Shown: positions 1 to 64,000 of the stretch, in pieces | Layout: each line of letters opens with the position of its first letter | How positions within the stretch are numbered: the stretch's first letter is position 1 | Translations under genes and position numbers: made by a program | Assembly (NCBI GenBank): GCA_003161615.1 | Contig: PMOB01000019.1 | Coordinates: 209,716 to 273,715, forward strand | Direction: 5' to 3' | Source of the DNA: Actinomycetota bacterium | GTDB taxonomy: Bacteria > Actinomycetota > Thermoleophilia > Gaiellales > Gaiellaceae | DNA: 64,000 bases | The notes under the pieces: generated by a model | Databases searched by the model: none | What the model was told of the DNA's origin: nothing | What the model saw: only the letters and a program-made list of their open reading frames with translations

Positions 1-1
1 G

Positions 2-535
2 ACCTGGTGGATCCGCCAGGCCTGCCAGCGCGCGGTCGCGAACCAGTCCAAGACGATCCGCATCCCGGTGCACGTCCAGGAGCGCCGGATCAAGCTCAAC
101 CGCGCGTCGGCGGAGCTCCAGGCGAAGTTGGGCCGCGAGGCCACGCCCGAGGAGCTCGCGCAGGCGACGCGGCTGAAGCTCGAGCACGTCATCGAGGCCC
201 TCGACGCCGTCGACTCCGTCTCCCTGAACCAGGGTCTCGGCTCGGACGGCGACTCGGAGCTCGGCGACCTGTTCGCCGACGAGTCGTCGGTCGATCCCGC
301 CGAGGAGGCAGTGGAGTCGGTGCGGCGCCAGCGCGTGCAGCGCGCGGTCGCCGACCTGCCCGAGCGGCAGCGCCGGATCGTCGAGCTGCGCTTCGGCTTC
401 GAATCGGAGCCCGCGTCGCTCGAGACGATCGGCAAGGAGCTCGGCCTGACGCGGGAGCGCGTCCGGCAGCTCGAGAGCGACGCTCTCGCGCGGCTCCAGC
501 TGGCGCTCGGCGACGAGCTCGCCTTCTCCGCGTAA
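2..535 (+). CDS. RNA polymerase sigma factor, sigma-70 regions 3-4, 5'-truncated
   Basis: The C-terminal 177 residues of a primary-type (RpoD/HrdB/SigA-like) sigma factor; the reading frame is open to the left window edge, so the start lies outside. The first residues (WWIRQACQRAV) are the end of region 2.4. Region 3 follows (RIPVHVQERR, then the ATPEELAQ segment). Region 4 ends with the -35-binding helix-turn-helix (TRERVRQLESDALARLQ). The usual primary-sigma order WIRQAI-R-A-R-IP is clearly recognisable. The protein ends shortly after region 4.2, as expected, and is followed by an intrinsic terminator. Whether it is the principal or an alternative group 2 sigma cannot be decided without the N-terminus. 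Confidence 0.93.
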   Translation, partial: TWWIRQACQRAVANQSKTIRIPVHVQERRIKLNRASAELQAKLGREATPEELAQATRLKLEHVIEALDAVDSVSLNQGLGSDGDSELGDLFADESSVDPAEEAVESVRRQRVQRAVADLPERQRRIVELRFGFESEPASLETIGKELGLTRERVRQLESDALARLQLALGDELAFSA

Positions 536-563
536 GCGCGAAACGTCTGAGAGACACCACGAA

Positions 564-593
564 GGGCCGGGAGCAATCCCGGCCCTTTTCTTT
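564..593 (+). terminator. Rho-independent terminator of the sigma factor gene
   Basis: A perfect 9-bp stem (GGGCCGGGA, 564-572, with TCCCGGCCC, 577-585) closed by a GCAA tetraloop and followed by TTTTCTTT (586-593). It lies 28 bp after the sigma factor stop codon. This is the only textbook T-tailed terminator I see in the window. Confidence 0.92.
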
Positions 594-639
594 GCGAGCG
601 CGTATGAATGTGTTCAGATCGTCGTGCCGTCCCCCGACC

Positions 640-646
640 AAGGAGG
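640..646 (+). promoter_or_regulatory. Strong Shine-Dalgarno site (AAGGAGG)
   Basis: AAGGAGG lies 5 nt before the ATG at 652 and fixes that start over upstream in-frame codons. It contrasts with the many genes here that have a -10-like hexamer, not a Shine-Dalgarno site, directly before the start. Confidence 0.85.
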
Positions 647-651
647 CACAC

Positions 652-936
652 ATGCAGCTCTACGCGATCATCCGCCGCGACGGCTGGACCGGCGGCCCTG
701 AGCTCGAAGCCGCCGCCGCGCGCTCGACCACCGTCGGCGACGACGAGATGTCCGACGACATCCGCTGGATCCGCAGCTACGTCCTCTCGGAGGAGGCCGG
801 CGGGCTCGGCACCGTCTGCATCTACGAGGCGTCGAGCCCGGAGAAGATCCGCGAGCACGCCGACCGCGCCGACCTGCCGGTGACGGAGATCATCCCGATC
901 GCCGACACGGTCGTCGTTCGCTCAGACCCGGCCTGA
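652..936 (+). CDS. DUF4242 family small protein (SCO4226-like)
   Basis: A 94-residue soluble protein. The N-terminal strand (MQLYAIIRRDGW), the central Y-V-x-S-E segment with CIYEASSPEKIREHA, and a C-terminal V-T-E-I-I-P-I strand match DUF4242. Streptomyces SCO4226 of that family is a nickel-binding ferredoxin-like-fold protein. Whether this copy binds metal is not known; the single cysteine (in VCIYEA) is typical of the family. It is preceded by a perfect Shine-Dalgarno site and the upstream sigma terminator, so it is probably its own unit. It converges on holB with a 4-bp gap. Confidence 0.8.
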   Translation: MQLYAIIRRDGWTGGPELEAAAARSTTVGDDEMSDDIRWIRSYVLSEEAGGLGTVCIYEASSPEKIREHADRADLPVTEIIPIADTVVVRSDPA

Positions 937-940
937 GGGG

Positions 941-2023
941 CTAAACCGGAGCCGCGGCGGGCGCGAGCTCGCCGCGGAGCCGGATCAGGAGCGCCTCGAG
1001 CGCGAGCGGCGTCGAGACCTGCAGTTCCTCGGCCTCCCGCCACGCCGCGCGAACGAGTTCACACCCCTGCTCGGCGGCGCTCATCCGCTCGGACGTGCCG
1101 TCCTCGCGGAGCTCGGCGAGCCGGTCGACGTGGACGGCCGCCGCCTCCGCGCCAGCTGCGACGACGACGAGGTCGCGGTACCACCACTCCAGCTCCTCGA
1201 GCAGGGAAAGGAGCTCTTCCCGCTCGGCGCCGCGCTGGGCGCGGCGAATCCGCTGCTCGGCCTCGCGCCCGGTCAGCTCGAGCGTCTCCACCTGTGCCTC
1301 CGCTGCGTCCTTCGCCTCCGCCCCGCGCTCGGAGATGCCCGCGAGCAGCGCCTCCGTCGCGGCTGCCGTGTCGAAGCCGGGCTCCGTGTAGACCGCTCGC
1401 GCCACGCGGATCAGCTCCTCCCGCCGCCGCGCCGCCGCCGGGTCGAGGAGCTGCAGCGCGCGCCCGAGCCGTCCGCCCGCGACGCGCGCGAGCGCCGACA
1501 ACTCCTCCTCGCCGAGCTGCGGGGCACGCGCCTTGAGCGCCTCGCGCACCGCAGGCTCGGAGAGGCGCCGGAAGGGGATGAGCTGGCAGCGGGAGCGAAT
1601 CGTCTCGGGGAGCGGGCCGAGCCGCTCGGCGACGAGGACGACGACGGCGTAGGGCGGCGGCTCCTCGAGATCCTTGAGGAGCGCGTCGGCGGCGTCCTCG
1701 TTCAGGGAGTCCGCGCCGTAGACGAGGTAGACGCGCCGGTCGGCCTCGAACGGGCGCATGTGGAGATCGCGGCGCAGTTCCCGGACGTCGTCGATCCGGA
1801 TCTGGTCGCCGAGCGGCTCGAGGACGTAGAGGTCGGGATGGCTGCCGCGCTCGACGCGCGCGTGGTCGCCGAGCAGCTCGCCGGCGAAGAGCCGCGCGAC
1901 CGCGCGCTTGCCGACGCCCGCCGGCCCGTGGAAGAGGTAGGCGTGCACCGGCCCCTCCTGGAGGGCCGCCGCAAGCAGCCGCTTCGCCTCGTGCTGCTCA
2001 GGAACGCTCTCGAAGGCGGTCAT
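941..2023 (-). CDS. holB: DNA polymerase III delta-prime subunit
   Basis: A 360-residue AAA+ clamp-loader subunit of the replisome. A P-loop-like segment GPAGVGK (residues 33-39) is followed by Arg rather than Ser/Thr; many delta-prime subunits do not hydrolyse ATP. The LLKDLEEPP helix and the SRC motif (TIRSRCQ, near residue 140) are clamp-loader hallmarks. The zinc-finger cysteines of many bacterial delta-prime subunits are not obvious. The C-terminal half is Glu/Arg-rich and helical. It overlaps the end of tmk by 26 bp, and tmk-holB is a common bacterial gene pair. A GGAGG sits just upstream of the ATG. Confidence 0.9.
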   Translation of the reverse strand: MTAFESVPEQHEAKRLLAAALQEGPVHAYLFHGPAGVGKRAVARLFAGELLGDHARVERGSHPDLYVLEPLGDQIRIDDVRELRRDLHMRPFEADRRVYLVYGADSLNEDAADALLKDLEEPPPYAVVVLVAERLGPLPETIRSRCQLIPFRRLSEPAVREALKARAPQLGEEELSALARVAGGRLGRALQLLDPAAARRREELIRVARAVYTEPGFDTAAATEALLAGISERGAEAKDAAEAQVETLELTGREAEQRIRRAQRGAEREELLSLLEELEWWYRDLVVVAAGAEAAAVHVDRLAELREDGTSERMSAAEQGCELVRAAWREAEELQVSTPLALEALLIRLRGELAPAAAPV

Positions 2024-2591
2024 GCACCTCCCTCGCGATCTCCTCTGGCGGCCGCGCGGCGTCCACGGCGACGATTCTCTCCGGAAATCTCTCCGCGAGC
2101 TCGCGGTAGGCGGCGTCGACCTTGGCCTGCAGCGCGGTTCCCTCCCGCTCGAGCCGGTCGGGCTCGTCGTAGCGGCCCGCGGCGACGTCCGGATCGAGGA
2201 GGAGCAGGAAGGTCACGTCCGGCAGCAGGCCGCCCGTCACCGCGAGGTTCAGCTGCAGCACCGCATCGACGCCGAGCCCGCGGGCGATTCCCTGGTATGC
2301 GAGCGACGAGTCGACGTAGCGGTCGCAGACGACCACGGCGCCGCGCTCGAGCGCCGGCCGGATCACGTGCTCGACGTGCTCCGCGCGCGATGCCGCGAAG
2401 AGCGCCGCCTCCGCCCAGGCGCCCATCTGCGGGCCGTTGAGCACGAGGTCGCGCGCGCGTTCGCCCAGCTCCGTCCCGCCCGGCTCGCGCGTCAGGACGA
2501 CCTCGCGGCCCTCGGCGGCGAGCGCCTCGCGCAGGAGTTCCGCCTGCGTCGACTTGCCCGAGCCGTCGGCTCCTTCGAAGGTGATGAACAC
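1998..2591 (-). CDS. tmk: Thymidylate kinase
   Basis: A 197-residue kinase phosphorylating dTMP to dTDP for DNA synthesis. The P-loop GADGSGKST is at residues 7-15. The TREPGGTELGE segment and the CDRYVDSSLAYQG motif are characteristic of Tmk. The GTG at 2591 puts FITFEG at residue 2, the usual family N-terminus; longer upstream reading-frame sequence is not Tmk-like and runs antisense through the neighbouring epimerase. Only 22 bp separate it from the divergent epimerase at 2614, with a TATCGT 9 nt upstream of the GTG. It is co-transcribed with holB. Confidence 0.93.
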   Translation of the reverse strand: MFITFEGADGSGKSTQAELLREALAAEGREVVLTREPGGTELGERARDLVLNGPQMGAWAEAALFAASRAEHVEHVIRPALERGAVVVCDRYVDSSLAYQGIARGLGVDAVLQLNLAVTGGLLPDVTFLLLLDPDVAAGRYDEPDRLEREGTALQAKVDAAYRELAERFPERIVAVDAARPPEEIAREVHDRLRERS

Positions 2592-2599
2592 GGCCGCCC

Positions 2600-2606
2600 T
2601 ACGATA
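2600..2606. promoter_or_regulatory. Shared -10-like element of the divergent tmk / epimerase pair
   Basis: The heptamer TACGATA reads as TACGAT on the plus strand (8 nt before the ATG at 2614) and TATCGT on the minus strand (9 nt before the GTG at 2591). If both act as -10 boxes, both mRNAs are leaderless or nearly so. The two promoters could then not be occupied by polymerase at the same time. No -35 consensus is evident. Confidence 0.55.
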
Positions 2607-2613
2607 AGCCGCC

Positions 2614-3501
2614 ATGCGGGCGATCGTCACCGGCGGTGCCGGGTTCATCGGCTCCCACCTCGTCGATGCGCTCCTCGAGCGCGGCGACGACGTCCACGTG
2701 GTGGACGACCTCTCGACGGGGCGGCGCGAGAACGTAGCGGAGGCGGAGCTGCACGAGCTCGACGTCCGGTCCTCGCTGGTCGAGCTTTTCGAGGACGTCC
2801 GGCCGGAGATCTGCTTCCACCTCGCGGCGCAGGCGGACGTCGTCACCTCGGTCGACCGTCCCGCCTTCGACGCCGCGGTCAACGTCGTCGGCACCGTCCG
2901 CGTGCTCGAGGCCGCGGAGTGCCGCGTCATCTTCAGCTCGACCGGCGGCGCGATCTACGGCGAGTGTGAGCGGCCCGCGCGGGAGGACGATCCGCGCCGC
3001 CCGGTCTCGCCGTACGGCACGGCGAAGCTCGCCGGCGAGGAGTACCTCGCGACGTGGAACCGGCTCTCCGCAGGCGAGCACGTCGCCTGCCGTCTCGGCA
3101 ATGTCTACGGGCCGCGGCAGCAGCCGATGCTCGAGGGCGGCGTCGTCGCGATCTTCCTCGACCGGATGCGGGCTGGAGCCGAGACGGAGATCTTCGGCGA
3201 CGGCGAGCAGACGCGCGACTTCGTCTATGTCGGCGACGTCGTCGAGGCGCTGCTCGCCGCGGCCGGCTCGAGCGCGGCCGGCGTCTACAACGTCGGCACG
3301 GGCGCCGAGACGAGCGTCCTCGAGCTACACCGTCTTTGCGCGGTGACGGCCGGCGCCGGCGACGAGCCGCGCTTTGCAGCCGAGCGCCCGGGCGACATTC
3401 GGCGCAGCGTCCTCGATCCGGGCCTCGCGCAGCGCGAGTTGGGCTGGCGCGCGAAGACGGCGCTCGCGGAGGGGCTCGCTCTCACCTGGGCGGCCGGCTA
3501 G
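2614..3501 (+). CDS. NAD-dependent sugar epimerase/dehydratase (GalE-like SDR)
   Basis: A 295-residue extended short-chain dehydrogenase. The Rossmann motif GGAGFIGS is at residues 7-14. Catalytic S109/T110 and Y134-x-x-x-K138 (in SPYGTAKLAGEEY) are present, and NVYGPRQ plus FGDGEQTRDFVYVGDV are typical of UDP-glucose 4-epimerase-like enzymes. The substrate is unassigned, most plausibly a UDP-hexose. It is divergent from tmk with a likely leaderless start and is followed 37 bp later by a LytR_C membrane protein. It may serve the envelope-sugar pathways that dominate the right half of the window. Confidence 0.85.
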   Translation: MRAIVTGGAGFIGSHLVDALLERGDDVHVVDDLSTGRRENVAEAELHELDVRSSLVELFEDVRPEICFHLAAQADVVTSVDRPAFDAAVNVVGTVRVLEAAECRVIFSSTGGAIYGECERPAREDDPRRPVSPYGTAKLAGEEYLATWNRLSAGEHVACRLGNVYGPRQQPMLEGGVVAIFLDRMRAGAETEIFGDGEQTRDFVYVGDVVEALLAAAGSSAAGVYNVGTGAETSVLELHRLCAVTAGAGDEPRFAAERPGDIRRSVLDPGLAQRELGWRAKTALAEGLALTWAAG

Positions 3502-3538
3502 AAGGAGCGCGCGGCCGTCCGGCGAACCGGGACCGGCT

Positions 3539-4060
3539 GTGGAGCATGCCCATCCCCTCAACCGGCCTTTCTCCCAAGATCCTCAGCCCGCGCGTCGCGG
3601 GCTTCGCACGCGACGCTTGCAGGCACTGCGCGGCGCCGCGCTGGCCGCGGCGCTGGTGGGCGTCGTAGTCCTCGCCGCCTTCGGCGGGATGGCCCTCCTC
3701 CACCGGCTCGGCCACGCCACGCCGACAGCGCCGGTCGCGAAGCACACCGGCCCGCAGCACAACGCCGTCGCGCTCCGCCCTCGCTCGCGCATCTCGGTGC
3801 TCGTCCTCAACGGCAACGGGATCAACGGTGCGGCCGGCGGTATCGCGACTCGGCTCCTCACCCACGGCTACCGCCACGCCGTCCCGGCCGATGCGCCGAA
3901 CCACAACTACGCGCGCTCGGTCGTCCTCTTCCGGCCGGGCTGGGGGGCCGAGGCACACCGGCTCGCCCGGGAGGTCGGCGCCCGCGTGGCAGAGCCGCTC
4001 GACGGCAGCGTCGCCCCCGCGTACTCTGACGATCAGCTGATCGTCATCCTCGGCGGCTAG
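3539..4060 (+). CDS. Membrane-anchored LytR C-terminal-domain protein
   Basis: About 173 residues: a basic cytoplasmic N-terminus, one transmembrane helix (roughly residues 35-55, LAAALVGVVVLAAFGGMAL), a linker, then an extracytoplasmic LytR_C domain. The domain is marked by SVLVLNGNGINGAAGGIATRL, a Gly-Ala turn followed by a helix, and ends VILGG. In LCP proteins this domain follows the ligase; here it stands alone, a known actinobacterial arrangement of unclear function. The start is uncertain: the GTG at 3539 lacks a convincing Shine-Dalgarno site, and a TTG about 25 codons later is possible. Confidence 0.72.
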   Translation: MEHAHPLNRPFSQDPQPARRGLRTRRLQALRGAALAAALVGVVVLAAFGGMALLHRLGHATPTAPVAKHTGPQHNAVALRPRSRISVLVLNGNGINGAAGGIATRLLTHGYRHAVPADAPNHNYARSVVLFRPGWGAEAHRLAREVGARVAEPLDGSVAPAYSDDQLIVILGG

Positions 4061-4167
4061 GCGCTTCCGAGCCGGCTTCGGGTTCCGTCCGACTCGGGGT
4101 CTAGCGTGCGGTCCCCCGTCGGAGGGATCGCGTGCCGACGGCCAGCCGCAGAGAGGGCTTCGGCCAC

Positions 4168-4173
4168 TACAGT
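4168..4173 (+). promoter_or_regulatory. Possible -10 element upstream of nrdJ
   Basis: TACAGT lies 13 nt before the nrdJ ATG. If used, the transcript would start about 6 nt before the ATG, within or after the GGGAGGGG purine run (4177-4184). That would leave no room for a cobalamin riboswitch in the leader. Confidence 0.35.
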
Positions 4174-4186
4174 TTCGGGAGGGGAA

Positions 4187-6937
4187 ATGGCTAGCGTCGA
4201 GCAGGTTCCGGGCACTGAAGAGGCGACCCCAGAGGTCGTCAACACCGTCGTCGAGGAGGGGGCTCGGCTCGGCGTCAAGCGCTTTTTCACGATCCCCGGA
4301 CGCGATCCGTTCGACGAGATCGAATGGGAGACGCGCGACGCGCTCATCCCGGGTCGTGACGGCCCGGCGTTCGAGCAGCGCGGTGTCGAGTTCCCGAAGT
4401 TCTGGTCGCAGACCGCAACGAACATCGTCGCGCAGAAGTACTTCCGCGGCCGCCTCTCCTCGCCCGAGCGCGAGTCGAGCGTCAAGCAGATGGTCGGCCG
4501 CGTCGTCGACACGGTCGTCGCCTGGGGCAAGCAGGGCGGCTACTTCGCCGACGCCGACGAGGCCGAGACGTTCGAGGCGGAGCTGAAGACGATCCTCGTC
4601 AACCAGTACGCCTCCTTCAACTCGCCTGTCTGGTTCAACGTCGGTTTCGAGGAGACGCCGCAGTGCTCCGCGTGCTTCATCCTCTCGATCGAGGACTCGA
4701 TGGACGCGATCCTCGACTGGATCCGCCGCGAAGGCGTCATCTTCCGGGGAGGCTCGGGCTCGGGCGTCAACCTCTCGCGCCTGCGCTCGTCGAAGGAGCA
4801 GCTGTCGAAGGGCGGCTACGCCTCCGGACCGGTCTCGTTCATGCGGGGCGCCGACGCGTCCGCCGGGACGATCAAGTCGGGCGGCAAGACGCGCCGCGCC
4901 GCGAAGATGGTCGTCCTCGACGTCGACCATCCCGACATCGAGGAGTTCATCTGGTGCAAGGCCAAGGAGGAGAAGAAGGCGCGCGTCCTCGAGTCGGCCG
5001 GCTACGACATGTCGCTCGACTCGCCCGACTGGGCCTCGATCCAGTACCAGAACGCCAACAACTCCGTCCGCGTCAGCGACGGCTTCATGGAGGCGGCGAC
5101 GAAGGGCGACGAGTTCAACCTCACCGCCCGCACCGACGGCACCGTCCTCGACACGATCGACGCACGCGACCTGCTCCGCCAGATCGCCGCGGCGGCGTGG
5201 GAGTGCGCGGATCCGGGCGTCCAGTACGACACGACGATCAACTCGTGGCACACGCTCCCGAACACCGGCCGGATCAACGCGTCGAACCCGTGCTCCGAGT
5301 ACATGTCGATCGACGACTCGGCGTGCAACCTCGCGTCGCTCAACCTGATGAAGTTCCGGCGGGAGGACGGCGAGTTCGACGTCGAGGCCTTCGAGCACGC
5401 CTGCGACGTCGTCTTCCTCGCGCAGGAGATCCTCGTCGGCTACTCGTCCTACCCGACGCCCGAGATCGGCCGCAACGCGAAGCGGTTCCGTCAGCTCGGG
5501 CTCGGCTACGCGAACCTCGGCGCGCTGCTCATGGCGCGGGGCCTCCCGTACGACTCCGACGAGGGACGCGCCTATGCGGCGGCGATCACCGGCCTGATGA
5601 CGGGCCGCGCCTACCGCAAGTCGGCGGAGATCGCAGCACGGATGGGGGCGTTCGACGGCTACCAGGCCAACCGTGCTCCGTTCATCGGCGTGGTCGCGAA
5701 GCACCGCGCTGCGGTCGGGAACATCGAGCACTCCGACTCCGTCCCGGCCGACCTGCTCGGCCACTGCCGCAAGGCGTGGGACGACGCGCTCGACCTCGGC
5801 GAGATCCACGGCTACCGGAACGCGCAGGCGACCGTGCTCGCGCCGACCGGGACGATCAGCTTCATGATGGATTGCGACACGACCGGCGTGGAGCCCGACT
5901 TCTCGCTCGTCAAGTCGAAGAAGCTCGTCGGCGGCGGCGAGATCACGATCGTCAACAAGACGGTGCCGATGGCCTTCGAGCGGCTCGGCTACGCGCCGGC
6001 CGAGGTCGAGGAGATCGTCGCCTACGTCGACGAGCGCAACAGTGTCGTCGGCGCTCCGTACGTCAAGGCCGAGCACTTCCCGATCTTCGACTGCGCAGTC
6101 GGCGAGCGGGCGATCCACTACGCCGGCCACGTCCGGATGATGGGCGCCGTCCAGCCGTTCATCTCCGGCGCGATCTCGAAGACGGTGAACCTGCCGGAGG
6201 AGGCCACGGTCGAGGACGTGATGAGCCTCCTCGTTGACGCCTGGAAGCTCGGCGTCAAGGCGATCGCGATCTACCGCGACAACTGCAAGGTCGCGCAGCC
6301 GCTCTCGAGCTCCAAGGACGGCCAGCAAACGGTGGCGACGCCGCCGATCCACGTGCACGAGCGGAAGCGCCTGCCGCTCGACCGCACGGAGGTCGGCCGC
6401 AAGTTCCAGGTCGGCGACCACGAGGGCTACATCCACGTCGGCCTCTACGACGACGGCAGCCCGGGCGACATCTTCGTCGACATCGCCAAGGACGGAACGA
6501 CGATGGCCGGCCTGATGAACTCGCTCTGCCTCGCCGTCTCGATGGGCCTCCAGTACGGCGTGCCGCCGGAGGTCTACGTCTCGAAGCTCAGCCACATGCG
6601 GTTCGAGCCGAGCGGGCTGACGAACGATGCCGACATCCGCGCGGCGAAGTCGATCGTCGACTACATCTTCCGCTGGTTCGGCAAGCGGTTCCTCACGCCC
6701 GAGCAGCAGGAGGAGGCCGGCATCCTCTCGCCCGAGGTGAAGGCGCGGCTCGCCGAGCGGTACGCGAACGGCGACGTCGGGGTCAAGGAGCCCGGCGACA
6801 CGCCACCGCCTGGCCAGACGGCGCTCTTCAACTCGTGGGAAGACGCGGTCGAGTGCGCCCGCTGCGGCGGCCGGATGATCCGCACCGGCAGCTGCTACAC
6901 GTGCCGCGACTGCGGCACGAACACCGGCTGCTCCTAG
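4187..6937 (+). CDS. nrdJ: Vitamin B12-dependent (class II) ribonucleoside-diphosphate reductase
   Basis: A 916-residue reductase making deoxyribonucleotides with adenosylcobalamin as radical source, independent of oxygen. Visible are the IPGRDPFDEIEWE N-terminus, Cys160/Cys163 in PQCSACF, and the active-site N367-P-C369-S-E371 motif. The NLASLNL segment and the P-T-G-T-I-S-F phosphate-binding loop are also present. A C-terminal CxxC...CxxC zinc ribbon (from Cys890) ends in GTNTGCS; the terminal cysteines probably re-reduce the active site. The ATG at 4187 has GGGAGGGG upstream and the N-terminus begins sensibly there; longer in-frame extension to 4106 is not conserved-looking. It ends before a hairpin terminator. 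Confidence 0.96.
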   Translation: MASVEQVPGTEEATPEVVNTVVEEGARLGVKRFFTIPGRDPFDEIEWETRDALIPGRDGPAFEQRGVEFPKFWSQTATNIVAQKYFRGRLSSPERESSVKQMVGRVVDTVVAWGKQGGYFADADEAETFEAELKTILVNQYASFNSPVWFNVGFEETPQCSACFILSIEDSMDAILDWIRREGVIFRGGSGSGVNLSRLRSSKEQLSKGGYASGPVSFMRGADASAGTIKSGGKTRRAAKMVVLDVDHPDIEEFIWCKAKEEKKARVLESAGYDMSLDSPDWASIQYQNANNSVRVSDGFMEAATKGDEFNLTARTDGTVLDTIDARDLLRQIAAAAWECADPGVQYDTTINSWHTLPNTGRINASNPCSEYMSIDDSACNLASLNLMKFRREDGEFDVEAFEHACDVVFLAQEILVGYSSYPTPEIGRNAKRFRQLGLGYANLGALLMARGLPYDSDEGRAYAAAITGLMTGRAYRKSAEIAARMGAFDGYQANRAPFIGVVAKHRAAVGNIEHSDSVPADLLGHCRKAWDDALDLGEIHGYRNAQATVLAPTGTISFMMDCDTTGVEPDFSLVKSKKLVGGGEITIVNKTVPMAFERLGYAPAEVEEIVAYVDERNSVVGAPYVKAEHFPIFDCAVGERAIHYAGHVRMMGAVQPFISGAISKTVNLPEEATVEDVMSLLVDAWKLGVKAIAIYRDNCKVAQPLSSSKDGQQTVATPPIHVHERKRLPLDRTEVGRKFQVGDHEGYIHVGLYDDGSPGDIFVDIAKDGTTMAGLMNSLCLAVSMGLQYGVPPEVYVSKLSHMRFEPSGLTNDADIRAAKSIVDYIFRWFGKRFLTPEQQEEAGILSPEVKARLAERYANGDVGVKEPGDTPPPGQTALFNSWEDAVECARCGGRMIRTGSCYTCRDCGTNTGCS

Positions 6938-6963
6938 AGCCGGCGCGACAACTCGAGTAGGAC

Positions 6964-6989
6964 CGAGGCCCCGCGCGAGCGGGGCCTCG
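6964..6989. terminator. Bidirectional terminator hairpin between nrdJ and amidase
   Basis: An 11-bp perfect stem (CGAGGCCCCGC, 6964-6974, with GCGGGGCCTCG, 6979-6989) closed by a GCGA tetraloop. It lies between convergent genes, 26 bp after the nrdJ stop and 3 bp beyond the amidase stop. There is no T-run on either side, so it resembles the U-less hairpin terminators of high-GC actinobacteria. Confidence 0.75.
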
Positions 6990-6992
6990 TCG

Positions 6993-7619
6993 TCAGTGGC
7001 GGCGATTCGCGTCGATCAGCGCGCGGAGCTTGGCGCGGTAGACGTCCATGTCGGCGCGCTTCCAGTCCGCATGAGTCTGGTGCGCCCAGGGCTTGTACAG
7101 CTCCCGGTGGTACGGGCTCGAGAGGCTCTCGTTGTGGCCGATGACGTTGCGGATCTTGATGTGAAAGCGGCCGACGAGCCACGCGGTCAGCTCCAGCGAG
7201 GAACGGATCTGCGCCGGGTCGCCGAGGATCTCGGCGTCGCTCGTCCCGACGTGCTCGATCCCGATCGCCACGTAGTTGAGCCCGACCGTATGGCGGCACA
7301 TGACGTTGAGGTGTACGAGCTGGTAGATCGTCCCGTCCCGGTCGATGATGAAGTGCGCGCAGTCTCCCGGCAGCCCGCCAAGCTCGCCGTCGGGCGCATT
7401 CGAGGCGAACGAGTTCCAGGCGGCCGAGAAGCTGTCCGAGCCCGTGTAGTGCTCGACGATCACCTTCGGGTGGAGCACCCAGGAGTGGATGCCGTAGTGC
7501 TTCTCGGCGTAGGCGGCCATCTCCGCCTTCCGCTGCGCGCCGTAGGGAATCGGCTTCCAGACGACGTGCGGTTTCGGCGCGATCGCGAGGACGACTGCTG
7601 CGACGAGGGCGGCGAACAC
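6993..7619 (-). CDS. Secreted N-acetylmuramoyl-L-alanine amidase (Amidase_2/PGRP)
   Basis: 208 residues. A hydrophobic N-terminal segment (FAALVAAVVLAIA) looks like a short signal peptide or anchor. The amidase_2 domain follows: IVEHYTG with the first zinc His, a CAHFIIDRDGTIYQLV strand pair, GIEHVG, and IGHNES with the second zinc His. It should cleave the lactyl-Ala amide bond of peptidoglycan. It lies 3 bp downstream of the methyltransferase gene, in one minus-strand unit with that gene and the VOC gene. The signal peptide lacks basic residues, so a somewhat different start is possible. Confidence 0.85.
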   Translation of the reverse strand: MFAALVAAVVLAIAPKPHVVWKPIPYGAQRKAEMAAYAEKHYGIHSWVLHPKVIVEHYTGSDSFSAAWNSFASNAPDGELGGLPGDCAHFIIDRDGTIYQLVHLNVMCRHTVGLNYVAIGIEHVGTSDAEILGDPAQIRSSLELTAWLVGRFHIKIRNVIGHNESLSSPYHRELYKPWAHQTHADWKRADMDVYRAKLRALIDANRRH

Positions 7620-7622
7620 GGC

Positions 7623-8195
7623 TCAGGAGGCTAGCCGGTAGATGCGCTCCCCGACAAGCTCCGCGTGGAACCGCTCGAGGAATTCCTTGGCGTACGGACG
7701 ACCGGGTTCCGCCAGGAGGACTTCGCCGCCTAGCCGTGGCAGGAGCTCGGCGAGCTGCTCGGCGTTTCGCGCCTCGTAGAGGAGATCGGCGCCGAGAACG
7801 ATGTCCCAGGGCGCCGCGCGCAGTAGTGGCTCGGGCTCGCTCCAGCGGACCTGCGCAACCCGAAGCGAGACGCCGGCGCGCTCGGCGTTCCGCCGGAGGA
7901 GCTCGATCGCGTCGTCCGCCCAATCCGTTGCGAGGACGTGGGCGCCGCGCAGCGCCGCCGCCAGCGACGGCAGGCCGAGACCGCAGCCGAGCTCGAGCAC
8001 ACGCCGGCCCTCGAGCTCGAGCCCGGCGACGTGGCGCGCGAGTGCGAGGCCGCTCGGCCAAAGCTCCGCCCAGTACGGCAGGAACTCGTCGTGGTCGAAC
8101 GCGGCCTCGTCGATCAGCTCCTCAGGGCTCGGCGGCCGCAGCAGCGACAGCCGCAGGCCGGCCGCGAGCTCGACCTCCTCCTCGACTAGCCCTAG
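7623..8195 (-). CDS. Class I SAM-dependent methyltransferase (Methyltransf_16-like)
   Basis: About 190 residues. The YWAELWPSGLALA motif and the SAM motif VLELGCGLGLPSLAA, then ATDWADDAIELLRRN and DIVLGADLLYE, match the nicotinamide N-methyltransferase-like/EEF1A-lysine-methyltransferase family; the substrate is unknown. There is no ATG, GTG or TTG at the expected N-terminus. The first in-frame codon after the VOC coding region is a CTA overlapping that gene's TAG stop (CTAG), and the nearest GTG upstream would add about 40 Arg-rich residues inside the VOC gene. I therefore place the start at the overlap with reserve. Confidence 0.8.
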   Translation of the reverse strand, partial: LGLVEEEVELAAGLRLSLLRPPSPEELIDEAAFDHDEFLPYWAELWPSGLALARHVAGLELEGRRVLELGCGLGLPSLAAALRGAHVLATDWADDAIELLRRNAERAGVSLRVAQVRWSEPEPLLRAAPWDIVLGADLLYEARNAEQLAELLPRLGGEVLLAEPGRPYAKEFLERFHAELVGERIYRLAS

Positions 8196-8578
8196 TCCGT
8201 CGATGGCAGCGCTGCGAAGAGGTCGACCGGGACACCGTCGGGGTCGGCGAGCTGCGCGTAGCGCTGGCCCCAGAACGCGTCCCACGGCTCCTTCTCGCCG
8301 TCGAACCCGGCGGACACGACGCGCGCGTAGAACTCGTCCACCTCCTCGGGGCTTCCGCACTCGAAGGCGAGAGCGAGCTGGTTGCCCGCGGCGCGCGTCC
8401 AGTCGGGCCGGAAGCTGCGGACGACGTCCTCGCTGTCGAGCATCAGACGGACGCCGTTCGACAGGGTCGCCTCGATGTGGCCGTTGCCCTCCGGGAACTC
8501 GATCCCGAGCAGGCCGTAGAACGCGACGGACTTGCGCATGTCGGCGCAGACGATCCCAATCGCGTTCAGATCCGGCAC
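8192..8578 (-). CDS. VOC (glyoxalase/bleomycin-resistance-like) family protein
   Basis: 128 residues, the normal length of a single VOC domain pair (beta-alpha-beta-beta-beta twice). It has NAIGIVCADMRKSVAFYGLLGI at the first module, a GVRLMLDSE strand, then the second module (QLALAFECGSPEEVDEFYARVVSAGF) ending DPDGVPVDLFAAL, where a metal-ligand Glu is usual but Asp/Leu occur. Substrate unknown. The GTG at 8578 puts the first strand at the N-terminus; upstream codons to 8653 lie in repeat-like intergenic DNA. Confidence 0.82.
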   Translation of the reverse strand: MPDLNAIGIVCADMRKSVAFYGLLGIEFPEGNGHIEATLSNGVRLMLDSEDVVRSFRPDWTRAAGNQLALAFECGSPEEVDEFYARVVSAGFDGEKEPWDAFWGQRYAQLADPDGVPVDLFAALPSTD

Positions 8579-8628
8579 AGACCGGACGCTAACCGTTAGC
8601 GCCCACCTGTGAAGGCTGCTCGGTTGCT

Positions 8629-8752
8629 GACGAGCGAAAAGCAAGCGAGGCAAGGACGCAGGAGCGCCGATAGCTGTGCCTATCGGCGCGACCGAGGACG
8701 CCGCAGCCGGCGGAGGGGCTTGCCGGAGCCGGCCGACGAGCGAAGCGAGGAG
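8629..8752. repeat. Repeat-rich intergenic segment with a 10-bp perfect hairpin
   Basis: Between the VOC gene and the aldo/keto reductase (8579-8817, 239 bp) there is no gene. It holds a perfect 10-bp stem (GCGCCGATAG, 8664-8673, with CTATCGGCGC, 8680-8689; loop CTGTGC). Two copies of a GACGAGCGAA...AGCGAGG motif flank it, near 8627-8650 and 8735-8752. GCTGAC/GGCTGCT-type inverted pieces lie near 8610-8630 and 8770-8780. It looks like a dispersed palindromic repeat; function unknown. Confidence 0.55.
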
Positions 8753-8804
8753 TAGCGAAGCTTTGCAGCCGTCAGCAGCCCAGCGTGCCTTTGCAGGCGG
8801 GCGC

Positions 8805-8810
8805 TATCGT
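8805..8810 (+). promoter_or_regulatory. -10-like element, leaderless start of aldo/keto reductase
   Basis: TATCGT followed by 7 nt and then the ATG at 8818. There is no Shine-Dalgarno site. It fits the leaderless pattern seen across the window. Confidence 0.5.
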
Positions 8811-8817
8811 CGATGCG

Positions 8818-9795
8818 ATGCGGAAGAGACAACTCGGCGCGAGCGACCTGATGGTCTCGGAGATCTGCCTCGGCTCGTGGCTGACGTACGGCGGCGCCGT
8901 CGAGCACGAGCGCGCCGAAGCGTGCGTCGCGAAGGCGTTCGAGCTCGGCATCGACTTCATCGACACCGCGAACGTCTACTCCGGCGGCGCGGCGGAGGAG
9001 TTCCTCGGCGAGGTCCTCGCGGATCGGCCGCGCGACTCGTACGTCCTCGCGACGAAGCTCTTCTTCCCCATGTCGGAGACCGACCGTGGCCTCTCGCGCG
9101 AGCAGGTCGCGAAGCAGATCGACGCCTCGCTGCGCCGGCTCCGCACCGACTACGTCGACCTCTACCAGTGCCACCGCTACGACTGGGACACGCCGCTCGA
9201 AGAGACGATGGAGGCGCTCACCGAGGTGGTACGCCAGGGGAAGGCGCGCTGGCTCGGCTTCAGCGAGTGGCCGGAGGAGCAGATCCGCGAGGCGCAGGCG
9301 ATGGCCGGGGTCGAGCACTTCGTCTCGAGCCAGCCGCAGTACTCGCTGATCTGGCGCGGGCCGGAACGCGACGTCATCCCGGCCTCCCGCGAGCTCGGCA
9401 TCTCGCAGATCGTCTGGTCGCCGCTCGGGCAAGGCATCCTCACCGGCAAGTACCTCCCCGGCCAGGCGCCGCCCTCCGACAGTCGCGCCGCGCACCAACG
9501 GATGAACTACTTCATGGACCGGGCCGAGGACGAGGCCCTGCTCGAGCGCGTCCAGCGTCTCAAGCCCGTGGCCGCGGGGCTCGGGCTGACGCTCGCGCAG
9601 CTTGCGCTGGCGTGGGTGCTGCGGGAGGAGAACGTCGCCTCGGCGATCGTCGGCGCGACGCGACCGGAACAGGTCTCCGACAACGCGGGCGCAGCGGACG
9701 TCTCCCTCGACGGCGAGACGCTCGCGCAGATCGACGAGATCATCGGTGACCGCGTCCTGTACGAGCCGCCGGCGTCTGTCGGCATGCGCGACTAG
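8818..9795 (+). CDS. Aldo/keto reductase
   Basis: A 325-residue NADPH-dependent (beta/alpha)8 oxidoreductase. Catalytic tetrad residues are visible: Asp and Tyr in FIDTANVYSGG, Lys in LATKLFF and His in YQCHRYDWDTP. The C-terminal cofactor segment SAIVGATRPEQV is present, and the WSPLGQGILTGKY strand is typical of the Kv-beta/YghZ-like AKR branch. Substrate unassigned, probably small aldehydes. The start at 8818 gives the canonical MRKRQLGASDLMVSEICLG N-terminus. Its stop codon overlaps the convergent pdxH stop. Confidence 0.9.
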   Translation: MRKRQLGASDLMVSEICLGSWLTYGGAVEHERAEACVAKAFELGIDFIDTANVYSGGAAEEFLGEVLADRPRDSYVLATKLFFPMSETDRGLSREQVAKQIDASLRRLRTDYVDLYQCHRYDWDTPLEETMEALTEVVRQGKARWLGFSEWPEEQIREAQAMAGVEHFVSSQPQYSLIWRGPERDVIPASRELGISQIVWSPLGQGILTGKYLPGQAPPSDSRAAHQRMNYFMDRAEDEALLERVQRLKPVAAGLGLTLAQLALAWVLREENVASAIVGATRPEQVSDNAGAADVSLDGETLAQIDEIIGDRVLYEPPASVGMRD

Positions 9796-10409
9796 GGGAA
9801 GAGCCGAGTCAGCGACCAGCCGTCCGCTCCGCGCTCGTAGCGGAAGCGGTCGTGGAGGCGGCTGTCTCGGTGCTGCCAGAACTCCCACGCGTCCGGTCGG
9901 ACGACGTAGCCGCCCCACGTCGGCGGCCGCGACACCGGCTCGCCGGCGAGATCGGCCTCCAGCTCGGCGAGACGCTCGTAGAGCACCGCCCGCGACTCGA
10001 GCGGCTCGCTCTGGCGCGAGGCGAGCGCACCGAGCTGGGCGTCGTGCGGCCGGGTGGCGAAGTAGGCGTCCGACTCCTCCTCCGGCAGCCGTTCGACGCT
10101 TCCCTCCACCCGCACCTGCCGGCCGAGTGGCGACCAGTGGAAGAGGAGCGCCGCGCGCGGATTCGCCTCGAGCTCCTGCCCCTTGCGCGACGTGTAGTGC
10201 GTATGGAAGACGAGGCCGCGCTCGCCGAATCCCTTCAGGAGCACCATCCGCACGGACGGCGAGCCGTCCGGCGCCGCCGTCGCGAGAGCCATCGCCTCCG
10301 CCGCCTCGACTACGGGGTCCGCCTCCGCGAACCAGCGCCGAAACTGCTCGAGAGGGTCCCGAGCGAGGTCGGCTCGCCGCAACCCCAACTCCGGCTCATT
10401 GGCCGGCAT
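9792..10409 (-). CDS. pdxH: Pyridoxamine 5'-phosphate oxidase
   Basis: A 205-residue FMN flavoprotein forming pyridoxal 5'-phosphate. The RxVLLKGFGERGLVFHTHYTSRKGQEL segment binds FMN phosphate. The C-terminal PNPOx dimerisation part (RPDAWEFWQHRDSRLHDRFRYER) argues for genuine PdxH rather than an F420-binding split-barrel relative. The ATG at 10409 has GGAGG just upstream and overlaps the response-regulator stop by 14 bp, so it is the last gene of the cof/two-component unit. Confidence 0.92.
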   Translation of the reverse strand: MPANEPELGLRRADLARDPLEQFRRWFAEADPVVEAAEAMALATAAPDGSPSVRMVLLKGFGERGLVFHTHYTSRKGQELEANPRAALLFHWSPLGRQVRVEGSVERLPEEESDAYFATRPHDAQLGALASRQSEPLESRAVLYERLAELEADLAGEPVSRPPTWGGYVVRPDAWEFWQHRDSRLHDRFRYERGADGWSLTRLFP

Positions 10410-11052
10410 CGTCCTCCGCGAGCAAGCCGCGCTCGATCGCGACGCGCACAAGCTCGGCGCGGGTCGTCAGCCCGAGCTTCTGCATGATCCGGGCGCGGTG
10501 CGTCTCGGCCGTCCGCACGGAGATGAACAGCTGCTTCGCGATCTCCTGGTTCGTGAAGCCGAGAGCGAGAAGGCGGAGAACTTCACGCTCGCGGTCCGAC
10601 AGCGGATCGGAGTCCTTCGCAGCTGCTGCCTTCACGTCGTGGGCGGCGAGTCGCGAGCCGAGCTGGTGGTCGACATAGTTGCCGCCGCCCGCGACCTCCC
10701 GGATCGCGGCGAGGAGCTCGTCGTCGGCCGCCTCCTTGAGCACGTAGCCGCTCGCACCCGCCGCGAACGCTTGCCGCACGTAGCTCGGGTCGTCCTGCAT
10801 CGAGAGGGCGAGCACTTTCACCTTGGGCGCCGCTTCCAAGATCTCCGGAATCGCGTCGAGGCCGCTTCCCCCCGGCATCACGACGTCGAGGAGGACAACG
10901 TCGGGCTTGTGGAGGCGGGCGAGCCGGATCGCGTCATGCGCCGTCCCGGCCTCGTCCTCCTCGACCTCTATGTCGTCCTCGGCCTCGAGCAGCCGGCGGA
11001 GGCCCGAGCGGACGAGTTGGTGGTCGTCGACGATCAGCAAGCGGATGCTCAC
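10396..11052 (-). CDS. NarL/FixJ-family response regulator
   Basis: 218 residues. The receiver domain (1-120) has acidic D9/D10, phospho-acceptor D56 (DVVLLDVVMPGGSG) and the switch Lys in GYVLKEA. The LuxR-type helix-turn-helix (about 150-205) has LSDREREVLRLLALGFTNQEIA and VRTAETHRARIMQKLGL. It is the cognate partner of the kinase upstream, with a 4-bp ATGA overlap. The target genes are unknown. An HPP-type kinase of the DosS class normally pairs with a DosR-like NarL-family regulator such as this. Confidence 0.93.
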   Translation of the reverse strand: MSIRLLIVDDHQLVRSGLRRLLEAEDDIEVEEDEAGTAHDAIRLARLHKPDVVLLDVVMPGGSGLDAIPEILEAAPKVKVLALSMQDDPSYVRQAFAAGASGYVLKEAADDELLAAIREVAGGGNYVDHQLGSRLAAHDVKAAAAKDSDPLSDREREVLRLLALGFTNQEIAKQLFISVRTAETHRARIMQKLGLTTRAELVRVAIERGLLAEDDAGQ

Positions 11053-12680
11053 AACGGCACCTCGGCGACGAAGGTCGTGCCGGCGCCCGGCCGCGACTCG
11101 AGCGCAACACGGCCGCCGAGCAGGCCGACCCGCTCCTGCATCCCGATCAACCCGATCCCGTCACCGTTCTCGCGCCCGGGTTCGAAGCCGATGCCGTCGT
11201 CTTCGACGACGATCGAGACCGAGTCCGGCTTACGGGTCAGGACGATGCTGACGCGGTTGGCCCGCGCGTGCTTGACGACGTTCGTGAGCGACTCCTGCAC
11301 GATTCGGTAGAGAGCGGTCTCGACCTCCGCCGGAAGTCTCACATCCCCTGGCAAGTTCGGAGCGAACTCGATCGAGATGCCCGTCTGCTCGGCGAAGTTC
11401 TCCGTCAGGCGCTCGAGCGCCGCAACGAGCCCGAAGTCGTCGAGCGCCGTCGGGCGCAGCTCGACGGCGAGCCGGCGAACGTCTTGGAGCGTCGAACGGA
11501 CGAGATCGCGCACCTCGGCGACAGTCGCGCGGAGTGTGTCCGTGTCCTTGACCTCCTCGAGCCCGCGGAGGCCCAGCAGGATCGAGGTGAGAGCCTGTCC
11601 CGTCTCGTCGTGCAGCTCACGCGCCAGCCGCCGCCGCTCGAGCTCCTGCGCGGTCACGACCCGCTGGAGCGCGTCGCGAGCGACGCGTTGCCGGAGCTCG
11701 ACCGCCACCGCCGCGCGCGCGGCGAAGATCTCCGCGAGCCGCAGGTCGGCGTCGGTGAAGCGAAGCTCCGATCCCTGCTTGTCGTGCGCGGCGACGACAC
11801 CGATCGCCTGGTTGCGGGCGAGCAGTGGCACGTAGAGCGCGCTGTGCGCTCCGAGCCGCCGAGCGGTCTCTTGCTCCACCTCCGGATCGTCGAGAACGGA
11901 GTCGACGCGCTCGCTGCGCTTCCGGCTGAGCACCCGCATCGACTTGGAGCGAGCGGACAGCTCGAGGCCCGCGTACTCCTCAGTACCCTCGCCCGACACC
12001 GCCACCATCCGCAGGCCTTCCCCCTGCGGCAGCGAGATCGCGACGAGGCGGGCGTCGATCAGCTCACGCAACCGGTCGGCTACGAGCTGGAGCAGCGTGT
12101 CGAGGTCGAACTCGGTGACGAGGATGTTCATCACCTCGTTGAGCGACTCGAGCTGCGCCGCCCAGCGGGTCGCCGTCTCGTAGAGGCGGGCGTTCTCGAT
12201 CGCGACCGCCGCCTGGGCTGCAAGCAGCTCGACGCTCGCCTCGTCTTCGGAGTCGAAGTCGGCGCCGCCCGCCTTCTCGGTGAGGTAGAGGTTGCCGTAG
12301 ACAACGCCGCGTAGCCGCACGGGAACGCCGAGGAACGTCTGCATCGGCGGGTGATTCGGCGGGAAGCCGACCGAGCGCGGGTCGTCGTGGAGGTCGTGCA
12401 GGCGGAGGATTTCCGGATCGTGGATGAGAGCGCCGAGAATGCCGCGGCCGCGAGGCGGCTCGCCGATCGCCTTGCGGGTCTCGGCGTCGATGCCGCTCGT
12501 GACGAAGCGCTCGAGATTGTCGCCGGTCGGGTCGAGCACGGCGAGCGCGGCGTAGCGCGCGCCGGTCAGCTCGGCAGCCGTCTCCGCGAGCTTCTGGAGG
12601 ACTGCATCGAGGGACAGCTCCGACGTGAGGGCGATCCCGGCCTGAACGAGAGCCCTCGTCCTGTCGACCGAGTTATCCAC
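11049..12680 (-). CDS. GAF-GAF sensor histidine kinase (DosS/DevS/NreB-like, HisKA_3)
   Basis: 543 residues, no transmembrane helix. GAF-1 spans about 15-165, GAF-2 about 185-330. The HisKA_3 phospho-acceptor His357 is in RELHDETGQAL, and the HATPase domain has ESLTNVVKHARAN and VEDDGIGF. GAF-1 has the PRSVGFPPNHPPMQTFLGVPVR then GNLYLTEKAGGADF run that I recognise from mycobacterial DosS/DevS, whose GAF-A binds haem. His110 lies in that run and is the candidate haem ligand, though this needs alignment. It is probably a cytosolic redox or gas sensor. It lies in the F420 operon, 4 bp after the 77-residue gene, with a GTG start preceded by AGG. Confidence 0.9.
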   Translation of the reverse strand: MDNSVDRTRALVQAGIALTSELSLDAVLQKLAETAAELTGARYAALAVLDPTGDNLERFVTSGIDAETRKAIGEPPRGRGILGALIHDPEILRLHDLHDDPRSVGFPPNHPPMQTFLGVPVRLRGVVYGNLYLTEKAGGADFDSEDEASVELLAAQAAVAIENARLYETATRWAAQLESLNEVMNILVTEFDLDTLLQLVADRLRELIDARLVAISLPQGEGLRMVAVSGEGTEEYAGLELSARSKSMRVLSRKRSERVDSVLDDPEVEQETARRLGAHSALYVPLLARNQAIGVVAAHDKQGSELRFTDADLRLAEIFAARAAVAVELRQRVARDALQRVVTAQELERRRLARELHDETGQALTSILLGLRGLEEVKDTDTLRATVAEVRDLVRSTLQDVRRLAVELRPTALDDFGLVAALERLTENFAEQTGISIEFAPNLPGDVRLPAEVETALYRIVQESLTNVVKHARANRVSIVLTRKPDSVSIVVEDDGIGFEPGRENGDGIGLIGMQERVGLLGGRVALESRPGAGTTFVAEVPL

Positions 12681-12684
12681 CTGC

Positions 12685-12918
12685 CTAGAGCCCGGCCCGC
12701 AGCTCCGCCGCGCGCAAGGTTCGCGAGCCGAGCTCCGAACCGGAGGGCACGACGTCGCGCACGACTCGCAGGACGAGCTCGGCCTCGTCGCTGAGCGGGC
12801 TGAGGATCTTGTTCCCCTTCAGGAGCGCGCGGCCGCGCGGAGCCGGATGGACTGCGAGGTCCCGCTCGGCGTAGCCCTTCTCCTGCAGTAGCGCATTCGC
12901 CTGCTCGATTGCCCCCAT
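12685..12918 (-). CDS. Small hypothetical protein in the F420 operon
   Basis: 77 residues, soluble, no family recognised. It begins with a helix (IEQANALLQEKGYAERDL), has a basic middle (HPAPRGRALLKGNKILSPLSDEAELVLRVVRDVV) and a short Leu/Ala/Arg tail. It is spaced 11 bp after cofE and 4 bp before the kinase gene, in the same direction, and this tight packing is the main reason to call it. The ATG at 12918 has no good Shine-Dalgarno site. Confidence 0.55.
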   Translation of the reverse strand: MGAIEQANALLQEKGYAERDLAVHPAPRGRALLKGNKILSPLSDEAELVLRVVRDVVPSGSELGSRTLRAAELRAGL

Positions 12919-12929
12919 TGCAGAGGGTT

Positions 12930-13661
12930 CTAGCGGAAGAGGTCGGTCTCTGGCGGGATTACGAGATCGGCGCCTTGCATGTCGCCGAGCACGTCGAGCC
13001 CGCGAATCACGGCGACGGGCACGCGGTCGAGCTTGCCGAAGACGAGCTGCGCGGCGCCGGCGATCTCGTCCCCGAGCGCCATTCGGGTGGCGTGGAGCTC
13101 GTAGCCGGCGGGATCGCGCTCCCCGTCGAGAATGCGCAGGACTTCGACGCCGGCGGCGCCGATCGCAACGTCCGTCGTGCCGGCACGCCAGGGGCGGCCG
13201 AACGAGTCGGTCACGATGACGCCGACGTTTGCGCCGGTCCGCTCGCGCAGCTCCTCGCGCAGCCGCGCGGCGGACGCGTCGGAGTCGAGCGGGAGAAGAA
13301 CGACCGTCTCCGGCTCGGGCGCGTTCGAGGCGTCGACGCCGGCCGAGCCGCAGACGAAGCCGTGCTTCGTCCGCGCGATGAGCAGCGGGGGACGGACGCG
13401 GACGAGCTCCGTGGACTCGTCGAGGATCACCTGGATGCGGCGCGGGTCGGCCAAGCCGGCGGCGAGCTCGACGGCCTGCTCCGACGGCTCGATGCCGGCG
13501 AGCGCGACGACGCGCCCCTCGACCTTGGAGACCGCCTTCTGCGCGACGACGACGACGTCGCCGTCCTCGAGCTCCGTGCGCTCGACGATGAGGCCTGCGA
13601 GGTCGTCTCCTTCGCGCAGCTCCGGAAGGCCCTCGACGGGAGTGACCGAGAAGCCGCTCAC
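12930..13661 (-). CDS. cofE: Coenzyme F420-0:L-glutamate ligase
   Basis: 243 residues. It adds gamma-linked glutamates to F420-0 using GTP and Mg/Mn. The VVVAQKAVSKVEGR segment, ILDESTELVRVRPPLLIARTKHGFVCGSAGVDASN and TDSFGRPWRAGTTDVAIG motifs are diagnostic of CofE/FbiB-N. It stops after the ligase domain, so the nitroreductase-like domain fused in mycobacterial FbiB, which reduces dehydro-F420-0, is absent here. It overlaps npdG by 4 bp. Confidence 0.94.
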   Translation of the reverse strand: MSGFSVTPVEGLPELREGDDLAGLIVERTELEDGDVVVVAQKAVSKVEGRVVALAGIEPSEQAVELAAGLADPRRIQVILDESTELVRVRPPLLIARTKHGFVCGSAGVDASNAPEPETVVLLPLDSDASAARLREELRERTGANVGVIVTDSFGRPWRAGTTDVAIGAAGVEVLRILDGERDPAGYELHATRMALGDEIAGAAQLVFGKLDRVPVAVIRGLDVLGDMQGADLVIPPETDLFR

Positions 13662-14260
13662 GCTTCGGGCAGGCCCGTGACCCGGATGCCGGCGTGCCCC
13701 TTGTAGCGCTTGTTCAGGCTGACGATCACGCCCGTGAGCCCCTCGAGGACCCGGGCGCGCACAAGCGGGCCGGCATCGAGCGCGCGCCCGGCGACGACCT
13801 TGGCGGCGAGCTCGAGCGCGAGCGCCTTCGCGTCGGCATCGTCGCCACAGACAAACGCGTCTTCGTCCGGCCGTCCGTGCGCGAGCTTCCCCGCGGCGAG
13901 CGACTGGAGGCCGGCGGCGACCGGCCCGCGCACGAGCTCCTGCGTTCGCTCCGCGAGCGAGCTGGGCTCGGTGGAGCGGAGATCGCTCGCGACGCTGAGC
14001 ACGGGCGTTTCGCCGATCGCCTCGGCGAGTGCGGCGGCGGTCTCGAGCGTCGCGCCTGCGTTCGTCGCGAGGACGACGAGCTCGACGCCGCGAACGGCGG
14101 CTTCGTTCGTCGCGCCGGCGGCCGCTCCGACTTCGTCGGCCTTCTCCTGCGCACGCTCTGCGTCACGGGAGCCGATCACGACCTCGTCGCCCGCCTCGAC
14201 GAGCCGCCGCGCGAGTGCGAGCCCGAAGTCGCCCGTCCCTCCGACGATGGCCACCTTCAC
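13658..14260 (-). CDS. npdG: NADPH:coenzyme F420 oxidoreductase
   Basis: 200 residues. It transfers hydride between NADP(H) and F420, linking the F420 pool to the NADPH pool. The dinucleotide-binding VAIVGGTGDFGLALARRL and SRDAERAQEK that recognises the NADP phosphate are at the N-terminus. The C-terminal part (ACGDDADAKALALEL-like and GLTGVIVSLNKRYKGHAGIRVTGL) matches F420-dependent NADP reductases. The start GTG at 14260 overlaps the cofD stop in GTGA. Genetic linkage to cofC, cofD and cofE supports the assignment. Confidence 0.92.
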   Translation of the reverse strand: MKVAIVGGTGDFGLALARRLVEAGDEVVIGSRDAERAQEKADEVGAAAGATNEAAVRGVELVVLATNAGATLETAAALAEAIGETPVLSVASDLRSTEPSSLAERTQELVRGPVAAGLQSLAAGKLAHGRPDEDAFVCGDDADAKALALELAAKVVAGRALDAGPLVRARVLEGLTGVIVSLNKRYKGHAGIRVTGLPEA

Positions 14261-15180
14261 GCGGGCACCGCTCCCAGCGCCACCTCGGCGAGACGGCGCC
14301 GGGCGTCGTCGTCGCTCATCAGCGTCCGCGTCACGATCGGCCGGACGTCGCCGAGACCGTCGAGATCGTCCGCATCCGCTTCGTCGACGACGAGCGCGTC
14401 GATCAATCCCTTGTAACAGGCTGCTACGTGGCGAGGTGAGGAGCCGCCGGCGAGGCGCCGCAGCATCCGGTCGGCCGGCCCCTTCACCGCCCGGCCGCCG
14501 ATGAGCGGGCTGACGGCGACGCACGGCACGCGCCGCGCGGCGAGCGCTTCGCGCAGCTCGCGCACGGCGAGGATCGGCCCGATCGAGACGTAGGGATTGC
14601 TCGGCGCAAGGAGGATCAGATCCGCCGCTGCTAGCGCCTCGAGCGTCCTGGGCGCCGGCCGGGCCGCGTCCTCGCCCTCGTAGCGAACGGCGTCGACCTC
14701 GTCGCGGTGGCCGCGGGCGACGAACCACTCCTGGAACGGAAACGTTCCCGCCGGAGTGTCCAGCCATGTGCGGAGCCGGTCGTCCGTTGCCGGCAGCAGG
14801 CGCGTCTCGACTCCGAGTGCCGCACCGAGCCGGACGGTCACGACCGAGAGCGGCTCGCCGTCGCGCAGCGCCTGGGTGCGGACGAGGTGGAGGCCGAGGT
14901 CGAGATCGCCGAGAGCGAACCATTCCTCGCCGCCGAGCTCACGCACTGTCTCGAGCGCGCGCCACGTCTCACCTCCGCGCCCCCAGCCGCGGCTCTCGTC
15001 GGCGAGGCCGGCGAGCGCGTAGAGGATCGAGTCGAGGTCTGGCGAGACGTGGAGGCCGAGCACCTCGACGTCGTCCCCGACGTTTCCGAGCACGGTCGTG
15101 GCGGCGGCGCCTGCGACTCCCACCACGCCGCGCACGAAGCGCGCCCCGCCGACGCCACCGGAAAAGACGGCGACGTTCAG
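14257..15180 (-). CDS. cofD: 2-phospho-L-lactate transferase (F420-0 synthesis)
   Basis: 307 residues. It joins the phospholactyl-type (or PEP-derived) guanylyl intermediate to Fo. The N-terminal VAVFSGGVGGARFVRGV loop, NVGDDVEVLGLHVSPDLDSILYALAGL and LAPSNPYVSIGPILAV are diagnostic of CofD/FbiA. No ATG, GTG or TTG is available: the only start compatible with the conserved N-terminus is a CTG at 15180 overlapping the cofC stop as CTGA. Translational coupling to cofC is therefore likely. Confidence 0.92.
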   Translation of the reverse strand: MNVAVFSGGVGGARFVRGVVGVAGAAATTVLGNVGDDVEVLGLHVSPDLDSILYALAGLADESRGWGRGGETWRALETVRELGGEEWFALGDLDLGLHLVRTQALRDGEPLSVVTVRLGAALGVETRLLPATDDRLRTWLDTPAGTFPFQEWFVARGHRDEVDAVRYEGEDAARPAPRTLEALAAADLILLAPSNPYVSIGPILAVRELREALAARRVPCVAVSPLIGGRAVKGPADRMLRRLAGGSSPRHVAACYKGLIDALVVDEADADDLDGLGDVRPIVTRTLMSDDDARRRLAEVALGAVPA

Positions 15181-15743
15181 ACGAGGCTCCCCTCGAGCTG
15201 CTCGAGCGCATTCCGCGTGCGCGGCCCGAGGCGGAGCTGCAGACGCGCGAGATCGTCCATCGTGTCGACGTCGTCCGCGAGGTTCGGCAGCACCACGGAG
15301 ACCGCGGCCGTGTGCGCGAGGAACCGCGCAGCGCTGCCCGAGCCGTAGAGGGGCGCGAAGTGCCCGGCGGAGGGGAGGCTCAGCGCATTCGTCGTCCCGT
15401 CGGCCGCAGCGATCAAAGCGGGCGTCGCTTCGGCGAGCGCGCGGAGATCGGACGGCGTCGCGCACGGAAGATCGGCGTTGACGACGAGCACGGGTCCGCG
15501 CACTCCGGCCAGCGCCGCCGCGACCGCAGCTCCCTGGCCTCCCCCTGGATCGGAGACGATCTCGACGCCCGGAAGCTCGACCAGCTCCTCGTCGGGCGTC
15601 ACCACGCGCGTCGGACCGACCTCGACGCACGCGGCGAGCACGTCGGCGAGCATCGCCACGGCGAGCGTGCCTCGCACCTCGGCCGACGCGTCCAGGCGCG
15701 TCTTTCCCTCGGCGCCCGCGAACGGGATGACCAGCGTCGGCAT
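15177..15743 (-). CDS. cofC: 2-phospho-L-lactate / PEP guanylyltransferase
   Basis: 188 residues. An NTP-transferase-fold enzyme that activates 2-phospholactate or phosphoenolpyruvate with GTP for the CofD step (FbiD in mycobacteria). VIPFAGAEGKTRL corresponds to the family signature P-x-K-x-x-x-x-K-T/S-R-L. The acidic metal site is in VLVVNADLPCAT, and PLYGSGSAARFL near the C-terminus is also typical. It is first in the minus-strand F420 unit and has CATAGT 7 nt before its ATG. Confidence 0.92.
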   Translation of the reverse strand: MPTLVIPFAGAEGKTRLDASAEVRGTLAVAMLADVLAACVEVGPTRVVTPDEELVELPGVEIVSDPGGGQGAAVAAALAGVRGPVLVVNADLPCATPSDLRALAEATPALIAAADGTTNALSLPSAGHFAPLYGSGSAARFLAHTAAVSVVLPNLADDVDTMDDLARLQLRLGPRTRNALEQLEGSLV

Positions 15744-15750
15744 GTGGGCA

Positions 15751-15756
15751 ACTATG
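15751..15756 (-). promoter_or_regulatory. -10-like element for the F420/two-component operon
   Basis: CATAGT on the minus strand, 7 nt before the cofC ATG, with the conserved A and final T of a -10 box. It would give a leaderless mRNA for cofC. Confidence 0.45.
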
Positions 15757-15765
15757 CACTCCCGG

Positions 15766-15771
15766 GATACT
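15766..15771 (+). promoter_or_regulatory. -10-like element for the 2-hydroxyacid dehydrogenase
   Basis: GATACT on the plus strand, 6 nt before the GTG at 15778, diverging from the cofC promoter 9 bp away. It supports the GTG over an in-frame ATG at 15754. Confidence 0.45.
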
Positions 15772-15777
15772 GCGACG

Positions 15778-16671
15778 GTGAGGATCGCGGCGACACGACG
15801 ACTCCCCGGGCCTGCCTGGGACGAGCTTGCGGACGCGGAGGTGCTCGAGACCTGGCCGCCGCCGGGGCCGCTGGCCGGTGTCGAGGTGCTCGTCGGCGTG
15901 GTCGCGCGCGTCGGCCCGGCGGAGCTCGACCTGCTCCCCGACCTTCGGCTCGTCGCGAACTACGGCGTCGGCTACGACTCCGTCGACGTTGCAGCCTGCC
16001 GTGCCCGGGGCATCGAGGTCACGAACACGCCGGGCGTCCTCGACGCGGCCGTTGCGGACCTCACGGTCGCGCTGATCCTGGCGTGCCGCCGTCACCTCGT
16101 CGCCGCCGACCGGCACGTGCGGGAAGGACGCTGGCGGCGCGGCTGGGCGGAGCCGGACATCCTCGGCCGCGATCTCGCAGGCTCCGCGCTCGGTCTCGTC
16201 GGCTTCGGACGGATCGGACAGGAGGTCGCGAAGCGCGCCGAGGCGTTCGGGATGCGCGTCGGCTTCCACCGCCGCAGCGGCGGCGGGATTCCGCTCGACG
16301 AGCTCCTGAGCTCCTCCGACGTCGTCTCGCTCCACGTGCCGCTGACCGACGAGACGCATGGTCTCATCTCGCGCGAGCGGCTCGCTCTCCTCCAGGACGG
16401 CGCGACGCTGATCAACACCGCGCGCGGAGCCGTCGTCGACGAAGAGGCGCTCGTCGACGAGCTCGTTTCCGGCCGGATCTCGGCGGGCCTCGACGTCTTC
16501 ACACGCGAGCCGCAAGTGCCGGAGCGGCTGTTCGGCCTCCCGAACGTCGTGCTGACGCCGCACGTCGCGAGTGCAACCGTCGAAACCCGCGCCGCGATGA
16601 CGCGCGTGCTCGTGGAGAACGTCCACGCCTTCCTGCGTGGCGCGGCGCTGCCGAATCCGGTCGACCCGTAG
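15778..16671 (+). CDS. D-isomer-specific 2-hydroxyacid dehydrogenase
   Basis: A 297-residue NAD(P)-dependent enzyme interconverting 2-oxoacids and D-2-hydroxyacids. The catalytic Arg is in NYGVGYDSVD/NTARGAVVDEEAL, Glu in TREPQVPERLF and His in LTPHVASAT; the Rossmann motif is GLVGFGRIGQEVAKR. It could be a glyoxylate/hydroxypyruvate reductase or a related enzyme. A role beside cofC is conceivable (2-phospholactate comes from lactate), but nothing in the sequence proves it. It converges on the 91-residue gene with a 6-bp gap. Confidence 0.88.
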   Translation: MRIAATRRLPGPAWDELADAEVLETWPPPGPLAGVEVLVGVVARVGPAELDLLPDLRLVANYGVGYDSVDVAACRARGIEVTNTPGVLDAAVADLTVALILACRRHLVAADRHVREGRWRRGWAEPDILGRDLAGSALGLVGFGRIGQEVAKRAEAFGMRVGFHRRSGGGIPLDELLSSSDVVSLHVPLTDETHGLISRERLALLQDGATLINTARGAVVDEEALVDELVSGRISAGLDVFTREPQVPERLFGLPNVVLTPHVASATVETRAAMTRVLVENVHAFLRGAALPNPVDP

Positions 16672-16677
16672 GCGGTG

Positions 16678-16953
16678 CTAGTTCTCGCCGGGCCGGCCGG
16701 CGGCGACCCAGTCGCGCACTTCGAACCAGTGGCTCGCGCGCAGCGCGTCGGCCAGCTTCTCGTCCGTATGGCCCGCGTAGAAGACATGCCGCTCGAGGTC
16801 GCAGCAGATCTCGACGTCCGACAGGGACACGTCGGAAAGCAGCATGACCACATCCGCGGGCAGCTTCGCCTCGGCGACGCTGTAGTGCTTGAACTGGAGC
16901 TCCGGAGAGATCTCCATCAGATCCGGCCATTCGGGGCAGCTACGCGAGCTCAC
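16678..16953 (-). CDS. Small conserved-looking protein coupled to hemH
   Basis: 91 residues with no recognised domain. Visible are a near-N-terminal Cys in SSRSCPEWPDL, the segment MEISPELQFKHYSVAEAKLPADVVMLL, and a Cys pair in DVEICCDLERHVFYAGHTDEKLADAL. A WFEVRDWVAAGRP tail follows. The GTG at 16953 forms a GTGA overlap with the hemH stop, which fixes the start and suggests coupling. The cysteines and histidines could hold metal or haem, but that is speculation. Confidence 0.65.
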   Translation of the reverse strand: MSSRSCPEWPDLMEISPELQFKHYSVAEAKLPADVVMLLSDVSLSDVEICCDLERHVFYAGHTDEKLADALRASHWFEVRDWVAAGRPGEN

Positions 16954-17831
16954 GCCTCTGAAGGTACCGACAGAGCCCGCTTCACAATCGTCGCAAGGGT
17001 CAGGACAAACTCCGGATCCGCATTCGGCATCTCGATCCGCTCGAGCCGCATGCCGAGCTCGGCGGCCTTCTCCCGCGCCTCGACGTCGAGATCCCAGCGG
17101 ATCTCGAGATGGTCGGAGACGAAGCCGACCGGGCAAACGAGGACGTCCTCGACGCCCTGCCGGTGGAGCGAGGAGAGGTGGTCGAGGATGTCCGGCCCGA
17201 GCCACGGCTCGCCGGTCGGCGACTCGCTCTGGAAGGAGAAGCTCCAGGAGTCGAGACCTGCCGCCTCGGCAACGAGCCGCGCCGTCTCGAGCAGCTGCTG
17301 CTTGTACGGATCGCCCTGCTCGAGGATCCGCGCGGGCAGCGAGTGCGCGGTAAAGACGACGTGCGCGTCGGTGCCGCGAACACGATCGGCGAGGAGCTCG
17401 ACGAAGCCGGGCTCGTCGTGCCAGCTCTCGACGAAGTGGACATGCGCCCGGCCGGCGAGCGCGCGCTCGAGCTGCTCGCGGTAGCCGGCGATCGAGAGAG
17501 CGGAGTAGTGCGGCGCGAGAACGAGCCCGGCGATCTCCGTCGCGCCGGCCGCGAGCGCCGACTCGGCGGCTTCGGCGATCCGCGGCGTCCAGTGCTTCAT
17601 GCCCGTGAAGACGGGCAGCCCGAGCTCGGCCTCGAGCGCCGCGCGCGTCGACTCGGTGATCGCGTTGAGCGGCGAGGAGTCCTCGATCCCGAGCCGCCGG
17701 TAGCGCTCGACGAGGTCAGCGAGATTCTCGGGCGCGACCGGCCGGCCTCCGCGGATGTCCGCGTAGTAGGCCGGAACGTCCGCCAGCCGTTCCGGCGAGC
17801 CGTACGCCATCAGGACGACCGCGGCCTTCAC
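16950..17831 (-). CDS. hemH: Ferrochelatase (coproporphyrin/protoporphyrin)
   Basis: 293 residues, inserting Fe(II) into the porphyrin. The active-site His is in VVFTAHSLPARI, and CPVGFVSDHLEIRWDLD is the conserved C-terminal acidic motif. VLAPHYSALSIAGYREQL and MAYGSPERLADVPAYYADIRGG fit as well. In most Actinomycetota this enzyme acts on coproporphyrin III (CpfC); which substrate is used here cannot be read directly. The GTG at 17831 overlaps hemE (GTGA). It is cytosolic or peripheral and has no membrane segment. Confidence 0.93.
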   Translation of the reverse strand: MKAAVVLMAYGSPERLADVPAYYADIRGGRPVAPENLADLVERYRRLGIEDSSPLNAITESTRAALEAELGLPVFTGMKHWTPRIAEAAESALAAGATEIAGLVLAPHYSALSIAGYREQLERALAGRAHVHFVESWHDEPGFVELLADRVRGTDAHVVFTAHSLPARILEQGDPYKQQLLETARLVAEAAGLDSWSFSFQSESPTGEPWLGPDILDHLSSLHRQGVEDVLVCPVGFVSDHLEIRWDLDVEAREKAAELGMRLERIEMPNADPEFVLTLATIVKRALSVPSEA

Positions 17832-18859
17832 GCGGAAGGACGGTAGTCGCGGACGAGCGCGGCGAGCCGGGTCAGGACGTCGGGATCCGTCTGAGGCAGG
17901 ACGCCGTGGCCGAGGTTGAAGATGTGCCCCGGGCGCCCGCCCGCGCGCGCGAGCACGTCCTGCGCGGCCGCCTCGACCCGGTCCCACGGCCCGAGCAGCG
18001 CCGCGGGCTCGAGGTTCCCCTGGATTGCCCGCTCCTCGCCGACGACCTGCCACGCGACGTCGAGCGGGATCCGCCAGTCGACTCCGATCGCGTCGCCGCC
18101 GGCCCGCGCCATCTCCTCCAGCAGCCGCTCGGTCGTTCCCGTACCGAAGTGGATCGTCGGGACGCCGGCCGCCTCAAGCACACGGGCGGAGTACGGCGCG
18201 ACGAACTCGACGTAGTCCTGCGGCGAGAGGACGCCGGCCCAGGAGTCGAAGAGCTGGATGGCGTCGGCGCCGGCGGCCGCGAGCGCGGCGACGTAGCGGG
18301 CGAAGTGATCGGTCAGCCGCCCCATGAGCGCATGCCAGACCGCGGGCTCGCGGTACATGAGCGACTTCGTGCGGACGAAGTCCCGGCTCGGCTTCCCTTC
18401 GACGAGATAGCCGGCGACGGTGAACGGCCCGCCACAGAAGCCAACGAGCGCGCGCTCGGGCTCGAGCTCGGCGCGTACCAGCCGCACCGCCTCGAGAATC
18501 GGCGCGCCCCACTCCTCCGTCTCGCCGACGACGAGGCGCTCGACGTCGGCCGCCGCAGCGATCGGCTTCCCCACGACAGGCCCCACACCCTCGACGAGCT
18601 CGACGTCCACGCCCATGCCGAGGACGGGCGACATGATGTCCGCGAAGAGGACGGCCGCGTCGACGCCGTGCCGGCGCACCGGCTGCAGCGTCACCTCGGC
18701 GCAGAGCTCGGGCGTTCCGGCCAGATCGAAGAAGGAGTGGCGTTCACGTAGCGCCCGGTACTCCGGCAGCGACCGGCCCGCCTGCCGCATGAACCAGACC
18801 GGCGTGCGCTCGGTCGGCTCGCGCCGCAGGGCGCGGACGAGAAGCGGCTCGTCGCTCAG
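17828..18859 (-). CDS. hemE: Uroporphyrinogen decarboxylase
   Basis: 343 residues, converting uroporphyrinogen III to coproporphyrinogen III. The [16 protein letters not shown] signature holds the active-site Arg residues; [30 protein letters not shown] and [13 protein letters not shown] also match. An ATG at 18790 falls inside the VWFMRQAGR motif and would truncate it. The only upstream codon fitting the family N-terminus is the CTG at 18859, which overlaps the preceding epimerase stop as CTGA. I use that start. Confidence 0.93.
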
Positions 18860-19794
18860 ACGCCGACGGGCTCGCGGCCCTGCGCCCGGAGAAGCCGGGA
18901 AAGCCCCTCCTCGAGCGTGATCTCCGGTTCCCAGCCGAGGAGCTGCTGGGCGCGCGTGATGTCCGGCTTCCGCTGCATCGGATCGTCGACTCGGAGCGCC
19001 TCGAAGACGATCTCGCTCGACGCGCCCGTGATCCGCTTCACGAGCTCGGCGAGCTCGAGCAGCGTCCGCTCGTCCGGATTGCCGAGGTTGACCGGCAGGT
19101 GCTCGCCGCTCTCCGCGAGGAGGACGATGCCGCGGATCAGATCGTCGACGTAACAGAAGCTCCGCGTCTGCAAGCCGTCCCCGAAGACCGTGAGCGGCTC
19201 CTCGGCGACCGCCTGCCGCATGAAGTTGGAGACGGCGCGCCCGTCGTTCGGGCGCATCCTCGGCCCATAGGTGTTGAAGATCCGGACGATCGCCGTGTCG
19301 ACGCCCTGCTGGGCGTGGTACGCCATCGTGAGCGCCTCGGCGTACCGCTTTGCCTCGTCGTAGACGCCGCGCGGGCCGATCGGGTTGACGTGGCCCCAGT
19401 ACGTCTCCGGCTGCGGGTGGACCTGCGGATCTCCGTACACCTCGCTCGTCGACGCGGTGATGAAACGCGCACGCTTGAACTTCGCGAGGCCGAGCATGTG
19501 GTGCGTGCCGTACGAGCCGACCTTGAGCGACGCGAGCGGCATGCGGAGGTAGTCCTCCGGGCTCGCGAGCGCGGCGAAGTGGTAGACGAAGTCGACCGGC
19601 TCGTCGATGAAGAGCGGCTCCGACACGTCGTGCGGGACGAACCGGAACCCGTCCTCGCGGATGTGCTCGATGTTGTGCAGCGAGCCGCTGACGAGGTTGT
19701 CGACGCAGACGACGCGATGCCCGCGCTCGAGCAGGTATTCGCAGAGATGCGAGCCGAGGAAGCCGGCTCCCCCCGTCACGACCGTCGTAGGCAC
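18856..19794 (-). CDS. UDP-glucuronate decarboxylase-like NAD-dependent epimerase
   Basis: A 312-residue extended [12 protein letters not shown] (residues 8-16) is the cofactor loop; T116, Y145 and K149 ([13 protein letters not shown]) form the active site. [38 protein letters not shown] and [17 protein letters not shown] are characteristic of UDP-xylose synthase. It would supply UDP-xylose or a related sugar for glycans. It leads the unit that continues with hemE, hemH and the 91-residue gene, an odd pairing with haem synthesis. The GTG is preceded by TACCAT at 6 nt. Confidence 0.85.
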
Positions 19795-19800
19795 CGCCCG

Positions 19801-19806
19801 ATGGTA
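19801..19806 (-). promoter_or_regulatory. -10-like element for the epimerase-hemE-hemH unit
   Basis: TACCAT on the minus strand, 6 nt before the GTG at 19794. It abuts the left end of the inverted-repeat element at 19806. Confidence 0.5.
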
Positions 19807-20210
19807 GCTCGCGAGAGCTTTGCTCTCGCTCGCTGGGAGAAGGAACTGCGCGGGCCGGAAGCGCGGTTCCGTCCCGCTCCGTGCTGTCTTGCTGTTGATG
19901 CTCTGGGTGAGATGGCTACCCCGTGCGCTCGCGCGCGGCAGAGGCCGACGCGAGCGCAGTGCGGTCTAGGGCCGCTCTTTGCTTTAGCGGTCAGAACCCT
20001 CACTCGGACCAGGCGGCGGCGTAACGGCGCGTTACGACGCCGCGGAATAGCGGGCGGGCACGCCGAAGGCCTGCGCGCCCGCGATGGAAGAGCGCTCAGA
20101 ACCCTGCGTCAGCCCCAATGAAGCTCGCTGCACGGAGCTGACCTGAGACCGCGCTCTCCGGTCAGCGCAGTTCGGCGTCCCAGCGAGCGAGTGCGCAGCA
20201 CTCGCTCGCT
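19806..20210. repeat. 405-bp intergenic element with terminal inverted repeats
   Basis: No gene is visible in this 417-bp gap. Its ends mirror each other. Left: a 13-3-13 imperfect hairpin (19806-19834) followed by GGGAGAAGGAACTGCGC. Right, read on the minus strand: a 13-3-13 perfect hairpin (arms 20182-20194 and 20198-20210) followed by GGGACGCCGAACTGCGC. The similarity continues inward through CCGGA and AGCGCGGT, about 50 bp in all. Inside are a TCAGAACCCT direct repeat (near 19988 and 20099) and a GTAACG-GCG-CGTTAC hairpin near 20020. The structure is MITE-like; no target-site duplication is evident. Confidence 0.7.
20182..20210 (-). terminator. 13-bp perfect hairpin directly after the glycosyltransferase stop
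   Basis: AGCGAGCGAGTGC (20182-20194) pairs perfectly with 20198-20210 around a 3-nt loop. It starts 1 bp beyond the stop codon of the minus-strand gene ending at 20212. There is no T-run. It is probably both the terminator of that gene and the right end of the inverted-repeat element. Confidence 0.55.
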
Positions 20211-20211
20211 A

Positions 20212-21153
20212 CTACCGCAGGTCTTTGTTCGTCTCCATGTCGAACCACATCGCGAAGAGTGTGAACTGCGAGCCCGAGAGAACGAGCAGCGCGACGAGCA
20301 CGACTGTGGCGATCGGAATCGAGTTGCCCGCGATCCGGTAGCCGACGACGACGAGGCCGAGCAGGACGCCGGCCAGCGTCGCGAGGAAGCCGAGGAGGTA
20401 GAAGAAGACGAGCGGGTGGAAGTCGCGCTTGACGTACTTCTCCCAGAGCCGCCAGAAGAAGCCGCGCAGGAGAAGCCACGCGATCCGCGGCACGACATGG
20501 CGGTAGCGCATCTTCGACCGCTCGCCGACGCCGTAGACAGGCCTCGACGGGATGTCGCGCACACGTGCCTTCCAGACGTTCAGGTGGACGAGCATGTCGT
20601 TCGGGAAGCCGTAGTTCGTGTAGACGCGGTCGAGATCGAGCTGCGCGAGCATCTCCCGCGAGATCACGGTGTACGTCGTCTGCGAGTCGGCGACATGCCA
20701 GTAGCCGGACGCGACCTTGGTCAACATCGAAAGGACGGCGTTGCCGAAAAAGCGCCACTTCGGGATCAGCTGCCACGCCTGGCCCGACGCGAGACGATTC
20801 GCCTTGGCGTAGTCCACCTCGCCGCGGACGACGGGCTCGAGCAGGCCCGGCAGCTCGACGGCGTCCATCTGGTTGTCGCCGTTCATGCAGACGACGAGGT
20901 CGAGCCCCTCTTCGAGCGCGCGGCGGTAGCCGGTGAGGATCGCCGCGCCGACGCCGCCTCTCCGCTCGTGGCGGATCACTTCGACCCGGGGGTCGCCGGT
21001 CTCGAGCGCGCGCTCGGAGGTGGCGTCGGTCGAGGCGTCGTCAACGACGAGGATCCGGTCCGCGAGCGGCGGGATCCCGGCGATCGTCGCGCCGATCAGC
21101 TCCTCCTCGTCGTACGCAGGCACGACCACGCCGACGCGCTTCCCCTCGAACAT
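20212..21153 (-). CDS. Family 2 glycosyltransferase with C-terminal membrane helices (DPM1-like)
   Basis: 313 residues. The GT-A domain (about 1-225) has VVVPAYDEEELI, LVVDDASTDAT and the metal site in CMNGDNQMD. The last third has two or more transmembrane helices (FFYLLGFLATLAGVLLGLVVVGY; PIATVVLVALLVLSGSQF), as in polyprenyl-phosphate glycosyl transferases with membrane anchors. It probably transfers a sugar to undecaprenyl phosphate or a lipid-linked glycan. It lies 18 bp downstream of the Wzz-like gene but has its own TAGCGT 7 nt before its ATG. Confidence 0.87.
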   Translation of the reverse strand: MFEGKRVGVVVPAYDEEELIGATIAGIPPLADRILVVDDASTDATSERALETGDPRVEVIRHERRGGVGAAILTGYRRALEEGLDLVVCMNGDNQMDAVELPGLLEPVVRGEVDYAKANRLASGQAWQLIPKWRFFGNAVLSMLTKVASGYWHVADSQTTYTVISREMLAQLDLDRVYTNYGFPNDMLVHLNVWKARVRDIPSRPVYGVGERSKMRYRHVVPRIAWLLLRGFFWRLWEKYVKRDFHPLVFFYLLGFLATLAGVLLGLVVVGYRIAGNSIPIATVVLVALLVLSGSQFTLFAMWFDMETNKDLR

Positions 21154-21160
21154 GGCGGGA

Positions 21161-21166
21161 ACGCTA
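21161..21166 (-). promoter_or_regulatory. -10-like element, GT2 at 20212-21153
   Basis: TAGCGT on the minus strand, 7 nt before the ATG at 21153, inside the 18-bp gap to the upstream gene. Confidence 0.45.
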
Positions 21167-21171
21167 GTCGG

Positions 21172-22044
21172 CTAGACGCCGTTGCCGTTGCGCGGCGCCA
21201 GCCGCGGCACGACGCGATCCCAGAGCAGCGCTGCGAGCACGCCGAGGATCAACCCGATGATCGCCGCGATCACGACGGTGTTGCGGCGGCTGCGCGCCGT
21301 GATCTTGTGCGACGCGGCGGGCGTGATCACCTGCGGCGACTCGACGTGTGTCGCCTCGAGCAGAAGCTGCGCGTTCGTCGTCTTGTCCAGCTGGTCCTGG
21401 CGCAGGATCGTCTGCAGAACCAGCTTGTCGGTCGATGAGACGCTCGGGCTCGCGATAGCGGTCTCGATCGCCTTGATCCCCTGGTTATCGAAACCGACGG
21501 CCGCCTCGAGGTTGGTGATCTTCGCGGCCGGATACGTGCCGAGGTGCTTCGCGGCCTCGCTCGCAAGCTGATTGGCGGCACAGGCGGCGACCTTCCCTTT
21601 CTTCGCCTGGACGCTGATCTGAACGAGCGGGTTGACGGCTGCCGCCGCACCCTTCGTCGAGGCGCCGCTCGCGACCGCCTGCGTCGAGATGCCGTTCTTG
21701 AACGCGCCGACCGTCGTGTGGCACGCGTTCTTGACCGTCTCGTCGACGGACTGAGCCCTGATGACGAGGCCGACCGCCGAGGGATTCGACTGCGGTGTGA
21801 GCACCGGCGAATTGCCTTGCGGCGTGTACGGCTGGCCGATGTAGAGCGTCGCGGTCGCGGAGTAGACCTGCGTGCCGCCGAGGGAGACGAGGTAGCCGAT
21901 CACCGCGCCGGCGACGAGGCCTGCGGCGAGCAGCCACCAGCGGACGGCGAGCATCCGGCCGTACCGCGCGAAGTCGACTTCCTGCTCGGCCTCCGGATCG
22001 AAGCCGTGCCCCCCAGGACCAACATTGGAAGCAGGCGTGGTCAC
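21172..22044 (-). CDS. Wzz-like chain-length determinant / polysaccharide co-polymerase
   Basis: 290 residues. A cytoplasmic N-terminus (DFARYGRMLAVRWW) leads into TM1 (about 35-57). A large periplasmic-type region has the YSATATLYIGQPY start and Val/Ala-rich coiled segments, then TM2 (about 258-280, VVIAAIIGLILGVLAALLWD) and a short basic tail. This is the Wzz/BY-kinase-activator topology that regulates Wzy polymer length. No tyrosine-kinase domain follows. The GTG has TATCGT 8 nt upstream. Confidence 0.85.
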   Translation of the reverse strand: MTTPASNVGPGGHGFDPEAEQEVDFARYGRMLAVRWWLLAAGLVAGAVIGYLVSLGGTQVYSATATLYIGQPYTPQGNSPVLTPQSNPSAVGLVIRAQSVDETVKNACHTTVGAFKNGISTQAVASGASTKGAAAAVNPLVQISVQAKKGKVAACAANQLASEAAKHLGTYPAAKITNLEAAVGFDNQGIKAIETAIASPSVSSTDKLVLQTILRQDQLDKTTNAQLLLEATHVESPQVITPAASHKITARSRRNTVVIAAIIGLILGVLAALLWDRVVPRLAPRNGNGV

Positions 22045-22052
22045 GGCTCGCG

Positions 22053-22058
22053 ACGATA
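22053..22058 (-). promoter_or_regulatory. -10-like element for the Wzz-like gene
   Basis: TATCGT on the minus strand, 8 nt before the GTG at 22044. Confidence 0.5.
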
Positions 22059-22093
22059 CCCGACGCGGCTAAGAGCTTTCTCATGAACCGGTC

Positions 22094-23563
22094 TCAGCAC
22101 GAGGGACGGCGCTTCGGCTTGTGCTTCGGATGCTTTCGCGCATGGTGGGAGTGGTGCGGCAGCTTGTGGCCCGGCTCTAGCGCGTAGAGCCGGTCGAAGC
22201 CGTTGAACAGGAGCCGCATCCCGTTGCCGGAGATCGGGACAAAGTCGCCGTGTGGGAAGACCATCACCTCGCGGCCGGTACGGACGTTCACGCCGACGAT
22301 GCGATGCGCGAGGGTGCCGGCATACGCGATCCCGTCGACGACGACTGCTGCACCCGAGATCGCTCCGCCGGTGTAGATACGCCAGAGGATGGCGCCGGTC
22401 GCAGCCGCGACGGCGTAGAAGTCACCGTTGTACGAGCCGAAGAAGACGCGGCCGTGCCAGACGGCGGGCGAGGAGTAGACGTAGTTCCCGGTCGTCACCT
22501 GCCACAGGTAGCGCCCGCTCGTGCTGAACGCCGTCAGTGAGTCGCCGTCGGACGAGGGGACGAAGACGCGTCCGTCCGAGACGGCGGGCGTGCCGTAGAT
22601 CTTCCCGTTCACCTGGCCTGTCCAGAGGGTCGCGCCGGAGCGCGGCGAGAGCGCCCAGAGCCGGCCGGCGTAGTCCCCGATGAAGAGGCGGCCGCCGGCG
22701 ATCGACGCGCTCGAGGTGATCTTCGAGCCGAGCGAGTGGCTCCAGCGAAGCTTGCGCGCGCGGAGATCGAGCGCGTCGACTGTACCGCCCGCGGTGCCGA
22801 AGTAGTCGATCCCGTGCACGACGATCGGCGACGGCTCGATCGCCGAGCCCGCGTCCCAGCTCCAAAGCAGCTTCCCGTTCGTGCGGTTGAGGACGTACAC
22901 CCAGCCGGCCATCGTGTGGTAGACGATCTCGTTGCCCCAGACGGCGGGCGACGAGGCCATTCGCGGCCCGCCGGGAGTCTCATGCGACCACGCGACGGCG
23001 CCCGAGCGGATGTCGAGGGCGCGAATGGTGCCGAACTGCGTCCCGACGTATGCCCAGCCGTCCCAGACGACCGCCGGGAACTCGATCAGCCCTCCCATGC
23101 TCTTGCTCCAGACGAGGCGGAACGGGGGGTGGAGCTTGATCTGCGTCTGCGCCTGGGTGCGGGCCGGTGTCGCGCCGTAGATCGGCCACTGCAGCCGCGG
23201 CTGGTAGATGCGGATCGTCTGGCGGCGGCGCTGGAAGTTGACGGGGATGCGGACGGCCGTGTAGCCGTGCGCCGAGACCGCGACCTCGAGGCGCTTGCGC
23301 GGGCCTTTGATGGCGACCTGGCCGTGCCGGTCGGTGCGCTTGTGCTTGGCGAGGATCCGGACGAGCGCGTGGGGCACGCGCGTGCGCAGGTCGCCGTCGA
23401 GCACCGTCACGACGAGCTCGGTGATCGACGCGAGGCACGCCTTGTGATGGCCGGCCGGGTGCGTATGGGTCGTCGTCGTCGTTGTCGGCGGAGCTGCCTG
23501 CTGCGAGCCGCCGCACCCGGCGAGCACGACGACGAGCGCGATGAGGCTGACCCCGCGCCGCAC
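22094..23563 (-). CDS. PQQ-type beta-propeller lipoprotein
   Basis: 489 residues. The signal peptide ends in a lipobox (VVVLAGC, Cys17), followed by a Thr/Pro/His linker. A small carboxypeptidase-regulatory-like beta domain (about 43-115, VTVLDGDLRTRVPHALVRIL) precedes the propeller. The propeller is built from repeats such as GGLIEFPAVVWDGWAYVGTQ, SPAVWGNEIVYH, GTVDALDLR and SPAVWHGRVFFGSYNGDFYAV. It has no catalytic PQQ-dehydrogenase residues that I can see, so it is more likely a scaffold or ligand-binding surface protein. It follows the ATP-grasp gene by 1 bp and ends in a basic His/Lys/Arg tail. Confidence 0.85.
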   Translation of the reverse strand: MRRGVSLIALVVVLAGCGGSQQAAPPTTTTTTHTHPAGHHKACLASITELVVTVLDGDLRTRVPHALVRILAKHKRTDRHGQVAIKGPRKRLEVAVSAHGYTAVRIPVNFQRRRQTIRIYQPRLQWPIYGATPARTQAQTQIKLHPPFRLVWSKSMGGLIEFPAVVWDGWAYVGTQFGTIRALDIRSGAVAWSHETPGGPRMASSPAVWGNEIVYHTMAGWVYVLNRTNGKLLWSWDAGSAIEPSPIVVHGIDYFGTAGGTVDALDLRARKLRWSHSLGSKITSSASIAGGRLFIGDYAGRLWALSPRSGATLWTGQVNGKIYGTPAVSDGRVFVPSSDGDSLTAFSTSGRYLWQVTTGNYVYSSPAVWHGRVFFGSYNGDFYAVAAATGAILWRIYTGGAISGAAVVVDGIAYAGTLAHRIVGVNVRTGREVMVFPHGDFVPISGNGMRLLFNGFDRLYALEPGHKLPHHSHHARKHPKHKPKRRPSC

Positions 23564-23564
23564 G

Positions 23565-24641
23565 TCAGCCAGGCGTCTCGGGCGGGTGCTCTCCGACCGC
23601 GAGCTCGCGGTAGCCGGTCAGCCAAAGCGGCTCGCCGTCGATGTCCCGGAGGATGACGTTGTCGTCCGGGAAGCGCGGAACGGGCTCGCCGATCTCGTCC
23701 AGCCTGCCGAGCGTCGCGAGGAGCTGCGCCTCGGCGAAGTTCGCGCCGCCCGCGGCAAGCGCGGACGTTGCCGCGACATGCCGGATGTTGATCTCCGTGA
23801 CCTTGAGCGCGCCGGTGCGGTCCTCCCGGAAGTCGACGGTCAGGAGGCCGTGCGCCGTCTCTCCCGTGCGCTCGGCGATGAGCCGCACCGCCTGCTCGGC
23901 GAGGGCGCGCGCGCGGTCGTCGTTGACGAGGCGGCCGCGGTTGATGTTGCCGGTGATCCCCGACGCGGCGAGATGGCCCATCAGGTACTCGAGCCGCTCG
24001 TAGCAGCCGGCCTTGAGCACCTCTCCCTCGTGAAAGAGGAGCGTGCACGCGAGGTTCCGGCCCGGCAGGTGCTCGGCCACCATGTAGCTCTGGATCTCGG
24101 GGTTGAGATACGCCCACGCGTACGCCTCCTCCGGCTCGGTCACGGCGATCGAGCCCTTCGCGCTAGACGAGGCGTCGGAGTAGTCGCGGAGCCATACGGG
24201 CGTGCCGTCGAGCTCGAGCCCGCGGCGCTCGAGCAGCTCCTCCCGCGAGACGATCCCGTAGCGCGGCACGATCCCGCTCTCGCGGAGCGCATCGTACAGC
24301 TTCCGCTTGCTGATCGCGATCTCGACGAGACTCGGCGGCGGCAGGAGCGCCGGCACCGGGAATTCGCGGCCGCTCCAGAACAGCACCTCGGCCTCGGGAG
24401 CGACGATCGCAGCGTCGATCTCCTCCTTACGGCAGATCTCGGCGACGAGCTCGCCGTAGCCGGGATCGTCGGGCCGCAAGACGCGGTAGACGCGCCCGTA
24501 CAGGCCCTCGTAGAAGCCGTACCAGTTACCGCCGGCGTCGATCCCGACGAGGCGGGCGTCCCCGAAGACCGAGCTCGCGCGGAGCGACCGTGCGATGGCG
24601 CGCGGCGTCACGCCGCACGCTCCCGTGATCAGGACGTTCAC
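23565..24641 (-). CDS. ATP-grasp superfamily protein of unknown substrate
   Basis: 358 residues. A Rossmann-like N-terminal pre-ATP-grasp domain (VNVLITGACGVTPRAIARSL) is followed by ATP-grasp subdomains. ISKRKLYDALRESGIVPRYGIVSREELL is the usual entry, then VWLRDYSDASSSAKGSIAV, and the metal site is in LLTVDFREDRTGALKVTEINIRH. It resembles carbamoyl-phosphate-synthase-like ATP-grasp proteins, which ligate carboxylates to amines or thiols. It sits between an initiating sugar transferase and the propeller lipoprotein, so a role in decorating glycans with an amino acid is possible but unproven. Start GTG at 24641. Confidence 0.8.
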   Translation of the reverse strand: MNVLITGACGVTPRAIARSLRASSVFGDARLVGIDAGGNWYGFYEGLYGRVYRVLRPDDPGYGELVAEICRKEEIDAAIVAPEAEVLFWSGREFPVPALLPPPSLVEIAISKRKLYDALRESGIVPRYGIVSREELLERRGLELDGTPVWLRDYSDASSSAKGSIAVTEPEEAYAWAYLNPEIQSYMVAEHLPGRNLACTLLFHEGEVLKAGCYERLEYLMGHLAASGITGNINRGRLVNDDRARALAEQAVRLIAERTGETAHGLLTVDFREDRTGALKVTEINIRHVAATSALAAGGANFAEAQLLATLGRLDEIGEPVPRFPDDNVILRDIDGEPLWLTGYRELAVGEHPPETPG

Positions 24642-24645
24642 GCGC

Positions 24646-25233
24646 CTAGGGTACGGGCGGTTTCCAGCCGCCCGTGTCGCCCTTGTACGTGCCGCTGAAG
24701 AGGGCCGCCGGCGTGCGGGCGAGGATCCGCAGGTCAACGAGCGGCGAGCGGTTCTCGACGTACCAGACGTCGAGCTCGATCCGGTCCGCCCACGCGAGAG
24801 TGGCGCGCCCGTTGATCTGTGCCCAGCCGGTGATGCCCGGCCTCACGTCGAGACGGTGCCGCTGCCGCTCGTCGTACTGCTCGACCTGGTAGCGGAGCGT
24901 CGGCCGTGGGCCGATGACGCTCATCTCGCCGCGCACGACGTTCCAGAGCTGCGGCAGCTCGTCGAGCGAGAGCCTGCGCAGGAACCGGCCGGCCCGCGTG
25001 ATCCGCGAGTCTCCCTCGGTGACCGCGAGGCCTGCTCCCATCGTTTCGGCGCCGACGACCATCGTCCGCAGCTTGAGGAGGTCGAAGTCGACGCCGTCCT
25101 TGCCGACGCGCGTCTGGCGGTAGAGGACGGGGCCGCGGTCCTCGAGCTTGATCGCGAGCGCGGCGAGCAGGAGGACGGGCGAGGCGACGACGAGCGAGGC
25201 GCCGGCGACCGCGACATCGGCAGCGCGGTTCAC
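24646..25233 (-). CDS. Undecaprenyl-phosphate sugar-1-phosphate transferase, short form
   Basis: 195 residues: one N-terminal membrane helix (DVAVAGASLVVASPVLLLAALAI) and the bacterial sugar transferase (PHPT) catalytic domain. Visible are YRQTRVGKDGVDFDLLKLRTM, the SLDELPQLWNVVRGEMSVIGPRP motif, and VRPGITGWAQINGRA. It moves a sugar phosphate from a nucleotide sugar to undecaprenyl phosphate, starting a repeat unit. It lacks the N-terminal membrane/CoA-binding half of the long form encoded at 53081-54502. The GTG overlaps the preceding glycosyltransferase stop (GTGA). Confidence 0.92.
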   Translation of the reverse strand: MNRAADVAVAGASLVVASPVLLLAALAIKLEDRGPVLYRQTRVGKDGVDFDLLKLRTMVVGAETMGAGLAVTEGDSRITRAGRFLRRLSLDELPQLWNVVRGEMSVIGPRPTLRYQVEQYDERQRHRLDVRPGITGWAQINGRATLAWADRIELDVWYVENRSPLVDLRILARTPAALFSGTYKGDTGGWKPPVP

Positions 25234-26327
25234 GCGAGCTCCTCCCGCTGCGGTGCCCACGTCGCGGGCACGCCACGGCGGAGGTAGTTCCAGAGCGCGA
25301 CGACCGTGGCCCAGGTGATGAGGACGTAGTAGCGGACGATCCCGACGCCGGCGAGCGCTGCGGCGAGAACTCCGAGCTGCAGGCCGAGGAAGACCGGATA
25401 GACGACGCCGTGGCGGAGCAGCGCGATGGAGCTTCCCAGCAGGACGAGGTGGAGCACCCCGCTCGCGTAGCGCAGGTGCCGGTGCGAGAGGAGTGCGACG
25501 AGATAGCCGAGCGGCTGGCCACGGAGCATCCGGCCCCGGAGGACGATCAGCCACGTGTGCTCGAACATCCGCACCTTGCGGCGGTACTCCGACTCGTTAG
25601 TCGGCGTCGGCCGCTCGTGCGCCACGGCCTCCGGCTCGTAGACGGCGCGGCGGCCGCTCTGCGGCATGAGATACGGCAGCGAAAGGTCGTGGCCGAAGCG
25701 CGGGTCGACCTCGACGTAGTCGGCGCGCCGCAGCGCGTAGATCGAGCCGTTGCCGGCGGTGACCGAGCCGAGCCGCGACTCCGACTCCCGCGTCACGAGC
25801 TCGTAGCGCCAGTAGATCCCCTCCTTGTTCGAGCCGCCGGGAGCCTCGAGGCGGAGCTGCCCGCAGACGTACGCGACCTTCGGGTCGGCGAGGTTGCGGA
25901 CGAGCTTGCGCAGCGCGTCGGGAGACCACGTCGAGTTCGCGTCGGAGAAGGCCACGACCTCCGCCTCCGTCGCGCGCACGGCGGCGTCCTGGGCGGCGAC
26001 CTTGCCGCCGCGCTGATTCCGGATCACGCGCGCCCCGGCCGCCTCGGCGAGCTCCTCCGTCCGGTCCGTCGACGCGTCGGACGTGACGACGATCTCGAGC
26101 AGCTCGGAGGGATAGTCGAGCGCGCGGAGGTTCTCGATCCGCGCCTCGATCGCCGGCTCCTCGTTGTACGCGACGACGATCACCGCGACGGATGGGAGAT
26201 AGGCATCGTCCTTCGCGACCGCCCGCGTCCGCAGCCGGGCCGCGAGTGCTGCGACCGCGGGGTAGAGAACGTGCGTCCAGGCGAGCGCGGCGAGTGAGGC
26301 CCAGAAGAGGACGACGGCCGCAATCAC
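25230..26327 (-). CDS. Membrane family 2 glycosyltransferase
   Basis: 365 residues. One N-terminal helix (about 3-30), then a GT-A domain with VAVIVVAYNEEPAIEARI, TSDASTDRTEEL, FSDANSTW and the acceptor-site Q-x-x-R-W-like RRKVRMFEHTW segment. The C-terminus has two or three transmembrane helices. The layout is that of processive or membrane-bound GT2 enzymes such as hyaluronan-synthase-like or IcaA-like proteins, though the QxxRW motif is not intact. It is first in a unit with the sugar transferase, ATP-grasp and propeller genes, with TAGCGT 7 nt before the GTG. Confidence 0.87.
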   Translation of the reverse strand: MIAAVVLFWASLAALAWTHVLYPAVAALAARLRTRAVAKDDAYLPSVAVIVVAYNEEPAIEARIENLRALDYPSELLEIVVTSDASTDRTEELAEAAGARVIRNQRGGKVAAQDAAVRATEAEVVAFSDANSTWSPDALRKLVRNLADPKVAYVCGQLRLEAPGGSNKEGIYWRYELVTRESESRLGSVTAGNGSIYALRRADYVEVDPRFGHDLSLPYLMPQSGRRAVYEPEAVAHERPTPTNESEYRRKVRMFEHTWLIVLRGRMLRGQPLGYLVALLSHRHLRYASGVLHLVLLGSSIALLRHGVVYPVFLGLQLGVLAAALAGVGIVRYYVLITWATVVALWNYLRRGVPATWAPQREELA

Positions 26328-26334
26328 GGCCGCA

Positions 26335-26340
26335 ACGCTA
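26335..26340 (-). promoter_or_regulatory. -10-like element for the GT2-transferase-ATP-grasp-propeller unit
   Basis: TAGCGT on the minus strand, 7 nt before the GTG at 26327. Confidence 0.5.
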
Positions 26341-26348
26341 GCGACGCC

Positions 26349-27788
26349 TCAGGTCCCCCAGGGACCAATGTGTGGATACACGGGCTGCGTGAGCGAGAAC
26401 GCGAGCGACTTCCCGGAGCCGGGAGCGACCGCCCGCAGCCAGTCCTTCGTGGTCGCGGCGAGCCTGAGGTTCGCCGCGAAGATGCCGCGGTGGTTGCTGA
26501 CGATCCTCGCGACCACGTGCCAGGTACCGCGGATTCTGGTCCGGCGCTCGATCGTCACGGTCGTCTTCGTGCTCGTCGCGTCGCGTCCCCAGACATTCAC
26601 GCGGCCGCTGTGGAGGTAGGCGACGAACGGGAACCGGAACGCGGTCAGGGTCGGCTTGGCGCGGGCCGTGGCGATCGGCTTGCCGGCGAAGTAGAGGCCG
26701 CTCTTGTTCACGTTGTTCCCCGGTTCGTCCTGCAGCAGGTACCACGTCACGAGCGAGACGCCGGACAGCCACATCTGGTGGAGCGCCTCGGCGGTCGCGC
26801 GCGCCTGCATCCCCATCTTCATCGCGCTGCGGCGCGGCGGGTTCGTGTCCCAGGCGAACTCGGTGACCCAGAACTGCACCGAGCGGGGTGAGACGACGCG
26901 GTGAAGCCGCAGCCCGGCGTCGAGCAGCGCCCGCATCCTCGGCAGGTCGCCGAGCGAGACGTCGTCTGCGAGCCGTGCCTTCCCGAACGGGCCGCCGAAC
27001 GTGTACGGGTGGTGCGACCAGACGTCGAAGTGGATCTTCGTCCTGCACGTCGCGTGCGGATGTGCGCCCTTCGAGACGCAGAGGAGTGCGCGCATATAGG
27101 CAAGCGGCGCCATCGTGTGCCAGCTGTTCGTCCGGTTCTCGAAGGGGTCGAGCTCACCGGCGACGACGACGTTCGCGGAGTCGACCCGGTGGACCGACGA
27201 CGCAATGGCGTTGACCATCGCGCGGTACGTCGCGGGCTTGACGGGCGAGAGGTCGAGGCTGAGGTTCGGCTCGTTCCAGACCTGGAAGACGTGCGCCGCC
27301 GGCACGCCGTGACTGCCGTCGTAGTGCGCCGCAAGCGCGTGCGCGAACTTCCCGAGGTCGGAGACGTTCGGCGTGCCGCCGCTCACACCCTTGCGCGGGA
27401 CGGAGAACGCCCACTTCGGCGGCTGCTCGAGGTCGAGGATCGGCGTGAGCCCCGCCGCCTCGGAGTTCTCCACGACGGGATCGAGCGACGCCCAGTTGTA
27501 GTCCGGCGAGTCGGGATCGGAGGCGTCGAAGCTCGGGTCGGGACTCGCCGGAGCGATCGAGCTCCAGGGCACGGCGACGCGCACGTACGTCGCGCCGGCT
27601 TCGCGCGTGACCGCGAACGCGTTGGTTCTGTCGCCGAACCCGAAGAGATTGGGATCCATCAGCGCGGTCTGGAGCGGCCGCGTCAGCGGTGTCGAGTAGG
27701 TGCGGACCCTGTGCATCGTGCGCGCGGACGCGACGGCGGCTCCGGAGAGCGCGAGAAGACAGATGAGGGCCCAGACGATCCGGCGCAC
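26349..27788 (-). CDS. Secreted clan GH-A glycoside hydrolase (GH39-like), copy 2
   Basis: 479 residues with an N-terminal signal peptide (IVWALICLLALSGAAVASA). A (beta/alpha)8 domain has the acid/base Glu173 in QVWNEPN and a likely nucleophile Glu310 in WVTEFAWDT, the standard clan GH-A arrangement. A C-terminal beta-rich domain (about 375-479) follows. The substrate is unknown; proximity suggests cell-surface or exopolysaccharide trimming. It is a tandem paralogue of the gene upstream (7-bp gap), sharing HVFQVWNEPNLSLDLSPVKP-type and FHTMAPLAYMR-type segments throughout. Start GTG. Confidence 0.82.
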   Translation of the reverse strand: MRRIVWALICLLALSGAAVASARTMHRVRTYSTPLTRPLQTALMDPNLFGFGDRTNAFAVTREAGATYVRVAVPWSSIAPASPDPSFDASDPDSPDYNWASLDPVVENSEAAGLTPILDLEQPPKWAFSVPRKGVSGGTPNVSDLGKFAHALAAHYDGSHGVPAAHVFQVWNEPNLSLDLSPVKPATYRAMVNAIASSVHRVDSANVVVAGELDPFENRTNSWHTMAPLAYMRALLCVSKGAHPHATCRTKIHFDVWSHHPYTFGGPFGKARLADDVSLGDLPRMRALLDAGLRLHRVVSPRSVQFWVTEFAWDTNPPRRSAMKMGMQARATAEALHQMWLSGVSLVTWYLLQDEPGNNVNKSGLYFAGKPIATARAKPTLTAFRFPFVAYLHSGRVNVWGRDATSTKTTVTIERRTRIRGTWHVVARIVSNHRGIFAANLRLAATTKDWLRAVAPGSGKSLAFSLTQPVYPHIGPWGT

Positions 27789-27795
27789 TAGCTGC

Positions 27796-29271
27796 TCAAT
27801 TCCCCCACGGTCCGTACCTAAGCTTCGAGGACGGCTGCGTGAGGGAGAAGGGCAGCGAGTTGCCCGAGCCGGCTGTAGCGGCGCGGATCCAGTCCTTCGC
27901 GGACACCTTCTTGAGCTTCAGTTTGCCGAGGAAGATGCCGTAGCGGTTCGCCTTGATCCGGCCGACGGTGCGCCATGTCCCCCTAGCGCCGTGGCGTTGC
28001 TGAATCGCGATCGTCGCCGTCTTGCTCGTCGCGTCGCGTCCCCAGACGCTGACGCTGTTCTTCTTGCCGAGGTAGGCGACGAACGGGAAGCGGAACGACG
28101 TACGCATCGGCTTCGCCCTCGCATGGGCGAGCGTCGGCGAGTAGAAGTAGAGGCCGCTCTGGTACGCCGTTCTTCCCGGCTGGTCCTGGAGCATGAACCA
28201 GGTGACGAGCGAGACGCCGGAGAGCCACATCTGATGGAAGGCCTCCGCCGTCCAGCGGGCCTGCAGGTTCAACGGAGCCGCGTTCTTCCGGGGCGGGTTC
28301 GTGTCCCAGCTGAACTCCGTCACCCAGAACTTGACCGGGCCGTTCGACACGACCTGGTGGAGCTTGACCCCGGTCTTGAGAAGAGCGTCCATCGTCGGCA
28401 GGTCGCCGAGCGAGACGTTGTCCGTCCCGCGCGCCTTGCCGTACGGACCGTTGAAGGAGTACGGGTGCGTCGACCAGACGTCGAAGTGGGCCGGCGTGTG
28501 ACAGGTCTTGTGCGCCTTCTTCTTCTTCGTGGCCTTGGAGAGGCAGAGGAAGCCGCGCATGTAGGCGAGCGGCGCCATCGTGTGGAACCGCTTGGCGCTG
28601 TTGCCGAACGGATCGAGCGCTCCGGCGACCACGATGCTCGAGGGATTCACCGCGTGCACCGCGGTCGCGAAGGCATTGACCATCGAGCGATACGCACTGG
28701 GGCGGACGGGAGAGAGGTCGAGGCTGAGGTTCGGCTCGTTCCAGACCTGGAACACGTGCACGACCGGCGCGCCATGGCTGCCGTCGAAGTGCGTGGCGAC
28801 GGCGGTGGCGAAGTCCGTGAGCTTCGTGAGCTTCGGCGTGCCGCCCCCGGTCCCGATCGAGGACGGAACCAGCGCCCACGTCGGCGGTTCGCCGACGTCT
28901 ACGATCGGCGTCAGGCCCGCGTTCTCGGCCGCCGCGACGCTCTCGTCGAGCGTCGCCCAGTCGTACCCGAGTGAGTCCGGGTCGGCGCCGACGAAGCCTA
29001 CCGGCACTGTCACCGGGGCGATCCGGTACCAGCGCGCGATGAGCCGCACGTAGCTACCTCCGGCGGACTGGAGCATGCCGAAGGCCCGTGCCTGCTGCGT
29101 CCCGCCGAAGAGGAAGGGGTCGAAGATCCCCGTATTCAGCGGCCGGGTCGACGGGGTCGCGATGATCCGAGCAGGATGGGCACGGGCCGCGGAAGCAGCG
29201 GTGGCGCCACACGCGCAGAGAACCGCGGCAGCAAGCAGCACCGAACGTAAAGAAGAGACCCTCAACCGCAC
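27796..29271 (-). CDS. Secreted clan GH-A glycoside hydrolase (GH39-like), copy 1
   Basis: 491 residues with a signal peptide (VLLAAAVLCACGATAASA). It has the same domain plan as its tandem neighbour: QVWNEPN acid/base and WVTEFSWDT nucleophile motifs, MWLSGVSLVTWFMLQDQPG, then a beta domain ending GPWGN. It differs by a Lys-rich insertion (SKATKKKKAHKTCH) around the middle. The duplication is old enough for clear divergence. It is first in its two-gene unit, with TAGAGT 8 nt before its GTG, and diverges from the lipoprotein/Wzy pair. Confidence 0.82.
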   Translation of the reverse strand: MRLRVSSLRSVLLAAAVLCACGATAASAARAHPARIIATPSTRPLNTGIFDPFLFGGTQQARAFGMLQSAGGSYVRLIARWYRIAPVTVPVGFVGADPDSLGYDWATLDESVAAAENAGLTPIVDVGEPPTWALVPSSIGTGGGTPKLTKLTDFATAVATHFDGSHGAPVVHVFQVWNEPNLSLDLSPVRPSAYRSMVNAFATAVHAVNPSSIVVAGALDPFGNSAKRFHTMAPLAYMRGFLCLSKATKKKKAHKTCHTPAHFDVWSTHPYSFNGPYGKARGTDNVSLGDLPTMDALLKTGVKLHQVVSNGPVKFWVTEFSWDTNPPRKNAAPLNLQARWTAEAFHQMWLSGVSLVTWFMLQDQPGRTAYQSGLYFYSPTLAHARAKPMRTSFRFPFVAYLGKKNSVSVWGRDATSKTATIAIQQRHGARGTWRTVGRIKANRYGIFLGKLKLKKVSAKDWIRAATAGSGNSLPFSLTQPSSKLRYGPWGN

Positions 29272-29279
29272 CGCGAGCC

Positions 29280-29285
29280 ACTCTA
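29280..29285 (-). promoter_or_regulatory. -10-like element for the glycoside hydrolase pair
   Basis: TAGAGT on the minus strand, 8 nt before the GTG at 29271. Confidence 0.5.
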
Positions 29286-29367
29286 GCCCAGCCCATGGCG
29301 AGGGCCTACAACTCTAACAGAAGGCTTACCCCTAGACCCTCGAGTCGGTGGCAACGCCGCTCGGAGC

Positions 29368-29373
29368 TATCAT
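29368..29373 (+). promoter_or_regulatory. -10-like element for the lipoprotein-Wzy pair
   Basis: TATCAT followed by 6 nt and the GTG at 29380. It fits the leaderless pattern. Confidence 0.5.
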
Positions 29374-29379
29374 CGTCCG

Positions 29380-30020
29380 GTGAGGCCGGGGCTGTGGGCG
29401 TGTGCGGGGCTCTTCGTCGTCGTCTTGGGCGCGACTGCCTGCACGTCCGGGCTCCAGGGGGCGGCCGTCGGCTCGCAGAGCGGCGGCGGCGGCGTGGTCA
29501 CCGTCTACAGCCCGCTGCCGGGAGTCGCGAGCGGCCCGACCCCGCCGACCCAGTACGGCGGAGCGAAGAACCTCCTGTTCAACGGCAGTTTCGAAGAGGG
29601 GAACTACCCCTGGCAGCCGTTCACGGGCTCCTCGCTCCTGCTGAGCCACAAGCCACGCCGCTTCAACAAGACGGCCCTGCTCGTCAAGCCGACCACATTC
29701 AAGCCGTTCGGCGCGCAGGCGGAGGTAATCGCCAGCCCCGGCCGGCGCACGACCTACGCGTTGCGAGCCTGGGTGAAAGGGAGCCCAAGCCTGGTGGGCG
29801 GCCAGATCACCGCGCAGCTGTACGCGCTCACCGCCGGCCGTCAGCCAGTGCCGTTCGCGTCGGTCACCCAACGCGTGACAGGACGCTGGCAGCGCCTCTA
29901 CGCGCACGGCAAGCCGACGCTCGCGCACGCGTCGTACCTCGGCGTCTGGATCTTCGCCACGAGCTCCATCTCGCTGAACGGCTGGTTCGCGATGGACGGC
30001 GTCGACATCACGCAGAATCG

Positions 30021-30024
<4 letters not shown>
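29380..30024 (+). CDS. Putative lipoprotein with carbohydrate-binding-like beta domain
   Basis: 214 residues. The signal peptide has a lipobox-like end (VVLGATAC, Cys21), then a Gly/Ser linker. A beta-sandwich follows with the NLLFNGSFEEGNYPWQPF opening and RRTTYALRAWVKGS, RQPVPFASVTQRVTGRWQRLY and GWFAMDGVDITQ strands, the pattern of CBM4/9/22-like modules. It probably binds glycan at the cell surface. Its stop overlaps the ATG of the Wzy-like gene (ATGA), so the two are coupled. Confidence 0.75.
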
Positions 30025-33616
<3,592 letters not shown>

Positions 33617-33620
<4 letters not shown>

Positions 33621-34333
33621 CCGCGAGGCCTGAGGATCGCGAGGAGGTCGCCATCGACGCGGGTTACGTCGACCGGGCCGTGGTGGCCGAGGAACTCCTT
33701 CAGCTCGGCGTCTGTCCAGAAATGGAGATGGCCTTCCCACACGTCCGCGGAGCCGTCGGGCACCGTGATCACGACTGCGCCGGACGCCGCACAGAGCCCT
33801 ACGAGACGCTCGACGGCACCTTCCGGATCCCGCACGTGCTCGAGGACCTCGGTGCAGAGCACGAGGTCGAACTTCTCCTCGAGACTGACGTCGTAGAGGC
33901 TTGCGGTGTAGAACTCGCCGGCAGGGAGACGCTCGCGGGCGCGTCGCACGCCCGCGCGGGCATGGTCGATGCCGACGATGCGTTCGGGCGTGCTCCGTGA
34001 GGCGATCTCGTACAGGAGGTTCCCGGTCCCACACCCGACGTCGATGACCGAGTGCCGCGCGAACCTGGCCGCCACCAACGCGACCTCGCGGTAGAAGGCG
34101 GCTCTCGCGGGGGTCAGGTATTCGTCGAGCAGCCGGTCGTCGCGGTAGACGCGCTCGTAGGCGCGGCGCGTGTTCTTCCTCGTGAGGTTCGCCGTAGTGC
34201 GTGCGCGCCGATTCTTGAAGTCCGTGTAGGCCCGCTCCCAGAGGAGCTGGCGGCGCTGCAGGAATCTCCGGATCCCCCAGTGCGTGCGCGAGCCGACTCT
34301 CAAGACCGAGCCGAGGAACGGGAGCCGAAGCAT
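33617..34333 (-). CDS. Class I SAM-dependent methyltransferase
   Basis: 238 residues. A basic N-terminal helix-rich region (about 1-85) precedes the SAM fold: HSVIDVGCGTGNLLYEIA (motif I), VGIDHARAGVRRARERL, FDLVLCTEVLEHVRDPEGAV and VVITVPDG. It ends in a DGDLLAILRPRG strand. Probable substrate is a sugar or lipid-linked glycan, inferred only from neighbours. It is monocistronic, divergent from the methyltransferase at 34448. Confidence 0.85.
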
Positions 34334-34434
34334 TCGCCGCCGGCGTACCGAGCCGTGCTGGCCAAGGAGGCGATGGGTGAGGCCCGCCGGGCGCGTCGCG
34401 CCACTTTAGCGGGCCGCACCTCCCGGGCCGCGGC

Positions 34435-34440
34435 TACGAT
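34435..34440 (+). promoter_or_regulatory. -10-like element for the methyltransferase-GT2 pair
   Basis: TACGAT followed by 7 nt and the GTG at 34448. It supports this GTG over longer in-frame extensions. Confidence 0.5.
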
Positions 34441-34447
34441 CGCCGAC

Positions 34448-35164
34448 GTGACGACGCGGCAGTTCCTCGTGCGAGCGACGGCCGCTGCCGGCCACAGGCT
34501 GACCAGACTCTCGGCGCGTCTCGATCACAAGCCGCCTGCCGGTGCACCTACTCAGTCCACCGGGAAGACCCTGGCCGGCGACCGCGAGATCGAGTGGACG
34601 TGGACGCTCGCCCATCTCCGGCGCGACCGTGGCCGGGTGCTCGACTTCGGCTCCGGTAACGGGATGATGGCCCTCGGCGCGGCGTTCGCCGGACACGACG
34701 TCGTCGCGGTCGACCTGGAGCCCGAGCAGTATCCATTCCATCCGGACCGGATCGAATACGTACAGGGCGACCTCAACGAGTTGGAGCTCGAGCCGCAGTC
34801 GTTCGACCAGGTAATCAACTGCTCGACCGTCGAACACGTCGGCCTCGCCGGCCGCTACGGCTCCCCGGACGACCCGGACGGCGACCTCCGGGCGATGGCG
34901 AAGATGGCCCGCCTTCTCAAGCCCGACGGCGACATGGTCCTCACGATCCCGGTCGGCCGCGATGCAGTCCACCGTCCACTGCATCGCATCTACGGCCCCG
35001 AGAGACTGCCGCGGCTGCTCGAGCACTGGCAGGTACGCGAGGAGCAGTACTGGGCGAAGCCGACGGACGACAGGTTCGAGCCCGTAACGCGCGAGCAGGC
35101 CTTGGACGAGGCCGGGGCTCGCTCGTATTACGCGCTCGCCCTGTTCGTCGTCGTCCCTCGATGA
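34448..35164 (+). CDS. Class I SAM-dependent methyltransferase
   Basis: 238 residues. Motif I is [21 protein letters not shown], with [13 protein letters not shown] and [18 protein letters not shown] next, then [17 protein letters not shown]. This resembles the methyltransferases of polysaccharide loci that modify chain ends or deoxysugars. Its TGA overlaps the ATG of the following glycosyltransferase (ATGA), and the ABC exporter genes follow 880 bp later, so a glycan substrate is likely. Confidence 0.84.
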
Positions 35165-35991
35165 CCCTCCCGCGGCTGACGGTGATTACGCCGTCGCTGA
35201 ACCAGGCCCAATACCTCGAACGCACCCTCCGCTCCGTGCTCGACCAGGGGTATCCGGACCTCGAATACATCGTGATGGACGGGGGCTCGACCGACGGCTC
35301 CGCCGACATCCTCCGGCGCTACGACGACCGGCTCAGCCACTGGGTCAGCGAGCCCGACGAGGGGCAGTCGTGGGCAATCAACCGCGGAATCGAGCGGGCA
35401 ACCGGTGAGGTGATCGCCTACATCAACAGCGACGACTACTACCTCCCCGGCGCGTTCGCGGCAGCGCTCCCCTTCTTCGAGGACCGGAGCGTCCGCTGGG
35501 TGGCGGGCGCGTGCGAGTACTGGGAGGGCGGGGCTCTCGACCATGTCCTGGTGCCGACGTGTCCGGCCGGGCGCCGGCCGCACTGGGTCCGCAAGTCGTG
35601 GTACATCCCGCAGGCGTCCTCGTTCTGGCGGAGAGACGTGTTCGAGGAGTTCGGCCTTCTACGCGAGGACCTGAACTACGTCTTCGACACGGAGTTCGGG
35701 ATGCGCCTCGCTCTCGGAGGCCTTCTCCCTCTCACCTTCGATCGTCACGTCGCCGTTCGGTACAACCACGATGAGGCGAAGTCCGCGCGCCCCGAGGCTT
35801 TCCGGCAGGAATGGGCGACGGTCGCCGAGGCGTTCCGCCGCGAACTGACCACGAGAGAACGCGCGCGAGACGTTGCCGCCAGACTGCACTACGCCCTGTT
35901 CCGCAACTATGTGATCCAGCGAACTCGCAGGCGACTCGGTCTCCTCGATCTGCGCGAGCGCTGCTTCGGCGGCAGGTTCGCGCGGCGTTGA
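35161..35991 (+). CDS. Family 2 glycosyltransferase
   Basis: A 276-residue GT-A enzyme. [49 protein letters not shown] and [12 protein letters not shown] (metal site) are clear. [21 protein letters not shown] is the acceptor region. It shares the SLNQ...EYIVxDGGSTD signature with the genes at 32742 and 46933. It is coupled to the upstream methyltransferase by ATGA. Confidence 0.9.
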
Positions 35992-36021
35992 CCCTGCGGT
36001 AGAACAAGCCAGGGAGGCGGC

Positions 36022-36027
36022 TATCCT
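36022..36027 (+). promoter_or_regulatory. -10-like element for the ABC exporter unit
   Basis: TATCCT followed by 6 nt and the GTG at 36034. It fits the leaderless pattern. Confidence 0.5.
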
Positions 36028-36033
36028 GGCCGC

Positions 36034-36921
36034 GTGCAGGCCACCAAGCCCCAGGCGCTCGCCACGCCGCACGAGACCGCGCCCGGTGGCAGCATTCACC
36101 GCATCCAGCCGTCGCGCTGGCTCGTCCCCGTCAATTTCCGCGAGCTCTGGCGGCAGCGTGAGCTCATGCGGTTCTTCGTCCTGCGGGATCTCAAGTCGCG
36201 CTACCGGCAGACGTATCTCGGCCCCGTCTGGGGGATTGTGCGACCGCTGCTGACAATCGTCGTCTTCGCCGCCATCTTCGGCGGCCTCGCTGGGATCAGC
36301 CCGGACAAGAGCTTCCATGGCCCGTATGCGCTCTGGGTCACACCGGGCGTGGTCGCATTCAGCTATGTCAGCGCCGCCCTCAACGCCACGAGCACCAGCC
36401 TCGCCAGCAACACGCACCTGATCACGAAGGTCTACTTCCCTCGGCTTTACGTCCCGATCTCCACCGCCGTCACCCCGATCTTCGACTTCCTGCTCGGGCT
36501 TTTCGTCGTGCTCGGCCTCTTCATCTACTTCCGGCAAGTTCCGAGCTGGCACATCGTCTTCCTGCCGGCGTTCATGGTGCTCGCCGCGCTCGTCTGCATC
36601 GGTTTTGGCATCTGGCTCTCCGCCTTCACGGGCCGCTACCGGGACATGATGTTCGCCGTCCCGTTCATCTTGCAGATCTGGCAGTACGCGACGCCCGTCA
36701 TCTACCCGCTGTACCTCGTCCCGCAGCGGTACCACCTCCACCTGCTGGTCGAGCTGAACCCGTTTACGGCGGTAGTGTCCGGTTTCCGCTGGGCGCTGCT
36801 GGGGACCCCGTTCGGGAGCCTATGGATGCTGGCCTCGAGCATGGGGATCGGCGTCGCCGCAACGTTTTCCGGCCTCTATGTGTTCCGGCGGGCTGAGCGG
36901 TTCATGGTCGACACCCTCTGA
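36034..36921 (+). CDS. wzm: Polysaccharide ABC exporter permease (Wzm/TagG-like)
   Basis: 295 residues with six transmembrane helices of the ABC-2 type. VNFRELWRQRELMRFFVLRDLKSRYRQTYLGPVWGIVRPL is the amphipathic N-terminal signature of polysaccharide and teichoic-acid export permeases (quoted regions at about 32-70). ITKVYFPRLYVPIS and QYATPVIYPL are other family marks. It moves a completed lipid-linked glycan across the membrane with the ATPase encoded next; the genes overlap by one base (TGATG). Confidence 0.92.
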   Translation: MQATKPQALATPHETAPGGSIHRIQPSRWLVPVNFRELWRQRELMRFFVLRDLKSRYRQTYLGPVWGIVRPLLTIVVFAAIFGGLAGISPDKSFHGPYALWVTPGVVAFSYVSAALNATSTSLASNTHLITKVYFPRLYVPISTAVTPIFDFLLGLFVVLGLFIYFRQVPSWHIVFLPAFMVLAALVCIGFGIWLSAFTGRYRDMMFAVPFILQIWQYATPVIYPLYLVPQRYHLHLLVELNPFTAVVSGFRWALLGTPFGSLWMLASSMGIGVAATFSGLYVFRRAERFMVDTL

Positions 36922-38153
36922 TGACCGAGCTCGCGATCGGCGCGCACGGGCTGGGGAAGCGCTACCGGATGGGCCGGCTCGAGACCGGCTTCCGGCGGGC
37001 ACGGCGGTTCGCGCGCCGCCAGGAGGGCCCCGGCTACCTCTGGGCGCTTCGGGATGTCACGTTCGACGTTCCTGTCGGTTCGGCCGTCGCGATCGTCGGG
37101 AGAAACGGGGCGGGCAAGTCGACGCTCCTCAAGATCCTCGCCCAGCTCACGGAGCCGACGACCGGCTACGTGGACCTGGCAAGCCGCGTAGGCGCGCTCC
37201 TCGAGGTCGGAACCGGCTTCAACCCCGAGCTGACGGGACGCGAGAACGTCTATCTGAACGGGACCCTCCTCGGCATGAAGCGGAAGGAGATCGACCAGCG
37301 TCTCGACGAGATCGTCTCCTTCGCCGGCGTCGAGGAGCACCTCGACAAGCCCGTGAAGTGGTACTCGAGCGGGATGTACATCCGCCTCGGCTTCGCCGTC
37401 GCGGCGCACCTCGAGCCGGACATCCTCATCGTCGACGAGGTGCTCGCGGTCGGTGACCTCGCCTTCCAGCAGAAGTGCCTCGGCCGGATGGGCGAGGTGG
37501 CCGGAAGCGGGCGCACCGTGCTCTTCGTGAGCCACAACCTCGCGGCTGCTTCTGCGCTGTGCAGCACGGGGATGTACCTGCGCGACGGACAGCTGGTCGC
37601 GGAGGGGTCGCTCCGCACCGTGATCGACGAGTACCTCGACGACGTCCAGTCCAACGCGCGAATCGACATCCGGGAGCGCGAAGACCGAGAGGGCGACGGT
37701 CGCATCCGCTTCACCGACGTCCACGTCGCTCGCGGCTCCGTCCGGACGGGAGACGGTTGCGAGGTCTCCATGCGCTACAAGGGAACGCCGGGTCCGGGGG
37801 TGATCCGCGTCGGCTTCGCCGTCTACGGCGCACTTGTCGAGCCCATCTTCCAGTGTGTGAACGACGTCTCGGGCGACTTCATCGCCGATGTGGCGCCGGA
37901 GGGGATGTTCACGTGCACGATCCCGAGACTTCCGCTGGCTCCCGGCCACTACACGGTGAGCGTCTACGTCGAGATCGACGGACGGGTGGCCGACTGGGTT
38001 CAGCACGCCGCCGTCCTGGAGGTCGTGGAGGGCGACTTCTTCGGTACAGGGCGCCTCCCAAGCGACAGCCACGGCAGGTTTTACGTCGACCACAGCTGGA
38101 CGAGCGAGGCGACAGGCGTCGCGCCGCTCCAGCTTCGTGGCAGCGCCAGTTGA
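36921..38153 (+). CDS. wzt: Polysaccharide ABC exporter ATPase with C-terminal carbohydrate-binding domain (Wzt)
   Basis: 410 residues. The ATPase domain has Walker A GRNGAGKST (60-68), the signature SSGM (149-152, in place of LSGGQ, normal for this family) and Walker B ILIVDE (168-173). A beta-sandwich Wzt_C-like domain (about 240-400) follows, which in E. coli O9a-type systems recognises the modified chain terminus. A methyltransferase gene starts in its stop codon, consistent with methyl-capped chain recognition, but this is inference. Confidence 0.93.
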   Translation: MTELAIGAHGLGKRYRMGRLETGFRRARRFARRQEGPGYLWALRDVTFDVPVGSAVAIVGRNGAGKSTLLKILAQLTEPTTGYVDLASRVGALLEVGTGFNPELTGRENVYLNGTLLGMKRKEIDQRLDEIVSFAGVEEHLDKPVKWYSSGMYIRLGFAVAAHLEPDILIVDEVLAVGDLAFQQKCLGRMGEVAGSGRTVLFVSHNLAAASALCSTGMYLRDGQLVAEGSLRTVIDEYLDDVQSNARIDIREREDREGDGRIRFTDVHVARGSVRTGDGCEVSMRYKGTPGPGVIRVGFAVYGALVEPIFQCVNDVSGDFIADVAPEGMFTCTIPRLPLAPGHYTVSVYVEIDGRVADWVQHAAVLEVVEGDFFGTGRLPSDSHGRFYVDHSWTSEATGVAPLQLRGSAS

Positions 38154-39103
38154 GCTCTCGGCTCGCCCCGGGCTGGAGGTTCCGCCCCAGGCTGCGCTCG
38201 CTTCCGGGCATCGGCAGGCCCTTCGTCCTGATCTCGGTCGCATACCACCGGCGGCGGGCCGCGCTGAGCAGCGTCGGCGCCGACCTGCGCAGCACGCAAC
38301 TGCCGGCCGCGCGCGATGCGACAACAGTTGCCGTGGGAAGGTGGCTCGCGGAGGCGGGACGGCGGCTGCTGCTTGCCCCGTACCGGCGGGAGCGCGTCGA
38401 TTTGCCTCCACCGCTGGTGGAGGGGAGCCATCGCTTCGACGTCGTCGCGGACCTCGTCGACTTCACCGGCCTCCAGCCGGAGCTCGTGCGACTACTTCTC
38501 GCCCGACGCGTCGAGAACTTCCGCACGGAGTGGCTGCAGTCCCCGCCGGAGCTTCGCGCCGACGCCTGGTTCTACCTCTCGGCGCACACCTACCTGTTCG
38601 GCAACGCGGTGCACTTCCACGACACGCCGGCCCTCGTCGACGAGATCGCCGGCCAGCTCCCCGCCTGCGCAAGAGTGCTCGACTTCGGAGGCGGCACGGG
38701 AAACCTCTCCCTCGCTCTCGCGGCGCGCGGCTTCGAGGTCGACTATCGCGAGCTGTCCGCGCTGCAGAAGGACTTCACCCGCTTCCGGCTGCAGCGCTAC
38801 GGACTGGCAGAGCAGGTTCAGGTCCTCGATAGCTGGGCCCCCTTGGCGCCGGCGCGATACGCGGCGGTTTGTGCGTTCGACGTCCTCGAGCACCTGCCGG
38901 ATCTTCGCGCAGCAATCTCGGAGATCGCCTCATCGCTCGCGCCGGGCGGACTGCTTCTCGAGACCCCGAGCTTCGGAGCCGGACTCGCGAACCCCATGCA
39001 TCACGAGGATCCGGGACTGGATGGCTTTCTCCGGGAAGAGGGGCTCGAGCTCGGGAGCCGGTCGCCTAATTTTCGCGTCTGGGCGAAACGCGGCGGCCTG
39101 TAG
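38150..39103 (+). CDS. Class I SAM-dependent methyltransferase linked to the ABC exporter
   Basis: 317 residues. The Arg-rich N-terminal half (about 1-180) includes VDLVDFTGLQPELVRLLLARR; the SAM domain follows with CARVLDFGGGTGNLSLALAARG, FDVLEHLPDLRAAISEIASSL and PGGLLLETPSFG. The start is a TTG overlapping the wzt stop (TTGA); no ATG or GTG is suitably placed. Its coupling to wzt makes it a good candidate for chain-terminal modification. Confidence 0.82.
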   Translation: MSSRLAPGWRFRPRLRSLPGIGRPFVLISVAYHRRRAALSSVGADLRSTQLPAARDATTVAVGRWLAEAGRRLLLAPYRRERVDLPPPLVEGSHRFDVVADLVDFTGLQPELVRLLLARRVENFRTEWLQSPPELRADAWFYLSAHTYLFGNAVHFHDTPALVDEIAGQLPACARVLDFGGGTGNLSLALAARGFEVDYRELSALQKDFTRFRLQRYGLAEQVQVLDSWAPLAPARYAAVCAFDVLEHLPDLRAAISEIASSLAPGGLLLETPSFGAGLANPMHHEDPGLDGFLREEGLELGSRSPNFRVWAKRGGL

Positions 39104-39117
39104 CCTCGGCAGCTGCC

Positions 39118-40167
39118 GTGTTCTCGATCTTCTCGGATCGAAGCTTTCTCGCTTCACCGTCGACGCCTCACGCCGTCATCCTCGCCCCGTTCTGGGGAAC
39201 GAACCCGGAACCGCCCGGCGACCCCGACAACGGGCGCTTCGACCGCTACGCGGAGGTCGGTGACGCGTTTCTCCGTCTCGCCCCGCTCGAGGAATGCGAC
39301 GTCGGAGTCTTTCCGCAGAACTGGGAGTCGGCGGGCGAGCAGGCCGCCGAGCTTGCCGATCGCTTCTCGGCGGTCTGCCGGGACGCCGGTAAGCCCACTG
39401 TGGTCTTCCACGGAGCGGACTCGACGGACGCGCTACCGGTCGAGGCCGTCGTCCTCCGTACGTCGCTGCTCCGCTCGCAGCGCCAACCGAACGAGTTCGC
39501 GACACCTGCCTGGAGCGCGGACTTCCTCGAGCGGTACGCGGGCGGCACCGTCCGCCCGCGCAAGAAGCTCACGCGGCCGGTGGTCGGCTTTTGCGGCAAC
39601 ACGATGGCCGGGGCGCCCGCGAAGCCGTTTGCCCAGACGCTCCGAAGCGGCCTGCTCCGGCGGCCGCCGAACGCGACGCGCGACCTCCCCGGGGACCACC
39701 CACGCACTCTTGCCCTCAGGGCCCTCGGGCGCGACTCACGTCTTCGTTCGAACTTCACTCTGCGGGGCGAGTTCTGGGGCGGCGCCGCCGGCAACTCGGC
39801 CGGCCTCGCTCGCGTGCGCCGCGAGTACGTCCAGAACATGCTCCAGAGCGACTACGTGCTCTGCGCGCGTGGGATCGGGAACTTCTCCTACAGGCTCTAC
39901 GAGACCCTCTCGCTCGGACGGATTCCGATCTTCGTCGACACGGATTGCGTCTTGCCGCTCGAGTCCGAGATCGACTGGCGCGACTACTGTGTCTGGGTCG
40001 CCGCAGACGATCTCGACCGGATCGGCGACCGGGTGATCGAGTTCCACGAATCGCTCGACGAGTCCGCGTTCGAGGAGCGCCAACGGGCATGTCGCAACCT
40101 GTGGGAGACCCGAATCTCGCCGCAGGGATTCTTCGCCTCCTTCCACCGCCACTTCGAGCCCGCATGA
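39118..40167 (+). CDS. Exostosin-domain (GT47-like) glycosyltransferase
   Basis: 349 residues. The C-terminal half has QSDYVLCARGIGNFSYRLYETLSLGRIPIFVDTDCVLP, close to the nucleotide-sugar-binding part of exostosin/GT47 proteins, followed by WRDYCVWV. The N-terminal half is a Rossmann-like domain with FPQNWES and VVFHGADSTD. Bacterial exostosin-like proteins occur in surface-glycan loci. GTG start, 14 bp after the methyltransferase; overlaps the FkbM gene by ATGA. Confidence 0.8.
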   Translation: MFSIFSDRSFLASPSTPHAVILAPFWGTNPEPPGDPDNGRFDRYAEVGDAFLRLAPLEECDVGVFPQNWESAGEQAAELADRFSAVCRDAGKPTVVFHGADSTDALPVEAVVLRTSLLRSQRQPNEFATPAWSADFLERYAGGTVRPRKKLTRPVVGFCGNTMAGAPAKPFAQTLRSGLLRRPPNATRDLPGDHPRTLALRALGRDSRLRSNFTLRGEFWGGAAGNSAGLARVRREYVQNMLQSDYVLCARGIGNFSYRLYETLSLGRIPIFVDTDCVLPLESEIDWRDYCVWVAADDLDRIGDRVIEFHESLDESAFEERQRACRNLWETRISPQGFFASFHRHFEPA

Positions 40168-40838
40168 AAGCCAGCCTCCGCCGCCTCCTTCATCTGCCGC
40201 GCCGGTCGGGTGCTGCCGAAGACCCGTACGAGCCCGAGCTGACCGCGGCCATCGAAGGGGTCGTGGAGCCCGGTTGGACCTGTGCCGACGTCGGAGCCCA
40301 CGTGGGACGGATCACCGAGACGCTCGCGAGACTCGCCGGGAAGCAGGGCCGGGTCGTCGCTTTCGAGGCCCATCCAGCCAACGCGGAGGAGTCGCGCAGG
40401 CGCTTCCGCGGCACCGGCTGGGTGGAGGTCGTTAACGCGGCAGTAGGTGACGGCAGCTCCGACCGGCTCTCGCTCTACGCCGGTCGGCACGACCACAGCA
40501 CGGAGTGGAACATCGTCGGTCACGATGTCGACGGCGCCCCGACACGGCGCGTGCTCGAGGTTCCGGCCGTCTCGCTCGATGCCTGGTTCCCGTCCGGGAC
40601 GGCGCTTCAGCTCGTCAAGATCGACGTCGAGGGAGCGGAAGGCCTCGTTCTGGCCGGCATGGGGCGCCTCCTCAGAGAGCAGCGGCCGGTCATCGTGGTC
40701 GAGTTCCACGACGAGGAGGGCTGGGCTGCTCGCCGGGAGCTCCTCGAGGCCGGCTACGAATTGGTTCATCCCGACGGCTCACCGGTGGATCCGGAGGGAC
40801 CGCGCGTGTACCACGTGATCGCGCGTCCGCCGAGCTGA
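40164..40838 (+). CDS. FkbM-family methyltransferase
   Basis: 224 residues. DVGAHVGRITETLARLAG (motif I), GRVVAFEAHPANAEESRRRF, VVNAAVGDGSS and SLDAWF then LVKIDVEGAEGLVLAGMG are the FkbM signature. It probably O-methylates a sugar. It is last of the plus-strand exporter unit (wzm, wzt, methyltransferase, exostosin-like, FkbM), 8 bp from the convergent aminotransferase stop. Confidence 0.92.
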   Translation: MKASLRRLLHLPRRSGAAEDPYEPELTAAIEGVVEPGWTCADVGAHVGRITETLARLAGKQGRVVAFEAHPANAEESRRRFRGTGWVEVVNAAVGDGSSDRLSLYAGRHDHSTEWNIVGHDVDGAPTRRVLEVPAVSLDAWFPSGTALQLVKIDVEGAEGLVLAGMGRLLREQRPVIVVEFHDEEGWAARRELLEAGYELVHPDGSPVDPEGPRVYHVIARPPS

Positions 40839-40846
40839 GAGACGCT

Positions 40847-41944
40847 TCAAGCTGCGGCTCGAACCGCGTCGGCCACCAGCTCGACCTCACTGTCCTCGAG
40901 CTCCGGGTAGAGCGGAAGGCTGACGACGGTCGCGGCCAGGCGCTCGCTCTCGAACAGCGTTCCCGAGCGCGGAAGATCGCGGTAGACGGGGTGCTGGTGG
41001 ATAGCGCGCGGGTAGTGGACGAGCGTCTCGACACCGGCCGTCCCCAGCTCTTCCCGGAGCCGATCCCGGTCTGGGACGGAGACGACGTAGAGATGGTAGG
41101 CATGCAGCCCGCCGTCCGGATCACTCGGCGCGCTCAGCGGCGTCTCGGCCAACGCCTCGGCATAGCGGGCGGCGATCTCGCGCCGCCGCTCGCGCCATTC
41201 GGATGCGTGTCGCAGGCCGACCGAGAGGACGGCCGCCTGCAGCGTGTCGAGCCGGCTGTTGCTCCCTCGCCTTGCCGATTCGTAGCGCTCGAACTCTCCG
41301 TAACTGCGCAGAGCGGCGACCTCGGCCGCGAGGCTTGCATCGTTCGTCACCACTGCACCCGCGTCGCCCAGCGCACCGACGTTCTTCGTCGGGTAGAAGC
41401 TGAACGCCGCGGCATCGCCCATCGTCCCCGCCGCCCGCCCACGCCACGTGGCGCCGTGGGCCTGGGCGCAATCCTCGACGACCTTCAGACCGTGCTCCGC
41501 TGCGACACCGAGAATCGCGTCCATGTCGGCACAACGGCCGTAGAGGTGGACAGGGACGATCGCGGCCGTCCGCTCCGTCAGTGCGGCTGCGAGCCGCTCC
41601 GGGTCGATCGTCATCGACTCCGCGTCGGCATCGACGAGGACAGGGCTCGCGCCGGAGCGCTCGATTCCGGCGACCGTCGGGACGCACGTGTTCGCGACCG
41701 TGATCACCTCGTCGCCCGGCTGGATGCCGACGGCCCGGAGAGCGAGCTCGATCGCGTCGGTACCGGACGCAACGCCGACCGCGTGGGACGCGCCGAGCCA
41801 CTCCGCGAACTCCCGCTCGAACCGCTCAACCGGCTCACCACCGACGAAGCGGCCGTCGTCGAGCACGCCCGCGAGAGCGGCGTCGAGCTCCGGCCGCAGC
41901 GCGGCAACATGACGCGACAGATCGAGGAACGGGACGCGCGTCAC
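40847..41944 (-). CDS. DegT/DnrJ/EryC1/StrS-type sugar aminotransferase
   Basis: A 365-residue PLP enzyme. The internal aldimine Lys is K187 (FSFYPTKNVGALGDAG), with VGVASGTDAIELALRA, ANTCVPTVAGI and VVEDCAQAHGATW. The FYPTKNxGAxGDxG form is typical of 3-amino-3,6-dideoxyhexose aminotransferases such as FdtB/QdtB/DesV, so a keto-sugar from the dTDP pathway at 58-60 kb is a plausible substrate. GTG at 41944 overlaps the preceding SDR stop (GTGA). Confidence 0.9.
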   Translation of the reverse strand: MTRVPFLDLSRHVAALRPELDAALAGVLDDGRFVGGEPVERFEREFAEWLGASHAVGVASGTDAIELALRAVGIQPGDEVITVANTCVPTVAGIERSGASPVLVDADAESMTIDPERLAAALTERTAAIVPVHLYGRCADMDAILGVAAEHGLKVVEDCAQAHGATWRGRAAGTMGDAAAFSFYPTKNVGALGDAGAVVTNDASLAAEVAALRSYGEFERYESARRGSNSRLDTLQAAVLSVGLRHASEWRERRREIAARYAEALAETPLSAPSDPDGGLHAYHLYVVSVPDRDRLREELGTAGVETLVHYPRAIHQHPVYRDLPRSGTLFESERLAATVVSLPLYPELEDSEVELVADAVRAAA

Positions 41945-42933
41945 GACCAGTAAGCCGCGCCGTGCTCGCGGTAGAAGTCGAGCGACCGCCGCAGCCCCTC
42001 TTCGAGGTCGACCCGAGGCTCCCACCCGAGCTCCTCGCGAATCCGGGTGAAGTCGCCGTAGTAGTCGCCGATGTCGATCGACTTCCTATCGTCCGGAAAC
42101 GGGATGACGCTGTAGGAGCCGGCGCCGTTCAGCGCAACGAGGCGCTCGGCGAGCTCGAGGAGGGAGACGACGTCGGAGGCGCCGAGGTTGTAGACCTTCC
42201 CCACCGCCTCGGGCCGCGTAGCCGCGAGCAGGAAGGCGTCGACAGCGTCGTCGACGTAGTTGAAGTCGCGCTTCTGCCGGCCGTCCCCGAACACGGCGAT
42301 CTCCTCGCCGCAGACGATCTGGCGCAGCCAGTAGCCGAGGAACGTCTGGCGCGCATCCTTGACGCGCATTCTCGGTCCGTAGGTATTGGTCAGCCGCAGG
42401 ACACAGACCGGGATGCCGTACACCTCGCCGTAGAGCAGGTGGTACCACTCGCCAGCCGTCTTGTTGATGCCGTTCACGTCCACGGGGTGCAGCGGGTGGC
42501 GTTCGTCGACCGGGAGGTACTCCGGCCGACCGTAGATCTGCCGCGTGCTCGCGAAGACGACGCGCGCTGAGGGGTTGACGTCGCGGCACACCTCGAGCAG
42601 CGAGAGCTGCGAGCGGCAGTTGATCTCGAGATCGGTGTACGGATCGGCCATCGAGTCGAGATGGCTCGTCTGGCCAGCGAGATTGAAGATGACGTCACGG
42701 TCGCGCACGAGGTACGGGAGGCTGTGCACGTCCCGAACGTCGGCGATGTTCACCCTCACCTCGTCCTCGATGCCCGCGAGGTTCGCCACGTTCCCTCCGT
42801 ACTCGGGAATCATCGAGTCCACGAGCACGACGTCCGCGCCAACCTCCACGAGCCGCCGCGCGAGGTTCGAGCCGATGAAGCCGAGCCCGCCGGTGATCAG
42901 GACGCGCCTGTCGCGAAGGTCTTCCGCGCTCAT
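41941..42933 (-). CDS. Extended SDR nucleotide-sugar epimerase/dehydratase lacking the catalytic Tyr
   Basis: 330 residues. GGLGFIGSNLARRL cofactor loop, FASTRQIYGRPEYLPVDE, then [23 protein letters not shown] and FGDGRQKRDFNYVDDAVDAFL are typical of dTDP-glucose dehydratase or epimerase-like SDRs. The usual Y-x-x-x-K reads N154-G-I-N-K158: the catalytic Tyr is replaced by Asn while Lys and S129/T130 remain. It may therefore use altered chemistry. It lies between the bifunctional glycosyltransferase (ATGA overlap) and an aminotransferase. Confidence 0.85.
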   Translation of the reverse strand: MSAEDLRDRRVLITGGLGFIGSNLARRLVEVGADVVLVDSMIPEYGGNVANLAGIEDEVRVNIADVRDVHSLPYLVRDRDVIFNLAGQTSHLDSMADPYTDLEINCRSQLSLLEVCRDVNPSARVVFASTRQIYGRPEYLPVDERHPLHPVDVNGINKTAGEWYHLLYGEVYGIPVCVLRLTNTYGPRMRVKDARQTFLGYWLRQIVCGEEIAVFGDGRQKRDFNYVDDAVDAFLLAATRPEAVGKVYNLGASDVVSLLELAERLVALNGAGSYSVIPFPDDRKSIDIGDYYGDFTRIREELGWEPRVDLEEGLRRSLDFYREHGAAYWS

Positions 42934-44630
42934 TCGGCTACCACGCCGAAGAGGAAGCTGTGGATGTCGTCCTGGACGTGGAACGAGGCGAGGATCTGCC
43001 TGTCATGCCGGGCGCCGATCCTCTCGAGATCCTCGCGGTTCACGTAGGAACGATAAGTCGTCTGGCCCTCGTAGCCGGGCGCGACCTCCGCCCGCGACGA
43101 TCCCTCTGTCAACTGCTGCCGGTGGAGCAGGACGAAGCGAGCCTTCGACCCGAGCAGAACGTCCAGTGCCCGGTCGTACTCGTCGATGACATCGACGAGA
43201 GCGCTCGCGCAGACGACATCGAAGGCGCCGAGGTCGAGCGTGTTCGAGAAGAGATCGTTGACGACGAACTCCCGGCTCGGCCACTCGGCGCGGGCTGTCT
43301 CGACCATCGCCTCGGAATAGTCGCAGCCCGTGTACCGGAAGCGGCCGGGAAAGCGGCGTTCGAGCAGCTCGCCGTAGTGGCCGACGCCGCAGCCGAAGTC
43401 CAGGAAGTGGGCCGGTTCCGGCAGCGCCAGCTCGCTGAGCGACCAGTCGATCGCTTCGAGAAACGCGCGATAGGGAGGGACGGCATCGGGCTCGCGAAGC
43501 TGCTCGCGGGCCAGGGCCAGCATCTGCTCGGCCACCTCCCGCGCCTTCCAGCTGGCCCTGTGATCCGGGAGCCGCGCCGACCCCAACACCCGCTTCGCCC
43601 GGCGGACGGCGCCGACAAGGCGGGGGAGCCGCTGCCGGACGACTCTTTGAGCCTCCCCCAATGCCAGCGCCCGGCCGTCGAGATCGACGAAGCCGGCGCT
43701 GAAGCCGGGGACTGTTCGACGGACGTCCTCGAGCGCCCGGCCGAGCTCATGCAGGTACGGATCCCAGACAAGCTCTCGCTCGCTCGGCGCCATCGGATAG
43801 TTGGTCATCCAGACGAAGGGGACGGGGCCCGGCGTGTAGCGGTACCGGTCGGCGAGGAAGCCCGCCGCACGCAGGCGGGTGATGCCGCGATAGAGGCGGA
43901 GCGAGTGGTGGTGGTAGAAGACGAGCTCGCGCTCGTCGACGAGGACGTTGCCGTTCCGCCGCGCGAGGTCGTAGTTGTCGACGTTCCACGGTGCGAGGCC
44001 GCCGCCCGGATGCTGGAGCACGTGGACGCCGCTGAAGCGCTCTGGCCAGTCGTCGAGGTACTTCTGGTCGCCCATCTTGCCGTCCTCGTAGCGGAAATAG
44101 CACCACTCGAGACAGCGGTCGCGCCACCAGTGAAGCGTCTCGAGCCCCGGTTCGTCACGACGGAAGGTCATGAACTCGACGTTGTACGTGCCGCTCGTCT
44201 CTTCGTGCGGCTTCCACTGCGGCGCGTATCGGTGCGGGACGATCAAGACCGAGTCGTCCCCGAGCTCCTGCCAGATTGGCTCCGGATCGCGAAAGAACAT
44301 GAGGTCGGCATCGACGTACGTGATCGCGTCGAGATCAGGCTCGGTCTCGAGCGCGTAGACGCAGACCGCGGGAGTTGCGGTCCAGCAGTACTCCACCTGC
44401 GTCCGAGTGGGCTTCACGCTCGCGAGCGCCGAATCGTGCGCCTCGAGCTCGTCGAGGCCGATCGCGATCAGGCGGGGCAGTCGAAGCCGCTCGAGGATTT
44501 CCTTCGTCTCCGCATCCATGCAGAAGACGCGCAGGCGAAAGTCGTCGCAATGGCGCTCGAGCGAGCGGTAGAGCACCAAGCCGCGCGGCAGGTAATTGAC
44601 GTCAAAAAGGGTGCAGAACTCGTTCCTCAT
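42930..44630 (-). CDS. Bifunctional glycosyltransferase-methyltransferase fusion
   Basis: 566 residues. The N-terminal part (about 1-310) is a GT-A enzyme of GT8-like type: FCTLFDVNYLPRGLVLYRSL, the DAD metal motif at D107-D109 (TYVDADLMFF), and a GDQKYLDDWPERF acceptor segment. After a basic helical linker (about 330-400) comes a class I SAM methyltransferase with FLDFGCGVGHYGELLERRFPG and YTGCDYSEAMVETARAEW. It may add and methylate a sugar in one protein. It is first in a unit with the SDR and aminotransferase, with TATCCT 8 nt before the ATG. Confidence 0.85.
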   Translation of the reverse strand: MRNEFCTLFDVNYLPRGLVLYRSLERHCDDFRLRVFCMDAETKEILERLRLPRLIAIGLDELEAHDSALASVKPTRTQVEYCWTATPAVCVYALETEPDLDAITYVDADLMFFRDPEPIWQELGDDSVLIVPHRYAPQWKPHEETSGTYNVEFMTFRRDEPGLETLHWWRDRCLEWCYFRYEDGKMGDQKYLDDWPERFSGVHVLQHPGGGLAPWNVDNYDLARRNGNVLVDERELVFYHHHSLRLYRGITRLRAAGFLADRYRYTPGPVPFVWMTNYPMAPSERELVWDPYLHELGRALEDVRRTVPGFSAGFVDLDGRALALGEAQRVVRQRLPRLVGAVRRAKRVLGSARLPDHRASWKAREVAEQMLALAREQLREPDAVPPYRAFLEAIDWSLSELALPEPAHFLDFGCGVGHYGELLERRFPGRFRYTGCDYSEAMVETARAEWPSREFVVNDLFSNTLDLGAFDVVCASALVDVIDEYDRALDVLLGSKARFVLLHRQQLTEGSSRAEVAPGYEGQTTYRSYVNREDLERIGARHDRQILASFHVQDDIHSFLFGVVAE

Positions 44631-44638
44631 CCGGCCCG

Positions 44639-44644
44639 AGGATA
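44639..44644 (-). promoter_or_regulatory. -10-like element for the fusion-SDR-aminotransferase unit
   Basis: TATCCT on the minus strand, 8 nt before the ATG at 44630, between it and the next gene's stop. Confidence 0.5.
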
Positions 44645-44662
44645 CTGGCGGCGTCTCGGCAC

Positions 44663-45742
44663 TCAGTCGAGGTGCGAGCCGAGGATGTCGGCCAGTTCCC
44701 GCATCCGAACGGCGTAACCGTGCTCGCGGAGCGTCCGCTGCTGACCCGCAGCGGCAATCGCAGCGCGCTCGTCCTCATGCTCGAGGTAATGCTCGACGGC
44801 CTCGACGAGCTCGTCCGCATCGCTGTAAGCCACCAACTCGCGTCCGACGTCGAACAGCTCTCCCAGATTGCGCTTCGCGTCGGTAAGGAGGAGCGAGCCG
44901 ACCCCGGTCGCCTCGTACAGGCGCATGTTGTTCGCGTAGTCGCCGGCGACGTCGATGTGCCGATTGACGGAGATCCGGGACTGGGCGAGAACGCGGAACA
45001 TCTCGATCCCCCACGCTTCGCCGTGGTAGCGACGGACGAGCGGAGAGTCGGGCGGCCTCTCCTCGATGTCGTAGCCCCAGACGTCGATCCGGCTCCGACC
45101 CGCCGCGCGCTCGAGCAGGTCGTTTCCCCGCGCGTGCTGCGCCTTTCCGAGGCTGCCGACGAACACGGCTCCGAGGCGCGTCTCAGAGCCGCCGAGCCGC
45201 TTGAGAACCCGAGGATCGAACCCGATCCGGAAGTACTCGCTCGCGACACCCAGGCCCCGAAAGCGTTCCACGTAGTGCGGAAACGAGGTGAGGATCAGGT
45301 CGAACGCCCGCAGTTGCGGCTCCGGCGGCGGACCGCTCGCGATCTGCCCGACGACGAGGCGACCGCGGCCCAGCCGGCGCAGCTGCTCCGCGCCGAGCAC
45401 GCTGAGGTTCTGCACGTAGAGAACGTCGGGCTGGAAGTCCTCCACCTGCGCAGCGACGACGTCCTCCAGCGAAGGCGGTTCTCGTCGCGCGAAGACCCTC
45501 CGTCGCCGCAGGCCGTGCTCCTGCGTCCACGCGCGTTGCAGCGGCTCGCAGTTGACGACAACTTCATGTGCGTCGTGCCCGAGCTCGCCCAGGTAATGCG
45601 AGTACGCATCGGCCGTCCCGAAGAACGTGTCCATCAAGGCCCGCCACTGCTCCGAGTAGGGACGGCGCTCAAGCCCTGGGCTGGACCCATAGTGAGTGGC
45701 GAGGAAGGCCGGGTAGCACGTATCGACGATGAGGATGCGCAT
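44663..45742 (-). CDS. CgeB-like / GT4-type glycosyltransferase
   Basis: 359 residues. The N-terminal domain has VDTCYPAFLATHYGSSPGLE and a PDVLYVQNLSVLGAEQLRRLG helix. The C-terminal Rossmann-like domain has VFVGSLGKAQHARGNDLLE, the SRISVNRHIDVAGDYANNMRLYEATGVGSLLLTD segment and a glycosyltransferase-type C-terminal helix. The NMRLYEATGVGSLLLTD run is the family signature of CgeB and related spore or glycan glycosyltransferases. It is 3 bp after the GT4 gene, in one minus-strand unit. Confidence 0.82.
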   Translation of the reverse strand: MRILIVDTCYPAFLATHYGSSPGLERRPYSEQWRALMDTFFGTADAYSHYLGELGHDAHEVVVNCEPLQRAWTQEHGLRRRRVFARREPPSLEDVVAAQVEDFQPDVLYVQNLSVLGAEQLRRLGRGRLVVGQIASGPPPEPQLRAFDLILTSFPHYVERFRGLGVASEYFRIGFDPRVLKRLGGSETRLGAVFVGSLGKAQHARGNDLLERAAGRSRIDVWGYDIEERPPDSPLVRRYHGEAWGIEMFRVLAQSRISVNRHIDVAGDYANNMRLYEATGVGSLLLTDAKRNLGELFDVGRELVAYSDADELVEAVEHYLEHEDERAAIAAAGQQRTLREHGYAVRMRELADILGSHLD

Positions 45743-45745
45743 GCG

Positions 45746-46930
45746 TCAGCGCCCTGGCCTGCGCGCCTCGGCGTGCTCGAGCGCCGCCGCGTAGGCCCGT
45801 GCGTGTGCGTTCGCGGAGGACTCGATTCCAAAGCGCGCGACCGCAGCGTCGCGCCCGGCCGCGCCCATCCGCGCGCGCAGACCGTCATCGCGGAGCAGGC
45901 GCAGGACGGCCTTCGCCACGAGCTCGGGCTGATCGGGCTCGAGAAGCAGACCCGTCGTCTCATCGTCCACGACCTCTGCGATGGCCCCGACCCGCGTGCC
46001 GACAACCGGCACGGCGCACGACTGCGCCTCGAGGAGCGTCGTCGTCGTCCCCTCGGAGCGAGAGGTGACGAGGGCGACGTCGAAGGCGGCGTACCAGTTC
46101 TCGACATCGCCGCGGTCACCGGCGAAGACGACCGGATGCTGAAGTGCGAGCGCCGCTGCCTGCTGATGCAACCGCTCGCCGTACGCGCGATGGGACTCCG
46201 GCGCAGACCCCACGACGGCGAAGCGCGCGTCGGGCCGCTCCGCAGCGATCCGTGCCGCAGCCTCTAGGAAGGTCTCGATCCCCTTAAGCGGCGTGAGGTT
46301 GGAGACCGTCCCCACGAAGGGCGCATCGGGTGGGATGCCGAGTTCCTCACGGAGGGCCAGACCGCGCTCGCGGGAGGGTGCGAACAGCTCCGTGTCGACC
46401 GGCGGGTAGTACACGAACGTCGGCATCGGCAGATTGCCGCCGTGAAGATCGCGCAGCGCCTCACCGTTGAACATGACGGCGTCGGCGAAGCGCCGGACGA
46501 GTGTCATCGCGGCCCGACGGAGCGGCTCCGGCGCGCGCGAGTCGACGATCTGCCAGACGACCGCGGCCCCTCGAGCTCGCGCGGCGAGCGCGGCGTGCGG
46601 GTTGACGAGACCGCTGATCTGGACGACCGATGCTCCCGTCCGGTCGATCGCGGCTTCGAGCGCGCGGACGCTCGGCCGAAACTGGCGGCCGTAGCGCAGC
46701 AACAGGCGCGGGTCGGCGGAAGCGCGCAAGCGACCGAGCGGCAGCAGCTCGGGCTCGACCCCAGCCGCGCGAAGACGCGGCGCTGCAGTCCCGACTTCGT
46801 CCGGGATCGCGATCGCGGTGTCCCAGCCCTGCCGGCGCAGCGACTCCCGTAGGCGCACCGTCTTGTTGTGCGGCCCGCCGTAGATGGGGTAGTGAACGAC
46901 GCAGAGGACGCGCCGGAGGGGCTCGTCCAT
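45746..46930 (-). CDS. GT4 family glycosyltransferase
   Basis: A 394-residue GT-B retaining transferase. An N-terminal acceptor domain (VLCVVHYPIYGGPHNKTVRLRESLRRQGW) precedes the donor domain: VGTVSNLTPLKGIETFLEAAARI, then the E-x7-E motif in SRSEGTTTTLLEAQSCAVPVVGTRVGAIAEVV. The ATG at 46930 (two bases after the upstream gene's stop) is chosen because longer in-frame extension is Arg/Pro-rich and lies in the preceding gene. Confidence 0.92.
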   Translation of the reverse strand: MDEPLRRVLCVVHYPIYGGPHNKTVRLRESLRRQGWDTAIAIPDEVGTAAPRLRAAGVEPELLPLGRLRASADPRLLLRYGRQFRPSVRALEAAIDRTGASVVQISGLVNPHAALAARARGAAVVWQIVDSRAPEPLRRAAMTLVRRFADAVMFNGEALRDLHGGNLPMPTFVYYPPVDTELFAPSRERGLALREELGIPPDAPFVGTVSNLTPLKGIETFLEAAARIAAERPDARFAVVGSAPESHRAYGERLHQQAAALALQHPVVFAGDRGDVENWYAAFDVALVTSRSEGTTTTLLEAQSCAVPVVGTRVGAIAEVVDDETTGLLLEPDQPELVAKAVLRLLRDDGLRARMGAAGRDAAVARFGIESSANAHARAYAAALEHAEARRPGR

Positions 46931-46932
46931 GG

Positions 46933-47844
46933 CTAGCGACCGGCTCCGGCGAGACCGCGCTGTCGATCGGTGAGCTGGACGGGGTGGACGGTCGCCACCT
47001 GCCGGAGAACCCGCCTCCACCTTGCATCGACGCGCCACGGGAAGGCAGGCGCCTGACGCTCCCACGTGAGAACGGCCGGCACTCCCCGCACGCGGCGCAC
47101 GAGGCTTCCAAGCCGGCGGAGGCGGCGGTGCTCGAAGACAGGCCCGTACTCGCGGATCAGCCGTTCGGTCTCCTCCACGAACAGGTCGTCGGTCGTCCGC
47201 ACCTTCCGCTGCGGGTGGTCGCGATCGACCGCAAGAACAGCGGGAAGGTGGACAAAGCGAGCACCGCGGCTGCGGAGGCGAAGCCAGAGCTCGTAGTCGA
47301 GACGCCGGTGAAGGTCGGTGCGGACGAGCGGCTCGCCGGGTCCGAGCGCGACGCGGCGGAGGAACACCGCCGGCTGCGCGAGCGGACTGATCAGGGGCAG
47401 CCGCCCACTCTCGCGCCAGCGGGCGTGGTGGTGCCGGAGGATGAGGCCGCGCTCATCGACGAGCCCAGCATCGCCGAAGACGACGTCCGCCTCCGGATGG
47501 CGCTCGAACGCCTCGACGACCAGGGCGACCGTGTCCGTAGCGAAGAAGCCGTCGTCGCTGTTGAGCCAGCCGACGATCTCCCCCGTGCTCGCCGCGTACG
47601 CCTTGTTGACAGCGTCGGCCTGGCCGTCGTCCGGCTCGCTCGTCCAGCGGACGCTCTCGCCCGCCGCCGCCAGCACCTCGAGGCTGCCGTCGGTCGAGCC
47701 GCCGTCGAAGACAACATGCTCGAGGTGCGGGTACGTCTGGCGCGCAACCGACTCCAGGCAGTCCGCCAGGAAGCGGCCCTGCTGGAACGACGGCGTGAGG
47801 ACGGAGACGAGCGGAGCCCGGGATTCGCTCGACACGGCGGCCAC
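46933..47844 (-). CDS. Family 2 glycosyltransferase
   Basis: A 303-residue GT-A enzyme: [56 protein letters not shown] and LNSDDGFFATD. AQPAVFLRRVALGPGEPL is the acceptor region. It heads the minus-strand unit 46933-45746-44663. The GTG start lies 20 bp from the divergent acetyltransferase. An AT-rich TAATTA sits between them, but it is only 2 nt from this GTG, so its promoter is unclear. Confidence 0.9.
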   Translation of the reverse strand: MAAVSSESRAPLVSVLTPSFQQGRFLADCLESVARQTYPHLEHVVFDGGSTDGSLEVLAAAGESVRWTSEPDDGQADAVNKAYAASTGEIVGWLNSDDGFFATDTVALVVEAFERHPEADVVFGDAGLVDERGLILRHHHARWRESGRLPLISPLAQPAVFLRRVALGPGEPLVRTDLHRRLDYELWLRLRSRGARFVHLPAVLAVDRDHPQRKVRTTDDLFVEETERLIREYGPVFEHRRLRRLGSLVRRVRGVPAVLTWERQAPAFPWRVDARWRRVLRQVATVHPVQLTDRQRGLAGAGR

Positions 47845-47850
47845 TGTAAT

Positions 47851-47856
47851 TAGCCT
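47851..47856 (+). promoter_or_regulatory. -10-like element for the acetyltransferase gene
   Basis: TAGCCT followed by 8 nt and the ATG at 47865; an overlapping TAATTA (47847-47852) is the most AT-rich hexamer in the gap. Confidence 0.4.
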
Positions 47857-47864
47857 TGCGCGAG

Positions 47865-48425
47865 ATGGCCGCGGAGATCGACCTGGCGCGGACGCATCCC
47901 GGTTCGTACCGGCCCGGGCGGCCGTTCGCCGTCCGCGCGCTGTGGCTGATCGTCGAGGCGCTCTTCCTCCTCAACCCGGTCGTGACGTCGTACGGCTTCA
48001 AGCGATGGCTCCTGCGGGCGTTCGGGGCGACGATCGGGGAAGGCCTCCTGATCAAGCCGGGCGTCCACGTCAAGTACCCGTGGCGGCTGCGGATCGGCGA
48101 CCACTGCTGGCTCGGCGAGCGCGCCTGGATCGACAACATGGAAGACGTCACGCTCGGCTCGAACGTCGTCCTCTCGCAAGGCGCCTACCTCTGCACCGGC
48201 AACCACGACTGGACCGATCCCGTCCTGCCGCTCGCGCCGCAGGCCATCCTCGTCGAGAACGGAGCCTGGATCGGCGCGTTCGCCAAAGTCGCGCCCGGCC
48301 GGACGATCGGCGCCGGCAGCGTCCTCGCCCTCGGCGCGGTCGCCCTCGAGGACACCGAGCCATGGGGCATCTACGCCGGGAACCCGGCCGAGCGGATCGG
48401 CACGCGAGAGCTCACTGCAACGTGA
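47865..48425 (+). CDS. WcaF-like left-handed beta-helix acetyltransferase
   Basis: 186 residues of the hexapeptide-repeat O-acetyltransferase family. A membrane-associating N-terminal helix (ALWLIVEALFLLNPVV) precedes the beta-helix with IGEGLLIKPGVHVKYPWRL, IGDHCWLGERAWIDNMEDVTLGSNVVLS, the GNHDWTDP loop and IGAFAKVAPGRTIGAGSVLALGAV. It acetylates a sugar, probably on the lipid-linked repeat, with acetyl-CoA. The following GT2 gene starts in its stop codon (GTGA). Confidence 0.92.
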   Translation: MAAEIDLARTHPGSYRPGRPFAVRALWLIVEALFLLNPVVTSYGFKRWLLRAFGATIGEGLLIKPGVHVKYPWRLRIGDHCWLGERAWIDNMEDVTLGSNVVLSQGAYLCTGNHDWTDPVLPLAPQAILVENGAWIGAFAKVAPGRTIGAGSVLALGAVALEDTEPWGIYAGNPAERIGTRELTAT

Positions 48426-49327
48426 GCCCACCACGGATCTCGGTCGTCATCCCGACCTTCAACAGGGCCGCCGTCATCCGCCGCTCGCTCGACTCGGTCC
48501 TGGCGCAGACGCTCCAGCCGCTCGAGGTCATCCTCGTCGACGATTGCTCGACGGACGAGACCGAGCGCGTCGTGCGCGAGCTCGGCTCCGGGCTCGTCCG
48601 GTATGTGCGACTGGACGAGCGCCTCGGAGCGCAGGCTGCGCGCAATCGCGGCATCCGCGAGGCGCGTGGCGATTGGATCGCGTTCCAGGACTCCGACGAC
48701 GAGTGGCTCCCCGACAAGCTCGAGCGGCAGGTTGCTCTGCTCGCAAGGCGGGGCTTCGACCCGTGCACGGTCGTGCACGGGAGCGCGGTTGTGCCCGGCC
48801 GCAGTGACCCGATGCCGGAGCGCCGGATTCCCGAGGATGCGCTCGACGCGTTGCTGCAAGCGCCGGCCCCCTTCCTGCAAGCGATGCTCGTGTCCCGCGC
48901 GGCACTCGAGCGGATCGGCGGCTTGGACGAGCAAGTGCCTTCATTCCACGAGTGGGAGACCTCGATCCGGCTGGCCGGGTTCTGCGAGTTCGTCGAGCCG
49001 GCGGATCCGGTCTTCGTCTATCACGCTGGACGGCTCGACTCGATCTCTGCCTCAGGGGTTGCATATGTGCGCGGCTACGAGTACGTGATCGACAAATTCC
49101 GCTCCGAGATCGTCGAACGCTGCGGCGCGGAGACCTGGGAGTGGCACGTCCGCTTTCTCGTGCGCAGCGCGCTCAACTTCGGGTTGTGGGACGAGGCGCG
49201 GCGGCTGCTGGCCCGCTCGCGCGAGCGCGACGCCCGGCACTACGCGTACGCGCTCTGTGCGCGGCTGAGGCTCGGCCCAAGCTACGTTGCGCGCGCAAGA
49301 CGGCGCCTCAGCGACGCGGCCCGATGA
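48422..49327 (+). CDS. Family 2 glycosyltransferase
   Basis: 301 residues. ISVVIPTFNRAAVIRRSLDSVLAQTLQPLEVILVDDCSTDET and LGAQAARNRGIREARGDWIAFQDSDDEWLPDKL mark the nucleotide and metal sites (given as segments of the first 105 residues). A helical C-terminus (AETWEWHVRFLVRSAL, then Arg-rich repeats) follows. GTG at 48422 overlaps the acetyltransferase stop. It groups with WcaA-like enzymes. Confidence 0.9.
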   Translation: MSPPRISVVIPTFNRAAVIRRSLDSVLAQTLQPLEVILVDDCSTDETERVVRELGSGLVRYVRLDERLGAQAARNRGIREARGDWIAFQDSDDEWLPDKLERQVALLARRGFDPCTVVHGSAVVPGRSDPMPERRIPEDALDALLQAPAPFLQAMLVSRAALERIGGLDEQVPSFHEWETSIRLAGFCEFVEPADPVFVYHAGRLDSISASGVAYVRGYEYVIDKFRSEIVERCGAETWEWHVRFLVRSALNFGLWDEARRLLARSRERDARHYAYALCARLRLGPSYVARARRRLSDAAR

Positions 49328-49343
49328 AGGCAAACTAGCCGGC

Positions 49344-50264
49344 ATGCGCGGCCGGAACTCCATCCACAGAATCCTCCGAGCGTGCGCGGCGGAGATCCCT
49401 GCGGTCGAGCGGACCCGGGCCCGCGCCCGGAGACGTTCATTCGAGGCGTCCGGCCGGAAGCCCTGGTCCCCGGGCTACGTCGCTTATCGAGACGACTACG
49501 TCTCGGCCGCATTGGCGGACGGTGACCTGCTCCGAGCCTTCCACGACGCGACGCCTCTTCCGGACGGCTACGGCATCGGCCTCGACGAGCGCTGCATCGA
49601 GCTCCCGTGGTTGTTCGCGCAGCTCGGCTGCGAGAGCGGCCGACTCCTGGATGCCGGCTCGACTCTCAACCACAGTCACCTCGTCCAGCGCCCCGAGCTC
49701 CAGATCCGGGAGCTTCACGTACTCACTCTGGCGCCCGAAGCGACGGCCTTCTGGCGCGACGGGATTTCCTACCTCTATGCCGACCTCCGCGAAATCCCGA
49801 TCCGCGACGCCTACTACGACGACGTCGCGTCCATCTCGACGCTCGAGCACATCGGCCACGACAACGCGGTGTACGTCGCGGGGAGGAAGTCCTTCGAAGC
49901 CGGCGAGGGCGACCACCTCGACGCCGCGCGAGAGCTCGCGCGCGTGCTGAAGCCGGGCGGACGGCTGCTCGTGACAGTTCCGTTCGGGAAGGGACACGAC
50001 TATGGAACGTTCCGCGTGTTCGACTCAACCTCGCTTGCGCAGCTCGTCGACGTTGTCCCCGGTACCGTCGAGTCCCGGAGCTTCTACCGCTATTCGCGCA
50101 ACGGCTGGCAGATCGCAGACGAGGCTGCCTGCGCCGAGTCGGCGTACGCCGCGGAGGTCGCGCGCGCAGGAGCCGAGGGTCGTCCACCCGATCCGGAGCG
50201 GCTGGATGATGACCGCGCCGCCGCCGCGCGAGCGGTTGCCTGCGTCGAGTTCCGAAAGAGCTGA
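49344..50264 (+). CDS. SAM-dependent methyltransferase-like protein
   Basis: 306 residues. The core resembles a class I methyltransferase: RLLDAGSTLNHSHLVQ at the motif I position (degenerate glycine loop), DDVASISTLEHIGHDN, and ELARVLKPGGRLLVTVPFGKGHD. The degenerate motif I leaves SAM binding uncertain. An Arg-rich N-terminus precedes it. It is 16 bp after the GT2 gene and converges on the aminotransferase. Confidence 0.72.
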   Translation: MRGRNSIHRILRACAAEIPAVERTRARARRRSFEASGRKPWSPGYVAYRDDYVSAALADGDLLRAFHDATPLPDGYGIGLDERCIELPWLFAQLGCESGRLLDAGSTLNHSHLVQRPELQIRELHVLTLAPEATAFWRDGISYLYADLREIPIRDAYYDDVASISTLEHIGHDNAVYVAGRKSFEAGEGDHLDAARELARVLKPGGRLLVTVPFGKGHDYGTFRVFDSTSLAQLVDVVPGTVESRSFYRYSRNGWQIADEAACAESAYAAEVARAGAEGRPPDPERLDDDRAAAARAVACVEFRKS

Positions 50265-50273
50265 CCCCGCCGC

Positions 50274-51404
50274 TCAGGCGAGCGCTTCGCCCACGGCCTC
50301 GCACACGCGTCCGACCTGCTCGTCCGTCAGCGCGAGGCCGGACGGAAGGTAGAGCCCTTGCCGCGCGAGCCGTTCGGCGACGGGATACGACTCGTCGCGG
50401 AACAACCCGAGCTCGTGCAGCGCCGGCTGCTCGTGCATGCCGAGAAAGAACGGACGCGTGTCGACGCCGCGCTCGAGCAGCCGCTCGGCGAACGCGGCTG
50501 CGTCGAGCCCCGTCGCCGCGTCGACGACGAGCCCGTACATCCAGAAGACGCTGCGCGCCCACGGCGCCTCGACGGGAAGCGTGAGCCCGTCGATGTCCGC
50601 GAGGCCGGCCGTGTACAGCGCCGCGACCTCGCGCTTCCGCGCCACGATCTCGTCCACCCGCTCGAGTTGCGCCACGCCGAGCGCGGCCTGGAGGTTGGTG
50701 AGCCGGTAGTTGAACCCGAGCTCTGCGTGGTGGAAGCGCCGGTCGGCGTTGAAGCCGAGGTTGCGGAGCGAGCGGAGCCGCTCGGCGAGTGCATCGTCGT
50801 CAGTCACGACCATCCCGCCCTCCCCCGTCGTGACGAGCTTGTTCGCGTAGAAGCTGAACGTGCTCATCTCGCCGAAGCTGCCGCAGCGCCGCCATGTCAT
50901 GTCGCTCGAGCGGTACGCGGCGCCGTGTGCCTCGGCCGCGTCCTCGATCATCCGCAGCCCGCGCCGGCCGGCGAGCTCGAGCACCGGGTCCATGTCGACC
51001 GGATGGCCGTAGATGTGCACCGGCATGATCGCCCGCGTCCTCTCCGTCACCAGTGACTCGACCTGGCCGACGTCCATCGTCCAGAGCTCCGGATCGGAGT
51101 CGACGAGGACGGGGACGGCGCCGACGGCTAGAAGAGCCGTGATGCAGGAGACGATCGTGAACGTCGGCACGATCACCTCGTCGCCGGGCTCGAGCGCGAG
51201 CGCCGCGACTGCGGCGTGGAGCGCGGTCGTGCCGTTGCTGACCGCGATCCCGTGGCGCCGCCCGCAGTACGCTGCCCAGCCCGCCTCGAACTCCTCGATG
51301 TAGCGGCCGGCGGACGAGATCCAGCCGCTGGAGACCGCCTCGGTCACGTACTCCAGCTCCCGCGCGCCGAGCTTCGGCTCGTTGACGGGGATCAGGTCGC
51401 TCAG
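50274..51404 (-). CDS. DegT/DnrJ/EryC1/StrS sugar aminotransferase (perosamine synthase-like)
   Basis: 376 residues. IPVNEPKLGARELEYVTEAVSSGWISSAG is the N-terminus of GDP-perosamine synthase-type enzymes; K189 (FSFYANKLVTTGEGG) binds PLP, with VSNGTTALHAAVAAL and MIEDAAEAHGA. A GTG at 51347 would cut off the conserved NEP segment. The only start preserving it is a CTG at 51404 inside CTGA with the cupin stop. A perosamine-type product would need GDP-4-keto-6-deoxymannose, which Gmd at 59.9-60.9 kb makes. Confidence 0.9.
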   Translation of the reverse strand: MSDLIPVNEPKLGARELEYVTEAVSSGWISSAGRYIEEFEAGWAAYCGRRHGIAVSNGTTALHAAVAALALEPGDEVIVPTFTIVSCITALLAVGAVPVLVDSDPELWTMDVGQVESLVTERTRAIMPVHIYGHPVDMDPVLELAGRRGLRMIEDAAEAHGAAYRSSDMTWRRCGSFGEMSTFSFYANKLVTTGEGGMVVTDDDALAERLRSLRNLGFNADRRFHHAELGFNYRLTNLQAALGVAQLERVDEIVARKREVAALYTAGLADIDGLTLPVEAPWARSVFWMYGLVVDAATGLDAAAFAERLLERGVDTRPFFLGMHEQPALHELGLFRDESYPVAERLARQGLYLPSGLALTDEQVGRVCEAVGEALA

Positions 51405-51796
51405 AACCGCTCCTTCTCGTCGAGCCCGGTGTACGGGCCCTGCTTCACCTCGAGCAGGACGGTGTCCTCGAGCATCCGGAACCCGTGGCCGCCGCCGACG
51501 ATGAAGATGACGTCGCCCGCGCGCAGCTCCCGGGTCGCTACGTGCTGGCGATCGTGGTCGTAGAGGTCGATCTCGCAGCGGCCGGAGCGGACGACGAGCA
51601 CCTCCGCGGTGCCGACGATCTGCCGCTCGAGCAGCTTGTGGTCGTGACGCGGGATCTCGCCGCCCGCGGGATAGACCACGAAGCCGACCTGCAGGTTCAG
51701 CTCGGGCGGCGTGGGGAAGGTCGTCTCTGCCGGGTCGCCCGCGCCGGAGAGGAGCAGCGCGAGGAGCGGCCCTTCCGCCGGGATCCGCTCAAACAC
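51401..51796 (-). CDS. Cupin-domain protein
   Basis: 131 residues, single cupin barrel: VGFVVYPAGGEIPRHDHKLLERQIVGTAEVLVVRSGRCEIDLYD (motif 1, with H-x-H) and ELRAGDVIFIVGGGHGFRMLED (motif 2, with His). In sugar loci, cupins can be keto-sugar isomerases (FdtA/QdtA) or regulators; the HDH motif suggests metal binding. GTG at 51796 overlaps the GT4 gene by 8 bp. It is coupled to the aminotransferase downstream. Confidence 0.85.
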   Translation of the reverse strand: MFERIPAEGPLLALLLSGAGDPAETTFPTPPELNLQVGFVVYPAGGEIPRHDHKLLERQIVGTAEVLVVRSGRCEIDLYDHDRQHVATRELRAGDVIFIVGGGHGFRMLEDTVLLEVKQGPYTGLDEKERF

Positions 51797-53042
51797 GGGC
51801 CGACTCCGGCGACTGGCAGACGAGTGCGCCCGCCTGGTCGAGGACGGCGCCGAGTCGTCGCCCGTACTCGTCGCGCGTGTAGAGGGCGAGCCGCTCGCGG
51901 CCGCGCCGGGCGAGCTCAGCGCGCAGCTCCTCGTCCAGCCAGACTCGCCGGATCGCCTCAGTGAGCGCCTCCAGCGATTCCGGGTCGACGAGCAGCGCCG
52001 CGTCGCCGGCCTGCTCCCGGACGCCGCGGATATCGGAGGTGATGACGGGACAATCGAGCGCCCACGCCTCAAGAACGGGGATGTTCGTCGGCCCGAAGAA
52101 GGTCGGCATGACCAGCGCGACGGCCTCAGAGTAGAGCGCAGCGACGTCCGCCGCCGGCACGTAGCCGAGATGGTGGAGGCGCCGCTCGAGGCCGAGCTCG
52201 CGCGCCCGCGTGAACAGTTCCGCATGGTTACGCTCGCGCACCTCGCCGACGGCGGAGCCGACGAGGACGAGCTCGGCATCCTCGACATGCGCAAGCGCCT
52301 CGACGATCAGGCGATGGTTCTTGTGCGGCCAGAACTGCGCCGGATAGAAGAGGAATCGCTCGGGCAGACGGTGATCGCGGCGCACGCGCGCACGATCGTC
52401 GTCCGTCACGGCGGTCGGGGCGCCCGGAAGGAAGGGGAGAACCGCGATCCGATCCGGCGTGATCCGGTCGGCGTAGAACTCGAGCACATCCTCCTTGCCG
52501 ACCTCGGAGTCAACGAGGATCAGCTCGGCCTCCTCGATGCCGCTGCCGAAGAGGTACTCGCGCTCCGCCAGCTCGGAGCCGCTGAACTCGGGGAACTCGG
52601 GGTGGCGGCGATGCATGAGGTCGTGCACGGCGAGGACGTACGGCGTCCCCGCTTCGAAGGCGAACGGCGACGTGAAGGGGTAGACGACGAGATCGATCCC
52701 CAGCCGCTCGTGCCAGGCCCGGATGTCCGGCCGGCGACGTGCCGCGCCCGTCGGCCCGCCGCGCTGCTCGCGCCAACGATGTCGGTGGCGATCGGGCGCG
52801 AGCTGTTTCGCCACGCGGAAGGCACGGCGGCGAAGAGAACCCGACGTCAGCGGCGCAATCTCCCACTCGACGCCGCCGAGCAGTGGATCGCCGGCGCGGA
52901 GCTCGTCCGCGAGGACGACGAACTCCTCCTTGCGCTCGTCGCGCAGCTCCGCCAGCACGCTCAGCATCGTCTGACCGTACTGGTACGCGCCGCCGCCGGA
53001 CTCGTTCGTCAGCAGCGCGATCCCGATGCGCAACGGGGCCAT
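51789..53042 (-). CDS. GT4 family glycosyltransferase
   Basis: 417 residues. The N-terminal part has IGIALLTNESGGGAYQYGQTMLSVL and VLAVHDLMHRRHPEFPEFS. The donor domain has FLFYPAQFWPHKNHRLIVEALAHV and the E-x7-E region in PTFFGPTNIPVLEAWALDCPVITSDIRGVREQ. It probably uses a GDP- or UDP-sugar for repeat-unit assembly and leads the unit with cupin and aminotransferase. A TAAGCT lies 10 nt upstream of the ATG, slightly further than in other genes. Confidence 0.92.
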   Translation of the reverse strand: MAPLRIGIALLTNESGGGAYQYGQTMLSVLAELRDERKEEFVVLADELRAGDPLLGGVEWEIAPLTSGSLRRRAFRVAKQLAPDRHRHRWREQRGGPTGAARRRPDIRAWHERLGIDLVVYPFTSPFAFEAGTPYVLAVHDLMHRRHPEFPEFSGSELAEREYLFGSGIEEAELILVDSEVGKEDVLEFYADRITPDRIAVLPFLPGAPTAVTDDDRARVRRDHRLPERFLFYPAQFWPHKNHRLIVEALAHVEDAELVLVGSAVGEVRERNHAELFTRARELGLERRLHHLGYVPAADVAALYSEAVALVMPTFFGPTNIPVLEAWALDCPVITSDIRGVREQAGDAALLVDPESLEALTEAIRRVWLDEELRAELARRGRERLALYTRDEYGRRLGAVLDQAGALVCQSPESARV

Positions 53043-53052
53043 GATGGGAACG

Positions 53053-53058
53053 AGCTTA
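53053..53058 (-). promoter_or_regulatory. Possible -10 element for the GT4-cupin-aminotransferase unit
   Basis: TAAGCT on the minus strand, 10 nt before the ATG at 53042; the spacing is at the edge of the leaderless pattern. Confidence 0.35.
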
Positions 53059-53080
53059 CGGCCGCGGTGGCGTCGAGCGC

Positions 53081-54502
53081 CTAGAACGCGCCGCGTCGGC
53101 CGAAGACCGCAGGAAGCGTCAGGAGGACGATCCGGAAGTCACGCGTGAGCGAGAGGTTCTCGACGTACTCCCGCTCGACAGCCAGCCGCTCGGCGAAGCT
53201 GAGCTCGCCACGCCCGTAGACCTGCATCGGGCCGGTCAGGCCCGGCTTCACCGCGAGCCGGAACTGGTGCTCCGGCTCATAGCGCTCGACGAGGTCGAGC
53301 TGCTCGGGCCGCGGCCCGACGATCGACATGTCGCCGCGTAGGACGTTCACGAGCTGCGGCAGCTCGTCGATGCTCATCTTCCGCAGGAACCGCCCGACGC
53401 GGGTGACACGCGGGTCGTTCGGGAGCTTGAACATCGGATCCGCGAGCTTCTCGAGCGGCACGAGCTCCGGCAGCATCGCCTCCGCGTCGCGGACCATCGT
53501 CCTGAACTTGATCATCTCGAAGGGGCGCCCTTCCTCGCCGCCACGCGTCTGGCGGAAGAAGATCGGGAAGCCGCTGTCGAGGACGATCGCCAGCGCGGCG
53601 AGGATGAGTAGCGGGGAGACGACGAGGAGCCCGAGCAGCGCCCCGAACACGTCGAACGCGCGCTTCAGCGCGCGCGTGACACGGGAGATGTCCCACGTGT
53701 TGTAGTCGAGGAGCGGCAGGTCGGCGATGTGCCCAAGGTGGGTCGCCGTCCCGAACATGCCGCGGGTCGGCGGCACGACGGTGAGCTTGACGCCGCGGAG
53801 CCGGCACGCCGGCAGCAGCTGCTCGAGCACTTCCTCGCTCAGCTCGCTGCAGGCGACGATGATCCTGTCGACGCCGTCGAGCTCGTCGAGCTGGTCGCCA
53901 AGGTCGTTGCAGTTCGCGACCTCCCCGACGACCTCGGCGTGGATGTCGGGGAAGAGCTCGAGCTTGCGGACGACCGCCTCTGCCAGGGGGCCGTCTCCCA
54001 CGATGAACACGCGCTGCGGCGGAGTCACGCGGCGCCAGAGCGCACGGGCAGTCGCGCGGAAGAGGAAGCCGAGTCCGATCGCCGCCCCCCAGACGACGAG
54101 CCGGTTCCTGGAGCTCATGTCGAGCGACGGGAACGGGGCGGTGAGCAACGTCAGGAACGCCGTGGCTCCGAACGCCCAGCCGATGATCCAGGGCAGTTCG
54201 TCGACCGTCAGGTGCCGCAGCGTCCGGTGGTCGCGGTCGTAGAGGCCGGCGATCTTCGCGGTCACGATCCAGGCCGGGGCCGAGAGAAGGAGGAGGAGGG
54301 CGATGTTGGCGCCACCGCCGGAGAGCAGGACGACGAGCGAGATGCCGAGGACGGTCGCGACGTCCGCGGTCGCGATCACCCGCCGGAGAAGCGCATCGCG
54401 GCCGTGACGCGTCTCGATCCGGTGCGCGACAAGCCCGGCCTCCGTCGTTCCGCTGGCCGTCTCGCTGCGTGCCGAACCGATACTGATCTCGAGCTCGCTC
54501 AT
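53081..54502 (-). CDS. Undecaprenyl-phosphate sugar-1-phosphate transferase, long form (WbaP/WcaJ-like)
   Basis: 473 residues. Four or five N-terminal membrane helices (about 45-165), a CoA-binding-like nucleotide domain (QRVFIVGDGPLAEAVVRKLEL), then a re-entrant helix (KRAFDVFGALLGLLVVSPLLILAALA). The catalytic PHPT domain has FFRQTRGGEEGRPFEMIKFRTM, SIDELPQLVNVLRGDMSIVGPRP and VKPGLTGPMQVYGRGEL. It starts a second lipid-linked repeat unit. ATG at 54502 has a GGGGGA purine run; the extended in-frame start at 54553 is less likely. Confidence 0.93.
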   Translation of the reverse strand: MSELEISIGSARSETASGTTEAGLVAHRIETRHGRDALLRRVIATADVATVLGISLVVLLSGGGANIALLLLLSAPAWIVTAKIAGLYDRDHRTLRHLTVDELPWIIGWAFGATAFLTLLTAPFPSLDMSSRNRLVVWGAAIGLGFLFRATARALWRRVTPPQRVFIVGDGPLAEAVVRKLELFPDIHAEVVGEVANCNDLGDQLDELDGVDRIIVACSELSEEVLEQLLPACRLRGVKLTVVPPTRGMFGTATHLGHIADLPLLDYNTWDISRVTRALKRAFDVFGALLGLLVVSPLLILAALAIVLDSGFPIFFRQTRGGEEGRPFEMIKFRTMVRDAEAMLPELVPLEKLADPMFKLPNDPRVTRVGRFLRKMSIDELPQLVNVLRGDMSIVGPRPEQLDLVERYEPEHQFRLAVKPGLTGPMQVYGRGELSFAERLAVEREYVENLSLTRDFRIVLLTLPAVFGRRGAF

Positions 54503-54587
54503 TCCCCCGCTTCCCGTCAGGACTCGCCCCGGAAGCCCGAGTCCGGTTGCCAAGAATGTATCGGGCTGCTTGTTAATTCGGGGTTAA

Positions 54588-56510
54588 TCACGGCGATCCC
54601 GCCTGGAGAGTCGGTTCGAGTGGGTTGAGCAGCCGCGCTTCGTCGAGTTCCCGCCTCGCCTGGAGGATCTGACCGCGCCGAACGTCGAGCGACGCGGCGT
54701 CTGCCCACAGGAACCAGTAGTCGTGTGAACGGCGAATCGCGTCGCCTAGATACGTGCGCGCCTCTGCGTTGAGTCCTTCCTGCTCGTCGATGAGCCCCAG
54801 CTGGAGATACGCGGACGAAGCCCAAGGCTCGACCTCCTTCGCCGCGAGCGCCTCGGACTTCGCGCGGGCGAGATTCCCGTTCGCGTCGGCTGTCCGGCTG
54901 TGCGCGAGGTGGAGCCCGGCGGCGAGAATCACGATCTGGGGGACGATTGCCGCCACGGCCAGTAGGGCGAGCAGCGGCCGCCCGAGCTCGAAGCGTCCCC
55001 ACGGGACCGCGCGACTCGACGGCAGCGCGCCGAGCGTGAGACCGAGGGCGCCGACGCCGACCATTGCGATGCCCGACAGCTGCCAGACCCAGTCGTAGGC
55101 CGCCGCGGCGAAGAAGGCGATGCCGCAGGCGGCCAGCCCCGCGATCGTCGGGCTGCGCAGGAGGAGAGACGCCCGCACGGCCCCGGCGACGGCGACCAGC
55201 ACGGCGGCGGCGAGGAGCAGCAGGCCGATGATTCCCAGCTCCCCGAGTGTCTCGAGGTAGAGGGAGTGGGCGTACTGGGAGTAGAGGCCGATCGGGCGGT
55301 GCTCGAGCCACCAGTACAGGTACGACCCCGCGCCACCGCCGTTGAGCGGGTGGGCACGGAACTGCGATACGGCGTCCGTCCAGAGCTGCCAGCGGCCGCT
55401 ACCGGAGCTCGAGAGCAGGTGCGAGGTGACGAAGTTGCTCGAGCCGGAGTAGTTCGCCTGCGTCTTGAACTCCTCGAAGCGGCGCACCGGATGGGCGAGG
55501 ACGATGCCCACGAGCACGGCGACGACGAGCACGCCTGCCGTCGCCCAGCCGACGACAGCCCGTGGAGCCGGCAGGCGGCGTCCAAGCTCTGCGATCCCGA
55601 GCCAGACGAGAGCCCCACCGACGGCGATCAGGAACACCGCGAGCGCGGCGACATGGCCCTGGTGGTCGCCGAGCGCCGTGGACATCTGGCCCTCGATCAG
55701 CGCTCGCCGCGAATGGATGAAGAAGACCGCGAGGACGAAGGCGACGCCCGTCAACGCCGTCGCGGCCAGTGCCGTCCAGCGGTTGGACGTCAGAACGAGG
55801 TAGAGGACGATCGCCACCGCCGCCGCGGCGAACGCGCCGCGCGACGAGGTCAGGTACATGTCGGCGGCGATGACGGGCAAGGGCAGCGCTGCGAGCGCGC
55901 TGGCGACCCGGCTCCGGCGCGAGACCATGATCGACAGCAGGAGGGGAAGGGCCAGCGCGGACTCGATCCCGAGCCCGTTCCAATAGCCGAGCGGGAAGCT
56001 CAACCGCACGTAGAGCGGATTGAGGAGCTCCGCCCCGCCGGTCGAGCCGGGGAACGTACTTGGAAAGACGCGGCTCAGGAACGCGACGATCGCGATCCCG
56101 GCCAGGGCGAGCGCGATGCCGCCAACGAGCCACGAGGCCGGCACGAGCCGGCCCAGCGCGATCGCGAGGATCAGCACGGCGACGTAGAGGGAAACCTGGT
56201 TGAACTGCTCGAAGGCGCGCTCCCCGTCCGGTGTCCAGCTCATCGAGAGCAGGATCCACAGCGCGTAAAGCGCGAGTAAAATCGGCGCGGCGACCGCGAG
56301 CCGGCTGATCTGCGCGCGCGCCGTCCAGAGCGTGAGCGCCGCGCCTACCCCGATCAGCCACCAGGCGGCAATAGCGGCGTACGCGCGGGTCGTAGTGGCA
56401 AAACCGCCGTCCGTGTACGAGAGGAGGAAGACGGAGAGGCTGACCGCGAACGCAGCACTCGCGTTACGAACCAACGCAAGCCGGTCTTCCGCCCCCCAAG
56501 TCGCCAACAC
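54588..56510 (-). CDS. O-antigen ligase/polymerase-like membrane protein with TPR-like tail, no. 2
   Basis: 640 residues. About twelve transmembrane helices, a large loop with RRFEEFKTQANYSGSSNFVTSHLLSSSGSGRWQLWTDAV, and NGGGAGSYLYWWLEHRPIGLYSQYAHSLYLETLGELG, the Wzy_C signature with the H-S/N-x-x-L-x-x-x-x-E-x-G motif. The last 110 residues are TPR-like helices (LQLGLIDEQEGLNAEARTYL). Polymerase or ligase of lipid-linked glycans. GTG with TACTGT 8 nt upstream, divergent from the small secreted protein. Confidence 0.9.
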   Translation of the reverse strand: MLATWGAEDRLALVRNASAAFAVSLSVFLLSYTDGGFATTTRAYAAIAAWWLIGVGAALTLWTARAQISRLAVAAPILLALYALWILLSMSWTPDGERAFEQFNQVSLYVAVLILAIALGRLVPASWLVGGIALALAGIAIVAFLSRVFPSTFPGSTGGAELLNPLYVRLSFPLGYWNGLGIESALALPLLLSIMVSRRSRVASALAALPLPVIAADMYLTSSRGAFAAAAVAIVLYLVLTSNRWTALAATALTGVAFVLAVFFIHSRRALIEGQMSTALGDHQGHVAALAVFLIAVGGALVWLGIAELGRRLPAPRAVVGWATAGVLVVAVLVGIVLAHPVRRFEEFKTQANYSGSSNFVTSHLLSSSGSGRWQLWTDAVSQFRAHPLNGGGAGSYLYWWLEHRPIGLYSQYAHSLYLETLGELGIIGLLLLAAAVLVAVAGAVRASLLLRSPTIAGLAACGIAFFAAAAYDWVWQLSGIAMVGVGALGLTLGALPSSRAVPWGRFELGRPLLALLAVAAIVPQIVILAAGLHLAHSRTADANGNLARAKSEALAAKEVEPWASSAYLQLGLIDEQEGLNAEARTYLGDAIRRSHDYWFLWADAASLDVRRGQILQARRELDEARLLNPLEPTLQAGSP

Positions 56511-56517
56511 GGTTGGC

Positions 56518-56524
56518 TACAGTA
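56518..56524. promoter_or_regulatory. Shared -10-like element of a divergent gene pair
   Basis: The heptamer TACAGTA reads as TACAGT on the plus strand (8 nt before the GTG at 56532) and TACTGT on the minus strand (8 nt before the GTG at 56510). Only 21 bp separate the two starts. It repeats the arrangement at 2600-2606. Confidence 0.6.
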
Positions 56525-56531
56525 GCGGTGC

Positions 56532-56999
56532 GTGATTCGCCGCGTGCCGCATCTCGCACTCGCCTTGCTCGCCGTCGCCGCGTTGCTGTCGCCCCCTGCG
56601 CTCGCGAGTGGCGGCAAGCCCAAGAAGCACAAGCATTCGTCGGACTGCGGCACGAGCGCCCTGTGCGTCTACCACGAGCCCAATCCGACCGCGAGCGGCG
56701 GGTACGTGACGGTAGGCGGAAAGGCAGTTCCCCTCTCGGCTGCCCTCGCCGCGGAACTCGCAAAGCTCGGCGGTAAGGATGCACGCGTGCTCCAGGCGAT
56801 CGCGACCTCGCGGACCTTCGGCGCGGCCGGGCGACCGACCACCGGGGCGACGAACGGCCCCGTGAGCTCTCCCGGCGCGCTCCTCGCGGCGCTCGATCTC
56901 GGGCCAGGCCCGATCGCGCTCTTCGCGACGCTCCTTTTGGGAGCGACGGCGTTCGCCGTCGGCCGCGCGCTACGCCGCCGGCGCGCCGGTAACTCCTAG
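56532..56999 (+). CDS. Small secreted, C-terminally membrane-anchored protein
   Basis: 155 residues, no family recognised. An N-terminal signal peptide (HLALALLAVAALLSPPALAS), a Lys/His patch (GGKPKKHKHSSDCG), then a Cys pair (SDCGTSALCVYHEP). A Ser/Pro/Gly linker follows, and a C-terminal helix (PIALFATLLLGATAFAVG) ends in RALRRRRAGNS. It looks like a sorted surface protein without an LPxTG motif. Its last 30 bp overlap the convergent glycosyltransferase gene. Start GTG. Confidence 0.7.
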   Translation: MIRRVPHLALALLAVAALLSPPALASGGKPKKHKHSSDCGTSALCVYHEPNPTASGGYVTVGGKAVPLSAALAAELAKLGGKDARVLQAIATSRTFGAAGRPTTGATNGPVSSPGALLAALDLGPGPIALFATLLLGATAFAVGRALRRRRAGNS

Positions 57000-58139
57000 A
57001 ACCTCCTCGAAGCGCGACGCGATCGCGTCGATGTCGAACGCGGCCTCCGCGTAGGCCCGCGCACGCTCGCCGAGCTCGCGGCGTCGTTCCTCGTCTGCGA
57101 GGAGCTCTGCCGCGGCGGCGACGAGGGCTGCCCCGTCTGACGGCGGCACAACGATTCCGCCGCCGCTTCGCTCGACGACGCGCGCTGCGAGGTTGTCCGC
57201 CGCGACCGAGACGAGAAGCGGCCGGCCGGCGCAGAGGTACGTGAGCACCTTCGACGGGACGGAGAAGCCCGCGGCCGTCGGGTCGAGCAGCGCGACGAGG
57301 ACGTCGGCGGAACCGAGCACCTCCGCCAGCCGCTCGTAGGGCTGGTACGGGAGGACGCGGAGTGCGGGCTCGGCCTGCTCGGTTAGCCACGCCGCGCCGG
57401 GGCCTTCCGAGACCACGACGACGAGCGCGTCGCGCGCGCCTGCCCAGCGGGCGAGGTCGAGCAGGAGGCTCGGGTCGTGCTTGACGCCGAGCGCGCCTGA
57501 GTAGAGAAAGACAAAGCACCCGTCGAGCCCCTGCTCCGCCGACCAGGCATTGACGCGCGGCACGACCGACAACTCGTCGAGCGGCGCCCAGTTCTCGATC
57601 ACCTCGACGCGCGAGGAGTCGATGCCCCAGCGGCGCAGCAGGGGCAGGAAGTCCTCGGAGATGACGACGACGCCGTCGCTCCGGCGCAGAAGGCGGCGTT
57701 CCAGCAGCCCGGCCGCCCAGCCGGCGGCGCCCCCCGCCACGCGCCGCGCCGCGGCGCTGATCACGTCCTGCTGCCAGAAGACGAAGCGCGCGCCGGCCGC
57801 ATGCGTCGCGCGGAGCAGCGCGCGCTGGACGAGGAGCGGCGCGTTCGAGGAGAGGGCGACGTCGGGGCCGAAGGCGGCGATCTTCCCCGCGAGCTCGCGT
57901 CCCGTCGCGCGCTCATGGCGGATGCGCCGCGGGATGTCGTACTTCGCGAACTCCCCTTCCACTGCGACCGAGTCGAACACGAGTCCCGGGGAATCCCCGT
58001 CGACGCGAGCGAGGTTTCCCTTGCCGGCGACAAATGACCGGCAGTGGAGGTGGAGGACGTCGTGGCCGCGCCCGGCGAGCGCGCGGGCGAGCTGCGCCGG
58101 GAAGGCGTAGCCGACGTAGTCGTGGACGACGATGCGCAA
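56970..58139 (-). CDS. GT4/WcaI-like glycosyltransferase
   Basis: A 389-residue GT-B enzyme. The N-terminal domain has VHDYVGYAFPAQLARALAGRGHDVLHLHC and FVFWQQDVISAAARRVAG, typical of colanic-acid WcaI-type enzymes. The donor domain has VFLYSGALGVKHDPSLLLDLARW and PSKVLTYLCAGRPLLVSVAADNLAARVVE. It lies 3 bp after rfbB, last of the gmd-rfbA-rfbB unit, and probably uses a sugar made by those enzymes. Confidence 0.9.
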   Translation of the reverse strand: MRIVVHDYVGYAFPAQLARALAGRGHDVLHLHCRSFVAGKGNLARVDGDSPGLVFDSVAVEGEFAKYDIPRRIRHERATGRELAGKIAAFGPDVALSSNAPLLVQRALLRATHAAGARFVFWQQDVISAAARRVAGGAAGWAAGLLERRLLRRSDGVVVISEDFLPLLRRWGIDSSRVEVIENWAPLDELSVVPRVNAWSAEQGLDGCFVFLYSGALGVKHDPSLLLDLARWAGARDALVVVVSEGPGAAWLTEQAEPALRVLPYQPYERLAEVLGSADVLVALLDPTAAGFSVPSKVLTYLCAGRPLLVSVAADNLAARVVERSGGGIVVPPSDGAALVAAAAELLADEERRRELGERARAYAEAAFDIDAIASRFEEVLGVTGAPAA

Positions 58140-58142
58140 GGC

Positions 58143-59144
58143 TCAGGAGCGCCAGGCGCTCGCCTCCGCGACCGGGGCCCGCTGCTTGAGCGGCTCCCAC
58201 CAGTCGCGGTTGGCGCGATACCACTCGACGGTCGCGCGCATGCCCTCGTCGAACGGGATCTCGGGCTCCCAGCCGAGCTCGCGCCCGAGCTTGGACGAGT
58301 CGAGGAGGTAGCGGCGGTCGTGGCCGGGGCGGTCGGGGACGATCGTCTTCAGGGACTCCGGCTTACCGGTCAACTCGAGGACGAGATCGGCGATCTCCTC
58401 GATCGAGCGCTCGAGACCGGAGCCGACGTTGTACGTCTCGCCGTCTTTCCCCTCGAGGAGGACGAGCTCGATCGCGCGGCAGTGGTCGTCGACGTGGAGC
58501 CACTCGCGGCGGTTCGCGGTCGAGGCGTACAGCGGCAGCGCGACGTCGTCGAGCGCGTTCGTGACGAAGAGCGGGACGACCTTCTCCGGGAACTGACGCG
58601 GCCCGTAGTTGTTCGAGCAGTTCGTGATCGTCACCGGCAGTCCGAACGTCTCGTGGTAGGCGCGGACGGCGTGGTCGGCGGCGGCCTTCGAGGCGTTGTA
58701 CGGCGTGCGCGGCCGGTAGGGAGACTCCTCGGTGAACGACTCGTCGGAGTCGAGCGGCAGGTCGCCGTAGACCTCGCACGTCGAGACGTGATGGAAACGA
58801 CCGACACTGCACCGTCGCGCAGCCTCTAGCAGCGCCTGCGTCCCGAGCACGTTCGTCCGGAAGAACCGCCCGGGGTCGAGCGCCGCGAGGCTGTTGTGCG
58901 ACTCGGCCGCGAAGTTGACGACCGTGTCGAGCTCCTGCTCTGCGAGCAGCCGCTCCGCGAGGTCGAGGTCGCAGATGTCACCGTGGACGAGCCGGACGTC
59001 CAGCCCGTCGAGGTTGCGCTTGTCGCCGGCGTACGTGAGCAGGTCGAGAACGACGACGTGGTCATCGGGATGGCGCTCGAGCCAGTGGCGGACGAACGCC
59101 GAGCCGATGAAGCCGGCCGCGCCGGTGACGAGCAGCCGCCTCAT
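58143..59144 (-). CDS. rfbB: dTDP-glucose 4,6-dehydratase
   Basis: 333 residues. GAAGFIGSAFVRHWLERHPDDHVVVLDLLTYAGDKRNLDGL, FHHVSTCEVYGDLPLD, TPYNASKAAADHAVRAYHETFGLPVTITNCSNNYGPRQFPEK and the WLHVDDHCRAIELVL segment are RfbB signatures (catalytic T, D/E and Y-x-x-x-K present). It makes dTDP-4-keto-6-deoxyglucose, the branch point for rhamnose and amino sugars. No rfbC or rfbD is visible. GTGA-type overlap with rfbA upstream. Confidence 0.94.
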   Translation of the reverse strand: MRRLLVTGAAGFIGSAFVRHWLERHPDDHVVVLDLLTYAGDKRNLDGLDVRLVHGDICDLDLAERLLAEQELDTVVNFAAESHNSLAALDPGRFFRTNVLGTQALLEAARRCSVGRFHHVSTCEVYGDLPLDSDESFTEESPYRPRTPYNASKAAADHAVRAYHETFGLPVTITNCSNNYGPRQFPEKVVPLFVTNALDDVALPLYASTANRREWLHVDDHCRAIELVLLEGKDGETYNVGSGLERSIEEIADLVLELTGKPESLKTIVPDRPGHDRRYLLDSSKLGRELGWEPEIPFDEGMRATVEWYRANRDWWEPLKQRAPVAEASAWRS

Positions 59145-59875
59145 CCGTGCCTCGCCCGCACGAAGTCGTTGACGGCGTAGTAGGCCTCGATCGACTCGCC
59201 GGCGTCTCCCCAGTAGCCGTCGACGACCTCGGCCTCCAGCTCGCCGCGCCCGGCGTACCAGTTGATGACGTCGGTGATCTCGAGCTCGCCGCGGCCGGAG
59301 GGCGCGAGCGTCGGCAGCACCTCCCAGACCTGCGCGTCGAAGAAGTAGAGGCCGGTCACGCCGAGGCGGCTGGGCGGCTCGGCAGGCTTCTCGGCGATGC
59401 GCACGATCCGGTCGTCACCGTCGAACTCCGCGACGCCGAGGTGGCGGAGATGCTCGTCCTCTTCGATCCGGGAGAGGACGATCAACGCGCCTTTCTCCTG
59501 CGCCGCAAACCGCTCGACGAGCGGGCGCAGCGGCGTCTCGAAGACGTTGTCGGCGAGCAGGACGCAGCAGCCGTCGTCGCCGACGTACCGCTCGGCGAGC
59601 CCGAGCGCCTCGGCCACGCCGCCCTGGTTCTCCTGGTACGCGTAGAAGAGCCGGTCGATCCCGTACTCGTGGCCGTTCCCGAGCAGGCGGAAGAACTCCC
59701 CGGCGTGCATGCCGCCGGTCACGAGCATCAGCTCCCCGATCCCGGCGTCGACGAGCGCCTCGACGGCGTACGTGACCATCGGGCGGTCGTAGAGCGGCAG
59801 GAGGTGCTTGTTCGTGATCCGCGTCAGCGGCGCGAGCCGGCTGCCGACTCCGCCGGCGAGGATCACGCCTTTCAT
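59141..59875 (-). CDS. rfbA: Glucose-1-phosphate thymidylyltransferase
   Basis: 244 residues. [31 protein letters not shown] is the nucleotide-binding N-terminus; [11 protein letters not shown] and [35 protein letters not shown] close the active site. It makes dTDP-glucose for RfbB. The length is that of the short, actinobacterial/archaeal RmlA form, which lacks the C-terminal allosteric extension. Start ATG at 59875 overlaps the gmd stop (ATGA). Confidence 0.92.
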
Positions 59876-60852
59876 ACGTAGTGCTCTTCGGTGTGGCGGC
59901 GCTCGCGGTCGTGGTCGACCATCATCCGGACGAGCTCGGGGAAGCGGACGGTCGGCTCCCAGCCGAGCTTCTCCTTCGCCTTCGACGCGTCGCCGAGCAG
60001 GAAGTCGACCTCGGCGGGACGGAAGTAGCGCTCGTCGATCTTCACGTAGTCGTTCCAGTCGAGCCCCGCGTAGCCGAACGCCTCGTCGAGGAACTCGCGA
60101 ACGGAGTGCGTCTCGCCGGTCGCCAGGACGTAGTCGTCGGGCTCGTCCGCCTGGAGCATCTGCCAGGCGCCTTGCATGTAGTCGCGCGCGAAACCCCAGT
60201 CGCGCTTCGAGTCGAGGTTCCCGAGCCGCAACTCGTTCTGCTCGCCGCGGAGGATCGCGCCGATCGCGCGCGTCGTCTTGCGCGTCACGAAGGTCGGCCC
60301 GCGCCGCGGCGACTCGTGGTTGAAGAGGATCCCGTTCACCGCGAACATCCCGTACGCCTCGCGATAGTTGCGGGTGATCCAGTAGCCGAAGACCTTCGCG
60401 ACGCCGTACGGGCTGCGCGGATGGAACGGCGTCGTCTCGGTCTGCGGCGTCTCGGCGACCTGGCCGAACATCTCGCTCGAGCCCGCCTCGTAGAAGCGGC
60501 ACTTGAGATCCTCCTCGCGGATCGCGTCGAGCAGCCGCAACGTCCCCATCCCGGTCACGTCGGCGGTGAACTCCGGGACCTGGAAGCTGACGTGGACCTG
60601 GCTCTGCGCGCCGAGGTTGTAGACCTCGTCCGGCCGGATCGTGCGCATCAGCCGGTTGAGGACGGAGCCGTCGGTCAGGTCGCCGAACAGCAGCTCGATG
60701 TCGCCGAAGATGTGGTCGATCCGAGCCGTGTTGAACGAGCTCGACCGCCGGATCATCCCGTAGACCTCGTAGTCCTTCTCGAGAAGAATCTCGGCGAGGT
60801 AGGAGCCGTCCTGGCCGGTGATGCCAGTGATGAACGCTTTCCGCTTCGCCAC
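59872..60852 (-). CDS. gmd: GDP-mannose 4,6-dehydratase
   Basis: 326 residues. [44 protein letters not shown] is the GMD signature (NADP loop G-x-x-G-x-x-G). [38 protein letters not shown] has the catalytic T/S, E and Y-x-x-x-K. It produces GDP-4-keto-6-deoxymannose for GDP-fucose or perosamine. It heads the gmd-rfbA-rfbB-glycosyltransferase unit; its GTG is preceded by TACGGT at 8 nt. Confidence 0.95.
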
Positions 60853-60860
60853 GGCGCCCT

Positions 60861-60866
60861 ACCGTA
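60861..60866 (-). promoter_or_regulatory. -10-like element for the gmd-rfbA-rfbB unit
   Basis: TACGGT on the minus strand, 8 nt before the GTG at 60852, in the 40-bp divergent gap to the fucose synthase gene. Confidence 0.5.
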
Positions 60867-60880
60867 CCGGCCGCGCGGTC

Positions 60881-60886
60881 TACGCT
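60881..60886 (+). promoter_or_regulatory. -10-like element for the GDP-fucose synthase gene
   Basis: TACGCT followed by 6 nt and the ATG at 60893. Confidence 0.5.
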
Positions 60887-60892
60887 TGCGGC

Positions 60893-61813
60893 ATGCGCGT
60901 TTTGGTGACGGGTGGCGGCGGGTTCCTCGGCTCCCACCTGGTCGAGCGGCTGCGGGCAGACGGGAGCGAGCCGTTCGTCGCGCGGCAGGCCGACTACGAC
61001 CTGACGAGCGCCTCGGACGCGGCGCGGCTGTTCGACGACGCGCAGCCGGAGCTCGTCTTCCATCTCGCCGCCGAGGTCGGGGGCATCGGCGCCAATCGCG
61101 CCAATCCCGGCCGCTACTGGTACGCGAATCTGATGATGGGCGCGAACGTCCTCGAGCAGGCGCGGCTCGCCGGCACCGGCAAGGTCGTGCTCACGGGAAC
61201 GGTCTGCGCCTATCCGAAGTTCGCTCCTGTGCCGTTCCGCGAGGACGATCTCTGGGACGGCTATCCCGAGGAGACGAACGCGCCGTACGGCGTCGCGAAG
61301 AAGGCGCTCCTCGTCGGCGCGCAGGCGTACCGCGAGCAGTACGGCACGAACGCGATCTTCCTTCTCCCCGCGAACCTCTACGGGCCGGGCGACAACTTCC
61401 ACGAGACGAACGCCCACGTCATCGCCGACCTGATCCGGAAGATGCACTCCTCGCCCGACGAGGTCGTGCTCTGGGGCGACGGGACGCCGACCCGCGAGTT
61501 CCTCTACGTCGACGACTGCGCCGACGGGCTGCTACTCGCGGCCGAGCGGTATGACGGTGCGGATCCCGTCAACCTCGGCACGGGCAAGGAGATCTCGATC
61601 CGCGAGCTCGCCGAGCTCGTCGCCGAGCTGAGCGGCTTCGAGGGAGAGATCCGCTGGGACTCCTCGATGCCGAATGGCCAGCCACGCCGCAGCCTCGACG
61701 CGTCGCGCGCGAAGGAGCTGTTCGGCTTCGAGGCGAAGACGCCGCTGCGGGAAGGCCTGGAGCGGACTATCGCCTGGTACCGCGAAGCCGCGCCTCAGGC
61801 TGCCGCGCGGTAG
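60893..61813 (+). CDS. fcl: GDP-L-fucose synthase
   Basis: 306 residues. [15 protein letters not shown] cofactor loop; [39 protein letters not shown] and [41 protein letters not shown] are the Fcl/WcaG signatures (catalytic residues in the Y-G-V-A-K segment and the C-A-Y-P loop). It performs epimerisation and reduction of GDP-4-keto-6-deoxymannose to GDP-L-fucose, completing the pathway begun by gmd on the opposite strand. Its end overlaps the convergent GT4 gene by 19 bp. Confidence 0.94.
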
Positions 61814-62811
61814 ATCTCGAGCGTCCGCTCGATCACGGCATCCCAGCCGTAGCGCTCGCGCGCGCGGGTGCGGGCGGCGGCGCCGAGGCGCTCGCGCAGA
61901 TCCGCATCGGCGAGGAGCCGCTCCACCGCTGCGCGTAGCGCCGCTGCGTCGCGGGGCGGCACGAGCAGCCCCGTCTCGCCGTCTTCGACGAGCTCGAGCA
62001 GCGCGCCGCCCGCTGCGGCGACCACAGGACGCCCGAAGGCCATCGCCTCCGCGGCGGCAACTCCGAATCCCTCCCGCTCGCACGGCGCGACGACGACCGT
62101 GGCTCGCTCGAGCAGCCGCTCCACCTCCGCGTGCGGCACGGCGCCGAGCGCGCCGGGGACGAGATCGCGCAGAGGCCCGTCGCCAGCAGCGACGAGGTTG
62201 AGGTCGCCCACCGCCTCGACGAGCACGTCCACGTTCTTCTCCGGCGAGAGCCGCCCGACGTAGAGCACCTCGGGAGGCTCGGCCGGCGCGCCGACCTCCT
62301 CGGGAACCCGGACGCCGTTCGGGATCACGACCGCCTCGATGCCCGCCTCGCGCACGGCGGCGGCGAGCGTCTCCGAGACGCAGATCACCGCGGCGGCAGG
62401 ACGCAGGAGCCGGCGGACGAGCCACGGCCGCCGCCGCGCGAGCCCGACGTCGGAGGTCGCCTCGAAACGGATCGAGCCGTGCAGCGTGACGACGAACGGC
62501 TTCCCCGCGAAGCGCGCGACGAGCGCCGTCAGGAGCCAGTGGGCGTGGACGAGATCGGCGCTGCGCGCTGCCCGCCGCACCGCGCGCCACATCGAGAACA
62601 GCATCAGAGGTGCAGCCCACGGGCGGCGCCGCAGGTTGACGGCCATCCCGTCCCCATACGCGAGACCGAAGTCCCGGAAGCCGTTCCCGGGCGCAAGGAC
62701 GTCCACCTCGACCCCCCGCTCCCGCAGCCGCTCGACGGCATCGGCGACGAAGCGGCCCGCGAACTCCCGCTCGTGCCGCGGCCACGACGTCGTGAGGACG
62801 ACGACGCGCAC
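61795..62811 (-). CDS. GT4 family glycosyltransferase
   Basis: 338 residues. [53 protein letters not shown] and the donor domain [24 protein letters not shown] with [42 protein letters not shown] (E-x7-E) are classical GT4. GTG at 62811, 3 bp after the upstream membrane-protein stop. It assembles part of the repeat unit. Confidence 0.92.
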
Positions 62812-62814
62812 GCG

Positions 62815-64000
62815 CTACGGCGAGGCGTCGCGCGCCCGCCGGCCGAAGACGAGCGGCAACGCGAGCGCGAACGCCAGGAAGGCGTAGAAGTAATAGAACT
62901 GCATCGTCAGGTAGAAGAAGTTCGCGGCGATCGTGCCGACGAGCGCCGCCGTCATCCCGTAGGCGAGCGGCCTCACGCGTGAGCCTTCCTCATCACCGCT
63001 CCGGTCGAGGATCCTCCCCAGCCGCCGCGCCGCGAGCAGCCGGACGAAGACGTAGCGGAGGAAGACGATCCAGACGAGGAGCCCGAGCAGCCCCGACTCG
63101 ACGATGACCGAGACCCAGTACGAGTGGGCGCCGAAGTTCGCTTTCCCCGTGATGAACTCGTAGTAGACGGCGAAGTTGTTCTCGCCAAGGCCGAGCAGCG
63201 GGTGCATGTGCAGCACCGAGCCGATGAACGAGTAGACGGCGAAGTGCGCCTGGGTTGACGATCCGTTCGCCGAGAACCTCTGGCCGAGCAGTGTCGAGAA
63301 GAAGTGCTGGTGCGTGACGAGCACTGCGAGCAGCAGGAGGGCGAGCCCGCCGAGCGGGTAAAGGAGCTGCTTCGAAAGGAGAAAGCGCCGGTACGGGAAC
63401 GCGAGCACGATCGCCCCGACCCCGAGCCCGAGCCAACCGCTGCGCGAGAGCGTCGCGATCTCGATGAGGAGGAGGAAGGCAAGCGCCCCCGCGAGCGGCC
63501 ACTTCAGCCGGTGGCCGCGCGGCAGCCGGAGATAGACCGGCGCCAGCGCGAGCAGCGGAATGACGAGCATCACGCCCAGATGGTTCGGGTCGCCGGTGAG
63601 CGCGTTGACCCGGTAGATGCTCTGCCCGTTGATGGCCCCGAAGACGTTGATCGAGCGCGTGCCGCCTGTCAGCGGGTCGATCACGACGTGGTCGAGGTTG
63701 TGACCGGCGACGGCCGCACCGAGCTGGAGGATCCCGTACACCGCGTTGGCGACGAACCCGAGCGTGAACCAGCCGAGCGCGCGCCAGAAGAACGCCTCGC
63801 CGCGCCGCCAGAGATAGGCGACCGCCGCGACGAGGAACGTCCAGTGGATGGCGAACTTGACCATCCCCTTTACGAACTGGTCGAGCCCCTGCTTCGTCTG
63901 GAGATCGAAGAAGCCCGCGAGGTAGACGAGCGCGAAGGCTGCGAAGAAGCCGAGCACGATCGCGCTCGTGCGCGGGAACGGCCGCTCGCGCTCCGCCTGG
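62815..64000 (-). CDS. O-antigen ligase/polymerase-like membrane protein, no. 3, 5'-truncated
   Basis: At least 395 residues, open to the right window edge, so the N-terminus is missing. It has about nine transmembrane helices in the visible part, the loop TDPNHLGVMLVIPLLAL, and GLGENNFAVYYEFITGKANFGAHSYWVSVIVESGLLGLLVWIVF, the Wzy_C/O-antigen ligase signature (H-S-x-W-x-x-x-x-x-E-x-G). A polymerase or ligase; followed by the GT4 gene in the same unit. Internal GTG at 63957 is unlikely to be the real start. Confidence 0.88.
   Translation of the reverse strand, partial: QAERERPFPRTSAIVLGFFAAFALVYLAGFFDLQTKQGLDQFVKGMVKFAIHWTFLVAAVAYLWRRGEAFFWRALGWFTLGFVANAVYGILQLGAAVAGHNLDHVVIDPLTGGTRSINVFGAINGQSIYRVNALTGDPNHLGVMLVIPLLALAPVYLRLPRGHRLKWPLAGALAFLLLIEIATLSRSGWLGLGVGAIVLAFPYRRFLLSKQLLYPLGGLALLLLAVLVTHQHFFSTLLGQRFSANGSSTQAHFAVYSFIGSVLHMHPLLGLGENNFAVYYEFITGKANFGAHSYWVSVIVESGLLGLLVWIVFLRYVFVRLLAARRLGRILDRSGDEEGSRVRPLAYGMTAALVGTIAANFFYLTMQFYYFYAFLAFALALPLVFGRRARDASP

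Follow-up and report, generated by a model that had tools for sequence, protein, structure and literature searches.

Can one seven-base element serve as the promoter of two divergent genes at once? This question is raised by the intergenic site TACAGTA, located in a 64,000-nt stretch of DNA (hereafter the window) from an actinobacterial assembly (a Gaiellales-like Thermoleophilia MAG; 2.32 Mb, 35 contigs, about 69% G+C) between a gene for a Wzy-like ligase and a gene for a small protein (Table 1). Read directly from the window, the intergenic layout is CAC (56508-56510) GGTTGGC TACAGTA (56518-56524) GCGGTGC GTG (56532-56534), with each start codon 7 bases from the heptamer and 21 bases between both start codons. 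The initial annotation had taken the heptamer for a -10 element shared by the two genes, reading TACAGT on one strand and TACTGT on the other exactly 8 nt from each GTG. The letters bear this out, each TANNNT hexamer ending 8 nt from its own GTG on both strands. The divergent pair is real as well, starting at GTG 56510 (-) and GTG 56532 (+), with a Wzy_C match in the ligase, which also gave a weak match, below the cut-off, to TIGR03097 (exosortase-associated O-glycosylation ligase, 1.2e-07). The ligase gene sits within a polysaccharide gene cluster, and the nearest named relatives of its product come from Thermoleophilia MAGs. A search of the small protein against Pfam and NCBIfam yielded no match.

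Table 1. Features of the TACAGTA site and of the other TANNNTA sites discussed in the window, followed by the heptamers found between the ligase and small-protein genes of the related loci.
Feature	Position or locus	Strand	Evidence or remark
Shared bidirectional -10 (TANNNTA), TACAGTA, predicted	56518..56524	both (TACAGT +, TACTGT -)	direct reading and conservation
Putative -10 hexamer TACAGT, small-protein gene	56518..56523	+	first T at -14 from GTG 56532; within leaderless peak -12..-16
Putative -10 hexamer TACTGT, wzy-like gene	56519..56524	-	first T at -14 from GTG 56510; within leaderless peak
O-antigen ligase / Wzy-like membrane protein, 640 aa, predicted leaderless	54588..56510	-	Pfam Wzy_C PF04932 1.6e-17
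Small protein, 155 aa, undescribed family, predicted leaderless here	56532..56999	+	signal-peptide-like N terminus
Other shared TANNNTA, TACGATA	2600..2606	both	between dTMP kinase and NAD-dependent epimerase
dTMP kinase, 197 aa	2001..2591	-	TIGR00041 4.3e-52
NAD-dependent sugar epimerase/dehydratase	2614..3501	+	NCBIfam galE-like 5.7e-41, below cut-off
TACCGTA, contrast case	60860..60866	minus hexamer TACGGT only	-14 from GTG 60852
TACTGTA (ligase orientation)	window, L068, L069, L071		
TAGTCTA (ligase orientation)	L070, L072, L073, L076		
TAGTGTA (ligase orientation)	L075, L085		
TACGCTA (ligase orientation)	L078, L083		
TAACGTA (ligase orientation)	L079		
TAGCATA (ligase orientation)	L086		

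A TANNNT motif about 12 bp 5' of the start marks leaderless genes in Actinobacteria and Deinococcus-Thermus (Zheng et al. 2011, PMC3160421; PMC12340547). For the window's genome, we ran a motif-blind, home-made coding model, which can misplace starts, on 808 kb and retained 564 well-called genes. The first T of TANNNT was found at -12, -13, -14, -15 and -16 in 61, 40, 20, 17 and 10 of these genes respectively, yielding a total of 148/564 (about a quarter), against about 0.3 per position in a control upstream of internal ATG/GTG codons. The peak ends sharply, with none of the 564 genes having the motif at -11, and a search for a conserved -35 upstream of the leaderless genes of this genome found none. 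The picture was the same in four further genomes from this family or genus. The window's genome is strongly leaderless, with a TANNNT peak 12-16 nt 5' of starts, and TACAGTA falls inside this peak on both sides. It is the usual TANNNT -10 of an actinobacterial genome rich in leaderless genes, with a -11A/-7T core that reads the same on either strand; the exactness of the 8-nt distance, which the initial annotation had stressed, is nothing special given the general range of -12 to -16.

A56519 and T56523 serve both hexamers, -11A and -7T being reciprocally paired across the strands. We consider it highly probable that TACAGTA is a single bidirectional -10 core that drives both genes and gives rise to two leaderless mRNAs. 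Since the key -10 bases -11A and -7T are complementary partners, the housekeeping sigma factor could use it in both orientations: A56519 would act as the plus -11A and its partner as the minus -7T, T56523 would do the reverse, and the outer T56518 and A56524 would each complete one hexamer. A plus-oriented RNA polymerase would start near 56530-56532 and produce, with a leader of 0-2 nt, the mRNA of the small secreted protein; a minus-oriented one would start near 56510-56512 and produce a leaderless mRNA for the ligase. By arithmetic, a polymerase starting 7 bases past the last T would leave 2-nt leaders, with 18 bp between the starts. Binding in one direction would exclude binding in the other. 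The start sites, the activity in both directions, the mutual exclusion and co-expression as the purpose of the pairing are all predicted here from sequence.

We assessed how often such an arrangement would be expected by chance. The window holds a single instance of the exact pattern CAY-N7-TANNNTA-N7-RTG, and 100 dinucleotide shuffles produced none. TANNNTA itself is under-represented over the 64 kb (4 observed vs 9.1 +/- 3.3 expected), which agrees with the low intergenic TpA (observed/expected = 0.54), and any 60-bp stretch is computed to hold it by chance in about 1% of cases. Two of the 4 copies (56518 and 2600) are centred between divergent starts, and a third (60860-60866) is the leaderless -10 of one gene only of a divergent pair. 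That the recurrence is not a matter of chance, as had been suggested, is supported by comparison: in both centred pairs TANNNTA persists from genus to genus and the N bases change, which likewise supports the reading as a shared -10.

For the ligase/small-protein pair, we assembled 18 loci (window included), picked by gene pair and not by motif, which are related and so do not count as independent samples. TANNNTA stands between the two genes in 14/18 of them, with the TA---TA frame held and the middle three bases varying (CTG, GTC, GTG, CGC, ACG and GCA in ligase orientation; Table 1). In L084, ACAGTAGCCT takes its place and consists of two -10s overlapping by TA; L082, L088 and L089 have neither TANNNTA nor TA-overlapping -10s. 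The ligase tree of these loci has long branches, and in 13/14 loci the distance from the first T of TANNNTA to the ligase start is 14-16 nt. At L069, near 2887, no ATG, GTG or TTG is present at the leaderless position of the ligase; a CTG is found at -13, and a CTG start is possible.

On the other side, the window's clade and L079 have a leaderless small gene; in the remaining loci the distance to its start is 19-55 nt, in some cases with a Shine-Dalgarno-like leader, so that leaderlessness on the small-gene side is not universal. The larger distances (32-55 nt in L070, L073, L083 and L086), together with the use of TACCGTA 60860 in one direction only, would suit an explanation in which TACAGTA drives only one gene, the other start being misannotated or distant and the palindrome accidental. 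However, the reverse hexamer is intact in those same four loci, some of which have the Shine-Dalgarno-like leader, and the small protein forms a real conserved family present in 11 genomes, which are precisely the ones that carry the ligase subgroup. We therefore regard promotion of a single gene as very unlikely and retain the reading as a bidirectional -10.

The initial annotation had presented the site at 2600-2606 as an independent recurrence of the same design. The recurrence is genuine insofar as TANNNTA is shared by the dTMP kinase and epimerase genes; the spacing is one base off on one side, with 8 bases to the minus GTG (2591) and 7 to the plus ATG (2614). We probed epimerase relatives with patterns setting TANNNT at -12, -13 or -14, resulting in 19 matches. 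The seventh base, directly following TANNNT, was A in 17/19 of these leaderless relatives, compared with 7-8% of intergenic TANNNT (binomial P about 4e-17, uncorrected for relatedness). In 12 matched genomes, 19-26 bp separate the starts of dTMP kinase and epimerase, and TANNNTA was found in 12/12 of them. The seventh-base A is gone where the kinase is 47 bp (G033) or 444 bp (G022) away, and TANNNTA is kept at kinase distances of about 44 (G030), 72 (G025) and 79 bp (G032); in G024 the two genes are 23 bp apart, yet no match to the probe patterns was obtained.

As judged by this comparative proxy, the symmetric bases are conserved beyond the need of one direction in 14/18 loci of the ligase pair and 17/19 for the 2600 pair, two unrelated gene pairs. 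Bidirectional transcription in bacteria is often seen as a by-product of -10 symmetry; the fact that the symmetry is kept between protein-coding genes across genera argues for function, and since both sites are constrained in evolution they are very likely real bidirectional leaderless promoters. A palindromic and conserved TANNNTA might also be the operator of a regulator, or a mixture of operator and -10, and the base before the second TA is indeed A in every TANNNTA case of the epimerase set. Against this, the middles of the ligase set vary freely, with only the four bases of the two -10s kept, the spacing to the starts fits the range usual for leaderless genes, and TANNNTA recurs in several gene pairs that are unrelated. 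An operator appears extremely improbable in comparison with the promoter reading.

A third conserved TANNNTA pair joins histidine phosphatase and SDR oxidoreductase genes; five genomes have TACGCTA and a sixth has the equivalent of TAGGCTA. In this pair (L200-L205, from G004, G011, G006, G009, G014 and G002), the histidine phosphatase (VTTLLLVRHGETDWNA) is divergent from the SDR oxidoreductase with 7 nt on each side. Within the window, a divergent gmd-like/GDP-L-fucose-synthase-like pair (60852-60893) is leaderless on both sides with separate -10s (ACCGTA at 60861 and TACGCT at 60881); TACCGTA 60860 was rejected as a third shared promoter, because TACGCT at 60881 (-12) serves as a separate -10 for the plus gene (ATG 60893). 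A conserved divergent site of the ANNNTANNNT kind (GAGCCTAACGTTCG) was found at C33:137135 of G000, with relatives in G001, G004, G006, G009 and G011.

We then used a partial genome sample of 2.74 Mb from five genomes, comprising 171 divergent pairs from the window's genome and 202 from the four others. Leaderless TANNNT was present on both sides within the scored range in 41 divergent pairs, against 5 for seven control motifs together. These 41 pairs comprise 4 with TANNNTA (18 bp), 5 with ANNNTANNNT (23 bp) and 32 with separate -10s. The initial annotation had proposed a general promoter type built from TANNNTA and had suggested looking for a centred copy in close divergent pairs; as only 4/41 doubly leaderless pairs have it and not most, a distinct type of that generality is not supported as stated. 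The sample at the TANNNTA register is small, its 4 pairs comparing with 2 for the compositional control ATNNNAT.

The same sample bears on the possibility that two ordinary leaderless promoters simply overlap by tight packing, the heptamer reflecting compaction only. Doubly leaderless pairs do occur at many spacings (offsets -6 to 59), with 32/41 lacking a shared -10, as compaction would have it. However, the two overlapping registers are over-represented, the 18- and 23-bp spacings that follow from -10 symmetry holding 9/41 pairs vs about 1.4 expected from the density of the other spacings (P about 1e-5), and two unrelated pairs have retained the frame through long divergence with the middle bases changing. 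Compaction alone thus seems unlikely, and we favour the shared bidirectional -10.

A whole-genome search with exact spacing returned 47 matches for ANNNTANNNT vs 20 for its control, making it the more widespread close register. TANNNTA with 7/7 spacing exceeded its reversed control only in the window's genus (11 vs 7), with 7 vs 44 elsewhere, against a control that is not TpA-penalised. Since this control is not TpA-matched and the excess is confined to the genus, the search is weak evidence, and it was dropped as proof of a general type. The TANNNTA design recurs and is constrained, yet it represents one register among those of an already known principle rather than a separate promoter type.

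Separately, the position 4 nt ahead of the first T of TANNNT, at which an A would create a reverse -10, seldom holds that base, a weak effect relative to intergenic sequence (9.0% vs 13.4%, P=0.02, five genomes). Selection against accidental symmetry was considered from the frequency of A at -4 (5.2%) and +6 (5.7%) from the first T, the two sites where it would render a promoter bidirectional, in 405 promoters and is not claimed; the scarcity at +6 vanishes against TpA avoidance (6.7% vs 7.8%).

The small protein (L068-L089 and window) stands divergent to a Wzy/O-antigen-ligase-like subgroup. In the alignment, the family has a hydrophobic N terminus, [QV]Y.E..P..GG, often ATS..xGAP, a C-terminal hydrophobic helix and an Arg-rich basic tail. 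Using a profile search, we detected it in 11/61 genomes; the same 11 hold the ligase subgroup (E below 1e-65), which was found in none of the others (Fisher P about 2e-12). The small secreted protein may act as partner to the ligase or as its substrate; if true, this would give the shared promoter a purpose. More broadly, a single symmetric -10 might form the whole regulatory region of conserved divergent pairs in leaderless-rich actinobacteria, with mutually exclusive polymerase binding giving two leaderless mRNAs and coupling the output of two functionally linked proteins, in this case the O-antigen-ligase-like enzyme and the small secreted protein, and with a selected frame able to switch between the 18- and 23-bp registers; we put this forward tentatively, as an idea more likely to be wrong than right. 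The three pairs (wzy/small protein, dTMP kinase/epimerase and histidine phosphatase/SDR) provide minimal natural test objects, each with one -10 and about 21 bp separating the start codons, and with neither a -35 consensus nor leaders. In leaderless genomes, the -10 register alone is enough to predict closely spaced divergent starts.

How does the site compare with known systems? It shares its motif, its position and the lack of a conserved -35 with the leaderless genes of Actinobacteria and Deinococcus-Thermus (PMC3160421; PMC12340547); those works deal with single genes, and a term search of both texts returned no mention of a -10 shared by divergent genes, as proposed for TACAGTA. In the bidirectional promoters of Warman et al. 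2021, as described by the same group in PMC12825309 and PMC10268837, symmetry of the -10 allows RNA polymerase to bind in both directions with -11A and -7T coinciding reciprocally, and 18 bp is the commonest start spacing, 10 and 23 bp also being common. This class is defined by two divergent starts 7-25 bp apart, and 18 bp is predicted for TACAGTA from canonical -10 spacing. TACAGTA thus resembles these promoters in its shared -10, its reciprocal -11A/-7T and its predicted 18-bp starts, and their other preferred distance of 23 bp was also found here. According to these papers, the promoters of Warman et al. were start-mapped in enterobacteria and their second RNA is often non-coding; TACAGTA, unlike them, has protein genes on both sides, both predicted to be leaderless, with 21 bp between start codons, on comparative evidence only.

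Closely juxtaposed divergent promoters are described as common in M. tuberculosis in passages of Cortes et al. 2013 (PMC3898074), where Rv1129c/Rv1130 are both leaderless. This pair is like TACAGTA in being divergent, leaderless on both sides and associated with TANNNT; one common -10 is not mentioned in those passages, and the likeness is not based on sequence spacing. Our search found no paper joining bidirectional -10 symmetry with leaderless divergent genes, a weak absence as most subscription journals lay outside it. TACAGTA is very probably an especially compact case of the known bidirectional bacterial promoters, and what is new is the combination of leaderlessness both ways, minimal spacing and a conserved symmetric frame, together with the gene pair that it joins.
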